This document shows, in pieces, positions 1 to 37,729 of a stretch of DNA of 37,729 bases. This stretch comes from a virus. The translations under genes and the position numbers were made by a program. Positions within the stretch are counted from its first letter, which is position 1; each line of letters opens with the position of its first letter. The DNA lies in the IMG/VR virus record IMGVR_UViG_3300046170_000122, positions 1-37,729 of that record; one strand, 5' to 3'. The notes below the pieces were generated by a model. That model worked only from the letters and a program-made list of their open reading frames with translations. It ran no database searches and was not told the origin of the DNA.

Positions 1-240
1 AAGAGATTTTGACGCTATGCCCTCCTGACCTTCTTGTAGATTCATTCTGTCAACAAACTCAGAATAAATCTCGCCGCCGTTGATTTCATCTGCGGTGCGA
101 GGGAAATCTTTAGAGTAGTCTTCTACCATTTCGCGAAGATTTTCTTGAACTACCTTGGGTTGCTCACTCATCGGCTTATCCCAATCAAGAAGCTCGTCCT
201 GCTCGACGTTGAGTTCTACGGTGTAGAGGGAGCCTTGTCT
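1..240 (-). pseudogene. Giant polyvalent protein, ART-like domain, distal fragment (continues at 37729)
   Basis: This 80-codon stretch is open to the window edge. It contains the motif SLYTVELNVEQDELLDWDKP, which I recognise as the middle of the ADP-ribosyltransferase-like domain (ART-PolyVal) of phage polyvalent proteins. The frame leaves the window at base 1 ending in ASKSL and resumes in phase at 37729 with TVEGIKGIRYLDGNSR, the usual end of the same domain. The piece has no start codon of its own and is separated from the front half of the domain (490-1059) by a scrambled stretch, so I call it a fragment of a broken gene. The domain identity comes from family knowledge. Whether any product is made is unknown. 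Confidence 0.75.
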
Positions 241-489
241 CGTATTTTGATTTTTTCAAATATCTAATTCTTTTTTGCTTTATTCCTGTTCTTCATCATT
301 TCATAAGTCAGGATTTTTTTGCATCTTAGCCTTTCCAACCCTCTTTGATTTGTTCATCTACACTATTTTCCAGCTGTATTATATTTGGTATTCGTCGTTC
401 CTTTGTCTTCCGTTAATACCATCTTGGTGATAAGCTAGATTGATTTGATATTGTTGTGCCTCCTCTTTCTCCTGAGCAAAGTAAAGTCC
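241..489 (-). pseudogene. Frame-scrambled AT-rich stretch inside the ART-like domain
   Basis: This is clearly more AT-rich than its flanks and carries stops in all three minus-strand frames. Directly after the TAG at 490-492 the frame still reads GLYFAQEKEEAQQYQINLAY, the expected sequel of the ART-like motif ending in AQAYG. Coding-like segments then continue in other frames (QLENSVDEQIKEGWKG, then MMKNRNKAKK) before the original frame returns near 245. Its length fits the missing middle of the domain, so this is better read as a mutated piece of the same gene than as an insertion. Runs of six or seven T (251-256, 271-276, 314-320) are likely sites of single-base slips. I see no separate gene. 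Confidence 0.55.
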
Positions 490-1059
490 CTAGCCGTACG
501 CCTGAGCGCCCTCGCCCGTGCCGATCTGCTCAGTGCTGAATTTATCAACTTTGTGTGGAGTGCCGTGGAAAGCAGAAATTGAAAAACTAGCAGGCCCAAC
601 AACCCCGCCATCCTTAGTTGGGAAAGTTTGGGTATTGTCTGTCGGCGTGACTTCGGCCCGGCCGAGGGAGAAGCTAACCTCTTCTAAACCTGCTACGCGA
701 CCCTCATCTTTAAATTTAAGAACTTCGCCAGCTAAAGGAAGCGCGCCTTTTCTTGGGTTAAAAATATCAAGAACATTAACCCGTTTTGGAAGCTTACCAT
801 AAGGTTTGCCTTTGAGAATCATTGGGTAACTTCTATGTGGAGCTACTCCTAAATCTTCTGCTGAAGTTACATTTTTCGCTTGCCCTTTTTCAATACTAAC
901 AATTCCTAATACGTCTCCAGTATTAATGTCTCGCGTATTATCAACCTCCATTAACTCAATCATGCGAGTAACATCAGGCATTCCTTGCTTTACATAAGCG
1001 GTCGCTCCAAGTTTTTGAGCAGTGACATTTCCTTTTACGTTTAAACTTGTAGAAAACAT
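490..1059 (-). pseudogene. Giant polyvalent protein fragment: end of a polyvalent module plus start of ART-like domain
   Basis: This 189-codon fragment is broken at both ends. The first two thirds (including VAPHRSYPMILKGKPYGKLP) complete a polyvalent-protein module whose front half lies at the end of 1306-3039. The last 30 residues begin the ADP-ribosyltransferase-like domain with AFHGTPHKVDKFSTEQIG and end at GEGAQAYG followed by TAG. In the family the next residue is normally tryptophan (TGG), and the frame after the TAG continues correctly with GLYF, so the stop looks like a point change inside the domain. The ATG at 1059 is probably only an internal methionine: coding-like sequence (SIDQFFSSLLKENGG) continues upstream in the same frame. 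It is part of the giant internal virion protein. Confidence 0.6.
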
Positions 1060-1305
1060 TTTAGAGCCACGACTATCAAAAGTTCCTCCATTTTCTTTTA
1101 AGAGAGAACTAAAAAATTGATCGATAGACTTCCAATCGTTTTTTATTCTTTTTTGCCCAAGGCGCTAGCTCCTTAACACTAGGAGACTTACCCTTTTTTC
1201 TAGCGCTTTCATTTTCTTTTCTTTGAGCGTTTTTCTGGGCAGGTCGTGTAGTTTTTAACACCTTGATCACGAACTTTGTTTAAAATTTCTAATGCTTTCT
1301 TTTCA
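1060..1305 (-). pseudogene. Giant polyvalent protein, frame-broken linker
   Basis: No single frame crosses this stretch, but three consecutive segments look coding and join into one continuous product. From 1305 to about 1255 the frame reads ISEKKALEILNKVRDQG. From about 1255 to 1145 a second frame reads RPAQKNAQRKENESARKK and then SPSVKELAPWAKKN. From about 1135 to 1060 a third frame reads DWKSIDQFFSSLLKENGG and joins the fragment 490-1059. Two of the switch points lie at runs of A (minus strand), AAAAA near 1253 and AAAAAA near 1139. I infer one original reading frame with single-base indels. Confidence 0.55.
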
Positions 1306-3039
1306 CTAATAGCCCCTGACTTTATTGCCCCATTTAAGCTCTTCAGTATACGCCATCGCAAAGGTTTCATTCCCTGTAATATTTCCTGTCTGATAAGCAA
1401 AAACCAAAGCCAGCCCATCTCTAGCGTCAGCAGCATTAGCAATTCCAGAGTGCATACTATCGCTGCTAACTGCCCATGCCGCTCCTTTATGATGAAGAGG
1501 GTAATCAATTCCTCCTTGGCATTCTATAGAAATTCCCGACTTAGGGTCTAATCCTTTGTAAGTGCCAACCCTCATTCTGTCGGCGTAAAACCCAAATAAT
1601 TTTTTACCTTTAACGTCAGAAGGTTTTAATGTTTTCCATTCTGGCGAAAGACTAAACGAAACTTGATCACCCTCAAAACCAATTTCGGCAAGTTTATCAT
1701 CATCGATCTCAACATCGGCTAAAGTCCCAGGCTCATCTTCAATACCTTCTTTAATTTCTGTTTCAGTAAGAGGTTCTCCTTGCTCGTCTCCGTCTCTATC
1801 TTTGTAAGGCTTAACATCTTCTGCTAAAGAATACGGCACATCTACCATTTTCCCGTCTACCATCTGAACAGGCACGGCATCACGCTCTGATTCAAATGAC
1901 TCCTGCGAAGTTTTGCCAACAAGCATATCGGAAAGAGCATCAAGCTGGACAGAGCTAAGTTTCCCTTCTCGTTCTGCCTTTTTCATTACTGCTGCCCTGC
2001 GAAGCGCTAAACCGAAAAATTCTTTTATTGCGTCAACAAATGCTTTTAGCTGAACCGCGCCAGGCCTACGCGAACGAACCATTGCTGAAAGGTTTTTACT
2101 AAGAAGCTGTCTCATTTTAGACTTCTTTCCATTTCGCGTTCTAAGGGCTAACACCTCGGCTAGTTCCGCGACAGCTTCATCTAAAGCTACTTCTTGATTA
2201 CTTTCTGACATTTCATCAAAAGTAGCCGGAAGAAACCTATCTCCCTCATCAAGCATTCCATCTAGGGCTTTAAGAGATCCAATTTGCTGAGACCTAGACC
2301 ATTTGCCATTTGCCATCAATATCCTTCGTTTGCCATGACCTCGCTCATGTATAAGCGTTAAAATACTTGATCCATTGAAAATCTTAGTGGCAGCTTCTTT
2401 GCGGCCCATCTGACCAGCAGGTATATAAACACCAAAAATAGTCTGGCCTCCAGACATGACCTCTTCGGTTACTTCTCCTGTCCCGCCGTTTCTTTGCTCA
2501 ATAAGCTTAGCCTCAGTCTCAATGCGAGCATCTGATCCAGGTAGTTCAACTAAAGCGTCAGCTTGCGTAAACGTCCGAGTCTCAATCTCCACCATTTCCC
2601 CAGACTCATCTACATCAAGCCTGCCAGCCTCAAACTTAGAAAGCAGCTCGTCAAACGCTGCCTGTCTCTGGCTTTCCTTTACGCCAAAGATTTCAAACAC
2701 AGTTTCTGTAGCCTGTTGAGCAGTCTCTAAGGTAGCGATAATATCGCCACTTTCTGTATTATAAACTTCATACCCTTTCTTTTTAGGGTCCATTCTGACA
2801 CCAGGCGAAATTCTTAACTGACTATACTCTGCTTGAGTTTTCTTAGCCATTTCGTTCAGCTTGGCTAAATTAGCAACTGCTTCTTTAGTCTCCGGTCTTG
2901 TGGGGTCTTGAGACTCAAGCATCTCAAAAAACGCTTTGCGTTTGCCAATATCCTCTGATTCTTGAAAGTTCTGAACTTTTTCTTTCTTCGTATCCACTTG
3001 CAACAAGCTCATCAGTGCTTGCCTCATTAGCCATGGCAA
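1306..3039 (-). pseudogene. Giant polyvalent protein fragment with HExxH metallopeptidase-like domain
   Basis: This 577-codon fragment carries a zincin motif, LIHERGHGKRR, with HERGH at residues 231-235, followed by an acidic helix (ALDEAVAELAEVLAL) that could supply a further zinc ligand. This is the metallopeptidase module seen in phage polyvalent proteins. Residues about 460-570 (LFGFYADRMRVGTYKG, then YPLHHKGAAWA) belong to a second polyvalent module that ends in 490-1059. The fragment ends artificially: TEELK should continue as NGAIKSGAISEKKALEILNK, which is in another frame. The annotated start is also not real, because residues 1 to about 17 are read in the wrong frame and the true frame enters near 2985 from TDELVASGYEERK. 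Cargo peptidase of the internal virion protein is an inference. Confidence 0.6.
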
Positions 3040-3154
3040 TTGATTTGTCTACACCTCTATCTCTAACAAAAGACCCCTAATGAAGCATATGGAGATATAG
3101 ATAAGAAATGTTTCCAGATTTCTAGAGCCAAAATTGTCCCAGTGAGCATCCCAG
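3040..3154 (-). pseudogene. Giant polyvalent protein, frame-broken linker
   Basis: This stretch links the 538-codon N-terminal part to the peptidase part. The frame after 3187 reads KSDIPEADWDAHWDNFGSRN, then LSISPYASLGVF in another frame, then VRDRGVDKSIAMANEASTDE in a third. Breaks fall at AAAAA near 3183, around 3100, TTTT near 3076 and AAAAA near 2980. Each segment has ordinary coding composition, so the original was most likely one uninterrupted gene. Confidence 0.55.
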
Positions 3155-4771
3155 TCAGCTTCTGGTATGTCGCTTTTTAAGCCCATTTAAAACGTCATTT
3201 CCAACTTCTGAAAGAATTGCTTGGATTTCTTCAGTTGTGGTCTCTGCTCCACTTCTAGCTAACGCTTGTAAAGTTACCCTAAAATGTTTTTGAGTAATCT
3301 TATTAACCACATTGTCTAAAACAGGAAGCTTTCTAGTTACTGCCCCTAATCCAATTCGCTCAGGTATAAACTGAAGTAACGCAATTGGAGACCCAACAGT
3401 AGTTGCAAGTTTGTTAGACTCCTCTCTAGAAACACCAGCGTCTATTGCTCTCAAATAGTAATCTTCTTGGTTTGACTCCATAAGAAGACCCATTGTTCCA
3501 GCAGGCCCAGTTAAAATACTTCCGGCAATACTAAATCCAACGCCAGGAGTGGCATACAATGCTTTTTCGGCACTAGATAAAAAGGTATCTTCTTCTGCTA
3601 AAAGTTTAATTGGATCACGCTGATCTCTAAACCTTCTAATCTCAGCTAAAAACCCATTAACTTTATCGCGATAAAGAACGTCTTCGGCTACAAAATCTGC
3701 TCCAGTAGAACCAGCAGAAATGCCTGACAATAAATCAAAAAAACCTTCTTTAAACTTTCTTGAAAAGCTTTCAAAATCTCTTCCCGTAGACTTGGCCAAG
3801 TTAGACAAAAGCCCCTCTTCTCCTTTAGTTGCCAAGGTCTGCTTCTCAATAAAACCTAAAAGTTTAGCGGTTCTTGAAAATTCTTCTTCGTCTAAATCTT
3901 CTATTAAACGCAAAGAAGAATCCATGTCATTATTCCTAATAAACTTATCAAGATTTCTGACAATAGGTATAACATCATTAAACTCATCTTCAAAAGCTTG
4001 CTTAAACGATTTGAATTTATTAGCGGCTGCTGCTGGATCTTTTTGATAAACAGGATCAGCTTTAGCTGCCTCACCCCATGAAGCGTCATATTTACTCCAT
4101 CCAGTTAATGCTGAAAGCAAAGCCTCGTTACGAATAGTTTCATTGAAAGCAACTTGATCTCTTTTCTCTGTAGCCCTATTAGTTAAAGCGATAACAAAAG
4201 CTTGCTCAGGATCTCCTAAATCTTCAGAAAGATCTTTGCCAAATAATTGCTTGTAAGCTTGTCCTCTGCCTATTTCGTATTCAGAGATTGTTGGAGGGTC
4301 ATAACCAAGCTCTACCTCCATAGTGGCTCTAATTAATGCTTGGTTTTTGACCGACTTGCTCGACTGTGGAGAAAAGTTTTCGTAATCTAAAAGAGCGCTA
4401 TCAATATTACCTAAAGACTCTCTTACCCAGTTGTTTTGAGCAACAAGCTTTTCACTTTCAATTTGGGACAATTGAGGCTCTTCTTGAACAGAATCGTCAA
4501 AATTTATAACATCAGAAATATTGTTTTCTGCATCTTTTAACAACTGATTATAATCAAGTTTTTCCTGTTTATTTTTAATTTCTGCAGATTCTTCAACTTT
4601 TGGAGCAAACCTTTCATCTGTAATCCCTTCAATATACGGAGGATCATCAGGAACTGTCATAGGCTCAGTAGATTTCTCTTTTTCTGGAGTATACCTCTGA
4701 TCTGTTACACCTGGCACAAATGGAGGCGCGTCAGGAGTTGTTATTGGCTGTCCTTGATAGTCAGGTTCCAT
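3155..4771 (-). CDS. Giant internal virion/polyvalent protein, N-terminal part
   Basis: The intact 538-codon start of the giant protein, beginning at ATG 4771 just after the internal core protein at 4807. Residues 1-60 contain an imperfect internal duplication (PDAPPFVPGVTDQRYTPE and PDDPPYIEGITDERFAP), a proline-rich disordered start. The rest is charged and helical, with a glycine/alanine-rich hydrophobic stretch near residue 420 (SIAGSILTGPAGTMGLL). Position and size match the gp16-like ejection protein of T7-type virions, expected to enter the host with the DNA. The last seven or so codons (KRHTRS) are an out-of-frame tail: a one-base shift in AAAAA near 3183 gives the natural continuation KSDIPEADWD. 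No catalytic motif was recognised here. The role is inferred from position. Confidence 0.65.
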   Translation of the reverse strand: MEPDYQGQPITTPDAPPFVPGVTDQRYTPEKEKSTEPMTVPDDPPYIEGITDERFAPKVEESAEIKNKQEKLDYNQLLKDAENNISDVINFDDSVQEEPQLSQIESEKLVAQNNWVRESLGNIDSALLDYENFSPQSSKSVKNQALIRATMEVELGYDPPTISEYEIGRGQAYKQLFGKDLSEDLGDPEQAFVIALTNRATEKRDQVAFNETIRNEALLSALTGWSKYDASWGEAAKADPVYQKDPAAAANKFKSFKQAFEDEFNDVIPIVRNLDKFIRNNDMDSSLRLIEDLDEEEFSRTAKLLGFIEKQTLATKGEEGLLSNLAKSTGRDFESFSRKFKEGFFDLLSGISAGSTGADFVAEDVLYRDKVNGFLAEIRRFRDQRDPIKLLAEEDTFLSSAEKALYATPGVGFSIAGSILTGPAGTMGLLMESNQEDYYLRAIDAGVSREESNKLATTVGSPIALLQFIPERIGLGAVTRKLPVLDNVVNKITQKHFRVTLQALARSGAETTTEEIQAILSEVGNDVLNGLKKRHTRS

Positions 4772-4806
4772 GTTTTTAGATTATTCGTATTGCCTGTTAA
4801 GCTTTT

Positions 4807-6438
4807 TTATTTTGGGCGAGGAGCCAGTAAATTTTTGTCAGAAAGATCTCCTGATTTCTTGTAATCAAAATGACCTTTGACAAAATCAAAAACTTGCTCT
4901 CTTGTTGCGTCCTTTTGCGTTGCTAAAAATTTTGAAAGCTCAATTTTGGCTTCTCCTAAAATCTTTTCTTTTTTTAGTTCTGCTTTTTTAACATCTTCTT
5001 CGTATTGCTCAATAAATGCAGGGTCAACAACCTGAAAGCTGTCTGGCTTAATCTCCATAATAGCTTGAAATATAGCCCTATCTTTTTGGCTGAAATCTGC
5101 AACTGCTTTTTGACCGCTTCTATAATACCTACGAAACAAATACTCAGAAGCTGGCCCCCTGTAAGTTATAGCTTCATCCATTTTGGCCTCTGCCTCAGAT
5201 TTTGCAGCTTCCGCTATTTTTTTAGCGTGTTCTGCTTTAAACCCAAATAATTTTAAATCAGTTTCGTTTTCCAAAATCCCTTCAGCTTTAGAAACTCCTA
5301 AAGCTAAACTTGGGGGAGCTTTGGGTTTTTGCTCTAAAACAAAATCATCAATTAAATTGTAACCATAATCGTTTATTGACTTTTCTTCTTCAACTATTGC
5401 GTCGCGAATTTTTTCAATCTTGTCTTGCAAATGAGTTTTGTAGTTACTGCTTTGAATCTGTTCTGACAGATCTAGTATGTTAATAAAATTAGCATCCGCA
5501 TCTTCTCCGTTTGGATCATAGTCTCGTATAAGTGCAGAAACATTTCCAATTAATTGTTTTTGGTATTCTGGAGTAGCGATAATTCTGTTTCTTTCATCGC
5601 TGTCTCTACCCTCAATAACACCAAGAAGCTTTGCTGTTTGCGCCGCGCCTAGGTCTGGAGCTACGCGAAGAATATCTTCTTTTGTGTTAATAGAATTCGC
5701 ATAAATACCATCCATTGCAGCAATAGATTGGTTTCTTTTCTTTTTAGCTAAAGCGCTTTCTGCCGATGACTTTAATGCTCTTTGTTGAGCCTTTGAAATA
5801 CCAGGTATGTCTTTTTCAAAAACAGCAACATTCCCATCGTATGCAGCATCTTGCAATGCATCTAAGGTTTGTTGTTCTCTAATTTTTGATACACGACTCT
5901 CCACTTCGTGATCTTGCATCTTTAGGCTATACGCTGACTCTTTAAGGTTCTCTATAGCTCCTTCATAATCCCTGTTTTTTAGATAAGAATCTTGCCGGTT
6001 CTGAAACTCTCCAGATATAATTTGAACTTGAGCAAGGCGAGCGTCTCTTTGTGCGCTTCTCATAATCTTCTGCTCGTACGCCATAAGCCTCGTATTAAGA
6101 GAACTCATTGCGTCAGCAGATAGATTCTTGGAGGCTAGGGAGTCCTTAAATGCTTTTGATGCTTTTGTTAACTGATCGTCCCAGCTAGAAGGATTATTAA
6201 AGTTAAGTTTTTGCTGCTCAGCCTCCATAAAAGCGCCGTATTCGCTTTCAGTTCGCAAAACGTCAATTTTGTTTTGCTCTTGCAAGATTTCCATCTTAGC
6301 AGCGTGCATTTCCTCGCCTACCGATCCAACAGCTTGTGCTATTGCTTGCAGACCAGAAGTAGAAGGGACTCCAACTCTGATTCCTGCTGCCTGCTCTGGA
6401 GGGACTGCTGGCCCTGTTAAATTTGGTAATTGTGGCAT
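4807..6438 (-). CDS. Internal virion protein (gp15-like core protein)
   Basis: A 543-residue, highly charged and predominantly alpha-helical protein with long heptad-like stretches (for example AKKIAEAAKSEAEAKMDEA) and no membrane segment. The N terminus (MPQLPNLTGPAVPPEQ) is short and proline-rich, as is common in phage internal core proteins. It lies between a smaller internal virion protein (6442-6936) and the giant protein (4771), the same order as T7 genes 14, 15 and 16. The likely role is building the internal core and forming the channel that carries DNA across the cell envelope. The identification rests on gene order and composition; I see no diagnostic motif. T7 gp15 is longer (747 residues). 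Confidence 0.6.
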   Translation of the reverse strand: MPQLPNLTGPAVPPEQAAGIRVGVPSTSGLQAIAQAVGSVGEEMHAAKMEILQEQNKIDVLRTESEYGAFMEAEQQKLNFNNPSSWDDQLTKASKAFKDSLASKNLSADAMSSLNTRLMAYEQKIMRSAQRDARLAQVQIISGEFQNRQDSYLKNRDYEGAIENLKESAYSLKMQDHEVESRVSKIREQQTLDALQDAAYDGNVAVFEKDIPGISKAQQRALKSSAESALAKKKRNQSIAAMDGIYANSINTKEDILRVAPDLGAAQTAKLLGVIEGRDSDERNRIIATPEYQKQLIGNVSALIRDYDPNGEDADANFINILDLSEQIQSSNYKTHLQDKIEKIRDAIVEEEKSINDYGYNLIDDFVLEQKPKAPPSLALGVSKAEGILENETDLKLFGFKAEHAKKIAEAAKSEAEAKMDEAITYRGPASEYLFRRYYRSGQKAVADFSQKDRAIFQAIMEIKPDSFQVVDPAFIEQYEEDVKKAELKKEKILGEAKIELSKFLATQKDATREQVFDFVKGHFDYKKSGDLSDKNLLAPRPK

Positions 6439-6441
6439 AAC

Positions 6442-6936
6442 TTAAAAAGTTTTTGTTTTACTAAATCCTGGAGTTGCGTCCTCTATGGCTTTTATTTTGC
6501 TAGAAATCCTAGCTGCTCCTCCTATAAGCTGGCCCATTGCTGTAGCTTGCGCGTTAGCTCTTGCTACTTTTCCTTGGTAGATCTGCATCTGAGCTTCGTT
6601 GCGCCTTGCCTTATCTCTAAATGACATCTGCCTAGCTTCGTCTAAAATCTGTAATTCAAGTCTTGAAGTGGCCTCATCAAAGTAATCCGCGCTAGATCCC
6701 TGAGTCGTATCAAGTCCAGACTCTTGCATACGGAGTTTAATCGATGATAACGCTCTTTCGTTTTCAGTTCTCTTGCGAGCCATGCTTTCTAACGAAGCTT
6801 CTGCCTCCTGCTCAGCCTGCCGCGCAATAACTCTCGCATTATACCTAGCAGACTGCATTGCCATCTGCCCTTGTTGAATTGATGCACCCGCTTTCATTGC
6901 AGTTGCAGCGCCCATTAAAATGTTTGGAAGTCCCAT
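6442..6936 (-). CDS. Internal virion protein (gp14-like)
   Basis: I place the start at ATG 6936, giving 164 residues beginning MGLPNILMGAATAMKAGAS. The longer frame open to 7032 overlaps the acetyltransferase gene and its first 32 residues look non-coding. The N terminus is small and glycine/alanine-rich. A long amphipathic helix rich in A, R, Q and E follows (ARVIARQAEQEAEASLESMA), and the C terminus again has an alanine/glycine patch (AQATAMGQLIGGAARIS). This pattern and the position after tail tubular B and before the larger core protein match gp14-type internal virion proteins of T7-like phages, which insert in the outer membrane during ejection. It begins 4 bases after the acetyltransferase stop. 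Function is by family and order. Confidence 0.65.
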   Translation of the reverse strand: MGLPNILMGAATAMKAGASIQQGQMAMQSARYNARVIARQAEQEAEASLESMARKRTENERALSSIKLRMQESGLDTTQGSSADYFDEATSRLELQILDEARQMSFRDKARRNEAQMQIYQGKVARANAQATAMGQLIGGAARISSKIKAIEDATPGFSKTKTF

Positions 6937-6940
6937 TTCT

Positions 6941-7345
6941 TTATATTGTTTGAACCATTTGCGCCATAGGTGGCCCGACTTGTGTAAAACCTGAGCGAGA
7001 ACACTCCCTGACCATGCCTTTAGACTGAACAAAAGCGATTAGCTTGTTGACGCCTTCTGCCTTGGCTATCTTTTGTAACTCCTTAAATAAAGTGTCAGCA
7101 ATCTTTCTAGACTTGGACACAGTTGAGTCAGGGCTAATAACCATAGCCTCAATAAACCCAAGCGCTCCTGTAACATACAAGAAACACGCTCCAACGGGCC
7201 TAGAATCGCTTTCTGCCAACAATCCTATACCAGACTCCAAATCAGACCTACTAGCCCTCAGAGAGCCGTGTGAGTCCCACCATTGGCAAAGCAATGGATA
7301 ATGTTCTGGAAAATAAGGTTTCAAGGTTAGCTGGTCTTCTCCCAT
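6941..7345 (-). CDS. GNAT-type acetyltransferase in the virion operon
   Basis: A 134-residue protein with the outline of a GNAT N-acetyltransferase: a Y/W-rich N-terminal strand, the central strand pair (GACFLYVTGALGFIEAMVIS), a basic-serine loop with helix where acetyl-CoA usually binds (SKSRKIADTLFKELQKIAKAEG), and a last strand-turn-helix (LIAFVQSKGMVRECSRSGF). The pyrophosphate loop is a poor match to the canonical Q/RxxGxG/A. Its start overlaps the end of the tail tubular B gene by 19 bases and it is directly followed by the gp14-like gene, so it is co-translated with virion proteins. Acetyltransferase-like genes are recurrent here in marine and related podoviruses. Substrate unknown. 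Confidence 0.65.
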   Translation of the reverse strand: MGEDQLTLKPYFPEHYPLLCQWWDSHGSLRASRSDLESGIGLLAESDSRPVGACFLYVTGALGFIEAMVISPDSTVSKSRKIADTLFKELQKIAKAEGVNKLIAFVQSKGMVRECSRSGFTQVGPPMAQMVQTI

Positions 7346-9993
7346 TTAGTAATGATGTTACGGATAAATACGCCAAAAGGAATATCTGATTGATAAAAAA
7401 CATTACCATCAAACGATCTTGGCAAAGTATTTCTGACTTCAAGCTTGCCGCTGTATAGTGCCGGCGATGATCCAAGGTCTGCATCAGACTGTCTTGGAGT
7501 AAGATCTGTAGGCTCCTTAGTGTCATCTGGTGAGTCTTTTGTCTGGATTCCGAGTGAGTTCATAACGTCAATCGTAATCTCTTTGACTCGCTTTTTGTCT
7601 CCAGAGGTCGTTCCTGACGCTGTAATGCCCTCTAACGGCATTGGCCACAGCTTAGCTTCAATAGATAAGCCACAAGTTGCCTTGCTAGCAGCAAAGTATG
7701 CATTTGAATTTGAATCTACCGCTAATGCCGGATCAGTTTGCGAAGAATCACCTCCAGTGTATGCAAGAACACAAACAAAGTAAGTATAGGTTCCACTAGA
7801 CAAAAACCTTACGCGATCCCCGACTTTGTATGAAGATGCGTTATTGAAATCATCATTAGTAATAGTAGGTATCGTAACAGACCCGCTGCTTACTGTTTTC
7901 TTGCCAAAATAGTCCCCGTCTAAAAGAATCTGTATTTCTTTACCTTCTAGGTGAGTCGATCCAGCAATTGTAGTAACATTAGTTGTGGAATTTGTAGAAA
8001 TATTAGCTCCGGTAATCGTAGTGCCGCAATCGACATAGAACATATCGTCCTGTAGGCCGTCATCTTGGATTCTAATCTGATCGTTCTTTAGCCTCTCAAT
8101 GTAGCGCTTGGTGCTTCCGTTGATGGTTCTCTTTACTACAAAGTAGACCTCGTCTTCTTCTCCGGTAGCTGGAAGGATAGCAACTGACTCAATTGTCCCT
8201 CCTTGCGTTTTGAGGCGATACCAGCCCATTTTCTCCACTTCTGGATCAAACACTAAGCAGGCAGCAATACCCTCTCCTGTGACGGCGTAGAGCGTAGAAA
8301 CACGGTTTAGCTGAAACGCCATTTGCTTGACGCCACCTCTTGTTACGTGTTCAGCCTCTCTAGTCATATCAGCAGCAGCGTAAACGCCCCGCTCATAATC
8401 GTTTGTGAGACCTCTGATGATCCTGCCTCCTAGCTGGACGTAGAATGTAAAGTCATCAACCTCTACAGGCTCAAGGTCAGCAGCGCCGCGACCGGCTTGT
8501 CTTGCCGAGCTGTTTTTACCTGGCGCTAGAATAGATGACCCGTCTTCACCGGTTAGGTTTCTTATCTGCGAGGATAGCCCCAGAAGCGTCTTTGACTGCT
8601 CAGATACCCATTGTATCGGATCTTGGTTGCCGGTCCTTAGAACGTCTTTAAATGGCTGCGAGTCTTCTTGTATGCCACGCTTAAAGTTATCCCATTTATC
8701 TACCTCGCTTCCCCAAATAGCTTGGTTGTCTGCTTTAGTAGAAGCAAAGCAAAGCCGGTTGTTTTTAAAGAACACCTGCTTAGGATACTTTTTTCTAGGA
8801 TTCCATTCATTCTCAGCCCAAAGACTTGTAGCATCAGTGCTAAACAAAGGTTTTGTGGCAACAACAGTAGCGGTTGCGGTATTGTTGCCTGTATTAACAG
8901 AGTTGATCAACACTTCCCCAGATATTTCTGTTTCTGCAATAGTAAAGGTAACGGGGTCTCTTTCACTGTTTCCACTAAAAAGAATAAGTCTTAACCAAAC
9001 AGGATTTCCTGTCTCATCTCCTTCTCTCGTGTAATTATCAGAACCATTATCAGAAACCAATGAATGCCTTGTTGTCCAAGTAGATTGATTATCATAAGAC
9101 TCTTGTAAAACCCACTCATTGTTCCAGCTTCCCTCAGTCCTTAGTGTCCACTCACCTCTTACATAATAGTTAATAGAGTTATTATTTTTGTCTTTTGCAA
9201 TAATCCCAGCTTCAAAGTTAGAAAGATAGTTAGAAATAGGATCATTATTTGGATTATTATGTCCGTTATAAGCAGAAATGCACAAATAGTAATCTAATGC
9301 TCCTCCAGTCTGATCTAAAATAATATCTCCTTGAGAATAAGTTCCTGTTGAATTCCAAACAACATAGCTACCATTAGTTCTATCAGCGGTGGTTTCATAA
9401 ACCTCTCTTGCTTTTAAATGAGTTATCTCAAAAGAACTTCCCACCATTTCAGACACAAATAAAGGAGCAGACGAAGTAAGTGTTACCGAGCTAGTTGTCC
9501 CAGAAGGTGTGATTGTTGTCGTTGTTAAATTCTGATCTTCAAACGGCTGGTTCTCAAACTCAAGCGCTGCAAAATCAAACGTAGTGTCAGATGTTCTGGT
9601 TAGCTTGTAGGGAGCATGATTAGGCGAGGCAATATAGACAATGTCGTTTGTTGATGTCATTCTAAGGCTAAACACATCATCCTCAGTGTAAGGAGTTGTT
9701 TTAATATCGCCTAATAACACCCCGTTTCTCCAGAACCGTAACTTTATATCGCTAAATTCCAGCAAATAAGATTCCTCATTAGAAAACGTAAAGCTTTCAA
9801 GCCGTGTTTTCTTTGATGAGTCTCTAACCTCGCCAATGTATTCAGTGCCAGGTCGCTTTCTCGCACCGCCAGGTATGGTCGGGGCAAAGTTCTCCATCGT
9901 TCTTAGCGATGTAGCGTATCGTGACAGCTCTACACGGCCAAGCATGAGCGGAGACCACTCACCATTAAAGTTAGACTGCAAAAACTCAGGCAT
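7327..9993 (-). CDS. Tail tubular protein B (gp12-like nozzle/stabilisation protein)
   Basis: An 888-residue protein opening with the hallmark of this family: FNGEWSPLMLGRVELSRYAT, then ENFAPTIPGGARKRPGTEY. The rest is beta-rich with many T/S/G repeats, and residues about 400-520 carry the conserved block around PKQVFFKNNRLCFAST and WGSEVDKWDNF. T7 gp12 has 794 residues, so this is a normal to slightly enlarged member. It forms the nozzle of the short tail below the gatekeeper ring (tail tubular A). Its start overlaps the end of the tubular A gene by 8 bases, with a purine-rich site (GGAAG) before the ATG, and its end overlaps the acetyltransferase start, so the three are tightly coupled. Confident from the N-terminal signature and order. 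Confidence 0.93.
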   Translation of the reverse strand: MPEFLQSNFNGEWSPLMLGRVELSRYATSLRTMENFAPTIPGGARKRPGTEYIGEVRDSSKKTRLESFTFSNEESYLLEFSDIKLRFWRNGVLLGDIKTTPYTEDDVFSLRMTSTNDIVYIASPNHAPYKLTRTSDTTFDFAALEFENQPFEDQNLTTTTITPSGTTSSVTLTSSAPLFVSEMVGSSFEITHLKAREVYETTADRTNGSYVVWNSTGTYSQGDIILDQTGGALDYYLCISAYNGHNNPNNDPISNYLSNFEAGIIAKDKNNNSINYYVRGEWTLRTEGSWNNEWVLQESYDNQSTWTTRHSLVSDNGSDNYTREGDETGNPVWLRLILFSGNSERDPVTFTIAETEISGEVLINSVNTGNNTATATVVATKPLFSTDATSLWAENEWNPRKKYPKQVFFKNNRLCFASTKADNQAIWGSEVDKWDNFKRGIQEDSQPFKDVLRTGNQDPIQWVSEQSKTLLGLSSQIRNLTGEDGSSILAPGKNSSARQAGRGAADLEPVEVDDFTFYVQLGGRIIRGLTNDYERGVYAAADMTREAEHVTRGGVKQMAFQLNRVSTLYAVTGEGIAACLVFDPEVEKMGWYRLKTQGGTIESVAILPATGEEDEVYFVVKRTINGSTKRYIERLKNDQIRIQDDGLQDDMFYVDCGTTITGANISTNSTTNVTTIAGSTHLEGKEIQILLDGDYFGKKTVSSGSVTIPTITNDDFNNASSYKVGDRVRFLSSGTYTYFVCVLAYTGGDSSQTDPALAVDSNSNAYFAASKATCGLSIEAKLWPMPLEGITASGTTSGDKKRVKEITIDVMNSLGIQTKDSPDDTKEPTDLTPRQSDADLGSSPALYSGKLEVRNTLPRSFDGNVFYQSDIPFGVFIRNIITKWEKTS

Positions 9994-10606
9994 TGTATCT
10001 TCCGCTTTCGGCGTGGTTTTCTTCAGATCTTTGGAGGAAGTCAGAGTTTTCTCCTGATCGTGACTGTCTTGCGTCGCTCAGCCATGCGTCTTTGATGGCA
10101 TTGTCGGCCATATTAGATAGATCGCCGGCCAGTCTGGACTCACCGAGGGGAATTGCTAGCTTTGATGCCAGCTTGATTGCTAGAGCTTTAACAAGAAGTG
10201 GTGATAGATCTGATGAGATTACCTCTTTGATGTAGACTAGGCCGCAATGCTTAATGTTGCTAAGGATAAGCCCAGGCTCCTTTTCAAACTTGCGAATAGG
10301 AACTGGGTTTGGTGTGGGCGTCTCTTCTGAAAGCTCAAACAAATCTAAGACCCTAAGACAGTCTTCTGGGATAATGTGAGCGTAAGACCACCCGAAATCT
10401 GGTGTTGCGCCGAATAGCGTCATTCTAGTTCGTTTCCGGCCTACTGACCACCTATGCTTCTCCATGATCTCACGGAGCGTCTGGTCAAAGTGGAGCGAGA
10501 CTTGCCGTGCCTCCTTGGTGTTTTCAGACATTGTTGCAATTGTCTGCTCTCCCAAATAGCCAAGCGCTTGGTTGGCGATGTCGATGTCGGTAATGATCTT
10601 GCTCAT
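9986..10606 (-). CDS. Tail tubular protein A (gp11-like gatekeeper)
   Basis: A 206-residue protein with the typical start IDIANQALGYLGEQTIATM and the family's REIMEKHRWSVGRKRTRM block, where a bulky W sits in the DNA-facing region. T7 gp11 has 196 residues. Twelve copies are expected to form the ring between portal and nozzle. The ATG lies immediately after the T-run of an intrinsic terminator (10607-10646) and has no ribosome-binding site upstream, so it is translated only from transcripts that read through. It is followed by tail tubular B with an 8-base overlap. Confidence 0.9.
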   Translation of the reverse strand: MSKIITDIDIANQALGYLGEQTIATMSENTKEARQVSLHFDQTLREIMEKHRWSVGRKRTRMTLFGATPDFGWSYAHIIPEDCLRVLDLFELSEETPTPNPVPIRKFEKEPGLILSNIKHCGLVYIKEVISSDLSPLLVKALAIKLASKLAIPLGESRLAGDLSNMADNAIKDAWLSDARQSRSGENSDFLQRSEENHAESGRYNA

Positions 10607-10646
10607 AAAAAGGAAAGGCCCGCCCGCCCCGAAAGACAGACGGACC
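10607..10646 (-). terminator. Intrinsic terminator between capsid and tail tubular A
   Basis: On the minus strand GGTCCGTCTGTC (10646-10635) pairs with GGCGGGCGGGCC (10628-10617) through 12 pairs, four of them G-U. The loop is six bases and TTTCCTTTTT follows (10616-10607), ending directly at the ATG of the next gene. It sits 22 bases after the capsid stop, like the T7 T-phi terminator after gene 10. Partial termination here would give more capsid than tail message. Confidence 0.75.
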
Positions 10647-10667
10647 CTTGGTTGTGGTTGCTATGGA

Positions 10668-11588
10668 CTAGGACTCGTCGCAAGGAATCTCTACAACCTT
10701 GACTTCCTCAAGGCGAGTGGCTCCTGCTGCGGCAGTTCCGCGAAGCTGGGCGGCATCATTGAAGTCGTTACGCTCGCTAAGCTTAAACTTAGGATTCTGC
10801 CAAATATCAAGTGCGATACCTGACTTCACAAAAGCAAAGCAAGTGCGAACATTGGAAGCGACTGCAAGGCGCTCGGTACGAATGAAGTTGAAACCAAGGA
10901 ACTGGTCAATCTCTCCGTTATAGAGAGCTTGGAGTTCTCCGGCATAATCACTAGAAGTGATCTTAGCTTCATCATAAAGACCGCGAAGGGCTTTGGCGTT
11001 AAGCACAAGGTAAGCGTCATCACCGTCAATGTCTTGGCCGAATACCTCGTTTTCTTCCATGAGCTGCTTAGCATCAAGGATTTTTGCAAGGTTCATTCCA
11101 GACCCAGTGCCTCCAGTATCGACAGAGATAACTTGGCCAGTTGGAAGATCAGTGCTTACAGCGCCATTGTTACCGGTCTTTGCAGTTCCGGTAGCAGCGG
11201 CAATGATGAGATCATCCATCTTGCGGTTAAATCCTGCCTTAAACTCAAGGAAGGTCTGTGATGTGGGCTTCGATTGCTCTGCAAGCCACACCTCGTCAAA
11301 CTCGTCAAAGTGCTTAACAGCCTGGAACTTCTCAGGGTAGTTAGCGCGCTTCTGAGTTTCGATTTCAGAGATTGCGGTTGCAGCAATGCGGTTTTGACTA
11401 GGAGTGCCAAGTGACGAAACGTCAATAGGCTTAATCTGGTCGCGGTAGTTTACCTCACCGGTGCAGTTGGAGTTGACGCTAACAGCGCCGCTAAGACGGC
11501 TATCGACCTGCTGGGCAAGACGACGCCACTGACTTTCAAATTTAGGCTGATACTGATCGATCAGCGCGAGTGTTGGACTAACTGGCAT
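10668..11588 (-). CDS. Major capsid protein
   Basis: A 306-residue protein (MPVSPTLALIDQYQPKFESQ) directly after the scaffold gene and before the tail tubular genes. The sequence has the mixed alpha/beta character of an HK97-fold capsid protein: a helical, glutamine-rich N-terminal arm, an extended middle (HFDEFDEVWLAEQSKPTSQT), a long helix (KILDAKQLMEENEVFG) and a C-terminal strand region (GLYDEAKITSSDYAGELQAL, then FIRTERLAV). No cleavage site or decoration domain is evident. T7 gp10A has 345 residues. The gene is isolated by terminators on both sides and has a roughly 170-base leader with its own promoter candidate, in line with the need for hundreds of copies. The family is assigned by recollection and position; a close subfamily cannot be named. 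Confidence 0.85.
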   Translation of the reverse strand: MPVSPTLALIDQYQPKFESQWRRLAQQVDSRLSGAVSVNSNCTGEVNYRDQIKPIDVSSLGTPSQNRIAATAISEIETQKRANYPEKFQAVKHFDEFDEVWLAEQSKPTSQTFLEFKAGFNRKMDDLIIAAATGTAKTGNNGAVSTDLPTGQVISVDTGGTGSGMNLAKILDAKQLMEENEVFGQDIDGDDAYLVLNAKALRGLYDEAKITSSDYAGELQALYNGEIDQFLGFNFIRTERLAVASNVRTCFAFVKSGIALDIWQNPKFKLSERNDFNDAAQLRGTAAAGATRLEEVKVVEIPCDES

Positions 11589-11617
11589 AATATTTTAAGG
11601 TTTAGGTTTTTGTTTTG

Positions 11618-11643
11618 GTTCACGAAAGCCGCTGTCTGTGAAC
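11618..11643 (-). promoter_or_regulatory. Hairpin in the capsid mRNA leader
   Basis: GTTCAC (minus strand, 11643-11638) pairs perfectly with GTGAAC (11623-11618) across a 14-base loop, about 30 bases before the capsid ATG at 11588. The bases between the hairpin and the ATG are A-rich and single-stranded in character (AAAACAAAAACC), with no ribosome site. It may protect the 5' part of an abundant message or keep the start region open. Function is inferred only. Confidence 0.35.
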
Positions 11644-11654
11644 GGAAACCTCTA

Positions 11655-11718
11655 AAATTGGGGCAGCTAATGCTGGTAGGCCATGCGAGGGGCGTATGTA
11701 GGGCGGCCAAATTGGGGC
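11655..11718 (-). repeat. Direct repeat pair in the capsid leader
   Basis: The ten-base sequence AAATTGGGGC (plus strand) occurs at 11655-11664 and again at 11709-11718, 54 bases apart, both in the untranslated leader of the capsid gene. A separate inverted repeat, CTAGCAAGCTAG, lies at 11732-11743. No known protein site was recognised. This stretch (11589-11872) is the longest non-coding interval of the window. Confidence 0.4.
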
Positions 11719-11762
11719 TGTATAGACAGGTCTAGCAAGCTAGGTAAGCTGTCATGGATAGC

Positions 11763-11791
11763 CTTCTAAGCTAAAATATCAATTTAGTCAA
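11763..11791 (-). promoter_or_regulatory. Candidate sigma70-type promoter for the capsid gene
   Basis: On the minus strand TTGACT (11791-11786, five of six to consensus) is followed after exactly 17 bases by TAGAAG (11768-11763, four of six). The -35 element starts right where the T-run of the upstream terminator ends, so transcription from scaffold is stopped and restarted. With no phage RNA polymerase gene in the window, a host-type promoter is expected. Predicted by eye only. Confidence 0.45.
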
Positions 11792-11793
11792 AC

Positions 11794-11832
11794 AAAAAGC
11801 CTCCCCCTCTGACATGACTAAGAGGAGGAGGC
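11794..11832 (-). terminator. Intrinsic terminator between scaffold and capsid genes
   Basis: GCCTCCTCCTCT (minus strand, 11832-11821) pairs with AGAGGGGGAGGC (11810-11799) over 12 bases with a single U-G pair, a ten-base loop, and TTTTTG directly after (11798-11793). It lies 41 bases after the scaffold stop. Stem, loop and T-run fit a strong Rho-independent terminator in the direction of transcription; the other strand has no T-run. Confidence 0.85.
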
Positions 11833-11872
11833 TCGGTGCTAGATGGGAAGAGAGAGACCACCTAGAAATTTG

Positions 11873-12811
11873 TTAAGCAATATCTCTCGCTTTTGCTAGC
11901 AAAGTATCAACGTGTTTGTGAACAGCATCGTCGCCGGCCATGAACTTAGCGTGCATTGGGTGTTGGCTATCTTCCATGATTGCCTGAGCTGTTTCGGCTG
12001 GTCCTCGGAAGTCATCGACCTTGGCTGTCTGACCTGGGCCTCGGTAGGAAGCCTCTGAGATTGCATCGCTTAAGTGAGCAAACATCCTAGTAAGCTCTGG
12101 GCTATCAATCTGAGATACTACCTGCTTGACGCCTTCAATCTGCTCCTGACTTAGTCCAGCTTGGATTCCGAGCTTTTCGGCTGCAACAGTCGCTCCGTTA
12201 ACGCGAGCATCGGTTTCAGTTCCAAATGCTTCTAAAAGCTGCTGTTTGCCGGCTTCTCGTCGCTCTTGGGCCTCTGCCTGCCATTGTTCGGCTTGTGCTG
12301 CTGCTGCTTCTTGAACAGCCGCTAGTCCGGCAGTAATTGCTGGTCCTGGCGCTCCTGACTGGATTAAAGCATCAACTACTGGAGTTGCAACCTCTTCAGT
12401 CCATCCGGTAGCGTTCTGGAAGCTTTCAAAGTCTTCCGGCATCACTTGGTCTGCACTCTCTGGCACACCGGCAGCTTCACGGAATCGACTCCAATCCTCA
12501 TCGGTGGCGTCTGCTCCTGGGTAACTGACTGACTTTGCTCGCGCTGCCGTCTGGTTATCCTTGAGCATCTTTGCTAGGTCAGATGGACTCTTGCCTTTGA
12601 AGTTGCGGTTAATGTAGTCAGCATCGACGCTGTCGTTCTTAAACCGGTCTCCAATCTCTTGAAACCTACCATCTGCATCAAACATTCCTGATGCGTCAAA
12701 GGTTGGCGGGGTTGATGGGTCTGAGCCGTATTCTTCTGTAGGGTCAGCTACGGCAGCACCGCCGCCAGCATCTCCTCCTTCTTCGTTTCTAATCAATTCG
12801 TATTGTCTCAT
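11873..12811 (-). CDS. Scaffold / capsid assembly protein
   Basis: I choose ATG 12811, which overlaps the previous stop as ATGA, giving 312 residues starting MRQYELIRNEEGG. The longer open frame upstream adds 24 basic residues that belong to another frame. The protein is acidic at the front with a glycine/alanine-rich disordered region (DAGGGAAVADPTEEYGSDPS), then helical, with a central charged coiled-coil-like part (AAAAQAEQWQAEAQERREAG) and a basic, histidine-containing C-terminal helix (AVHKHVDTLLAKARDIA). This matches podovirus scaffolds (T7 gp9, 307 residues), which direct capsid assembly and leave the shell. It sits directly before the capsid gene. No motif is unique, so the call rests on composition, length and order. 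Confidence 0.75.
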   Translation of the reverse strand: MRQYELIRNEEGGDAGGGAAVADPTEEYGSDPSTPPTFDASGMFDADGRFQEIGDRFKNDSVDADYINRNFKGKSPSDLAKMLKDNQTAARAKSVSYPGADATDEDWSRFREAAGVPESADQVMPEDFESFQNATGWTEEVATPVVDALIQSGAPGPAITAGLAAVQEAAAAQAEQWQAEAQERREAGKQQLLEAFGTETDARVNGATVAAEKLGIQAGLSQEQIEGVKQVVSQIDSPELTRMFAHLSDAISEASYRGPGQTAKVDDFRGPAETAQAIMEDSQHPMHAKFMAGDDAVHKHVDTLLAKARDIA

Positions 12812-13155
12812 AGATTCTCTTCTGTAAATAGATCGCCATATTCGTCCTTGAACTGCTTCGCGCTCCAGTTCTCGCGTCTCCACTCAACTACCTGAGCTGA
12901 CTTCCCGCCCATGCGTTTAGTGAAATATTCTGCCGGAGCATCCTTTTTAGACCGTTTTGTCTTAGGTTGCTTAATAGAAACCTCAACCTCTACTGGTGAT
13001 GCGTCACCTATTAGATTTTCTAGAGTCTCTCGGAACTTCTCCTGCTTGTGGTGAAGACCTGTAACCTCGCCGTCTACAAGCGTGGCGATCTCTTTCATGT
13101 CGGTCTGTCGAATGAACTTGTCGCCAACTAGTTTAAATAGTCTTGGATCAATCAT
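12808..13155 (-). CDS. Small conserved-position protein between portal and scaffold
   Basis: 115 residues, starting MIDPRLFKLVGDKFIRQTD and ending in FTEENL. It has an N-terminal part with hydrophobic helices, a basic linker (KQPKTKRSKKDAP) and an aromatic C-terminal part (VEWRRENWSAKQFKDEYGDL). Its start overlaps the previous gene by 8 bases and its stop overlaps the scaffold start as ATGA, so it is translated with the head genes. I do not recognise a family. A role in head assembly is suggested only by position. Confidence 0.7.
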   Translation of the reverse strand: MIDPRLFKLVGDKFIRQTDMKEIATLVDGEVTGLHHKQEKFRETLENLIGDASPVEVEVSIKQPKTKRSKKDAPAEYFTKRMGGKSAQVVEWRRENWSAKQFKDEYGDLFTEENL

Positions 13156-13366
13156 CTGGGTTTCTTGGTTTTAGGTTCTCTAGTTCTATGATTACGTGAC
13201 GGCCACCTTCGCGTAGTTTCGCGGATGTCTCGTTGTAGTCGTCTTCTGCTTTGAACACCGGCTGGTCGAACTGAAATTTTACTTTCATCCATTCCAACAG
13301 CGCGTCCCCTTCTGTGGTAGACAGGAGAGTTTTAACAACCTTCCCGTTATGTGTATGTCTGTCCAT
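13148..13366 (-). CDS. Small Bbp19-like head protein
   Basis: 72 residues. The pattern ALLEWMKVKFQFDQPVF, then a YNET/REGGRH block and VIIELENL at the end, resembles from memory the short Bbp19-type proteins found next to the portal gene of BPP-1-like podoviruses. It shares the single base 13366 with the portal gene (stop and start overlap) and overlaps the next gene by 8 bases. The family is known mainly as a conserved structural-module neighbour; the molecular role is not known. The match is short, so the family call is tentative, but the gene itself is convincing from spacing and codon phase. Confidence 0.6.
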   Translation of the reverse strand: MDRHTHNGKVVKTLLSTTEGDALLEWMKVKFQFDQPVFKAEDDYNETSAKLREGGRHVIIELENLKPRNPDD

Positions 13367-15012
13367 TATTGCATCATGCCTTGAAGCTTCTCAGGATCGA
13401 CCTGGCTGGCGTCCTTGGCAGCGCTGGCAGCTTGTTGAGCCATCATCATCTGCTGCTGTTGAGCCATCTCTGCTGCGCGGGCCTCGCGCTGTTCGATTAC
13501 CTGTTGAAGATTCTTGATGACATCCTCAGAAATACCGTCATTGCGGGCGCTATCTCTAAGCATCTGGTCAAGGTCAAAGTTGTCGGCAAGCTCTGGAGCG
13601 ATCTGAATCATTGGCATAATCCGCTCAATAGTGCGGTCAATAGCGTTGTTTTCGATCATCCTTATCGCTAGAGCAATGCGCGAGGTGAACTCAACCTTTG
13701 GAAGCGGCACGATACCGGCATTCATTGGGCCATCAGGGTAAAGCTTTACAGACTCAGGTGGGTCTGGGAACACTCCTTCATTAAACAGAAGCAGGAACAC
13801 GTTCTGAAAGATTGGTGTTAGCTCTGTAGTGATCTGGTTGAAGTTAGGCAGGAAGCGACGAAGAGCAGCGTTTTCAATACTGGCAACCTCTCTGGCTGTC
13901 ATCTGCTTGTCCTTCTGAGCTACAGCCTCAAATAGAGCGGCGTGGAAGAACCCACGGACCTGCTCTGTCACGTTCTCCATCAATACCATGCCGGCGTTAA
14001 TGTCGTTGTAGAGCCTCATCTGCTCGGGCTTCATCCCGTTGCGCTCATCAAAGACTGTCACGCCATTAGGCCGTGTTGAGATCTCATCTACTGAGTCTGA
14101 TGGCACTAGCCAAGGTGGTTTGACCTGGAGAGCTACGCCCTCGTGGACATCTCTACGGAGCTTGTTTAGCTCTCTCATTGCTGGTAGAGCCTTGGATGCT
14201 GGCGCTAGACCGTAATTGTAGTCGTTCCAGATCTCAGCTCTTGGTGAGGCGAATGGATAGTAATCATATCCACCTTCCTCTAAAATCATTCTGTCTTCTT
14301 TGCAGACGTAGATGCTGGCGAATGGCTTGTTCTTGGCTTCGATCCCGTTCTTGTTGCGAGGAAAGCAAGCATGGATCACGGTGAAATGAGTTTTCTCACC
14401 ACCCTTCTTCATGTCATTTAATGACGCCTTGGCCTTCTTACCTAGATTGTCCTCGCCAAACTTATCTGCCATTTCCGAGGCAGTCATAGTCAGCCACCGG
14501 TATTCGGTCCGAATGTCTCCCTCGCCATCCTTCTCAATGGCAAATGTGCCTAGACGGTCATAACAAAACTTGAGTAGCTTCTTATTTCCTCGCTCAACAT
14601 ACAATGATCCAGTGCCACCGCATCCCATATCGGTGACGACCGGCTTGATTGACTGGTAGAAGTTACTGCGACCAAGAGCGGTTAAAGCTAGCTCAGAACA
14701 TTTGTTATACCATTTCCGGCCCGCATCATCGACCTCGTGGTCATCTTGGGGCGTGTAGATCATCCATTTCTCATTTGACGAGAATACCTCGGCAATCATG
14801 CCGTTAGAGTAGGTATCTAGACTCTCAATGCCGGTAGTGTCATACAAGCCAGAGAATCCGGTAACGTCAGGCGACTGGGGAGTTTGCGTAAATATATCAA
14901 GCTGAGGCTTAAAATACTTCGCAGTCAGATCCCAGTGAGACTTAAAGGCATTAAGCTCACTCTCAAGCGAATCAGCCTTCCTGAGAATAGTATCTACGTT
15001 CTCGTCAATCAT
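13366..15012 (-). CDS. Portal protein (head-tail connector, podovirus type)
   Basis: 548 residues, close to T7 gp8 (536). Conserved signs are the N-terminal helix followed by HWDLTAKYFKPQ, the GLYDTTGIESLDTYSNGM block (wing), GCGGTGSLYVERG in the middle, and the stem/crown part with QKDKQMTAREVASIENAALR and RFLPNFNQITTELTPIFQNV. The C terminus is a long Q/M/A-rich tail (EMAQQQQMMMAQQAASAAKD). Twelve copies form the DNA channel at the head vertex and dock terminase. It starts at ATG 15012 overlapping the preceding small gene (ATGA) and is followed by the Bbp19-like gene. Confident from family blocks. Confidence 0.95.
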   Translation of the reverse strand: MIDENVDTILRKADSLESELNAFKSHWDLTAKYFKPQLDIFTQTPQSPDVTGFSGLYDTTGIESLDTYSNGMIAEVFSSNEKWMIYTPQDDHEVDDAGRKWYNKCSELALTALGRSNFYQSIKPVVTDMGCGGTGSLYVERGNKKLLKFCYDRLGTFAIEKDGEGDIRTEYRWLTMTASEMADKFGEDNLGKKAKASLNDMKKGGEKTHFTVIHACFPRNKNGIEAKNKPFASIYVCKEDRMILEEGGYDYYPFASPRAEIWNDYNYGLAPASKALPAMRELNKLRRDVHEGVALQVKPPWLVPSDSVDEISTRPNGVTVFDERNGMKPEQMRLYNDINAGMVLMENVTEQVRGFFHAALFEAVAQKDKQMTAREVASIENAALRRFLPNFNQITTELTPIFQNVFLLLFNEGVFPDPPESVKLYPDGPMNAGIVPLPKVEFTSRIALAIRMIENNAIDRTIERIMPMIQIAPELADNFDLDQMLRDSARNDGISEDVIKNLQQVIEQREARAAEMAQQQQMMMAQQAASAAKDASQVDPEKLQGMMQ

Positions 15013-15206
15013 TGACCCTGTGCTGTCTTACTACCCGTCGAGTAATTTGGATTAACGGCTCCGCCTCTAGTTGACTGAGCATAGCTAGACTCACTCATGC
15101 TGCGTTTCCGCTTACGCTTGGCAATCTTCTTTGCTTCAGTGCGGCCAACGTCTGGTGATGCTGGGGGCGGCGGGGGAGGCGGAGGCTTTGGACTAAGGAA
15201 TCCCAT
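15009..15206 (-). CDS. Small proline-run protein before the portal gene
   Basis: 65 residues: a start with eight consecutive prolines (MGFLSPKPPPPPPPPASPD), a strongly basic middle (AKKIAKRKRKRS) and a polar, glycine/serine tail. Small genes of this make-up often lie between large terminase and portal in podoviruses; their role is not known to me. It overlaps the portal start by four bases (ATGA). The ATG lies only six bases after a -10-like hexamer (15213-15218), so the message may have almost no leader. Confidence 0.75.
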   Translation of the reverse strand: MGFLSPKPPPPPPPPASPDVGRTEAKKIAKRKRKRSMSESSYAQSTRGGAVNPNYSTGSKTAQGQ

Positions 15207-15212
15207 ACGCGC

Positions 15213-15241
15213 TTATTACGCTTTTTGCGTAAATATGTCAA
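15213..15241 (-). promoter_or_regulatory. Candidate sigma70-type promoter before the portal block
   Basis: A perfect -35 hexamer TTGACA (minus strand 15241-15236), a 17-base spacer and TAATAA (15218-15213) lie in the only gap (64 bases) between terminase and the portal block. The -10 match is moderate (three of six). The ATG of the next gene follows six bases later, so the start site would fall at or next to it. By eye only. Confidence 0.45.
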
Positions 15242-15270
15242 CTATCTTTAAATATCAAGCAAGCGACACT

Positions 15271-16575
15271 TTAGTATCCAGATCCTGCATTGATGCGTGG
15301 CCTACGCCGGCGCTTAGCGTGTGACTGTTGATCTGTCAGCATATCGTGCAGCTCTGCCTCTGCTAGCATTGAGAATGCGTCAGATGGGTGAGACTCCCAA
15401 CCGTGAGAGATCTTGTTTGTGATCCATCCCGTTCCATCGGTAGCTTCCTTGTAATGAAACTGGCTTAAAGCGTCCCTGAGATGCGTAGTTGGCTTATCTC
15501 TAAACCAAATATTCGGAAATGCCTTCTTGGTCGCGTTAATCCGCAGTTCCTTGTCATGCGTTCTAGGAATTGTCTGCACGTTTGACAGGCCAGCCTTCCG
15601 TAACTCCTCTGCAAATGTCAGTCCATTAGGCTGTCTAGCTGCCGAGTCATGTGGAAGTAAGTGACCGCCATAGCTAAATCCTTTGGCCTGCATATGACCT
15701 ACACGATCCTCTAGCGTCATGCCGGCTGATATGTCGCAGTCAATGACCGTTCTCCTCATCCCATCAATCTGCCAATAGATGACAGCAGTGTTCTGTGGCG
15801 ATCCGATGTCCCAAGTCGTCCATACCGGACCACGATTAGGCTCAAAGTCGCAAACATGACCTAGCCTCAGCGCATCTTCTACCTCTTTGGCGTAAATCGT
15901 GCCAGGTATATCAGATGAAAACGAGCATTCAAACTCCCGCTCAAACACGTTGCTCTCTCTTGTAGCTTTCATCCTATCTAGCTGATCAGGCGGGATAAGA
16001 CCGCTTTCAGATGCTTTTAGACAGAGGGAGAACCACTCAGGGTCTTTGAGCGAGTGCTGGTAGACTCTCCAGAAGGCATTCTTACCCTTGGGCGTCCCAA
16101 CAAACGTGGCCCAACCTTTGTAGTCTAAAAGACACGGTTCTATGACTGACTCCCACGCATCTGGTGGAATGTCGGCATATTCGTCCAATACTACACCATC
16201 AAAGTAGAGTCCCCTTGCTCGCTCGTAGTTCTCACCGGAATACAGCCCGATCTCTGCCCCGTTCTGGAATCGAATCCATAGCTCCGACTCGTTCTTGATC
16301 ACACCAGGTATCTGATGAGTGAAGGTCTTGAGGTAGCTCCAAGCAATCTTTTTGGCCTGCGCTTGTGTGGGAGCAAAGTATCCGTAGCGCAAAGGCGATG
16401 ATTTCAACCCTTTGCGCGTATGGGTGTGGCATTTAAGGATTAGATCCTGCAGACATCCGAAGCTCTTGCCGCCCCTTCGATGCACCACTAAGCAGGCCCT
16501 GTCCTCTGTCCGTTGTAGGTATGGTCTAACCCAGTTCCGAGGCTTCAGCGTTAGTCTAGTCTTGTTCGTCGCCAT
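15271..16575 (-). CDS. Terminase large subunit
   Basis: 434 residues with the full ATPase-nuclease layout. Walker A is RRGGKS (33-38), the adenine-side Q/T motif lies near TQAQAKK (70-76), Walker B is VVLDEYAD (128-135) with catalytic E132, and the coupling motif is FVGTPKGK. The RNase H-fold nuclease follows with TTWDIGSPQNT (first Asp), DCDISAG, LPHDSAARQ (second Asp) and HPSDAFSMLAEA (third Asp). It packages DNA through the portal and cuts concatemers. Its ATG lies inside the end of the preceding small gene (20-base overlap). The packaging type (headful or site-specific) cannot be read from the motifs, but circular permutation of the assembly would suit headful. Confidence 0.95.
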   Translation of the reverse strand: MATNKTRLTLKPRNWVRPYLQRTEDRACLVVHRRGGKSFGCLQDLILKCHTHTRKGLKSSPLRYGYFAPTQAQAKKIAWSYLKTFTHQIPGVIKNESELWIRFQNGAEIGLYSGENYERARGLYFDGVVLDEYADIPPDAWESVIEPCLLDYKGWATFVGTPKGKNAFWRVYQHSLKDPEWFSLCLKASESGLIPPDQLDRMKATRESNVFEREFECSFSSDIPGTIYAKEVEDALRLGHVCDFEPNRGPVWTTWDIGSPQNTAVIYWQIDGMRRTVIDCDISAGMTLEDRVGHMQAKGFSYGGHLLPHDSAARQPNGLTFAEELRKAGLSNVQTIPRTHDKELRINATKKAFPNIWFRDKPTTHLRDALSQFHYKEATDGTGWITNKISHGWESHPSDAFSMLAEAELHDMLTDQQSHAKRRRRPRINAGSGY

Positions 16576-16810
16576 ATGCGGTCATAAAATAGTTGCGAAT
16601 ATCGCTAACAGTGAGTTTCTGAAAATGATCCGCGCTCCAGCAAATGCCGAAGACGTTAATTTCTTTAGGAGTATCTGAAGCGATCATTACTATCATCCTC
16701 TCGCCCTCAGTAATCTCAGCAAATGAGGTGATGTTGTGGAAGCCTTCAGCCTCTAGGTAGCTCTCAACCTGGCCAAGCTTCTCAACCTCTTCAAATGTCA
16801 CCTCACTCAT
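16556..16810 (-). CDS. Small protein between terminase subunits
   Basis: 84 acidic residues (MSEVTFEEVEKLGQVESYLE). It has a short strand-rich middle (GERMIVMIASDTPKEINVFG) and an aromatic C-terminal helix (VSDIRNYFMTAYG). No family recognised. It has one of the best ribosome sites of the late region: GGAGG (minus strand, 16820-16816) five bases before the ATG, located inside the end of the small terminase gene. It ends with a 20-base overlap into the large terminase gene. Possibly a packaging accessory; no direct evidence. Confidence 0.7.
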   Translation of the reverse strand: MSEVTFEEVEKLGQVESYLEAEGFHNITSFAEITEGERMIVMIASDTPKEINVFGICWSADHFQKLTVSDIRNYFMTAYGDEQD

Positions 16811-17168
16811 CCTCTCCTCCGATCACGATCTCAATCTCTCCTGAGACCTCTACGGAGTGATCGTGCTTGTCTCTCCAATCCTCCTTAAAGCGGTTCTTCA
16901 TCTGAAATATGTAGCTAGTAGAGTTAAATCCCTCAACCCCTCCAAACGTGGCCTCACGCCCTTTACGCTCCCACCAAGACAGCCCCTCCTCGTAAGCTCT
17001 TTTTAGGGCGTTAGAAAACTCAGGCTTCTTGTTGCCCCAATCCCATAGCGTCTCCCTTACGACTCCTAGCTTAGACGCGATCTCAGCCTTGCCCATGCCT
17101 TGCTTACCGCACTCAATAGCAATGTCGCAGAACTCTGGTTTGTATTTTGTCGGCCTACCTCCTGCCAT
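16803..17168 (-). CDS. Terminase small subunit
   Basis: I place the start at ATG 17168 (MAGGRPTKYKPEF), 121 residues. The longer frame would run back into the terminator T-run. The N-terminal half is the usual small-terminase DNA-binding fold: GRPTKYKPEFCDIAIECGKQ, then a helix-turn-helix KAEIASKLGVVRETLWDWGN followed by EFSNALKRAYEEG. The rest is an oligomerisation region with the common FQMKNRFKEDWRDKH block, and an acidic C-terminal tail. It recognises phage DNA and delivers it to the large subunit. It is the first gene of the late operon, directly after a terminator, so it needs its own promoter or read-through. No clear promoter was found. Confidence 0.9.
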   Translation of the reverse strand: MAGGRPTKYKPEFCDIAIECGKQGMGKAEIASKLGVVRETLWDWGNKKPEFSNALKRAYEEGLSWWERKGREATFGGVEGFNSTSYIFQMKNRFKEDWRDKHDHSVEVSGEIEIVIGGEDE

Positions 17169-17185
17169 GCTCTTAGAATAAGCAC

Positions 17186-17222
17186 AAAAAACCGGCCTGA
17201 GCAACTAAATACTCAGACCGGT
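17186..17222 (-). terminator. Intrinsic terminator between early and late operons
   Basis: ACCGGTCTGAG (minus strand, 17222-17212) pairs with CTCAGGCCGGT (17201-17191) over 11 bases with one U-G pair; the loop is ten bases and six T follow (17191-17186, overlapping the last pair). It lies 18 bases before the small terminase ATG and marks the end of the replication block. It has the same build (ten-base loop, one U-G pair) as the terminator before the capsid gene. Confidence 0.88.
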
Positions 17223-17309
17223 TGTTACACACTAATAATATGAATTAAACACAAAGCAGCAAGCTGCTCCAAAGGTTGTATCTAATTCTCACAAAGCGTC
17301 AAGGTGTTT

Positions 17310-17390
17310 TTACGGTTGTCCTCCGGCCCATGCCATAAGGATTAAAATGGCTACGAAAATAGCTGACTGAATGATCTCTTGGATGTTCAT
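17310..17390 (-). CDS. Tiny hydrophobic peptide (26 residues)
   Basis: ATG 17390 to TAA 17310: MNIQEIIQSAIFVAILILMA then WAGGQP. It is a single amphipathic-to-hydrophobic helix long enough to cross the membrane. It starts five bases after the stop of the 76-residue protein before it and ends before the early terminator, so it is the last frame of the early operon. No ribosome site is visible, but close spacing could allow re-initiation. No family recognised; it could also be chance, since short hydrophobic frames are common. Confidence 0.4.
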   Translation of the reverse strand: MNIQEIIQSAIFVAILILMAWAGGQP

Positions 17391-17395
17391 TGTGT

Positions 17396-17626
17396 TTAAA
17401 GTTCAATTTGTTTATATCCGTAGCAATCGGTCAAGTCGTCCATTACATGGGCAAACAGGTGAGCGTAGCGGCGGGGATCAAGGTAAATAATTGCTGTCTC
17501 GTCGTCCTCTTGGGTAAGCCACATTGTGTCGGCGTCAGCGTCATACCTAATGTAATCAAAATCTAGTTTTAGAGTCTTTTCAAACTTGCGAATTTCAATA
17601 AAAGCGATGTCTAATGGTGTTGTCAT
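17396..17626 (-). CDS. Small acidic early protein
   Basis: 76 residues from ATG 17626 (MTTPLDIAFIEIRKFEKTLK), preceded by AAGAAT. The longer frame from 17653 overlaps the previous gene and adds nine residues. Acidic with several aromatic residues (DFDYIRYDADADTMWLTQED) and ending in CYGYKQIEL. No family recognised. Small acidic proteins at the end of early operons often bind host or DNA-mimic targets, but nothing here proves that. Confidence 0.6.
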   Translation of the reverse strand: MTTPLDIAFIEIRKFEKTLKLDFDYIRYDADADTMWLTQEDDETAIIYLDPRRYAHLFAHVMDDLTDCYGYKQIEL

Positions 17627-17646
17627 ATTCTTAGTGGTTTGGTGTT

Positions 17647-18048
17647 TTAGCAAAATTTAATCCATTGATTGCCATTTAGCGCATGAGTATAATCGCCGCC
17701 AACTTTTGCGCGAAGTATAGTAAGCCCCTCTTCCTTCATTTCGCTTAATGCGTCTAAATCTCGCTTGGCGTCTTCAAAACATTTGTGGCTTTCTTCAACG
17801 CACCCGATGTATTCATCAGAATAAGAAACGATGTATTCGTAATCTTCATCAGAGCCGTAAAGAGCCGACTCTATCACTACGCGAATCTCGTCATAATCCA
17901 AAGCCTTCTTGATTGCTTTAAAGCTATAATAGCTAGGCAAGTGAGGCTTAACCATTGCGAGGTTAATTGCCCCTTTGCGGTCAATGATGTCTTCAGTTAT
18001 CTCTCTGAGGTCTTGGGCCTCTTGGCTTTCTTTAATAATTACTGTCAT
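17647..18048 (-). CDS. Uncharacterised acidic early protein
   Basis: 133 residues from ATG 18048 (MTVIIKESQEAQDLREITED). The alternative GTG at 18069 lies upstream of a promoter candidate whose start point would be near 18050, so ATG is preferred. The protein is acidic with a tyrosine-rich middle (YGSDEDYEYIVSYSDEYIGC), a charged helix (EDAKRDLDALSEMKEEG) and a C-terminal HALNGNQWIKFC. I do not recognise it. It is the first gene after the methyltransferase and overlaps the longer form of the next gene by seven bases. Confidence 0.6.
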   Translation of the reverse strand: MTVIIKESQEAQDLREITEDIIDRKGAINLAMVKPHLPSYYSFKAIKKALDYDEIRVVIESALYGSDEDYEYIVSYSDEYIGCVEESHKCFEDAKRDLDALSEMKEEGLTILRAKVGGDYTHALNGNQWIKFC

Positions 18049-18056
18049 GTCAGGGG

Positions 18057-18085
18057 GACAATGACACACTGATAACCAACGTCAA
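18057..18085 (-). promoter_or_regulatory. Weak promoter candidate with upstream A-tracts
   Basis: TTGACG (minus strand 18085-18080), a 17-base spacer, then ATTGTC (18062-18057, weak). Directly upstream are A-rich tracts (AAAAAACTAAAAAAGTTT, 18114-18097) that could act as an UP element. It lies in the only gap around, after the methyltransferase stop. Poor -10, so low confidence. Confidence 0.28.
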
Positions 18086-18111
18086 CACCTATTTTAAACT
18101 TTTTTAGTTTT

Positions 18112-18978
18112 TTATTCTAAGGCGTGATTTCCTTTGCTTAAAATATCCCATGCAAGCGCTGCCACTGCTGGAACTTGTCCGTTTCCAATGGCTTTAAGTC
18201 TGTCCACCCTACAGGCCACCCCATTAGCCACTCTACCCAATTTGGGTTCAGAAGACCACCAGTTTGGTTTTCGTGATAAATCTGTCGAGGTAGTTGGTCT
18301 AACCGGTTTCGTTTTGTCCCGTCCTGATTTATTGAGCTTTTCGCCATCCCTGGAGAATCTTTCCAATCTCTTGCTGAAGGTGTTGGCCACATCGCCCTCC
18401 CAACCATTGTTTCTAGATTGGGATGCCGCTTTGGATTGTGGCAACTTTCTGGCGTTATCCTTGCTGCCATCGCGCTGCAACTTCTCGGTGTTGGCCATGA
18501 TCCAGACTCTGTCGCGCTTGTGAGGCGCGGCAACGTGGTGCGCTCCCACAATACCCCATTTTGAATTAAACCCCATTTTGGCAAGGTCACCAACAACTCT
18601 GGCAAGACCTCTTCCCACAAGCATTGGTGAGTTTTCCACGAAAACGTGTCTAGGTCGAACTTCACCAATGATTCGCGCCATTTCTCCCCACATACCGCTT
18701 CGCTCGCCGTCAATTCCAGCTCCTTTTCCGGCGCATGAAATATCTTGGCAGGGGAACCCTCCGGTAATAATGTCAACTTTCCCTTTCCATTCTGTTCCAT
18801 TGAAGGTTCGCACATCGTCCCAGACAGGGAATCTAGGTAAGAGGCCGTCAGCTTGCCGTTGCAGAAGAACCCTTCTTGGGTAGTCTTCGATTTCAACGGC
18901 GGCAACGGTTCTCCACCCTCGCAACATACCTCCAAGGATTCCTCCTCCAGCCCCTGCAAATAGTGCCAACTCATTCAT
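18112..18978 (-). CDS. DNA cytosine-5 methyltransferase
   Basis: 288 residues with the ordered C5-methyltransferase motifs: motif I LFAGAGGG (6-13, SAM binding), motif IV GGFPCQDIS (73-81, catalytic C77), motif VI ENSP (usually ENV), motif VIII RDRVW, a target-recognition stretch of about 90 residues rich in N, K and R, and motif X AIGNGQVPAVAALAW near the C terminus. It adds a methyl group to C5 of cytosine in a short unknown site, most likely to protect phage DNA from host restriction, since no partner nuclease is nearby. It lies within the early operon between the single-strand binding protein and small early genes. Nearly the whole gene is also open in a second frame (18138-18974). Confidence 0.95.
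   Translation of the reverse strand: MNELALFAGAGGGILGGMLRGWRTVAAVEIEDYPRRVLLQRQADGLLPRFPVWDDVRTFNGTEWKGKVDIITGGFPCQDISCAGKGAGIDGERSGMWGEMARIIGEVRPRHVFVENSPMLVGRGLARVVGDLAKMGFNSKWGIVGAHHVAAPHKRDRVWIMANTEKLQRDGSKDNARKLPQSKAASQSRNNGWEGDVANTFSKRLERFSRDGEKLNKSGRDKTKPVRPTTSTDLSRKPNWWSSEPKLGRVANGVACRVDRLKAIGNGQVPAVAALAWDILSKGNHALE
18138..18974 (-). CDS. Overlapping 278-codon frame inside the methyltransferase gene
   Basis: Its ATG (18974) lies four bases after the methyltransferase start, and the frame stays open for 278 codons on the same strand, almost the entire methyltransferase gene. The translation is protein-like: tryptophan-rich, with MWPTPSARDWKDSPG, LPKWGLIQNGVLWERT and, at the end, LNPNWVEWLMGWPVGWTDLK. 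From memory, proteins with the same WPTPxAxD and VEWLMGWPxGWTxL blocks are annotated in many phages and metagenomes, which suggests a conserved second frame and not a chance one. No separate ribosome site is visible; it could be read by re-initiation at the clustered ATGs. Alternatively it is a by-product of conserved methyltransferase codons. Function unknown. Confidence 0.35.
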   Translation of the reverse strand: MSWHYLQGLEEESLEVCCEGGEPLPPLKSKTTQEGFFCNGKLTASYLDSLSGTMCEPSMEQNGKGKLTLLPEGSPAKIFHAPEKELELTASEAVCGEKWRESLVKFDLDTFSWKTHQCLWEEVLPELLVTLPKWGLIQNGVLWERTTLPRLTSATESGSWPTPRSCSAMAARITPESCHNPKRHPNLETMVGRAMWPTPSARDWKDSPGMAKSSINQDGTKRNRLDQLPRQIYHENQTGGLLNPNWVEWLMGWPVGWTDLKPLETDKFQQWQRLHGIF

Positions 18979-18988
18979 TTATTAATTT

Positions 18989-19351
18989 TTAAAACGGGAT
19001 CTCGTCAGCATCAGCAGTGCTGGCGTCTAGTGCCGCTGCTTTAGCTTTGTAAGCTTCGCCAGGATCGTTTGTGGCAGGCGAGGCGCTTTCGATACGCCAT
19101 GCGACCAGATTGTTGAAGAACCTCCCGTCATGCTCGCGGCCTCGGATGTTGAAATGCACCGTGATCTCGTCGCCGACCTTGGCCTCGTCAATCTCTTTGA
19201 TGCGATCCTTGACTAGCTCCAACTTAATGAATTGGTCAAATTTACCGTCGTCCACTTTCACCACAAACTCACGCTTAGTGAATCCAGAGTTAAATGTCTG
19301 CGTATCCCCCAGCAAATGGAGGCTTCCTGTTATTTTCATGCTTTCGCTCAT
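18989..19351 (-). CDS. DUF3127-like single-stranded DNA-binding protein
   Basis: 120 residues. The OB-fold-like core begins MKITGSLHLLGDTQTFNSGF and includes KREFVVKV, KVGDEITVHFNIRGREHDG and the conserved FFNNLVAWRIE, the pattern I associate with DUF3127 proteins. The tail is disordered and acidic and ends in DEIPF, very like the SSB C-terminal tip (DDIPF) that docks partner proteins. It probably coats single strands during replication and recombination and recruits host enzymes. Start and stop are tightly packed: ATGA overlap with the zinc-ribbon gene, then 10 bases to the methyltransferase. Confidence 0.8.
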   Translation of the reverse strand: MSESMKITGSLHLLGDTQTFNSGFTKREFVVKVDDGKFDQFIKLELVKDRIKEIDEAKVGDEITVHFNIRGREHDGRFFNNLVAWRIESASPATNDPGEAYKAKAAALDASTADADEIPF

Positions 19352-19548
19352 TGTTTATTTTTATTGTTAATTCGTCTCGCTAATTCAGCCGGATCGTAAT
19401 CTGGCGCTGCCGCGAGACATGGGCAGTCTGAAGTATTTCTAACGCAATAAGAAAAGGTCGCGCCTGGTTCATATCTGAAGCGGGGGTATCCGTCGCATTT
19501 AACGCAGGGCTTTAACGAAGCATAAGCCTCCCTGATCTCTCTATCCAT
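19348..19548 (-). CDS. Small zinc-ribbon protein (Lar-like)
   Basis: 66 residues with four paired cysteines: CVKC at the front and a later YCVRNTSDCPCL cluster, then a helix with DYDPAELARRIN. This layout, a small ribbon followed by a short helix that usually carries A(I/L)xxWN, resembles the Lar-type restriction-alleviation or generic phage zinc-ribbon proteins. It overlaps its upstream neighbour by 8 bases and its downstream neighbour by 4. Binding partner unknown; nucleic acid is likely. Confidence 0.6.
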   Translation of the reverse strand: MDREIREAYASLKPCVKCDGYPRFRYEPGATFSYCVRNTSDCPCLAAAPDYDPAELARRINNKNKQ

Positions 19549-20596
19549 TCTTAATATGATGAGTTAATCGCGCAACTTGTCCATCAGAATTGTGATGAAT
19601 AAAGGCTTCAACGCACCTTGGGACTCCCACGTATCCTTTCTTGTGATGCCAGCTATCAGTGCCGGATGGCGATCTAATATGCTCAGCCGTCACTCCTATA
19701 TAATCTTTCGCAGATTGCCATCTGGTCACGGATCGATGGTGCAGGTGATGTAAATAAATCGTCCTGTGCTTGGTAGCTGCCCACATCTCTGGCTCTTCTT
19801 GGGCCATGAGCAATGGCGTATCTGCCAGTTTCGCTCCATCCCCGTGGCTAAATCCGAGCATATTTGATCCGAATCTGACGTATTTACGATGATTGACCGA
19901 TATGTCAAATGTGACGTTTTTGCTTTTTCGGAAATAAGCTTTGAGCGTTTGGGCGAGCATCCAACCCGCGACGTAATCGTGATTACTGGGGCAATGAATT
20001 ACCGTGACATTAGCGTAAGGCAGCAGCCTCTCAATCGCCCTGACCATAAGATCTTTGCATTGGATGAAAGACTGCCACCAGAGACCATCCATGTCTTGAG
20101 GCGTTCCGGCTGTCGTGACTGGGCGCTGGCTGTCAATATGTAGACAATCGTTACCGATCACCATATAAACCTGGTCGATCTCCCAGCCTTGCGACATCCG
20201 CAGCAAGTCATCAATCCCGCGATCCACGCAGGCTACAGCCTCTCTTACGTTGTAGTTACTGCCCGTCTCTTCCTCAACCGCCAGCTTTCCAACGTGGATG
20301 TCCGATGGATCAAGTATTAGGCAGTGGGCATCTTTGATTTTCTTGCGTTTGAACGCTTTGAACTTTGGCGAGTATTTCCTGAGATCGGCCAGAACCGGCT
20401 CAAATAGCTCATCTAGGCTAAGGTTCTCAGCTTTGGAGAAAAGGCTGATGCGCTTTGATTTATACCAGAAATGCTTAACCGAGCTTGGCGATATGCCGGC
20501 CTCATCGCACTCTTCCATAAGCGCTGTCATTGCGCCGCCGGATCTCAGGCGTTTTAACACCTGCATCTCATCTTCGGTTAATCTTGGTCTAGGCAT
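19541..20596 (-). CDS. Calcineurin-like metallophosphoesterase
   Basis: Start placed at ATG 20596 (MPRPRLTEDEMQVLKRLRSG), 351 residues; this overlaps the DnaA-like gene by 8 bases. Residues about 1-60 look like a helix-turn-helix region (GISPSSVKHFWYKSKRI). The catalytic domain shows the metal-binding series: DPSDIHVGKLA (DxH), VIGNDCLH (a GNDxxH form of GDxxD/H), CPSNHDYV (NHD), FSHGDGAK and YLHHLHHRS (HxH). It should hydrolyse a phosphodiester, perhaps DNA ends or a nucleotide. SbcD/Mre11-like proteins share the motif set but are larger. Its place between the DnaA-like gene and the single-strand binding protein suggests a DNA-processing role. Confidence 0.82.
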   Translation of the reverse strand: MPRPRLTEDEMQVLKRLRSGGAMTALMEECDEAGISPSSVKHFWYKSKRISLFSKAENLSLDELFEPVLADLRKYSPKFKAFKRKKIKDAHCLILDPSDIHVGKLAVEEETGSNYNVREAVACVDRGIDDLLRMSQGWEIDQVYMVIGNDCLHIDSQRPVTTAGTPQDMDGLWWQSFIQCKDLMVRAIERLLPYANVTVIHCPSNHDYVAGWMLAQTLKAYFRKSKNVTFDISVNHRKYVRFGSNMLGFSHGDGAKLADTPLLMAQEEPEMWAATKHRTIYLHHLHHRSVTRWQSAKDYIGVTAEHIRSPSGTDSWHHKKGYVGVPRCVEAFIHHNSDGQVARLTHHIKNG

Positions 20597-20858
20597 GAGT
20601 AAGTTCCATAATGTTAATATGTCCAAACCTTTTAGTGGCATGGAGGACAGTCCCGTGGTCTCTCTTTCTAAAGATTTCTGCTATCTTTGTTGTTGAAAAT
20701 GTTGTGTGTCTTCTAATTAACGCCATCGCAATCATGCGCGGGTGAGCTATTCTGTTAGTTCGCGTATTGCTTAAGATTTCTTTACTAGTCAAGCTATATT
20801 TATCGCAGACACAATGTATGATGGCTGTCGCGGTATCGATATTTTCCTGATCGCTCAT
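20589..20858 (-). CDS. Stand-alone DnaA domain IV protein
   Basis: 89 residues that consist almost only of the DnaA C-terminal DNA-binding domain: KYSLTSKEILSNTRTNRIAH, PRMIAMALIRRHT, and the signature IFRKRDHGTVLHATKRF (consensus FGxRDHxTVxxA). The basic loop and the RDH segment that read the TTATCCACA box are kept. DnaA's AAA+ domain III is absent, but the gene is joined by a four-base overlap to a DnaC-like AAA+ ATPase. It may target the helicase loader to DnaA-box-like sites or compete with host DnaA. A box-like site, TTGTCCACA, lies in the initiator gene (21700-21708). Strong family call; role inferred. Confidence 0.9.
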   Translation of the reverse strand: MSDQENIDTATAIIHCVCDKYSLTSKEILSNTRTNRIAHPRMIAMALIRRHTTFSTTKIAEIFRKRDHGTVLHATKRFGHINIMELTHA

Positions 20859-21424
20859 TTGTTTCGGTAAGATTTCCAGTTACAATTGACCACTCCACCA
20901 GTCTCTTCGGCTCTTGACCAAATAGATCTTCCGACCGCTGCCGCTGCCTCATTCGGTTTGTGATTCGTAATGATGACGGTCGCTAAAAGGTTGTCGTAGC
21001 GATGGTCAATAAGGTTAGTTAGCGTTCTCTGCTCCCAATCAGTTCCTGCTAGCTCGGACCATTCGTCCAAAATAAGCAGTGACACTTTCTTGGCCTGCTG
21101 GAGAGTCTCGCGGGCTTTTCCTTTTAACTGCCTATCATCTTCAAACTGTTGTTTAATTATTCCTAACAGGTCGTGAGTCTTAAAATATCGACTTCCTTGG
21201 TCACGCTTAGCTGCCATCTCAGCCCATTTGGTCGCTATCTGAGTTTTACCTGGCCCACGATCGCCGCATAAAATTAGCAAACAATCACCGCCTATTACTC
21301 GCTCCTCAAGCTCCAGCGCTTTCCCTAGCCCATCGCCGTGCATCTGCATTAAATTAGCGATGTGGCGAGATGGGAATCCCCATTTTGCTAGCCAAGTTTT
21401 TATTTCATTATAGTTCAGCGACAT
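20855..21424 (-). CDS. DnaC-like helicase loader ATPase
   Basis: 189 residues. Walker A is GDRGPGKT (54-61), Walker B LLILDEW (about 113-119), sensor 1 ATVIITNH, and the C-terminal SRAEETGG carries the arginine of sensor 2, the order found in DnaC/DnaI-type loaders. The N-terminal 45 residues form a short helical part (IKTWLAKWGFPSRHI) and there is no zinc-binding site. It should load the host replicative helicase onto the phage origin, recruited by the initiator protein encoded just upstream (17-base overlap). The phage encodes no helicase, so host DnaB is the likely partner. Confidence 0.88.
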   Translation of the reverse strand: MSLNYNEIKTWLAKWGFPSRHIANLMQMHGDGLGKALELEERVIGGDCLLILCGDRGPGKTQIATKWAEMAAKRDQGSRYFKTHDLLGIIKQQFEDDRQLKGKARETLQQAKKVSLLILDEWSELAGTDWEQRTLTNLIDHRYDNLLATVIITNHKPNEAAAAVGRSIWSRAEETGGVVNCNWKSYRNK

Positions 21425-22169
21425 AGATTCCGTCTCCTTCCGTGTTTCTTTCTGGCAAGTCCTGCCATCTCATTCTTTTGATCCAAAGGTGAAGACCCTG
21501 CTGGTATTCTCCATTTTCTTTAGTCCAGTGATCGCACTGCTTCCAAGCTTCAATCGCGGCCAGTAGCTCGTCTAGCGTAGGCCGCTCTGGTTTTTTGATC
21601 TTTTTCCATTCATCCCAAACCTGTTTCTTTGATGATCGTTGTCTGGATAGTTTTGGAGCTAATTCCCATAATTGAGATAAAATCTGTTTATCGTCCACTT
21701 GTGGACAAAAAACTTCTCCTTCTCCTTCTTCTTCTCCTTCTCCTTCTCCTTTAACAATTCCAGAATTATCTGGCACGGAGGTGGCAGGAGGGTGGCACGG
21801 AGGTGGCACGGAGGTGGCAGATTGTTGATTTATCAATGAAATCCAGCCCACTTCTTTTAGGTTCTCAATGACCTGCCAGTCATCTGCCACTTCCATGCGG
21901 GTTATCTCCCAGATGTCTGCCACTTCCATGCCACTCCCATCCGAGTTACGAAATTCACCGCTCGCTCGTGTCTCCTTTGAGTAAGTGGCCATCACCTGAC
22001 AAAGTGCTTGGAAAACCCCAAACGCCACTATGCCGTCCTTCCCTTTCCTCATTAGTCGTCTGTATCCGCGAGAATCGCAGCCCGATGGGGATAAAAACCA
22101 GCCAAGTCTCTGTCTCTTTCTTGTGTCAGCATTCTCAAATAGCTGAGACCATTTATTAATCTTAATCAT
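21408..22169 (-). CDS. Replication initiator (O-like), carries the likely origin
   Basis: Start at ATG 22169, overlapping the previous stop as ATGA; 253 residues. The N-terminal about 115 residues form a winged-helix region (INKWSQLFENADTRKRQRL, then CDSRGYRRLMRKGKDGIVAF) typical of phage replisome-organiser proteins that bind origin repeats. A low-complexity linker follows, proline-rich (SATSVPPPCHPPATSVPDN) and then glycine/glutamate-rich (KGEGEGEEEGEGEV). The C-terminal part (SQLWELAPKLSRQ, later HLWIKRMRWQDL) probably contacts the loader. The DNA behind the first half and linker consists of 11-bp repeats in two opposite blocks (21771-21825, 21874-21939), as in lambda O where the origin lies inside the gene. 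Confidence 0.8.
   Translation of the reverse strand: MIKINKWSQLFENADTRKRQRLGWFLSPSGCDSRGYRRLMRKGKDGIVAFGVFQALCQVMATYSKETRASGEFRNSDGSGMEVADIWEITRMEVADDWQVIENLKEVGWISLINQQSATSVPPPCHPPATSVPDNSGIVKGEGEGEEEGEGEVFCPQVDDKQILSQLWELAPKLSRQRSSKKQVWDEWKKIKKPERPTLDELLAAIEAWKQCDHWTKENGEYQQGLHLWIKRMRWQDLPERNTEGDGIYVAEL
21693..21708. promoter_or_regulatory. Inverted repeat with DnaA-box-like sequence
   Basis: GTCCACTTGTGGAC (21693-21706) is a perfect inverted repeat with a two-base centre. TGTGGACAA (21700-21708) matches the DnaA box TGTGGATAA at eight of nine positions. It lies 60 bases from the iteron array inside the initiator gene and could be the site for host DnaA or for the phage's own DnaA domain IV protein. 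Confidence 0.4.
21713..21752. repeat. 40-base polypyrimidine/polypurine tract
   Basis: An uninterrupted run of C and T on the plus strand built from CTTCTC and CTC units, encoding the GE-rich linker of the initiator on the minus strand. Such tracts can slip, and can form triplex or unwound DNA. It lies between the DnaA-box-like repeat and the iterons. Confidence 0.75.
21771..21825. repeat. Iteron block A (five 11-bp units), likely origin
   Basis: Units start at 21771, 21782, 21793, 21804 and 21815 on the plus strand: TGGCACGGAGG, TGGCAGGAGGG, TGGCACGGAGG, TGGCACGGAGG, TGGCAGATTGT. TGGCA recurs every 11 bases, one helical turn, which would place bound proteins on one face. Because 11 is not a multiple of three, the repeat is not explained by repeating codons. 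Confidence 0.75.
21874..21939. repeat. Iteron block B (six 11-bp units, opposite orientation)
   Basis: Plus-strand units at 21874, 21885, 21896, 21907, 21918 and 21929 begin TGCCA, TGCCA, TGCGG, TCCCA, TGCCA and TGCCA, the reverse complement of the TGGCA core of block A. All keep the 11-base phase, including the two degenerate central units. TCTGCCACTTCCATGC is exact at 21883-21898 and 21916-21931. The encoded protein shows the repeat as MEVAD twice, 11 residues apart. Confidence 0.7.
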
Positions 22170-22471
22170 TTTGTGTTTTGTGTTTTCGCGATCTCCGCCA
22201 GCATCTGGCCGGCGTTGTGGACCACGCATATTTGACCTTTCCAGGTCGAGTGCAGCTCCTGTTGAGCTTTAGTTAATTTACGGGCGCTGGGAGGCTTGGA
22301 GCCGTCCTTTATCTCAAAAAGGTAGTTAAACCCATTTAAGCCCACGAGGATGTCAGGAATGCCTCTTCCCGCGCCCGATAAATCAAATACGCTAGCCTCG
22401 GGCAGAAGCTCCTTAAACTCCGCAACCACTTCTGAGTGATTGGCGTCCACCCGTTTGGCGTAGCGTGTCAT
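22166..22471 (-). CDS. VRR-NUC-type nuclease
   Basis: 101 residues with the virus-type replication-repair nuclease layout: a front helix (HSEVVAEFKELLPEA), then AGRGIPDILVGLNGFNYLFE with IKDG following. The PD and the ExK form the PD-(D/E)xK metal site. The downstream KPPSARKLTKAQQELHSTW block is very typical of small phage members. These cut branched or flapped DNA and act like Holliday-junction resolvases. Start and stop both overlap neighbours by four bases. It lies next to the exonuclease/annealing pair, suggesting joint work in recombination. Confidence 0.88.
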   Translation of the reverse strand: MTRYAKRVDANHSEVVAEFKELLPEASVFDLSGAGRGIPDILVGLNGFNYLFEIKDGSKPPSARKLTKAQQELHSTWKGQICVVHNAGQMLAEIAKTQNTK

Positions 22472-22770
22472 ACTGTTTCAATAATGTTTGCTAGATCTTT
22501 AGCGTAAGGCGTAGGGTAAATCCTAATCTTCCTCGGCTCGCCAAACTTTGTCGATTTTATCAGCTCCTTGCGAAGAAGGTTCTTTTTAACAAGATGGCTA
22601 ACAGCAGTGTTAATACATCCACGGGTCGTTCCGATTACCGCAGCTAAATCTTCTGTTGAGATACCAGGTTCGCAGACTGTCGCTAAAACCAAAGACTTTC
22701 GGTAATATGTTGAAACACCTGCTCGCCTCCACCTTTCGGATTCAACTAGGTTTTTCATTGCAATAGTCAT
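22468..22770 (-). CDS. Winged-helix DNA-binding protein
   Basis: 100 residues with a MarR-like winged helix: the helix-turn-helix ISTEDLAAVIGTTRGCINTAVSHL followed by the wing LLRKELIKSTKFGEPRKIRIY. (The two recognised parts lie at about residues 37-60 and 66-86.) It has a good ribosome site (AGGTGG) nine bases before its ATG and overlaps the exonuclease stop as ATGA. It may regulate the early operon or act with the recombination proteins. No ligand pocket is evident. Confidence 0.72.
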   Translation of the reverse strand: MTIAMKNLVESERWRRAGVSTYYRKSLVLATVCEPGISTEDLAAVIGTTRGCINTAVSHLVKKNLLRKELIKSTKFGEPRKIRIYPTPYAKDLANIIETV

Positions 22771-23408
22771 CGAATTACCACCTTTCCGAACAAAGCTTCT
22801 TTTACGTTTTTGGAAATTTCTCGGTATTCTGGGATGAAATCATCCTGAGCGCGTGAGACTACTTCCGTAAACTCGTCAGCTTTGACTTTAACAATTAAAG
22901 GATTTACTCCACGGTAATAACTCATAAACCACCACGTCTTGATTCCCGTGATAGCCATGCTCCAATGCACCTGTATTTTGTATTTTTTAGGCAAAACTCC
23001 TTGAATTAAATAATCGGTGTGTTCATCAATTCGGGGAGATTTTATTTCTAAGCCCATAGTGTATTCACCATTTTCATCCATAATCAATCCATCAGGGCTG
23101 CATCCGATAATCTTATCGTCACGGGTAACAAACCCAACCTCAGTGACCTGGTAGCCCATCATTGACTCAAAAAGCTCTCTGGCTGGGCCTTCATTTTCAT
23201 GACCCCTATCAGTGTCAGCGTTCCCCATAAATTTATAAGGATCATCAGCATAACATTCTCTCGCAATTTGCTGAGCATACTTTAACCTGCTAGCTGATAG
23301 CTTACCGGTAGGAGTCAGGATATTACTAGCCTGAGAAGCCGTAGCCCGTCCAAGTCTAACTTTCTCCCAAGCTTCCGAGCCTTGTTTAATGTCGTCATGC
23401 ACGATCAT
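22767..23408 (-). CDS. YqaJ/lambda-exonuclease-type recombination nuclease
   Basis: 213 residues. Characteristic blocks are SEAWEKVRLGRATASQASNI, GHENEGPARELFESM, the catalytic GCSPDGLI (Asp) and GLEIKSP (ExK), and the final KYKIQVHWSMAITG helix. It degrades one strand of double-stranded DNA from ends so that the adjacent annealing protein can pair the product. The best ribosome site of the early operon (AGGAGGT, seven bases before ATG) lies in the end of the annealing-protein gene, so the two are coupled. Confidence 0.92.
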   Translation of the reverse strand: MIVHDDIKQGSEAWEKVRLGRATASQASNILTPTGKLSASRLKYAQQIARECYADDPYKFMGNADTDRGHENEGPARELFESMMGYQVTEVGFVTRDDKIIGCSPDGLIMDENGEYTMGLEIKSPRIDEHTDYLIQGVLPKKYKIQVHWSMAITGIKTWWFMSYYRGVNPLIVKVKADEFTEVVSRAQDDFIPEYREISKNVKEALFGKVVIR

Positions 23409-24055
23409 TTAGTTACCTCCTGACTAAAAAGATCTTCTGTATCAGGCTCGCTCTCGGTCTCAACAATATCCTCAAAAGGATTTACCGCAATTTCTCGTAT
23501 TCCTGTAACCGGCTTGACCGGCGTTACGTCACGGAACCCAGCGATGTCGCGTCCTTCATCTTCATCATGGATACCGCCAAACCCAAAGGCTACGCGCCCA
23601 CATTGAATGATCGATTTCCATTTAAGCATCCGGCGAGGATGTTGTTTCCAAGGCTCAGTGTTTCTCTTGACCTCTTCTAGGTATTCCCGATGCGTGGTAG
23701 GATGCTCACGATCCTTCCGGTGTATCTTGATTTCACACCAAGACCCATCCTCGGCCCACTCCTCGCTCATCCCGTTCATTTGCGGATGGTCGTTAATAAT
23801 CCGAAGCCAGCCGTCAATAGAGACGATTGGAACAATTTCACCGCCCTTACCAGGAAAAGCGTAAAGCTCTTTGAGTAAAGGGTTTAAGCCGTAGGTATTA
23901 GCTACGATCACAAGGCTAGCAAACTGCTCATCGTTCTTGCAGCTCTTAAAAGCTGTAGCCTTTAAAATCTCAGCAGTGCGTTTTGAATTGCTGCCCAATC
24001 GCTCTGCAAGCTCTTGTAAAGCATTGCCCTTCTTTTGTTGTGTTATTTCGTTCAT
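23405..24055 (-). CDS. Bet/RecT-type single-strand annealing protein
   Basis: 216 residues with the Bet-type core: KNDEQFASLVIVANTYGLNP, LLKELYAFPGKGGEIVP, IVSIDGWLRIINDHPQMNG, and the RMLKWKSIIQCGRVAFGFG block that precedes the C-terminal tail. The tail is acidic (TESEPDTEDLF), as in proteins that contact a partner nuclease or SSB. It anneals complementary single strands and pairs with the YqaJ nuclease encoded next (four-base overlap). Together with the VRR-NUC nuclease and the single-strand binding protein this makes a full recombination module. Confidence 0.93.
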   Translation of the reverse strand: MNEITQQKKGNALQELAERLGSNSKRTAEILKATAFKSCKNDEQFASLVIVANTYGLNPLLKELYAFPGKGGEIVPIVSIDGWLRIINDHPQMNGMSEEWAEDGSWCEIKIHRKDREHPTTHREYLEEVKRNTEPWKQHPRRMLKWKSIIQCGRVAFGFGGIHDEDEGRDIAGFRDVTPVKPVTGIREIAVNPFEDIVETESEPDTEDLFSQEVTK

Positions 24056-24059
24056 GTCG

Positions 24060-24257
24060 TTAAATGGAATATTTTGAAACGTGTTTTCCGTTCACGCTTA
24101 TTCGCTCTGATTTTACTGGATGCCCATCGCGGCGTAGGTCTAAAACCCTTGCGGCAAGACGGGTGCATCCAAATTTTTTAAATGCCCCAAGTGTAGTGAG
24201 GCTTCCACCGTTTTCTAAATGCGCTAATATCTGACGCTTTTGTGTTTTGGTTTTCAT
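24060..24257 (-). CDS. Small helix-turn-helix protein
   Basis: 65 basic residues: QKRQILAHLENGGSLTTLGA, FKKFGCTRLAARVLDLRRDG, then a wing KSERISVNGKHVSKYSI. This GxLTxxxAxxxFGxxRLAARIxDLRxxG pattern is a common phage helix-turn-helix family next to recombination genes. Likely a DNA-binding regulator or accessory factor. Overlaps the previous gene by four bases. Confidence 0.75.
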   Translation of the reverse strand: MKTKTQKRQILAHLENGGSLTTLGAFKKFGCTRLAARVLDLRRDGHPVKSERISVNGKHVSKYSI

Positions 24258-24445
24258 AGTCCAAGGTTCTTTCTAGCTTGCGCGTAGGCGGCTTCTCGCG
24301 CCGCTTTGTATTCCTGGCTCTCATTAGCCCTGATTCGGGCCACTCCAGCTTCTATGGCGTCCCAGCGCTCACTAGGAGCGTATCTGGCTTTTCGTTCCTC
24401 GTCTTTAATAAGCGCGGCCTTTTTACTCTCTTCGTAAATGTCCAT
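24254..24445 (-). CDS. Small charged helical protein
   Basis: 63 residues, almost entirely charged helix (ESKKAALIKDEERKARYAPS, then AREAAYAQARKNLGL), no hydrophobic core visible. AAGGA precedes the ATG by eight bases. Shares one base with the previous stop and overlaps the next gene by four. No family recognised. Confidence 0.65.
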   Translation of the reverse strand: MDIYEESKKAALIKDEERKARYAPSERWDAIEAGVARIRANESQEYKAAREAAYAQARKNLGL

Positions 24446-24702
24446 TAGTATGTCCTTTGTTTTGCGTTTAAAGCAATGTTGATTGCCTCAATTCTTTCAG
24501 CGACCTCGTATTCGCTCAACTCGTAATATCCGCCGATCAAAAGCTCCTTAATTTCAAGAAGCTCAAAATTCGGACGAAGATACAGCTTGTGAGCCATCTC
24601 TTGAATTCTAGCCTTCTCAACTGCTCGCGAGCTAGCAAACACCCACATAACGAGCGTGGAAAGACTAAGAAAGATCGCAGCTCCAATCATAAGCTCTTTC
24701 AT
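24445..24702 (-). CDS. Small N-terminally anchored membrane protein
   Basis: 85 residues with one N-terminal membrane segment (LMIGAAIFLSLSTLVMWVFA, about residues 4-23), then a charged helical part (AVEKARIQEMAHKLYL, EYEVAERIEAINIALN). A good ribosome site, AGGAG, lies eight bases upstream inside the end of the ribbon-helix-helix gene. Possibly an early inner-membrane protein; it could act in superinfection exclusion, but there is no direct evidence. Confidence 0.7.
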   Translation of the reverse strand: MKELMIGAAIFLSLSTLVMWVFASSRAVEKARIQEMAHKLYLRPNFELLEIKELLIGGYYELSEYEVAERIEAINIALNAKQRTY

Positions 24703-24827
24703 TTTCTGGCTCCTTTTAATGCTTTGCTAAGCAGGTTCTGGACTAAGTCTTTAAGGCTTACTCCCTTTGTAACGGCAAGCACCTTAAGTGCCTGATGTGT
24801 CTCTTGGTCAACTTGTATTAGTTTCAT
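24699..24827 (-). CDS. Ribbon-helix-helix protein (42 residues)
   Basis: ATG 24827 to TGA 24699. The sequence is a strand with alternating residues (MKLIQVDQETHQALKVLAV) followed by two helices around a turn (TKGVSLKDLVQNLLSKAL, KGARK), the minimal Arc/CopG-type fold: the strand residues at positions 2-6 would enter the DNA groove in a dimer. It is the first gene of the early operon, right after the control region 24828-24918, and joins the next gene by ATGA. The likely role is autoregulation of the early operon. It has no clear ribosome site (AAAAAAATG). Short but convincing from fold pattern and position. Confidence 0.72.
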   Translation of the reverse strand: MKLIQVDQETHQALKVLAVTKGVSLKDLVQNLLSKALKGARK

Positions 24828-24918
24828 TTTTTTAGGTCAGCCTTGCGCTGATAAATGAAACGTAGTCAAAAATAGAACCGAGTCAAATAAATTTCTTAAA
24901 TTATTTTAATTTCGTGTT
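24828..24918 (-). promoter_or_regulatory. Early control region with repeated TTTGACT
   Basis: This 91-base, AT-rich gap separates the end of the lysis cassette from the first early gene. On the minus strand TTTGACT occurs at 24887-24881 and 24870-24864, 17 bases apart, each followed by a similar G-TTC string, so the pair may be operator half-sites or overlapping -35 elements (TTGACT). No good -10 stands out (TATTTT and TTATCA are nearby). A small hairpin, TCAGC-GCAAG-GCTGA, lies in the leader. No GC-rich terminator for the late operon is visible here. Confidence 0.4.
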
Positions 24919-25524
24919 TTACGCCAAGTAATCAACTAGAGCATCGCAGTAGATCTGAGCTAGCTCTGACTCCATGCCGTCAAATAAAACCCACTCCTTG
25001 GCATTGCTAGCAAAAAACGGCTCCAGTATAGCGGCAGGTGGCTTTGTCTTTGATAAGAACCTGTAACCTCTACCTCCTTGGCTAATCGCCTTAACGCCTC
25101 TATCCTTCTGACCTGGCACAACCTCCGAGTGGATTTTACGAAATGCCTCTGCTAATTTCTGTCCTTCTTTACTTCCGGCGCAATACAGATATTCAAACCC
25201 GTTAGCACTAGGACTATGACAATTAAAATGAAGTTCAATCACGCAATCAAACCCCCAAGATTGTTCAGCTAAATACGAGCAGGATTTGTGATAGCTTTTA
25301 AATGGAGTCTCGGAAATAACTGTTGATGATATAGAACGCTCTGTAAGCTTCTCTCGTAGCTTTTCAGCCACGTATTGATTATAAGCCCACTCACTGACGT
25401 TGCCTCGGCTCACAGCGCCTTTATCGCCCATTCTAGAGTGGCCCACACAAATCAATACCTTCTTGATCCTCGGCTTTGGTTTGCGCGAGAAAATAGCTAT
25501 TAGCTTTTCAAATATTGATTTCAT
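24919..25524 (-). CDS. N-acetylmuramoyl-L-alanine amidase (endolysin)
   Basis: 201 residues. After a basic N terminus with a short hydrophobic stretch, the Amidase_3-like fold shows KVLICVGHSRMGDKG (first zinc His), a middle SEWAYNQYVAEKLREKL helix, CVIELHFNCHSPSANGFEY (second His, with the family HxN pattern) and AAILEPFFASN (catalytic/zinc-side Glu). It cuts the bond between sugar and peptide in the cell wall at lysis. It is the last gene of the late operon and overlaps the lipoprotein gene by four bases. There is no separate cell-wall-binding domain and no clear signal peptide, so export would depend on the holin. Confidence 0.85.
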   Translation of the reverse strand: MKSIFEKLIAIFSRKPKPRIKKVLICVGHSRMGDKGAVSRGNVSEWAYNQYVAEKLREKLTERSISSTVISETPFKSYHKSCSYLAEQSWGFDCVIELHFNCHSPSANGFEYLYCAGSKEGQKLAEAFRKIHSEVVPGQKDRGVKAISQGGRGYRFLSKTKPPAAILEPFFASNAKEWVLFDGMESELAQIYCDALVDYLA

Positions 25525-25754
25525 TTCTGTCCGGTAATTAATGCACGTTGCCAGACATATTGACTATAATACTTCTGGCCTCTACCGATCATCGAAACCT
25601 CTTGAAATGTATAAAGCCGGCCATCAGTCAGAGTTATCACCGGAGGATCGAAGCTGCTCGCGTTTAATTCTTTTTGAGAGCCGTTCAATCCGCAAGACGG
25701 AAGCAGCATCACCAACGCTAGCCAGCTTATCAATTTCGTCTTCCAGGTCATCAA
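25521..25754 (-). CDS. Small lipoprotein (outer spanin candidate)
   Basis: 77 residues with a clear lipoprotein signal: basic start (MMTWKTK), hydrophobic stretch (LISWLALVMLLPS) and lipobox LPSC with Cys21. The mature part of 57 residues is polar. Its first 131 bases overlap the coiled-coil membrane gene (25624-25824) in another frame, the embedded arrangement known from Rz/Rz1 spanin pairs. A spanin implies a host with an outer membrane. The mature region lacks the proline-rich segment of lambda Rz1, so the call is by lipobox, size and position. Confidence 0.6.
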   Translation of the reverse strand: MMTWKTKLISWLALVMLLPSCGLNGSQKELNASSFDPPVITLTDGRLYTFQEVSMIGRGQKYYSQYVWQRALITGQK

Positions 25755-25824
25755 TATATCTCCTCAGTTTTAAGTTTGTATAAGCGACATAGGCTTGAAG
25801 CGCTGCTGTCAAAAGCTTCATCAT
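25624..25824 (-). CDS. Small coiled-coil membrane protein in the lysis cassette
   Basis: 66 residues: a moderately hydrophobic N terminus (MMKLLTAALQAYVAYTNLKL) and then a charged helix (RRYIDDLEDEIDKLASVGD, RIERLSKRIKREQL). Similar short proteins with DEIxxLA...KLRIExLxxR occur beside phage spanin genes, as I recall. It starts directly at the end of the holin candidate (TGATG) and half of it overlaps the lipoprotein gene. It might be a very short inner spanin, but typical inner spanins are over 100 residues, so the role stays open. Confidence 0.5.
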   Translation of the reverse strand: MMKLLTAALQAYVAYTNLKLRRYIDDLEDEIDKLASVGDAASVLRIERLSKRIKREQLRSSGDNSD

Positions 25825-25997
25825 TCGCCTTTTTTAAACCTCCGCCATTGGTTTATCAAAGAAAGTATTCCGATTAGCAGGGCTATGACCGCCGAAATAA
25901 ATCCAACAGCCATTTCAAAGTAGTCAAAATAGGCCGAGATCGCTGACCATGAGCTGGCTATCATTCCTGTGATCGGGTGTGTTAAATGGTTATTCAT
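25821..25997 (-). CDS. Holin candidate (58 residues)
   Basis: ATG 25997 to TGA 25821. The N-terminal half is amphipathic (TGMIASSWSAISAYFDYFEM), followed by one membrane helix (AVGFISAVIALLIGILSLIN) and a basic end (QWRRFKKGE). Single-segment holins with a basic tail, such as T7 gp17.5, look like this. It opens the lysis cassette: holin, coiled-coil protein, lipoprotein, amidase, all overlapping. The start overlaps the previous stop (TAATG). Position and topology are the basis; no family motif. Confidence 0.65.
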   Translation of the reverse strand: MNNHLTHPITGMIASSWSAISAYFDYFEMAVGFISAVIALLIGILSLINQWRRFKKGE

Positions 25998-26338
25998 TAT
26001 TCTAGCTCACTTTGTGGCTCAGGCTTGATCGCCAGGAACTCTAACTGAGTAAGCTCTTGGACACCCTCGGCATCTTCAAGCATCGCGTCATCGTTAGCGG
26101 TGAATCTCCAGCAGTCGATGGCTATTAGTCGTCCACTACCATCAGTAGCTTCAGCCAGGTTAGCCACAGGTGGTAGTCCGGTAAGTGTTGTGCCTTGTTT
26201 GTTCGGATAGCCCCTGTCAGAGTCTACGGCTGCAACAAGTCCCGTGTAGAGTTCGTCGGGCTGAACAACATAGTATCGAAACCCTGTATCAGCGCGGGAT
26301 TGCTCAATGTCTGTGAGTGGTTCTTGTTGTTCGTCCAT
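25997..26338 (-). CDS. Small tail-associated protein, copy 2
   Basis: 113 acidic residues. It shares a pattern with the preceding gene (26338-26673): FRYYVVQPDELYTGLVAA, then RGYPNKQGTTLTGLPP. The pattern R(F/Y)(F/Y)...Y..L..A....RG.P...GT is common in small phage proteins encoded after tail-fibre genes and thought to assist fibre assembly or cap the fibre. It shares one base with its neighbour at each end. Function inferred from position and similarity. Confidence 0.6.
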   Translation of the reverse strand: MDEQQEPLTDIEQSRADTGFRYYVVQPDELYTGLVAAVDSDRGYPNKQGTTLTGLPPVANLAEATDGSGRLIAIDCWRFTANDDAMLEDAEGVQELTQLEFLAIKPEPQSELE

Positions 26339-26673
26339 TAGTCAGGTAGGTCTAGTAGTTCTAACTCATCTTCCATCTCTAGGTCTTCTTCGATAGGTGG
26401 CTCCCAGCGTAGGCGTTGAAGGTAGGTCTCAAGGTTAATCTCTTCGATACCCTCTAGGTCAAAGTCGTCGGTCTCAAGGATGCCACTGCGCTTAACACAA
26501 TACAACCTGTCGCTGTTGGTCTCAGGGTCGAGAAAGGTGTTATCCCACAGTGCCAACCACCTGTCAGTGCCGTTGCCGTCTGGTAGACCTCGGGCTTCGT
26601 TTCCGGCGGTCGTAAGCTGCTCGTAGGATGCCTCGTTGCTGAACCGGAAGAATCTATGGGTTTCGTCTGTCAT
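26338..26673 (-). CDS. Small tail-associated protein, copy 1
   Basis: 111 acidic residues, starting MTDETHRFFRFSNEASYEQL and containing ARGLPDGNGTDRWLAL, then a very acidic C terminus (EEDLEMEDELELLDLPD). Paralogous in its front half to the next gene (25997-26338). It lies four bases after the leucine-rich adhesin stop. A tail-fibre assembly or chaperone role is plausible; not shown by the sequence. Confidence 0.6.
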   Translation of the reverse strand: MTDETHRFFRFSNEASYEQLTTAGNEARGLPDGNGTDRWLALWDNTFLDPETNSDRLYCVKRSGILETDDFDLEGIEEINLETYLQRLRWEPPIEEDLEMEDELELLDLPD

Positions 26674-26676
26674 TAC

Positions 26677-28605
26677 TTAAAGTGTTACGTTGTTAACGAT
26701 GATGCTCCAGCCTTTGGCCTTGAGTGATGTTACTGCGGTGTTCGTCGCGGCACTGAGCGCCGTTCCATCATAGTCAATATCTATTCCGCTGTCTTGTAGT
26801 GGATTGCCTGTGGATGTGCCGTCGTCTGTCCCGTGCTGGTTTGATGCATCTATGCTGACCAGTATATTTTCCACGCTGATTGCGGTGAGTGATGTACAGC
26901 CGTCCCATGTGCCATTAAAGATTCCGGTGGAAATAATTGATGGATTCCAGTTATCAAACAAGCCTTCGGCAAAATCTGTAAGTGCGCTGCATCCTAACCA
27001 AGCGAACCCTAAAGTTTCTGATTTTATCACGGGTGTCGAAAAACTAGATAAAGAAGAGCATTGATACCAAGCGTAACTTATATCTAAAGCAGCGGGCAAG
27101 GGCGTGCTAAAACTAGTTATTGGATCGCCAAGCCATGTCGCATGGAAATTATTACCTTTACTTAAATCGATGTCGTTAGGGAAACTTGTAAGTCCAGTGT
27201 TTCGCCATGCAGCCGTAAAGTTCACATTGCTCGCCGAAGTTCCTAGCTTTGCGCCGCTTGGAAATGATGTAAGGGCCGAGCAATCCCGCCATGCGCTGTT
27301 AAAGTCAGTGCAGCTCTTGATGTCTACCGCTCCAAATGAACTTAGTGATGTAGCTTGGTACCACGCAAAGGTCACTGTATTTGTAGAGGGTAAATTTGTA
27401 TTAAAACTGGTCAATCCGGTGTTACGCCAAGCCTGAGAAACGTTTAAAACTAGCGGCAATGAATCTAAATTGAACTGCGTTAAAGCTGAACAGTAACCCC
27501 ATGCGACACTTACTGAAGTCGCCGTAGGTAACGGAGTGCTAAACGACGTAATACCACTAGAGTTCCATGCGTTATCAAATATTACGGTGCCTGTCGCCTC
27601 CGTGCCTAGCTTTGCGCCAGCCGGAAATGATGTTAAGAGTGCCGTTCCGTGCCACGCAGATGAAAAATTTGTTGAGTTTGAAGCATCTATAGCACCAAAG
27701 CTTGCTAATGGGGTATAGAACCAACTTCTTGTTAAGTTAATACCTTTACTTAAATCCAACGCCGGAAAGCTTTGAAGTCCACTGTCTCGCCAAGCGTCGG
27801 TAAAGTTCACATTGCTTGCGCTCGTGCCTAGCTTTGCGCCGCTTGGAAATGACTTTAGGGCGGAAGTGCCTTGCCATGCGTTTAAAAAGTTCGTGCAATT
27901 TGGAGCTTGAAGTGGAGGAAAGATTTCAAGAGAGGCACAGAATCGCCAGCCCTCTTTAAATGAGGTGACGCTTGAAGTGTCTACCTGTTTGAATTCAACA
28001 ATATCATTCCGGCTCTGCCAAAACTGTTGGACACTACTCGCGCTTACGGCATCTGAAGCTCCTCTATCAATTAAGAGTTTGCGAGCCTCTTCAATATCAG
28101 CACCAGTTGCTGACGCGGGTAACAAGATAATTCCGTAAAGGTCGCCGACTGACCTTATAACGCCAGCGTTACCCAAAAGGTTTAACTCAGTGACCGCATT
28201 TGCATTCACGCGATACGCAAAGGTTCCGAGTGACGTGCCTACGATTTGCCAGCCAGCTTGCCCTCCTGACAGTGGACTTGCAACCACAAGGTGGTCAGCG
28301 TTGTCGTTAAATGTAACCTTGTAGCCATCCCGTGTTGGTCGGTGGTTGACTACAGATTGGCTAACAGAAGCGTTAAGTGTGAGATCAGAACCAACAATAT
28401 TACCGTTCCAGTAAGAAACAAAATCAGCAGGGTCAACGATAGGGAAAATCTGCGGGTCAAAGAAGTAGTAGCCAAAGCCGTCCTTTAGGTCGAACACGTT
28501 GTTCCTATTATTAATATAATTACGAACGTCGTCAGCTTGGACATCGGTGATGGTTGCAGGGAAGAGAGCGAGGTATTCTAGGTCGATGGCTGGTATTAAG
28601 TCCAT
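26677..28605 (-). CDS. Adhesin, C-terminal part: lectin end plus BspA-type leucine-rich repeats
   Basis: 642 codons. The first about 45 residues (AIDLEYLALFPATITDVQADD, read from 28590) complete the concanavalin A/LamG-like domain of the upstream fragments, so the ATG at 28605 may be only apparent. From residue about 200 to 560 follow at least a dozen repeats of the DUF285/BspA type with AW...(S/T)LTSFP cores, including two near-identical copies of FPSGAKLGTSASNVNFT. The end (IDIDYDGTALSAATNTAVTS) is a small closing module. Such repeats serve surface binding, so this is probably a host-range protein at the tail tip. It is followed closely by two small tail proteins. Confidence 0.7.
   Translation of the reverse strand: MDLIPAIDLEYLALFPATITDVQADDVRNYINNRNNVFDLKDGFGYYFFDPQIFPIVDPADFVSYWNGNIVGSDLTLNASVSQSVVNHRPTRDGYKVTFNDNADHLVVASPLSGGQAGWQIVGTSLGTFAYRVNANAVTELNLLGNAGVIRSVGDLYGIILLPASATGADIEEARKLLIDRGASDAVSASSVQQFWQSRNDIVEFKQVDTSSVTSFKEGWRFCASLEIFPPLQAPNCTNFLNAWQGTSALKSFPSGAKLGTSASNVNFTDAWRDSGLQSFPALDLSKGINLTRSWFYTPLASFGAIDASNSTNFSSAWHGTALLTSFPAGAKLGTEATGTVIFDNAWNSSGITSFSTPLPTATSVSVAWGYCSALTQFNLDSLPLVLNVSQAWRNTGLTSFNTNLPSTNTVTFAWYQATSLSSFGAVDIKSCTDFNSAWRDCSALTSFPSGAKLGTSASNVNFTAAWRNTGLTSFPNDIDLSKGNNFHATWLGDPITSFSTPLPAALDISYAWYQCSSLSSFSTPVIKSETLGFAWLGCSALTDFAEGLFDNWNPSIISTGIFNGTWDGCTSLTAISVENILVSIDASNQHGTDDGTSTGNPLQDSGIDIDYDGTALSAATNTAVTSLKAKGWSIIVNNVTL
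27215..27853. repeat. Near-identical DNA repeats in the leucine-rich region
   Basis: GTAAAGTTCACATTGC recurs at 27215-27230 and 27800-27815. CCTAGCTTTGCGCC recurs at 27242-27255, 27605-27618 and 27827-27840, each followed by a GGAAATGA block. The copies lie 220 to 590 bases apart in the same orientation, so recombination between them could change the number of adhesin repeats. Confidence 0.7.
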
Positions 28606-29134
28606 TAGTTACTCGTTCAGCTATACTAAACTCTTCCGAGCTTATTGTTGTCGTCGCACTAGAGGAAAGCTGGTCGGCGTTGTTAATCTTTGAGATTTGA
28701 GAACCAGACGTGAATTTTACTTCGTGCAGAATATCACCATTTTCATCATCAAACAATCCTGTGTGGTCAAGGGCAACGTTTGAATTGAAAGATTGGAGTC
28801 GCTCTGAGTTTCTGTGAGTAATCGCATAACCGTCAGTTGAAATTGTAGAACCTCCGGTGGAGTTTAATCCAAAGCAGGTTGCAAATTGCTCGCCGCCTCC
28901 CCCGAGGACACTAAAAGCTAAGAACGCATAACCTTCTGTAACTGTTGACCCGAGCAATCCTTTGAGATTGTCGTTAACACCATCGAACCGCAAGACAGGC
29001 TTCTTGATAACCGTGGCGGGGTCGTTGCCGGACTGGTTGAGAACTACCGGACCGCCTACAGCCGCTTGGAACTTGGTGTCACCGTGGCCTAATGCTCGTT
29101 GAACCGTTGAAATCACAATCGAAGACGACCGCAT
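28532..29134 (-). pseudogene. Adhesin, middle fragment (concanavalin A/LamG-like)
   Basis: A 200-codon frame that overlaps both neighbours in other frames. Only about 29090 to 28600 looks coding: HGDTKFQAAVGGPVVLNQSG, VLRFDGVNDNLKGLLG, EGYAFLAFSVLGGGGEQF and ISSEEFSIAERVTNG, a lectin-like beta-sandwich. The first about 15 residues (MRSSSIVISTVQRAL) and last about 20 (from LNTSHRPRIPRS) are out-of-frame readings of the neighbours. Natural reading joins DFNGSTS from upstream and LIPAIDLEYLALFP downstream. One-base indels near 29090 and 28597 (AA in CTTAATACC) break it. Confidence 0.55.
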
Positions 29135-29780
29135 TGTTGACCGTGAGCTTGGCCTTTTGAATCGCGTAGTTGCCTATGTGGGTAAGGTTGTTGTTCTGAG
29201 CTAAGTGTAATGGGTGAGTTATTGAAGCTGTCTGACTTGGCGCAGTTGTTGTGTAAACTCTAGTGTCATCAATATCGACATAAAGATTAGTTCCGTCGAA
29301 TCCATACTTTGCGTTAAAAGGAGTGCCAAAGGTTACTCCGCTCGGGGTAGCAGTTACGCCACTGCCTTTGCTAAACAACCTTACAGTTCCATCGGAGGCA
29401 AAAATTAAACCGAAACCAGAATTCCAACCACCTCCACCCATCGGCATTATGTAGCCACCCCACTGAGTAACCACCATGTCCACCTCAGCCTGCCAAGTCT
29501 GGTTGGAGCCAATGGTAACACTCGGGCCAGTCGCGTAGTTGCCGGAAACGTCAGGAATGTAAAGATAACCACCAAGGTTGCCTTGTGGATTCTTGATTAA
29601 TGGCAATGCGCGAGGTTGATTTAGGCTTACTGATTGCTTGGCATCGCCGCCCTTTTGTGAACCCCGAGCCAAGTTGCGAAGAACCGGAACTGGCTCAAGG
29701 AAGTCAGCGGTCGTCAGGGCTTCTGCTAGAACGTCACCAGATGTCGCTGGGCTGGTCAGTGTTGAAAGATTGAGTGCCAT
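29079..29780 (-). CDS. Adhesin, N-terminal part (lectin-like)
   Basis: 233 codons from a credible start (MALNLSTLTSPATSGDVLAE) three bases after the previous stop. The first 70 residues look like an attachment module, followed by a beta-rich lectin-like domain (SVTIGSNQTWQAEVDMVVTQ, GFGLIFASDGTVRLFSKG, HIGNYAIQKAKLTVNN). The end VVFDCDFNGSTSIRPR is cut by TGA, while the next frame continues as HGDTKFQAAV, so this is probably the front of one protein of about 1,030 codons ending at 26677. No catalytic residues recognised. Confidence 0.6.
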   Translation of the reverse strand: MALNLSTLTSPATSGDVLAEALTTADFLEPVPVLRNLARGSQKGGDAKQSVSLNQPRALPLIKNPQGNLGGYLYIPDVSGNYATGPSVTIGSNQTWQAEVDMVVTQWGGYIMPMGGGGWNSGFGLIFASDGTVRLFSKGSGVTATPSGVTFGTPFNAKYGFDGTNLYVDIDDTRVYTTTAPSQTASITHPLHLAQNNNLTHIGNYAIQKAKLTVNNAVVFDCDFNGSTSIRPR

Positions 29781-29783
29781 TTG

Positions 29784-30242
29784 TTATAGAGAGTCTGAGT
29801 GATAAGGCCAGTAGATGAGACGCTTGATGTGGCCGTTGAGTGGAAAATTAAAATTATAAACGTTTCCAATGTGCATCTTATCAATCCCGCTGGGTATAGC
29901 CGCGCTTGTGTCTGCAACTTCTGGTTCTCCATTAAGCGAGCCTAAAACATCATTGACTTTATAACTCGCTGCCAATCTGTTTAGTTGATTTAAATTGATA
30001 TTACCTAAGAATGAGCTTACTGTAGTCGTGCCTGAAGACCTAACATATAAATTCAAGCTTACGTTAGGTAGGTAAACTCCCATTCGATTAGCGTTTGCAT
30101 CAGAAGAATTGTGATACTCAAAAATGTGTGGGAGATTGGTTGTAGTCTTAGGGACGGTTTCTACATAGGTGGTCCCCTCACTCTGGTTGTAGAAATCGAA
30201 GGCACTGCCGGTAATCTCAAGGTCGTCAGCGGCTCGCGTCAC
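29784..30242 (-). pseudogene. Tail adhesin, C-terminal fragment (concanavalin A-like)
   Basis: 152 codons opening with a GTG in a GTGA overlap (VTRAADDLEITGSAFDFYNQ), then EGTTYVE and a LamG-like sandwich ending IKRLIYWPYHSDSL. In homologous phage proteins the phrase TSFIP...VTRAAD...FS.WYN.SEGT is continuous, and here TSFIP sits at the end of the preceding frame, so a one-base loss (GGG to GG near 30247) likely split one gene. The four-base GTGA overlap would still permit coupled translation of two polypeptides. Confidence 0.55.
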
Positions 30243-31339
30243 TGTGGCTGCCTGATGTCGGGTATGAACGATGTTGCTACGTCGCCTTCTTCAAGCTGAA
30301 CTCCCGCAAAAGCGATTCCTCCTGTTCCTGCGAAATTTGAATTTCTGGAGTCTCCTAACGAGTCAGCAAGGCTCAACCTAATTTTGCCAGAGCTCTGTGA
30401 GGCGCTATCGGGGCGCGTCCATTCAAGTCGCCTCCAACCATTCCCAAGGTTAGTTATTTTAGCTGACCCCGCAGATGCGTTAAATGCATCACTTATGGTA
30501 TCAACGTTTACGAAGTTATTGCCGCTCAGATTAGTATCCCAGAACTGGAAGAAACGCGCTTCCCCTATATTTTTGTAGAATAAAGAAGCGGTTGCGTTTG
30601 TCGTTGAGCCTCCGCTTATGTCACCGTGCTGCAAGCTCGTTTTCTGGTTACTCCCTATTCGCGATAAAACGTAAGCGTTTATCCCTCCTAAATCACTCGT
30701 GTGTTGGGTAATAGTTGAATCGTTTGAATAAAAACCCCAATCTGCGTTGATGTCCGATGATTCTACCAAGTTCGTCGCACTCGGCTCCACCAGTATCATC
30801 GGCACTCGTGGGCCAAAGGTTGCCCCTGTGATGAACTTCGGGCTGCCCGTTGTATTCGCCACGAAGGAACTTGCGGTTGTGCCTTCTTCGACTTGTGGTC
30901 CCCAAATAAGATATGATGATGCAGGAGCAGAACCATTGCTTGTGAATATAACAAAATTATGCGTGGTAGCAGTCGCAGTGATTGAAACACTAATCCGTTG
31001 CCATTCGTTAGTTGGTGTGAAGTTTACAGTTGAACCTACTCCAGTGAAATGTGTGGACTGTTGAATTTGAGTTGTTCCATCGGACTTCACATAAAAACTC
31101 GCGGTGTATTCCTGTCCAACAGTTAAGCCTATTATAGTCTCAACGATTTGAGGATAACTACCACCGTTTGATACAATTCTAGTGGCTTCCTGCTCTCCAT
31201 TAGGAGCAGTGTCATAATTGTAAACTGGACTGCTCATCTGCGAGCTAAAGGACCAATATGCTTGGTCAAACTCAGTATTGATAAACCGCTGAAACTTCGT
31301 CGGCGTCAGCTCGGCTCCCTGTGTCTGGTCAACGCGCAC
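30239..31339 (-). pseudogene. Tail adhesin, central fragment (carbohydrate-binding-like modules)
   Basis: 366 codons containing two jelly-roll-like modules of a common phage surface protein. Module one is SFSSQMSSPVYNYDTAPNGE with YTASFYVKSDGTTQIQQ and EWQRISVSITATAT. The link GPRVPMILVEPSATNLVESS follows, and module two is TASLFYKNIGEARFFQFWDT with NGWRRLEWTRPDS. The end is VQLEEGDVATSFIPDIRQ. The true upstream sequence is ATYTDVNGLITSAPANTVR in this frame, continuing from LDVITATRAG in 31360-31638, so the start at 31339 is only apparent. Binding of host surface glycans is inferred from the fold type. Confidence 0.6.
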
Positions 31340-31359
31340 CGTGTTCGCTGGGGCTGACG

Positions 31360-31638
31360 TTATGAGACCGTTGACATCTGTGTAGGTTGCAACGGTCCAG
31401 CTCTTGTGGCCGTAATAACATCAAGCGTGTCTTGCTTGCTTGGGTCTAGGTCTAGCGTGGGATTCTCCAGCGTGCCTATCATTGACGTGCGAGCGTCAAA
31501 GAGCAAATAAGGATCAAGGTCTAATGGATTAAATCCTCCACCTTTTGAAAACAATCCGGCGTTAAAGAAAATGCCAGCTTTGCCGTGAAGACCGGACTTA
31601 GCAGCATCAATACCTGGGTCTGGCCTTTGGAGCTTCAT
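31360..31638 (-). pseudogene. Tail adhesin, N-terminal fragment
   Basis: 92 codons with a good start (MKLQRPDPGIDAAKSGLHGK) overlapping the previous stop as ATGA. Residues 1-75 look like a real attachment segment, ending DTLDVITATRAG. The last 15 residues (PLQPTQMSTVS) are an out-of-frame tail. Inserting one G at GCTGGACC (near 31380) gives TVATYTDVNGLI and opens into the next fragment. Together 31638-29784 would form one protein of about 615 codons. Confidence 0.55.
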
Positions 31639-31886
31639 TCTTTCTTTTCTAAGACTAGCTCTGTATTAGTTGCAGAAGGAGTAATCTCCAAGGTGTCGTC
31701 AGAGGAAAACGTAAGCAGGAACTTTTCCTGACCGTCCGTTACTGGCGATCCTTCAACTTCAATATATGAGCCATTCAAAGCCTTCCTTTTAATCGTAAGA
31801 TCTCCAGCGTTAGCAGACACATAGTATGTGCGGCCCCGCTCAATCTTAATGATGTCAGGATTGGTATCTGGGAATGTAATTGTCAT
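31635..31886 (-). CDS. Small beta-rich virion-region protein
   Basis: 83 residues, starting MTITFPDTNPDIIKIERGRT and continuing with alternating strands (VSANAGDLTIKRKALNGSYI, KFLLTFSSDDTLEITPS). It resembles a small beta-sandwich head or fibre protein. No family recognised. It follows the 55-residue membrane protein by 12 bases and overlaps the adhesin start by four. Confidence 0.6.
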   Translation of the reverse strand: MTITFPDTNPDIIKIERGRTYYVSANAGDLTIKRKALNGSYIEVEGSPVTDGQEKFLLTFSSDDTLEITPSATNTELVLEKKE

Positions 31887-31898
31887 TTTTATTTATGG

Positions 31899-32066
31899 TT
31901 AAGAGTTTTTCTCAGGCGCTTTCATTGACCAAACGCCGCCGATGATTGTCATAATTGCTCCAATAAGCTCAGGCATAAGATCAGCACTAAGCCATTCTTG
32001 TGCAACAAGGTAGCCTCCTCCAAAGGTTAGAAGGTGACGAATAATTCCAAGGATTTGCTTTTTCAT
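31899..32066 (-). CDS. Small membrane protein, Pam3-gp28-like holin candidate
   Basis: ATG 32066 to TAA 31899, 55 residues: MKKQILGIIRHLLTFGGGYL, a polar turn (VAQEWLSADLMPE), then LIGAIMTIIGGVWSMKAPEK. The pattern IRHLLTxxGGxLVxxG/EWL followed by a second hydrophobic helix with GxxWS is, from memory, that of the Pam3-gp28-type putative holins of many phages. Two short membrane segments. It lies between the tail fibre gene and the adhesin genes, far from the amidase, so a second holin candidate near 25997 competes for that role. Confidence 0.7.
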   Translation of the reverse strand: MKKQILGIIRHLLTFGGGYLVAQEWLSADLMPELIGAIMTIIGGVWSMKAPEKNS

Positions 32067-32085
32067 AGTTTTGTTTAGTTAGATG

Positions 32086-34215
32086 TTAAGGGAGGATAAA
32101 CCATTTACCATTTCCAGTAGTTCCAATTTTGACTGATCCATATTGAGAGTTAATGACATAATTATTACTCCCATTAATTGTATCTGAGCCATTAGCGCTA
32201 ATGGTAATAGGTGAAGTCTGAGCAGTCCCAGCCGAATCTACAATTGTAAACACCCTCATGTTTGTTGAGGCACGATAATAAGCTGAATTTGTAGCTCTTA
32301 AAGATACGGTTCTGACTCCCGTGTTATCCATTAAGATAACATCCTCAAATCCCTGTGGCCCATAACCACCTGATGTAATATTAATTGAAAATGTATTTCG
32401 TTTGAATGCGTCAGCGCGGACATAATTTCCTCCCATTTCAATAACGCCCTGCAAATCATCGTTATTAAGGTTATTATAAGGAACTGCCCCACGCCAATGC
32501 AAAGCCCCGCGATGATTTGAGTCTGATGGAAGAAGGCTAGTTCCTAGTCTCCACGGTATCGGGCAAAGAAATACCGAATCATCATTAGCAGTATTAGAAT
32601 CAGCTTGGGATATTCTAACTCTAGAAGTTGGAGAAGTGCCAGGCGCTGATCCCGAAAGATGAAGATGAGCAGTTCCAAATACTGTTGAGTTAGTATCTAA
32701 AATTTCTGCAATCTCCACCTGGTTTCCAGCTTGCACGTTTTGGCAATTTACAATCTTAACAGATGAATTACCATTTACAGTGATAGGAATAATTGTTGTC
32801 GAAGCAAGAATGTTAACATTAGAAATAGTCATGCGGGAAGAATTCTCAGCAATTAAAAATCTTTCAGTGTAGGCTTCGGCCTGTCCACCTTCAATGTGCG
32901 CTAGAGAAGCATTTGCGCTAACATCAACACGGTTTCCTGTTGTGTCTTGAAGTTGAATCCAAGCAGATCGAACAGTTTGTAATTTAATCCCAATATCACA
33001 AGACGACATAGAAACACCGTAAAAAACGTGACAGTTATTTGTGGCAGAACTACCATTAGAAAGGTGTAATCCAACTGCGCTGCAACTTTTAATATTAATT
33101 GAACGACCATTTAATCTAGCCGCGCTTGATGAATATATCCCCGTATGCCAACCAAGAATAGTAAGAAAGTCATACCTCCACCCTTCACCAACCCAAAGAG
33201 TTGCATTTGGATCTTCAGTGTTAGTGATGCCTTTTTTAGTAGAATTTGCAGGCCCATAAATCAACAATGTTCTAATCTGACCCCAAGAAGAGCTTGCGGA
33301 AGAACTTGTTGGAAAGTTAGTTGTATTACTTTCGTTAGGATTGTCTTCAATTTCAAAACCATTAACATCTTGAACCCATTGCAAAATTGTGCTTGTTGAG
33401 CTTTCTCCTTCAATAATTTGCCCTTGAGTTTTAAGTTCAATAGTAGTTGATATTTTATAAGTCCCGTCAGCAATAAAGACCCGTCCACCAGTGTCACAAG
33501 CCTTCTGGATCGCTAAGCCGTCAAGCTCTTCAGTAAGAGCTACACATCTCGGATACACCGCTTGAGCTAGCGCCAGCGTGGAGTATGAGCCGCTAGCAGG
33601 GTGTGAAGCTCCATCGCCAAACGCTCCGTAATCTTTAGGGGTAACAGCACCCGCTACGCTTTGTGTAGCTGATTGAGCCGATGCTGCCGCAGCTTCAGCA
33701 AGTACACGCTCTTGGTTTGCATATCCAGCTTGCTCTTCAGCAGTGTTAGCATAGGACTGCATTTGACTCAAATTAGCAAGACCTAAATAAGTAGACTGTT
33801 GGGTAGCAGTTCTTAAAACAGGATCTCCATTTGCATCAAAACCAACAGTTGTGTTAATTTTGTTTTGAGTAGTCGTATTTGGAGGTAAAAACGTAGATCT
33901 ATCCTTAACCTCCTGATTGATAAGGATTTGCCTGTCAAAGCCTTCAGCAACCTCAGTGGCTGGCATACGTCCGGCTGTCTGGAAGTCCTTATCTTGGGTA
34001 AGTGATGTTATTCTATAGATAACCACAGAAGCCCCAGAAGCAGGCGCAGTCGCTAATCTAACCCCCTCACCAGCTTCTCTCGTCCATCCCGTGAGAACTC
34101 CAGCAACCTCAACTTTTACTTCTGATTGCTCAAACCATAGATCAGGCACATCAAAAATCTGCTTTGCGCCGTCTCCAGTGTAATATCTAGGAGTATATTG
34201 CTCAGTTACTGGCAT
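32086..34215 (-). CDS. Tail fibre / tailspike with T7-type N terminus and beta-helix
   Basis: 709 residues. Residues 1 to about 150 form the T7 gp17-type attachment domain (YYTGDGAKQIFDVPDLWFEQ, VLTGWTREAGEGV, TEVAEGFDRQILINQEVKDR). A short coiled coil follows (NTAEEQAGYANQERVLAEAA). From about 190 comes a pectate-lyase-like beta-helix: VTPKDYGAFGDG, GRVFIADGTYKISTTIEL, and repeating rungs such as NGRSINIKSCSAVGL. The end (IVDSAGTAQTSPITISANG) forms a compact cap. The N terminus fixes it to the short tail, and the beta-helix probably binds or cleaves host polysaccharide; catalytic residues cannot be assigned by eye. It starts 46 bases after the giant gene. Confidence 0.88.
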   Translation of the reverse strand: MPVTEQYTPRYYTGDGAKQIFDVPDLWFEQSEVKVEVAGVLTGWTREAGEGVRLATAPASGASVVIYRITSLTQDKDFQTAGRMPATEVAEGFDRQILINQEVKDRSTFLPPNTTTQNKINTTVGFDANGDPVLRTATQQSTYLGLANLSQMQSYANTAEEQAGYANQERVLAEAAAASAQSATQSVAGAVTPKDYGAFGDGASHPASGSYSTLALAQAVYPRCVALTEELDGLAIQKACDTGGRVFIADGTYKISTTIELKTQGQIIEGESSTSTILQWVQDVNGFEIEDNPNESNTTNFPTSSSASSSWGQIRTLLIYGPANSTKKGITNTEDPNATLWVGEGWRYDFLTILGWHTGIYSSSAARLNGRSINIKSCSAVGLHLSNGSSATNNCHVFYGVSMSSCDIGIKLQTVRSAWIQLQDTTGNRVDVSANASLAHIEGGQAEAYTERFLIAENSSRMTISNVNILASTTIIPITVNGNSSVKIVNCQNVQAGNQVEIAEILDTNSTVFGTAHLHLSGSAPGTSPTSRVRISQADSNTANDDSVFLCPIPWRLGTSLLPSDSNHRGALHWRGAVPYNNLNNDDLQGVIEMGGNYVRADAFKRNTFSINITSGGYGPQGFEDVILMDNTGVRTVSLRATNSAYYRASTNMRVFTIVDSAGTAQTSPITISANGSDTINGSNNYVINSQYGSVKIGTTGNGKWFILP

Positions 34216-34261
34216 AGCTGTTAATAAATGTTATTTCGTTGACTTTCAAGGTTAAAGTAAC

Positions 34262-37200
34262 TTACTCGACGACTGGCATTGTCCTAATTACCTCTTCTAC
34301 CATATTCCAAAATACCGCTGCTGTAGCAGCCTCTTCTCTAATCATCCCCGCTGCTTGAAGCGTTTTACGGACATCTTTAGAAAAATCATGGGAATTCTCC
34401 ATGCTTTCAAGTGTAATTAGCCTCTGAGCGGCTGGAATTGCTTTTGTCGGATCATCAAGTAATCCTTCATTTGGGAAAACTGGAGGAGTATCCATCCCAA
34501 GTTTTTTAGCTAATGATATAAAACCACTCTCAGCTTTTGGGCCTACAATTGGAACACCATTAAAGTTATCAGTCATAGACTTTAAAACTAATTTATCTAC
34601 ATTCCAGTTTTCCTCATCAAAAAACTCATCATCTTCTCCTTCATCACGAAGATCAGCAATTGCAGCTCGTATGACTGAACCAAGAACTGCAAATCCTACA
34701 CCATAGACCATTGCGTTTTTAACACGATCTCGCTTTCTAACAGCATTAAACATTTCCCAAAACGCTGATCCCAGTTTTTGGCGAGGTTCAGAAGCAAATG
34801 CAAAAAAAGCGCGAAGCGCAACATTACCCTGCGCCCGATTTTCAACCAACGATCTACGAGCTTTTCTGACTGGCTGAGCTACTCGTTCAGTTCTTTTGCC
34901 CGCTTCTTTATGAGCAGCCGTCTCAAGAGCCGTGCCAGTCAATCCCTGATCTTGTCTAATCTCATTTTTAACATGATCAAAAATTGCAGCGTACGTTGCT
35001 GTAGTAAAAATAGCATCTGAAAAACCAATTGCTTGTCCAATTTTATCCGAATAAAATGAAAGCTTTGTTGGTTTCTTTGTTCTTGCGTTTGAGTAAGCAA
35101 GCCTAACCATTGGTAAGGTATCTGCTAAACGGCCTTGAATATAGGGAGATCTCCAAGCTACAGAAAGATCTAGTTGGCCAGTGGCTGCTTTTGCTAGCTT
35201 CGACATATAGGCTCTAGCAGGAATTTGCGCTGCTGCACCAGCAACCTGGGATGCCTGTATAACAATTGTAGACAATTTACCAAATAAAGCCATTCGCGAA
35301 ACCCTTGAAATCATTCGATCTAAACTAGCCCAAAACGACATGCCAACTGATGTGTCTTTAATTCCTTGTTTCGCAAGATCTTCAATCCAGCTTTGAAGCT
35401 GCCTAAGCCCACTAGCGCCAGATTTAGCCTCAACAATTTCGCGAGCTTCTCTGCGACCAAACAAGGCTTTCATGTCTCTTGTCAACTCCGCAGTCGCAAT
35501 CCAATGTTCAACTTGAGTTTTGTGAGCTTGAAATATTTCAATTGCGCCCTCAACCCTAGGTTTAGCTATTGCTGACTTTGATCGACGTTTAAACATTGAA
35601 GGAGTAGCTTCCATCGCGCCAACCTGCTCACCGGATAAAGGGTCCATTACTGCCCCAGCAAGACCCCCAATGCTAATCATTTTAGGCGCAACTGTAACCG
35701 GTGAATACTCTTCGTTTTTAACTAAAGTTGAACCACGAATTTCTTCGTAAATTGGATTCACCATTTCCCACTCGCCAGCGTATTGCTCAGAATACCATTC
35801 CATGACCCTCATATCACGATCATCAAGTTTTTCTTCAAGCTGAACAAAAAACTCTGGAGTAAACTCCCATCGCTTACCATCTCCATCAAAGTGCCGGCGA
35901 CCGTCTGCTTGTCGATACATCATTAACCAGTGAATAATCTGGCTTTTGGTCATTGATTTTGGCGCTCCTTTTGATCCCAAGCTATCCAGTTTTACACGTT
36001 CTGTTTTTAAATCATATTTATATCTATAACCTTTAACAACATCCCCATTAAAAAAATCTGCATAGAACTGAGATTCATCATATTCGCGCTCAACACGCAT
36101 CTGCTCACGATCCCGATAAGATTCATATTCCCGATCTACCAGTTGATTAACAACATCAATACGACCAAAAGTTGAAATCAAGAATTGCTCAAAATCAATA
36201 AACTCACGACCAATTGATTTTGTGTTATCCCACATTGAACCAATAGCCTCTTCTGATTTTGTGATCGCCTCGTCAATCTCCTCGTCAGACTTGCCGTCTC
36301 TAAGGTTTTGTATAGCAGCCTCAATCATTTCAGAACGCAACGCTGCTTTGATTTTAGACTGAAGCCATCCCCGCTCATAAAACGCCGCTGCATTTTCAAC
36401 AGCAACTGTCATTTCTTCCGCTGTTTGCTCTTTCCATTCTGCAAACCCTTCAACAATTGATGGTGCAGTATTGTAATAACCATCCCATTCAGCTGTTAAT
36501 TGACCAGAATCTTCGCGAATTTGACGTTCTTTTTCCATCCCAGCAATAACAGCCTCGGCAGTAGTTGCTCCTGAGAAAACGTCTTTAATGACCTCAAATA
36601 GCCTGTGAACGGTAGCTCCCTTAGTTCCTTTATCTACCTCGCCTGTCTTAATAGTTGCCAATCCGCTCTTAATAAGCTTCTTAGCTTCTTTAGTCATCTC
36701 CCTTTTAATAAAGCGCTCAATAACATCGTCAGCTTTATCTAACTTTTTCTCCAAAAACTTTAACCGAGCTTCGTCAGTCTTGAGATTACCAATCTGCACA
36801 AACCCACCCATGCTGCCACGCAACTTTGGTGGCAACGCTTTAAGGATTGCATCATACATTACAAGGGCGCGTTTCGTCCTTTCTGTTGGATTGTAATCTT
36901 TTTTTTGTTTTTCGACTTCTCCCTTTAGCCATTCATCAGCAAATGTTTTTGCCTCAGATTTTACTCCGCGAAGTTTTGCCATCGCTGCTCTAAAGTCTGC
37001 TTTTTGACTAGCAACTGACTCTCTTTCACTAGCGAGAGCCTCCCACATAGATGCCGGAGAATCATCAGAAATTAAGTTTTCTTCAAATAACTCTTGAGCC
37101 ACTTGATCAGGTGATCGGACTCCACCATAAAGCAATCCTCCAACCATGCCCTCGGAGCCTTCGTATTCTGCGCCAGGTTTGCGCCCAGTGCGCTTCCGAT

Positions 37201-37729
37201 AAGCTGACCTAGACTCCATTGAGCCACCAGCCAAACCCTTGCCTACGTTCGCTATGAACCCATGCACCGGCATATCTTTAAGAACAGGAACATCTCCCGA
37301 TTGCAATGCCTGCCCTTCCTTTTGTAAAATTTCCTGCTCTAACTCTTCCTGCTTTAACGCCTGACGAAATGCCGCTTCTTTTCGCAAAGACTTCATCGTG
37401 CGAGGATCAATAATCTCCGCTTGCTCAAATTCTTTTCCAAACGATTTAATAATTCTAGGAACATCTCTGCGAAGCTTGTTTAGCCTTTCAGCAATATCCT
37501 TAAAAACCATAGCCCTAGTCTCTGGTCTTTTAGCTCTGCGTTTTGCGTTTTCAGCAAGATCAGAAAGCATTTTTGTGTCACCTATTTGAAATGAAAGGTT
37601 AACCGGCTTTCCGTTCTCTTCAGTAATCGTAATATCAGCATCGTTAAAAATGACGTAGTTAGATGTGCCTTCTCCGCCTGCCCTGCTGTTGCCGTCAAGG
37701 TAGCGGATACCTTTGATGCCCTCTACTGT
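34262..37729 (-). CDS. Giant internal virion/polyvalent protein, C-terminal part (open at window end)
   Basis: The frame is open from 37729 to the stop at 34262 (1,155 codons). The first about 50 codons, before the ATG at 37570, carry GIKGIRYLDGNSRAGGEGTS and NYVIFND, the end of the ART-like domain whose front lies at 1-240, so the gene crosses the window ends. The rest is helical and charged, with a conserved internal-virion core around YSPVTVAPKMISIGGLAG and KTQVEHWIATAELTRDMKAL, and a hydrophobic helix near the end (AMVYGVGFAVLGSVIRAAIA). This matches the large C-terminal domain of gp16-like ejection proteins. If the upstream breaks are real, ATG 37570 could start a separate 1,102-residue protein. 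The tail fibre gene follows. Confidence 0.75.
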   Translation of the reverse strand, partial: TVEGIKGIRYLDGNSRAGGEGTSNYVIFNDADITITEENGKPVNLSFQIGDTKMLSDLAENAKRRAKRPETRAMVFKDIAERLNKLRRDVPRIIKSFGKEFEQAEIIDPRTMKSLRKEAAFRQALKQEELEQEILQKEGQALQSGDVPVLKDMPVHGFIANVGKGLAGGSMESRSAYRKRTGRKPGAEYEGSEGMVGGLLYGGVRSPDQVAQELFEENLISDDSPASMWEALASERESVASQKADFRAAMAKLRGVKSEAKTFADEWLKGEVEKQKKDYNPTERTKRALVMYDAILKALPPKLRGSMGGFVQIGNLKTDEARLKFLEKKLDKADDVIERFIKREMTKEAKKLIKSGLATIKTGEVDKGTKGATVHRLFEVIKDVFSGATTAEAVIAGMEKERQIREDSGQLTAEWDGYYNTAPSIVEGFAEWKEQTAEEMTVAVENAAAFYERGWLQSKIKAALRSEMIEAAIQNLRDGKSDEEIDEAITKSEEAIGSMWDNTKSIGREFIDFEQFLISTFGRIDVVNQLVDREYESYRDREQMRVEREYDESQFYADFFNGDVVKGYRYKYDLKTERVKLDSLGSKGAPKSMTKSQIIHWLMMYRQADGRRHFDGDGKRWEFTPEFFVQLEEKLDDRDMRVMEWYSEQYAGEWEMVNPIYEEIRGSTLVKNEEYSPVTVAPKMISIGGLAGAVMDPLSGEQVGAMEATPSMFKRRSKSAIAKPRVEGAIEIFQAHKTQVEHWIATAELTRDMKALFGRREAREIVEAKSGASGLRQLQSWIEDLAKQGIKDTSVGMSFWASLDRMISRVSRMALFGKLSTIVIQASQVAGAAAQIPARAYMSKLAKAATGQLDLSVAWRSPYIQGRLADTLPMVRLAYSNARTKKPTKLSFYSDKIGQAIGFSDAIFTTATYAAIFDHVKNEIRQDQGLTGTALETAAHKEAGKRTERVAQPVRKARRSLVENRAQGNVALRAFFAFASEPRQKLGSAFWEMFNAVRKRDRVKNAMVYGVGFAVLGSVIRAAIADLRDEGEDDEFFDEENWNVDKLVLKSMTDNFNGVPIVGPKAESGFISLAKKLGMDTPPVFPNEGLLDDPTKAIPAAQRLITLESMENSHDFSKDVRKTLQAAGMIREEAATAAVFWNMVEEVIRTMPVVE

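Follow-up and report, generated by a model that had tools for sequence, protein, structure and literature searches.

The question raised by this locus is whether two blocks of short, regularly spaced repeats inside a phage gene are the place at which replication of the phage starts. The stretch analysed, referred to as the window and as W in the family comparisons, is the virus record IMGVR_UViG_3300046170_000122 with its full length of 37,729 bases. Comparison of sequences makes it highly probable in our view that the repeats are a phage theta-type origin lying within the gene for its own initiator. The gene in question and its downstream neighbour are:

21408-22169, minus strand: initiator (O-like) gene, 253 amino acids, start corrected to 22169
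20855-21424, minus strand: DnaC-like helicase loader (phrog_50, E 1.1e-26; IstB_IS21, E 1.3e-11)

The original prediction had described the protein as an O-like initiator. This was borne out by the position of the gene, since the DnaC-like loader is the next gene downstream and overlaps its 3' end, and by a weak match of the C-terminus to phrog_9474 (replication initiation, E 0.0023). A YqaJ/RecE-type exonuclease and a RecT/Bet-type annealing protein are encoded farther upstream. The gene start had been placed at 22229, which had to be corrected: a close relative (L010, 4397-5215) has an in-frame stop at codon 5 of this longer reading, and the alignments of distant homologues begin at the methionine encoded at 22169, showing that 22169 is the start. 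The start codon overlaps the stop of the upstream gene (ATGA).

Database searches with the initiator gave few matches. Pfam yielded no useful match (a single meaningless row, E 0.032), NCBIfam none at E up to 0.01 (lambda O itself reaches 132.6 bits with TIGR01610), and a profile search against PDB sequences a single row with E 0.26; phrog_2509, the YdaU-type family discussed below, was absent from the matches. A search of a phage collection returned one weak match (E 7e-3), and the same search with the homologue L074 returned 24 records, with mostly C-terminal similarity among the 21 matches listed. A single relative was found in a species-genome collection, on a contig in an Opitutia MAG. 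The host may accordingly be verrucomicrobial, although the binning of a virus contig into a MAG is weak evidence.

The repeats and the elements around them are arranged as follows:

21874-21933, minus strand: iteron block B (first in the gene), TGCCA on the plus strand, TGGCA on the coding strand
21820-21873, no strand assigned: spacer between the blocks, 54 bp, 63% A+T, inner box centres 59 bp apart
21771-21819, minus strand: iteron block A (second in the gene), TGGCA on the plus strand, TGCCA on the coding strand
21713-21752, minus strand: polypurine tract, 40 nt, all pyrimidine on the plus strand, all purine on the coding strand
21640-21710, no strand assigned: AT-rich DNA of low stability beyond the tract, from duplex-stability windows

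Block A consists of five exact TGGCA boxes (21771, 21782, 21793, 21804 and 21815) in a step of 11 bp. Block B has exact TGCCA boxes at 21874, 21885, 21918 and 21929 in the same step and two degenerate boxes, TGCGG at 21896 (two mismatches) and TCCCA at 21907 (one mismatch). On recheck, every box position listed in the original prediction and the 11-base step proved correct. Inspection of the 11-mers by eye showed that the unit is 11 bp long with one unsymmetrical core and is not an inverted repeat of about 19 bp. Read along the coding strand, a TGGCA block is followed by the 54-bp spacer, a TGCCA block and then the 40-nt (GGAGAA)n-like polypurine tract.

A periodicity of this kind could be a by-product of coding, arising from the repetitive Pro/Ala/Thr composition of the linker and from duplication of a MEVAD motif. 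Block A, which encodes residues 117-133 in the disordered linker, indeed specifies an 11-residue repeat (ATSVPPPCHPP / ATSV), and two copies of MEVAD lie 33 nt from each other. We nevertheless consider this explanation very improbable, since neither 11 nor 22 nt is a whole number of codons and the repeats are in large excess over synonymous shuffles: six exact same-orientation 11-bp pairs are present, whereas 5000 shuffles average 0.46 and never exceed 4 (0/5000 reach six). Block B encodes residues 79-99 and lies over a predicted helix-turn-helix (helices 83-90 and 97-106), outside the low-complexity linker. In addition, the homologous YdaU and epsilon15 proteins described below carry their first cluster at different codons (near nt 150 vs nt 55). 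Within the whole window, exact 11-bp pairs are confined to 21771-21804, 21874 and 21918. When the 34 ORFs picked as likely genes out of 106 were compared (criterion: at most 2/200 shuffles at lag 11), a clear excess at this lag was found in the initiator only (0/200), the next ORF having 3/200.

The 40-base polypurine tract that had been predicted near the blocks was found beside the second block. It encodes a Gly-Glu-rich linker, its length differs between close relatives, and we propose it as an unwinding or strand-capture element. Beyond it, the 50-bp windows starting at 21640 and 21660 belong to the least stable 3-5% of the window. The AT-rich stretch separating the blocks, noted in the original prediction, is present and is one candidate for a weak duplex; as the only unwinding site it is not preferred, the purine tract and the AT-rich DNA following it being the closer parallel to lambda. 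An inverted repeat, GTCCAC-TT-GTGGAC, is located at 21693-21706 and is retained in the close family. A DnaA-box reading of 21693-21708, which had been offered as origin evidence, was dropped, since matches to TTATCCACA with at most one mismatch are at chance level in the window (8 vs 6.96 expected). GC skew, suggested as a further way to locate the origin, did not mark the site: the skew is negative across most of the window, and the cumulative curve has no turn at 21.8 kb, its closest local minimum being at about 26 kb.

We compared homologous initiator genes with respect to the 11-bp period. Eleven close relatives (88-100% identity) were found; ten of them span and keep both blocks, with some boxes changed, and the partial L012 has the second block only. 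The synonymous rate in the two blocks (0.085 and 0.095) is lower than the gene mean of 0.125, a difference that is not significant (ranks 64/253 and 87/257). Synonymous changes are absent from the polypurine tract in the close family and likewise from codons 1-30 of the long reading, a stretch shared in part with the upstream gene. Synonymous conservation in the close family was set aside as support, being weak and, in the blocks, not significant.

An alignment search for the wider family yielded 24 loci, which were dereplicated to nine representatives including the window; L062 and L064 lie on the same contigs as L016 and L029, which had first been found by a pattern scan. The other eight proteins are 32-46% identical to the window protein. 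In the pooled nine genes, exact 5-mer repeats at lag 11 number 124, compared to 19.7 expected from synonymous shuffles (0/300), and the harmonics are elevated as well, with 68 vs 13.2 at lag 22 (z 12.5) and 63 vs 26.4 at lag 33 (z 6.3), every other lag remaining at z 3.1 or below. These excesses at lags 11, 22 and 33 are those of helically phased direct repeats, as in iteron plasmid origins. Taken singly, the window gene, L062, L064, L070, L071 and L074 exceed all 300 shuffles at lag 11, and L073 equals the shuffle maximum. The expectation that the 11-bp phase persists despite protein divergence thus held for most of the nine; the strict step is missing from L066 (0 vs 0.8) and L069 (4 vs 1.6). 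In these two, the linker boxes allow a reading in which steps of 10 and 11 bp alternate (21 bp per two), and the best lag in L066 is 21. As a control we used 53 neighbouring genes (from 58 loci tried), which gave 70 vs 43.3 at lag 11 (z 3.6) and 36 vs 41.8 at lag 22, with 2/53 individually significant. The initiator families are well above the neighbouring genes, and the control is not entirely flat.

The head-to-head layout of the blocks is less constant. The first block is opposed to the second in the window, L062 and L064, L074 has opposed boxes, and opposed clusters are also present in YdaU-type and epsilon15-type genes; L070-L073, on the other hand, have both blocks in one orientation. 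The layout seen in the original prediction is therefore real and not fixed, and is, judged from these alignments, lineage-specific. The centres of the inner boxes are 59 bp apart in the window, 49 in L062 and 38 or 48 in L064 (hand arithmetic), which are roughly whole-turn steps. One of the nine, L069 (2938-3930), is a chimera in which a window-type N-domain and TGCC cores are combined with a Gly-Gln repeat linker and a C-domain like that of the YdaU-type L034. The iteron core in L069 thus follows the N-terminal domain.

The strongest evidence for an origin comes, as far as sequences can tell, from a natural exchange of the initiator gene. A search based on the loader detected five contigs (L034, L040, L041, L042 and L050) that encode a different initiator protein, which is of the YdaU type (phrog_2509, E 1.3e-54). 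Three of them, L034, L042 and L050, were compared to window positions 19501-26000, and in each the alignment has a gap from 22169, the start codon, to 21446:

21446-22169, minus strand: replaced segment, between the alignment ends of L034, L042 and L050 aligned to the window

The two flanks are 98.5% and 99.3% identical to the window in L034, 98.9% and 91.5% in L050, and 88.0% and 88.8% in L042. The proteins encoded between them are different: a BLASTP comparison of the window initiator with the YdaU-type initiator rises above noise in the last 11 residues only, and hhalign against the YdaU-type family profiles gave a probability of 1.5%, no match. The L034-type gene has boxes of its own, TAACG/CGTTA with spacings of 11 and 12 bp; they form two opposed clusters, and a purine run follows just after the second. 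Pairs of TAACG/CGTTA at 11 or 12 bp are absent from the window, and pairs of TGGCA/TGCCA at 11 bp are absent from the 6.6 kb covered in L034, L042 and L050. Since the two types of array are mutually exclusive in the DNA compared and the flanks near-identical in L034, origin specificity seems to have been exchanged together with the initiator gene. Both types were also observed in one metagenome, 3300046170, which contains the contigs _000169 (YdaU type) and _000202 (window type).

Phased repeats are likewise a component of centromeres and packaging sites, and the arrays could accordingly serve partition, packaging (pac/cos) or some other DNA recognition instead of initiation. The exchange argues against this, as the arrays were replaced with the initiator while the L034 flanks stay 98-99% identical, and neither a partition nor a terminase gene was detected among the nine window proteins scanned around the initiator. 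We regard such a function as a very distant prospect, and an origin inside the initiator gene remains the preferred interpretation.

Next to the window family, arrays with a step of about one helical turn were found in further initiator genes. For the YdaU type, 80 of 273 loci found were kept, 45 read and 19 retained after dereplication; the first 450 nt were analysed with the tract unmasked. The 19 genes show an excess at lags 10, 11, 12, 15, 23 and 33 (lag 11: 71 vs 14.9), of which lags 10 and 15 probably reflect a period-5 purine tract, and 7/19 are individually at or below 2/200 shuffles at lag 11. TAACG/CGTTA is the best core in 14 of the 17 genes inspected, mostly near nt 150-200 and nt 345-405; L124 has GTCAC boxes in its place. 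Xanthomonas phage CP2 has boxes of the YdaU type and a lag-11 excess (4 vs 0.6, 3/300), and Rac ydaU has boxes at 12- and 23-bp steps without excess at lag 11. In L085 (2001-2816), a YdaU-type gene, an 8-residue insertion is located at the first iteron cluster, in the helix-turn-helix part, and is apparently made up of two extra repeat units (24 nt).

Epsilon15-type genes were represented by the best 80 of at least 586 loci, five after dereplication. All five are significant at lag 11 (60 vs 9.7; lag 10: 51 vs 5.5). The epsilon15 protein is a divergent YdaU-family member (hhalign probability 99.8%), and the two were therefore counted as one family, giving three unrelated families in all. The core in the epsilon15 branch is TCCGC/GCGGA and the first cluster is at nt 55-112, compared to near nt 150 in the YdaU type; core and position can thus change inside one protein family. 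Altogether, the genes of this family (Rac ydaU, CP2 and epsilon15; phrog_2509) resemble the window in having two in-gene clusters with boxes about one helical turn apart, often opposed, and differ from it in the protein, which is unrelated by profile, in their cores (TAACG/CGTTA or TCCGC/GCGGA) and in using both 11- and 12-bp steps.

The third family is DUF1376, for which L028, from the pattern scan, was used as query (80 of 102 loci, 43 after dereplication, tract unmasked). The 43 representatives have 295 vs 82.4 repeats at lag 11 and 215 vs 61.9 at lag 22, and the excess is as large or larger at multiples of 6 and 7, where it accompanies the simple tract; 10/43 are individually at or below 2/200 at lag 11. 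Their cores vary (CAACG, TAACG, GTTCA, ACCCA, GGCAT and others) and are mostly in tandem in the 13 genes inspected. Comparison of DUF1376, as the single sequence L028, with the profiles of the other two families gave probabilities of 3.6% and 2.3%; with profiles this shallow, the families may nevertheless share a fold. Strong period-6 and period-7 simple repeats, for instance CCAACA and AACCAAT, were observed beside the 11-bp arrays of DUF1376 representatives (L241-L320). Among the titles and abstract openings listed from the open-access PMC literature, no description of 11-bp in-gene iterons in YdaU, epsilon15 or DUF1376 genes was found.

The association of array and tract was examined in two ways. 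In the first test, the single best 11-bp stretch of each gene was taken and a tract was counted if it started -5 to 60 nt after it. Arrays were significant in 7/9 genes of the window family, 2/19 of the YdaU type, 2/5 of the epsilon15 type and 18/43 of DUF1376, and a tract followed in 4 of the 7 (0.6 expected) and 16 of the 18 (1.6 expected) for the window family and DUF1376, respectively, and in 0/2 and 0/2 for YdaU and epsilon15. In these last two types the best stretch was block 1, or the tract finder picked a place elsewhere. The second test, devised after the sequences had been seen, asked for a purine run of at least 10 whose start lies -3 to 15 nt beyond the final second-cluster box. 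Such a run is present in 15 of the 18 YdaU genes with such a box (0.7 expected) and in all five epsilon15 genes (0.3 expected); L101, L107 and L127 lack it, and L124 has no such box.

These comparisons bear on a further explanation, in which the boxes are an operator, the protein mainly represses its own gene and replication starts elsewhere. It is common for wHTH proteins to act as repressors, and transcription can be roadblocked by arrays inside a gene. What makes this improbable, if somewhat less so than the two alternatives discussed above, is that the arrays recur in the initiator genes of three sequence-unrelated families, that a strand-asymmetric simple-repeat tract lies beside them, as is described for the lambda origin (PMC5043065), and that in lambda, SPP1 and pSK41 the origin is located at the corresponding place (PMC7466680, PMC6316719, PMC5703833). 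We therefore retain the view that the window repeats are an origin.

A broader proposal can be made tentatively; we put its chances somewhat below even. The at least three unrelated initiator families (window, YdaU/epsilon15 and DUF1376) would share one convergent plan of an in-gene origin: iterons with a single core about one helical turn apart, often in two blocks, the core differing from lineage to lineage and even inside one family, followed nearby by a strand-asymmetric linker-codon repeat of period 5 to 7. The DnaA-trio is the comparison for this simple-repeat tract, which would be its phage counterpart and would be captured single-stranded by an initiator oligomer, and initiator and origin would move as one specificity cassette. 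That one plan might recur with changing cores across three families is what gives the locus its interest, as a proposal drawn from comparison. Counting YdaU and epsilon15 as one family lowers the number of families, which is offset by the change of core inside that family. In-gene origins are known from a few model systems. A signature made up of a simple-repeat tract and iterons with one core, spaced by about 11 bp, marks candidate origins in families whose annotation goes no further than 'replication protein', 'primosomal protein' or DUF1376, and it offers a rule for finding origins in uncultured phages. The swap between 98-99% identical flanks is a ready-made genetic experiment tying iteron specificity to the initiator, and it becomes testable how an origin core changes within a coding sequence without loss of the protein and how phages exchange replication specificity.

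Among characterised systems, lambda is the parallel that the original prediction had drawn. In lambda as in the window, the iterons occupy a central part of the initiator gene and a purine-asymmetric A+T region comes after them, and lambda P, the helicase-recruiting product of the next gene, has its counterpart in the DnaC-like loader. When lambda O was analysed as a yardstick, its annotated iterons were recovered at lags 20, 23 and 44 together with an 18-nt purine run downstream. Nearly all purines of the lambda A+T region are reported to be on one strand, and lambda iterons to bind O dimers, whereas plasmid iterons are helically phased and bind monomers (PMC5043065). The lambda iterons are described as 19-bp imperfect inverted repeats (PMC7466680). 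They start 20-24 bp apart, in contrast to the 11-bp unit with one 5-bp core in the window, where, unlike in lambda, there are two blocks, one of them within the HTH-coding part. The parallel applies to the in-gene repeats, the tract and the downstream loader and does not extend to the protein: by the tests made the window initiator is outside the O family, showing no match to the O N-terminal model (TIGR01610, phage_O_Nterm) and having iterons of a different form.

A further comparison is with the staphylococcal plasmid pSK41, where the N-domain of Rep binds four Rep boxes that are central in its own rep gene, in the part coding for the linker, and where the pPR9 chimera represents a natural exchange of about 500 bp comprising N-domain and origin (PMC5703833). 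That exchange resembles the swap between the window and L034. pSK41 (RepA_N) is a plasmid and not a phage, and the profile search of PDB sequences gave the window initiator no sequence match to such a protein. In SPP1, oriL is described as lying inside gene 38, with direct repeats bound by gp38 and an AT-rich unwinding element, and loader (gp39) and helicase (gp40) are separate proteins (PMC6316719). The in-gene repeats and AT-rich element are like those of the window, the likeness being one of description, and SPP1 has a second origin, oriR. For some mycobacteriophages an origin upstream of or inside repA has been suggested, no repeats being found there (PMC7157519).

The AlphaFold2 model of the window initiator, based on 12 sequences, has a mean pLDDT of 60 and thus low confidence, with residues 31-110 mostly at 76-89 and residues 116-176 below 50. 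The helices 83-90 and 97-106 and a short strand follow each other in a winged-helix-like order, and the predicted architecture is an N-terminal winged-helix-like domain, a disordered linker and a C-terminal domain. Foldseek with this model gave no significant match. A VIA second-look alignment of the low-confidence model, with nine rows at Z of at least 2, placed wHTH-type rows first (5kbj with Z 6.0, CAP with 4.2). The best row, 5kbj, is a Rep-DNA complex, presumably of a RepA_N protein, and aligns over 89 residues with an rmsd of 4.3; this likeness may reflect just the common wHTH arrangement, a Z of 6.0 being within that range. The model of a YdaU-type protein (pLDDT 69) retrieved mostly wHTH regulators and other winged-helix proteins as best Foldseek rows, with E 0.16 or worse.

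By analogy, the best reading is that the origin would work like lambda ori and the pSK41 origin within rep, using short single-core iterons. The N-terminal domain of the initiator would bind each 11-bp box on one face of the helix, and both blocks would be joined in one nucleoprotein complex across the 54-bp spacer. The resulting strain would open the purine/AT-rich tract beside the linker block. There, one of the strands of the simple repeat may be held by the initiator, whose C-terminal domain would then hand over to the DnaC-like loader with host DnaB.

The motif pattern scan mentioned above returned 21 stretches. Since such a scan is biased to the motif, the family counts rest on the protein-based fetches. 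Arrays in L013 and L022 have no link to an initiator ORF, and the one in L021 is in a long repetitive ORF. In L020 (782-862), L025 (11362-11442) and L026 (11940-12020), an initiator-like ORF contains many TGGCA/TGCCA boxes, which are followed by a CCAAA-type simple repeat. Dense opposed GTGGCAC/GTGCCAC boxes are present in L032 (5701-5777), in a stretch without a clear initiator gene, and are possibly the same kind of origin located outside a gene.
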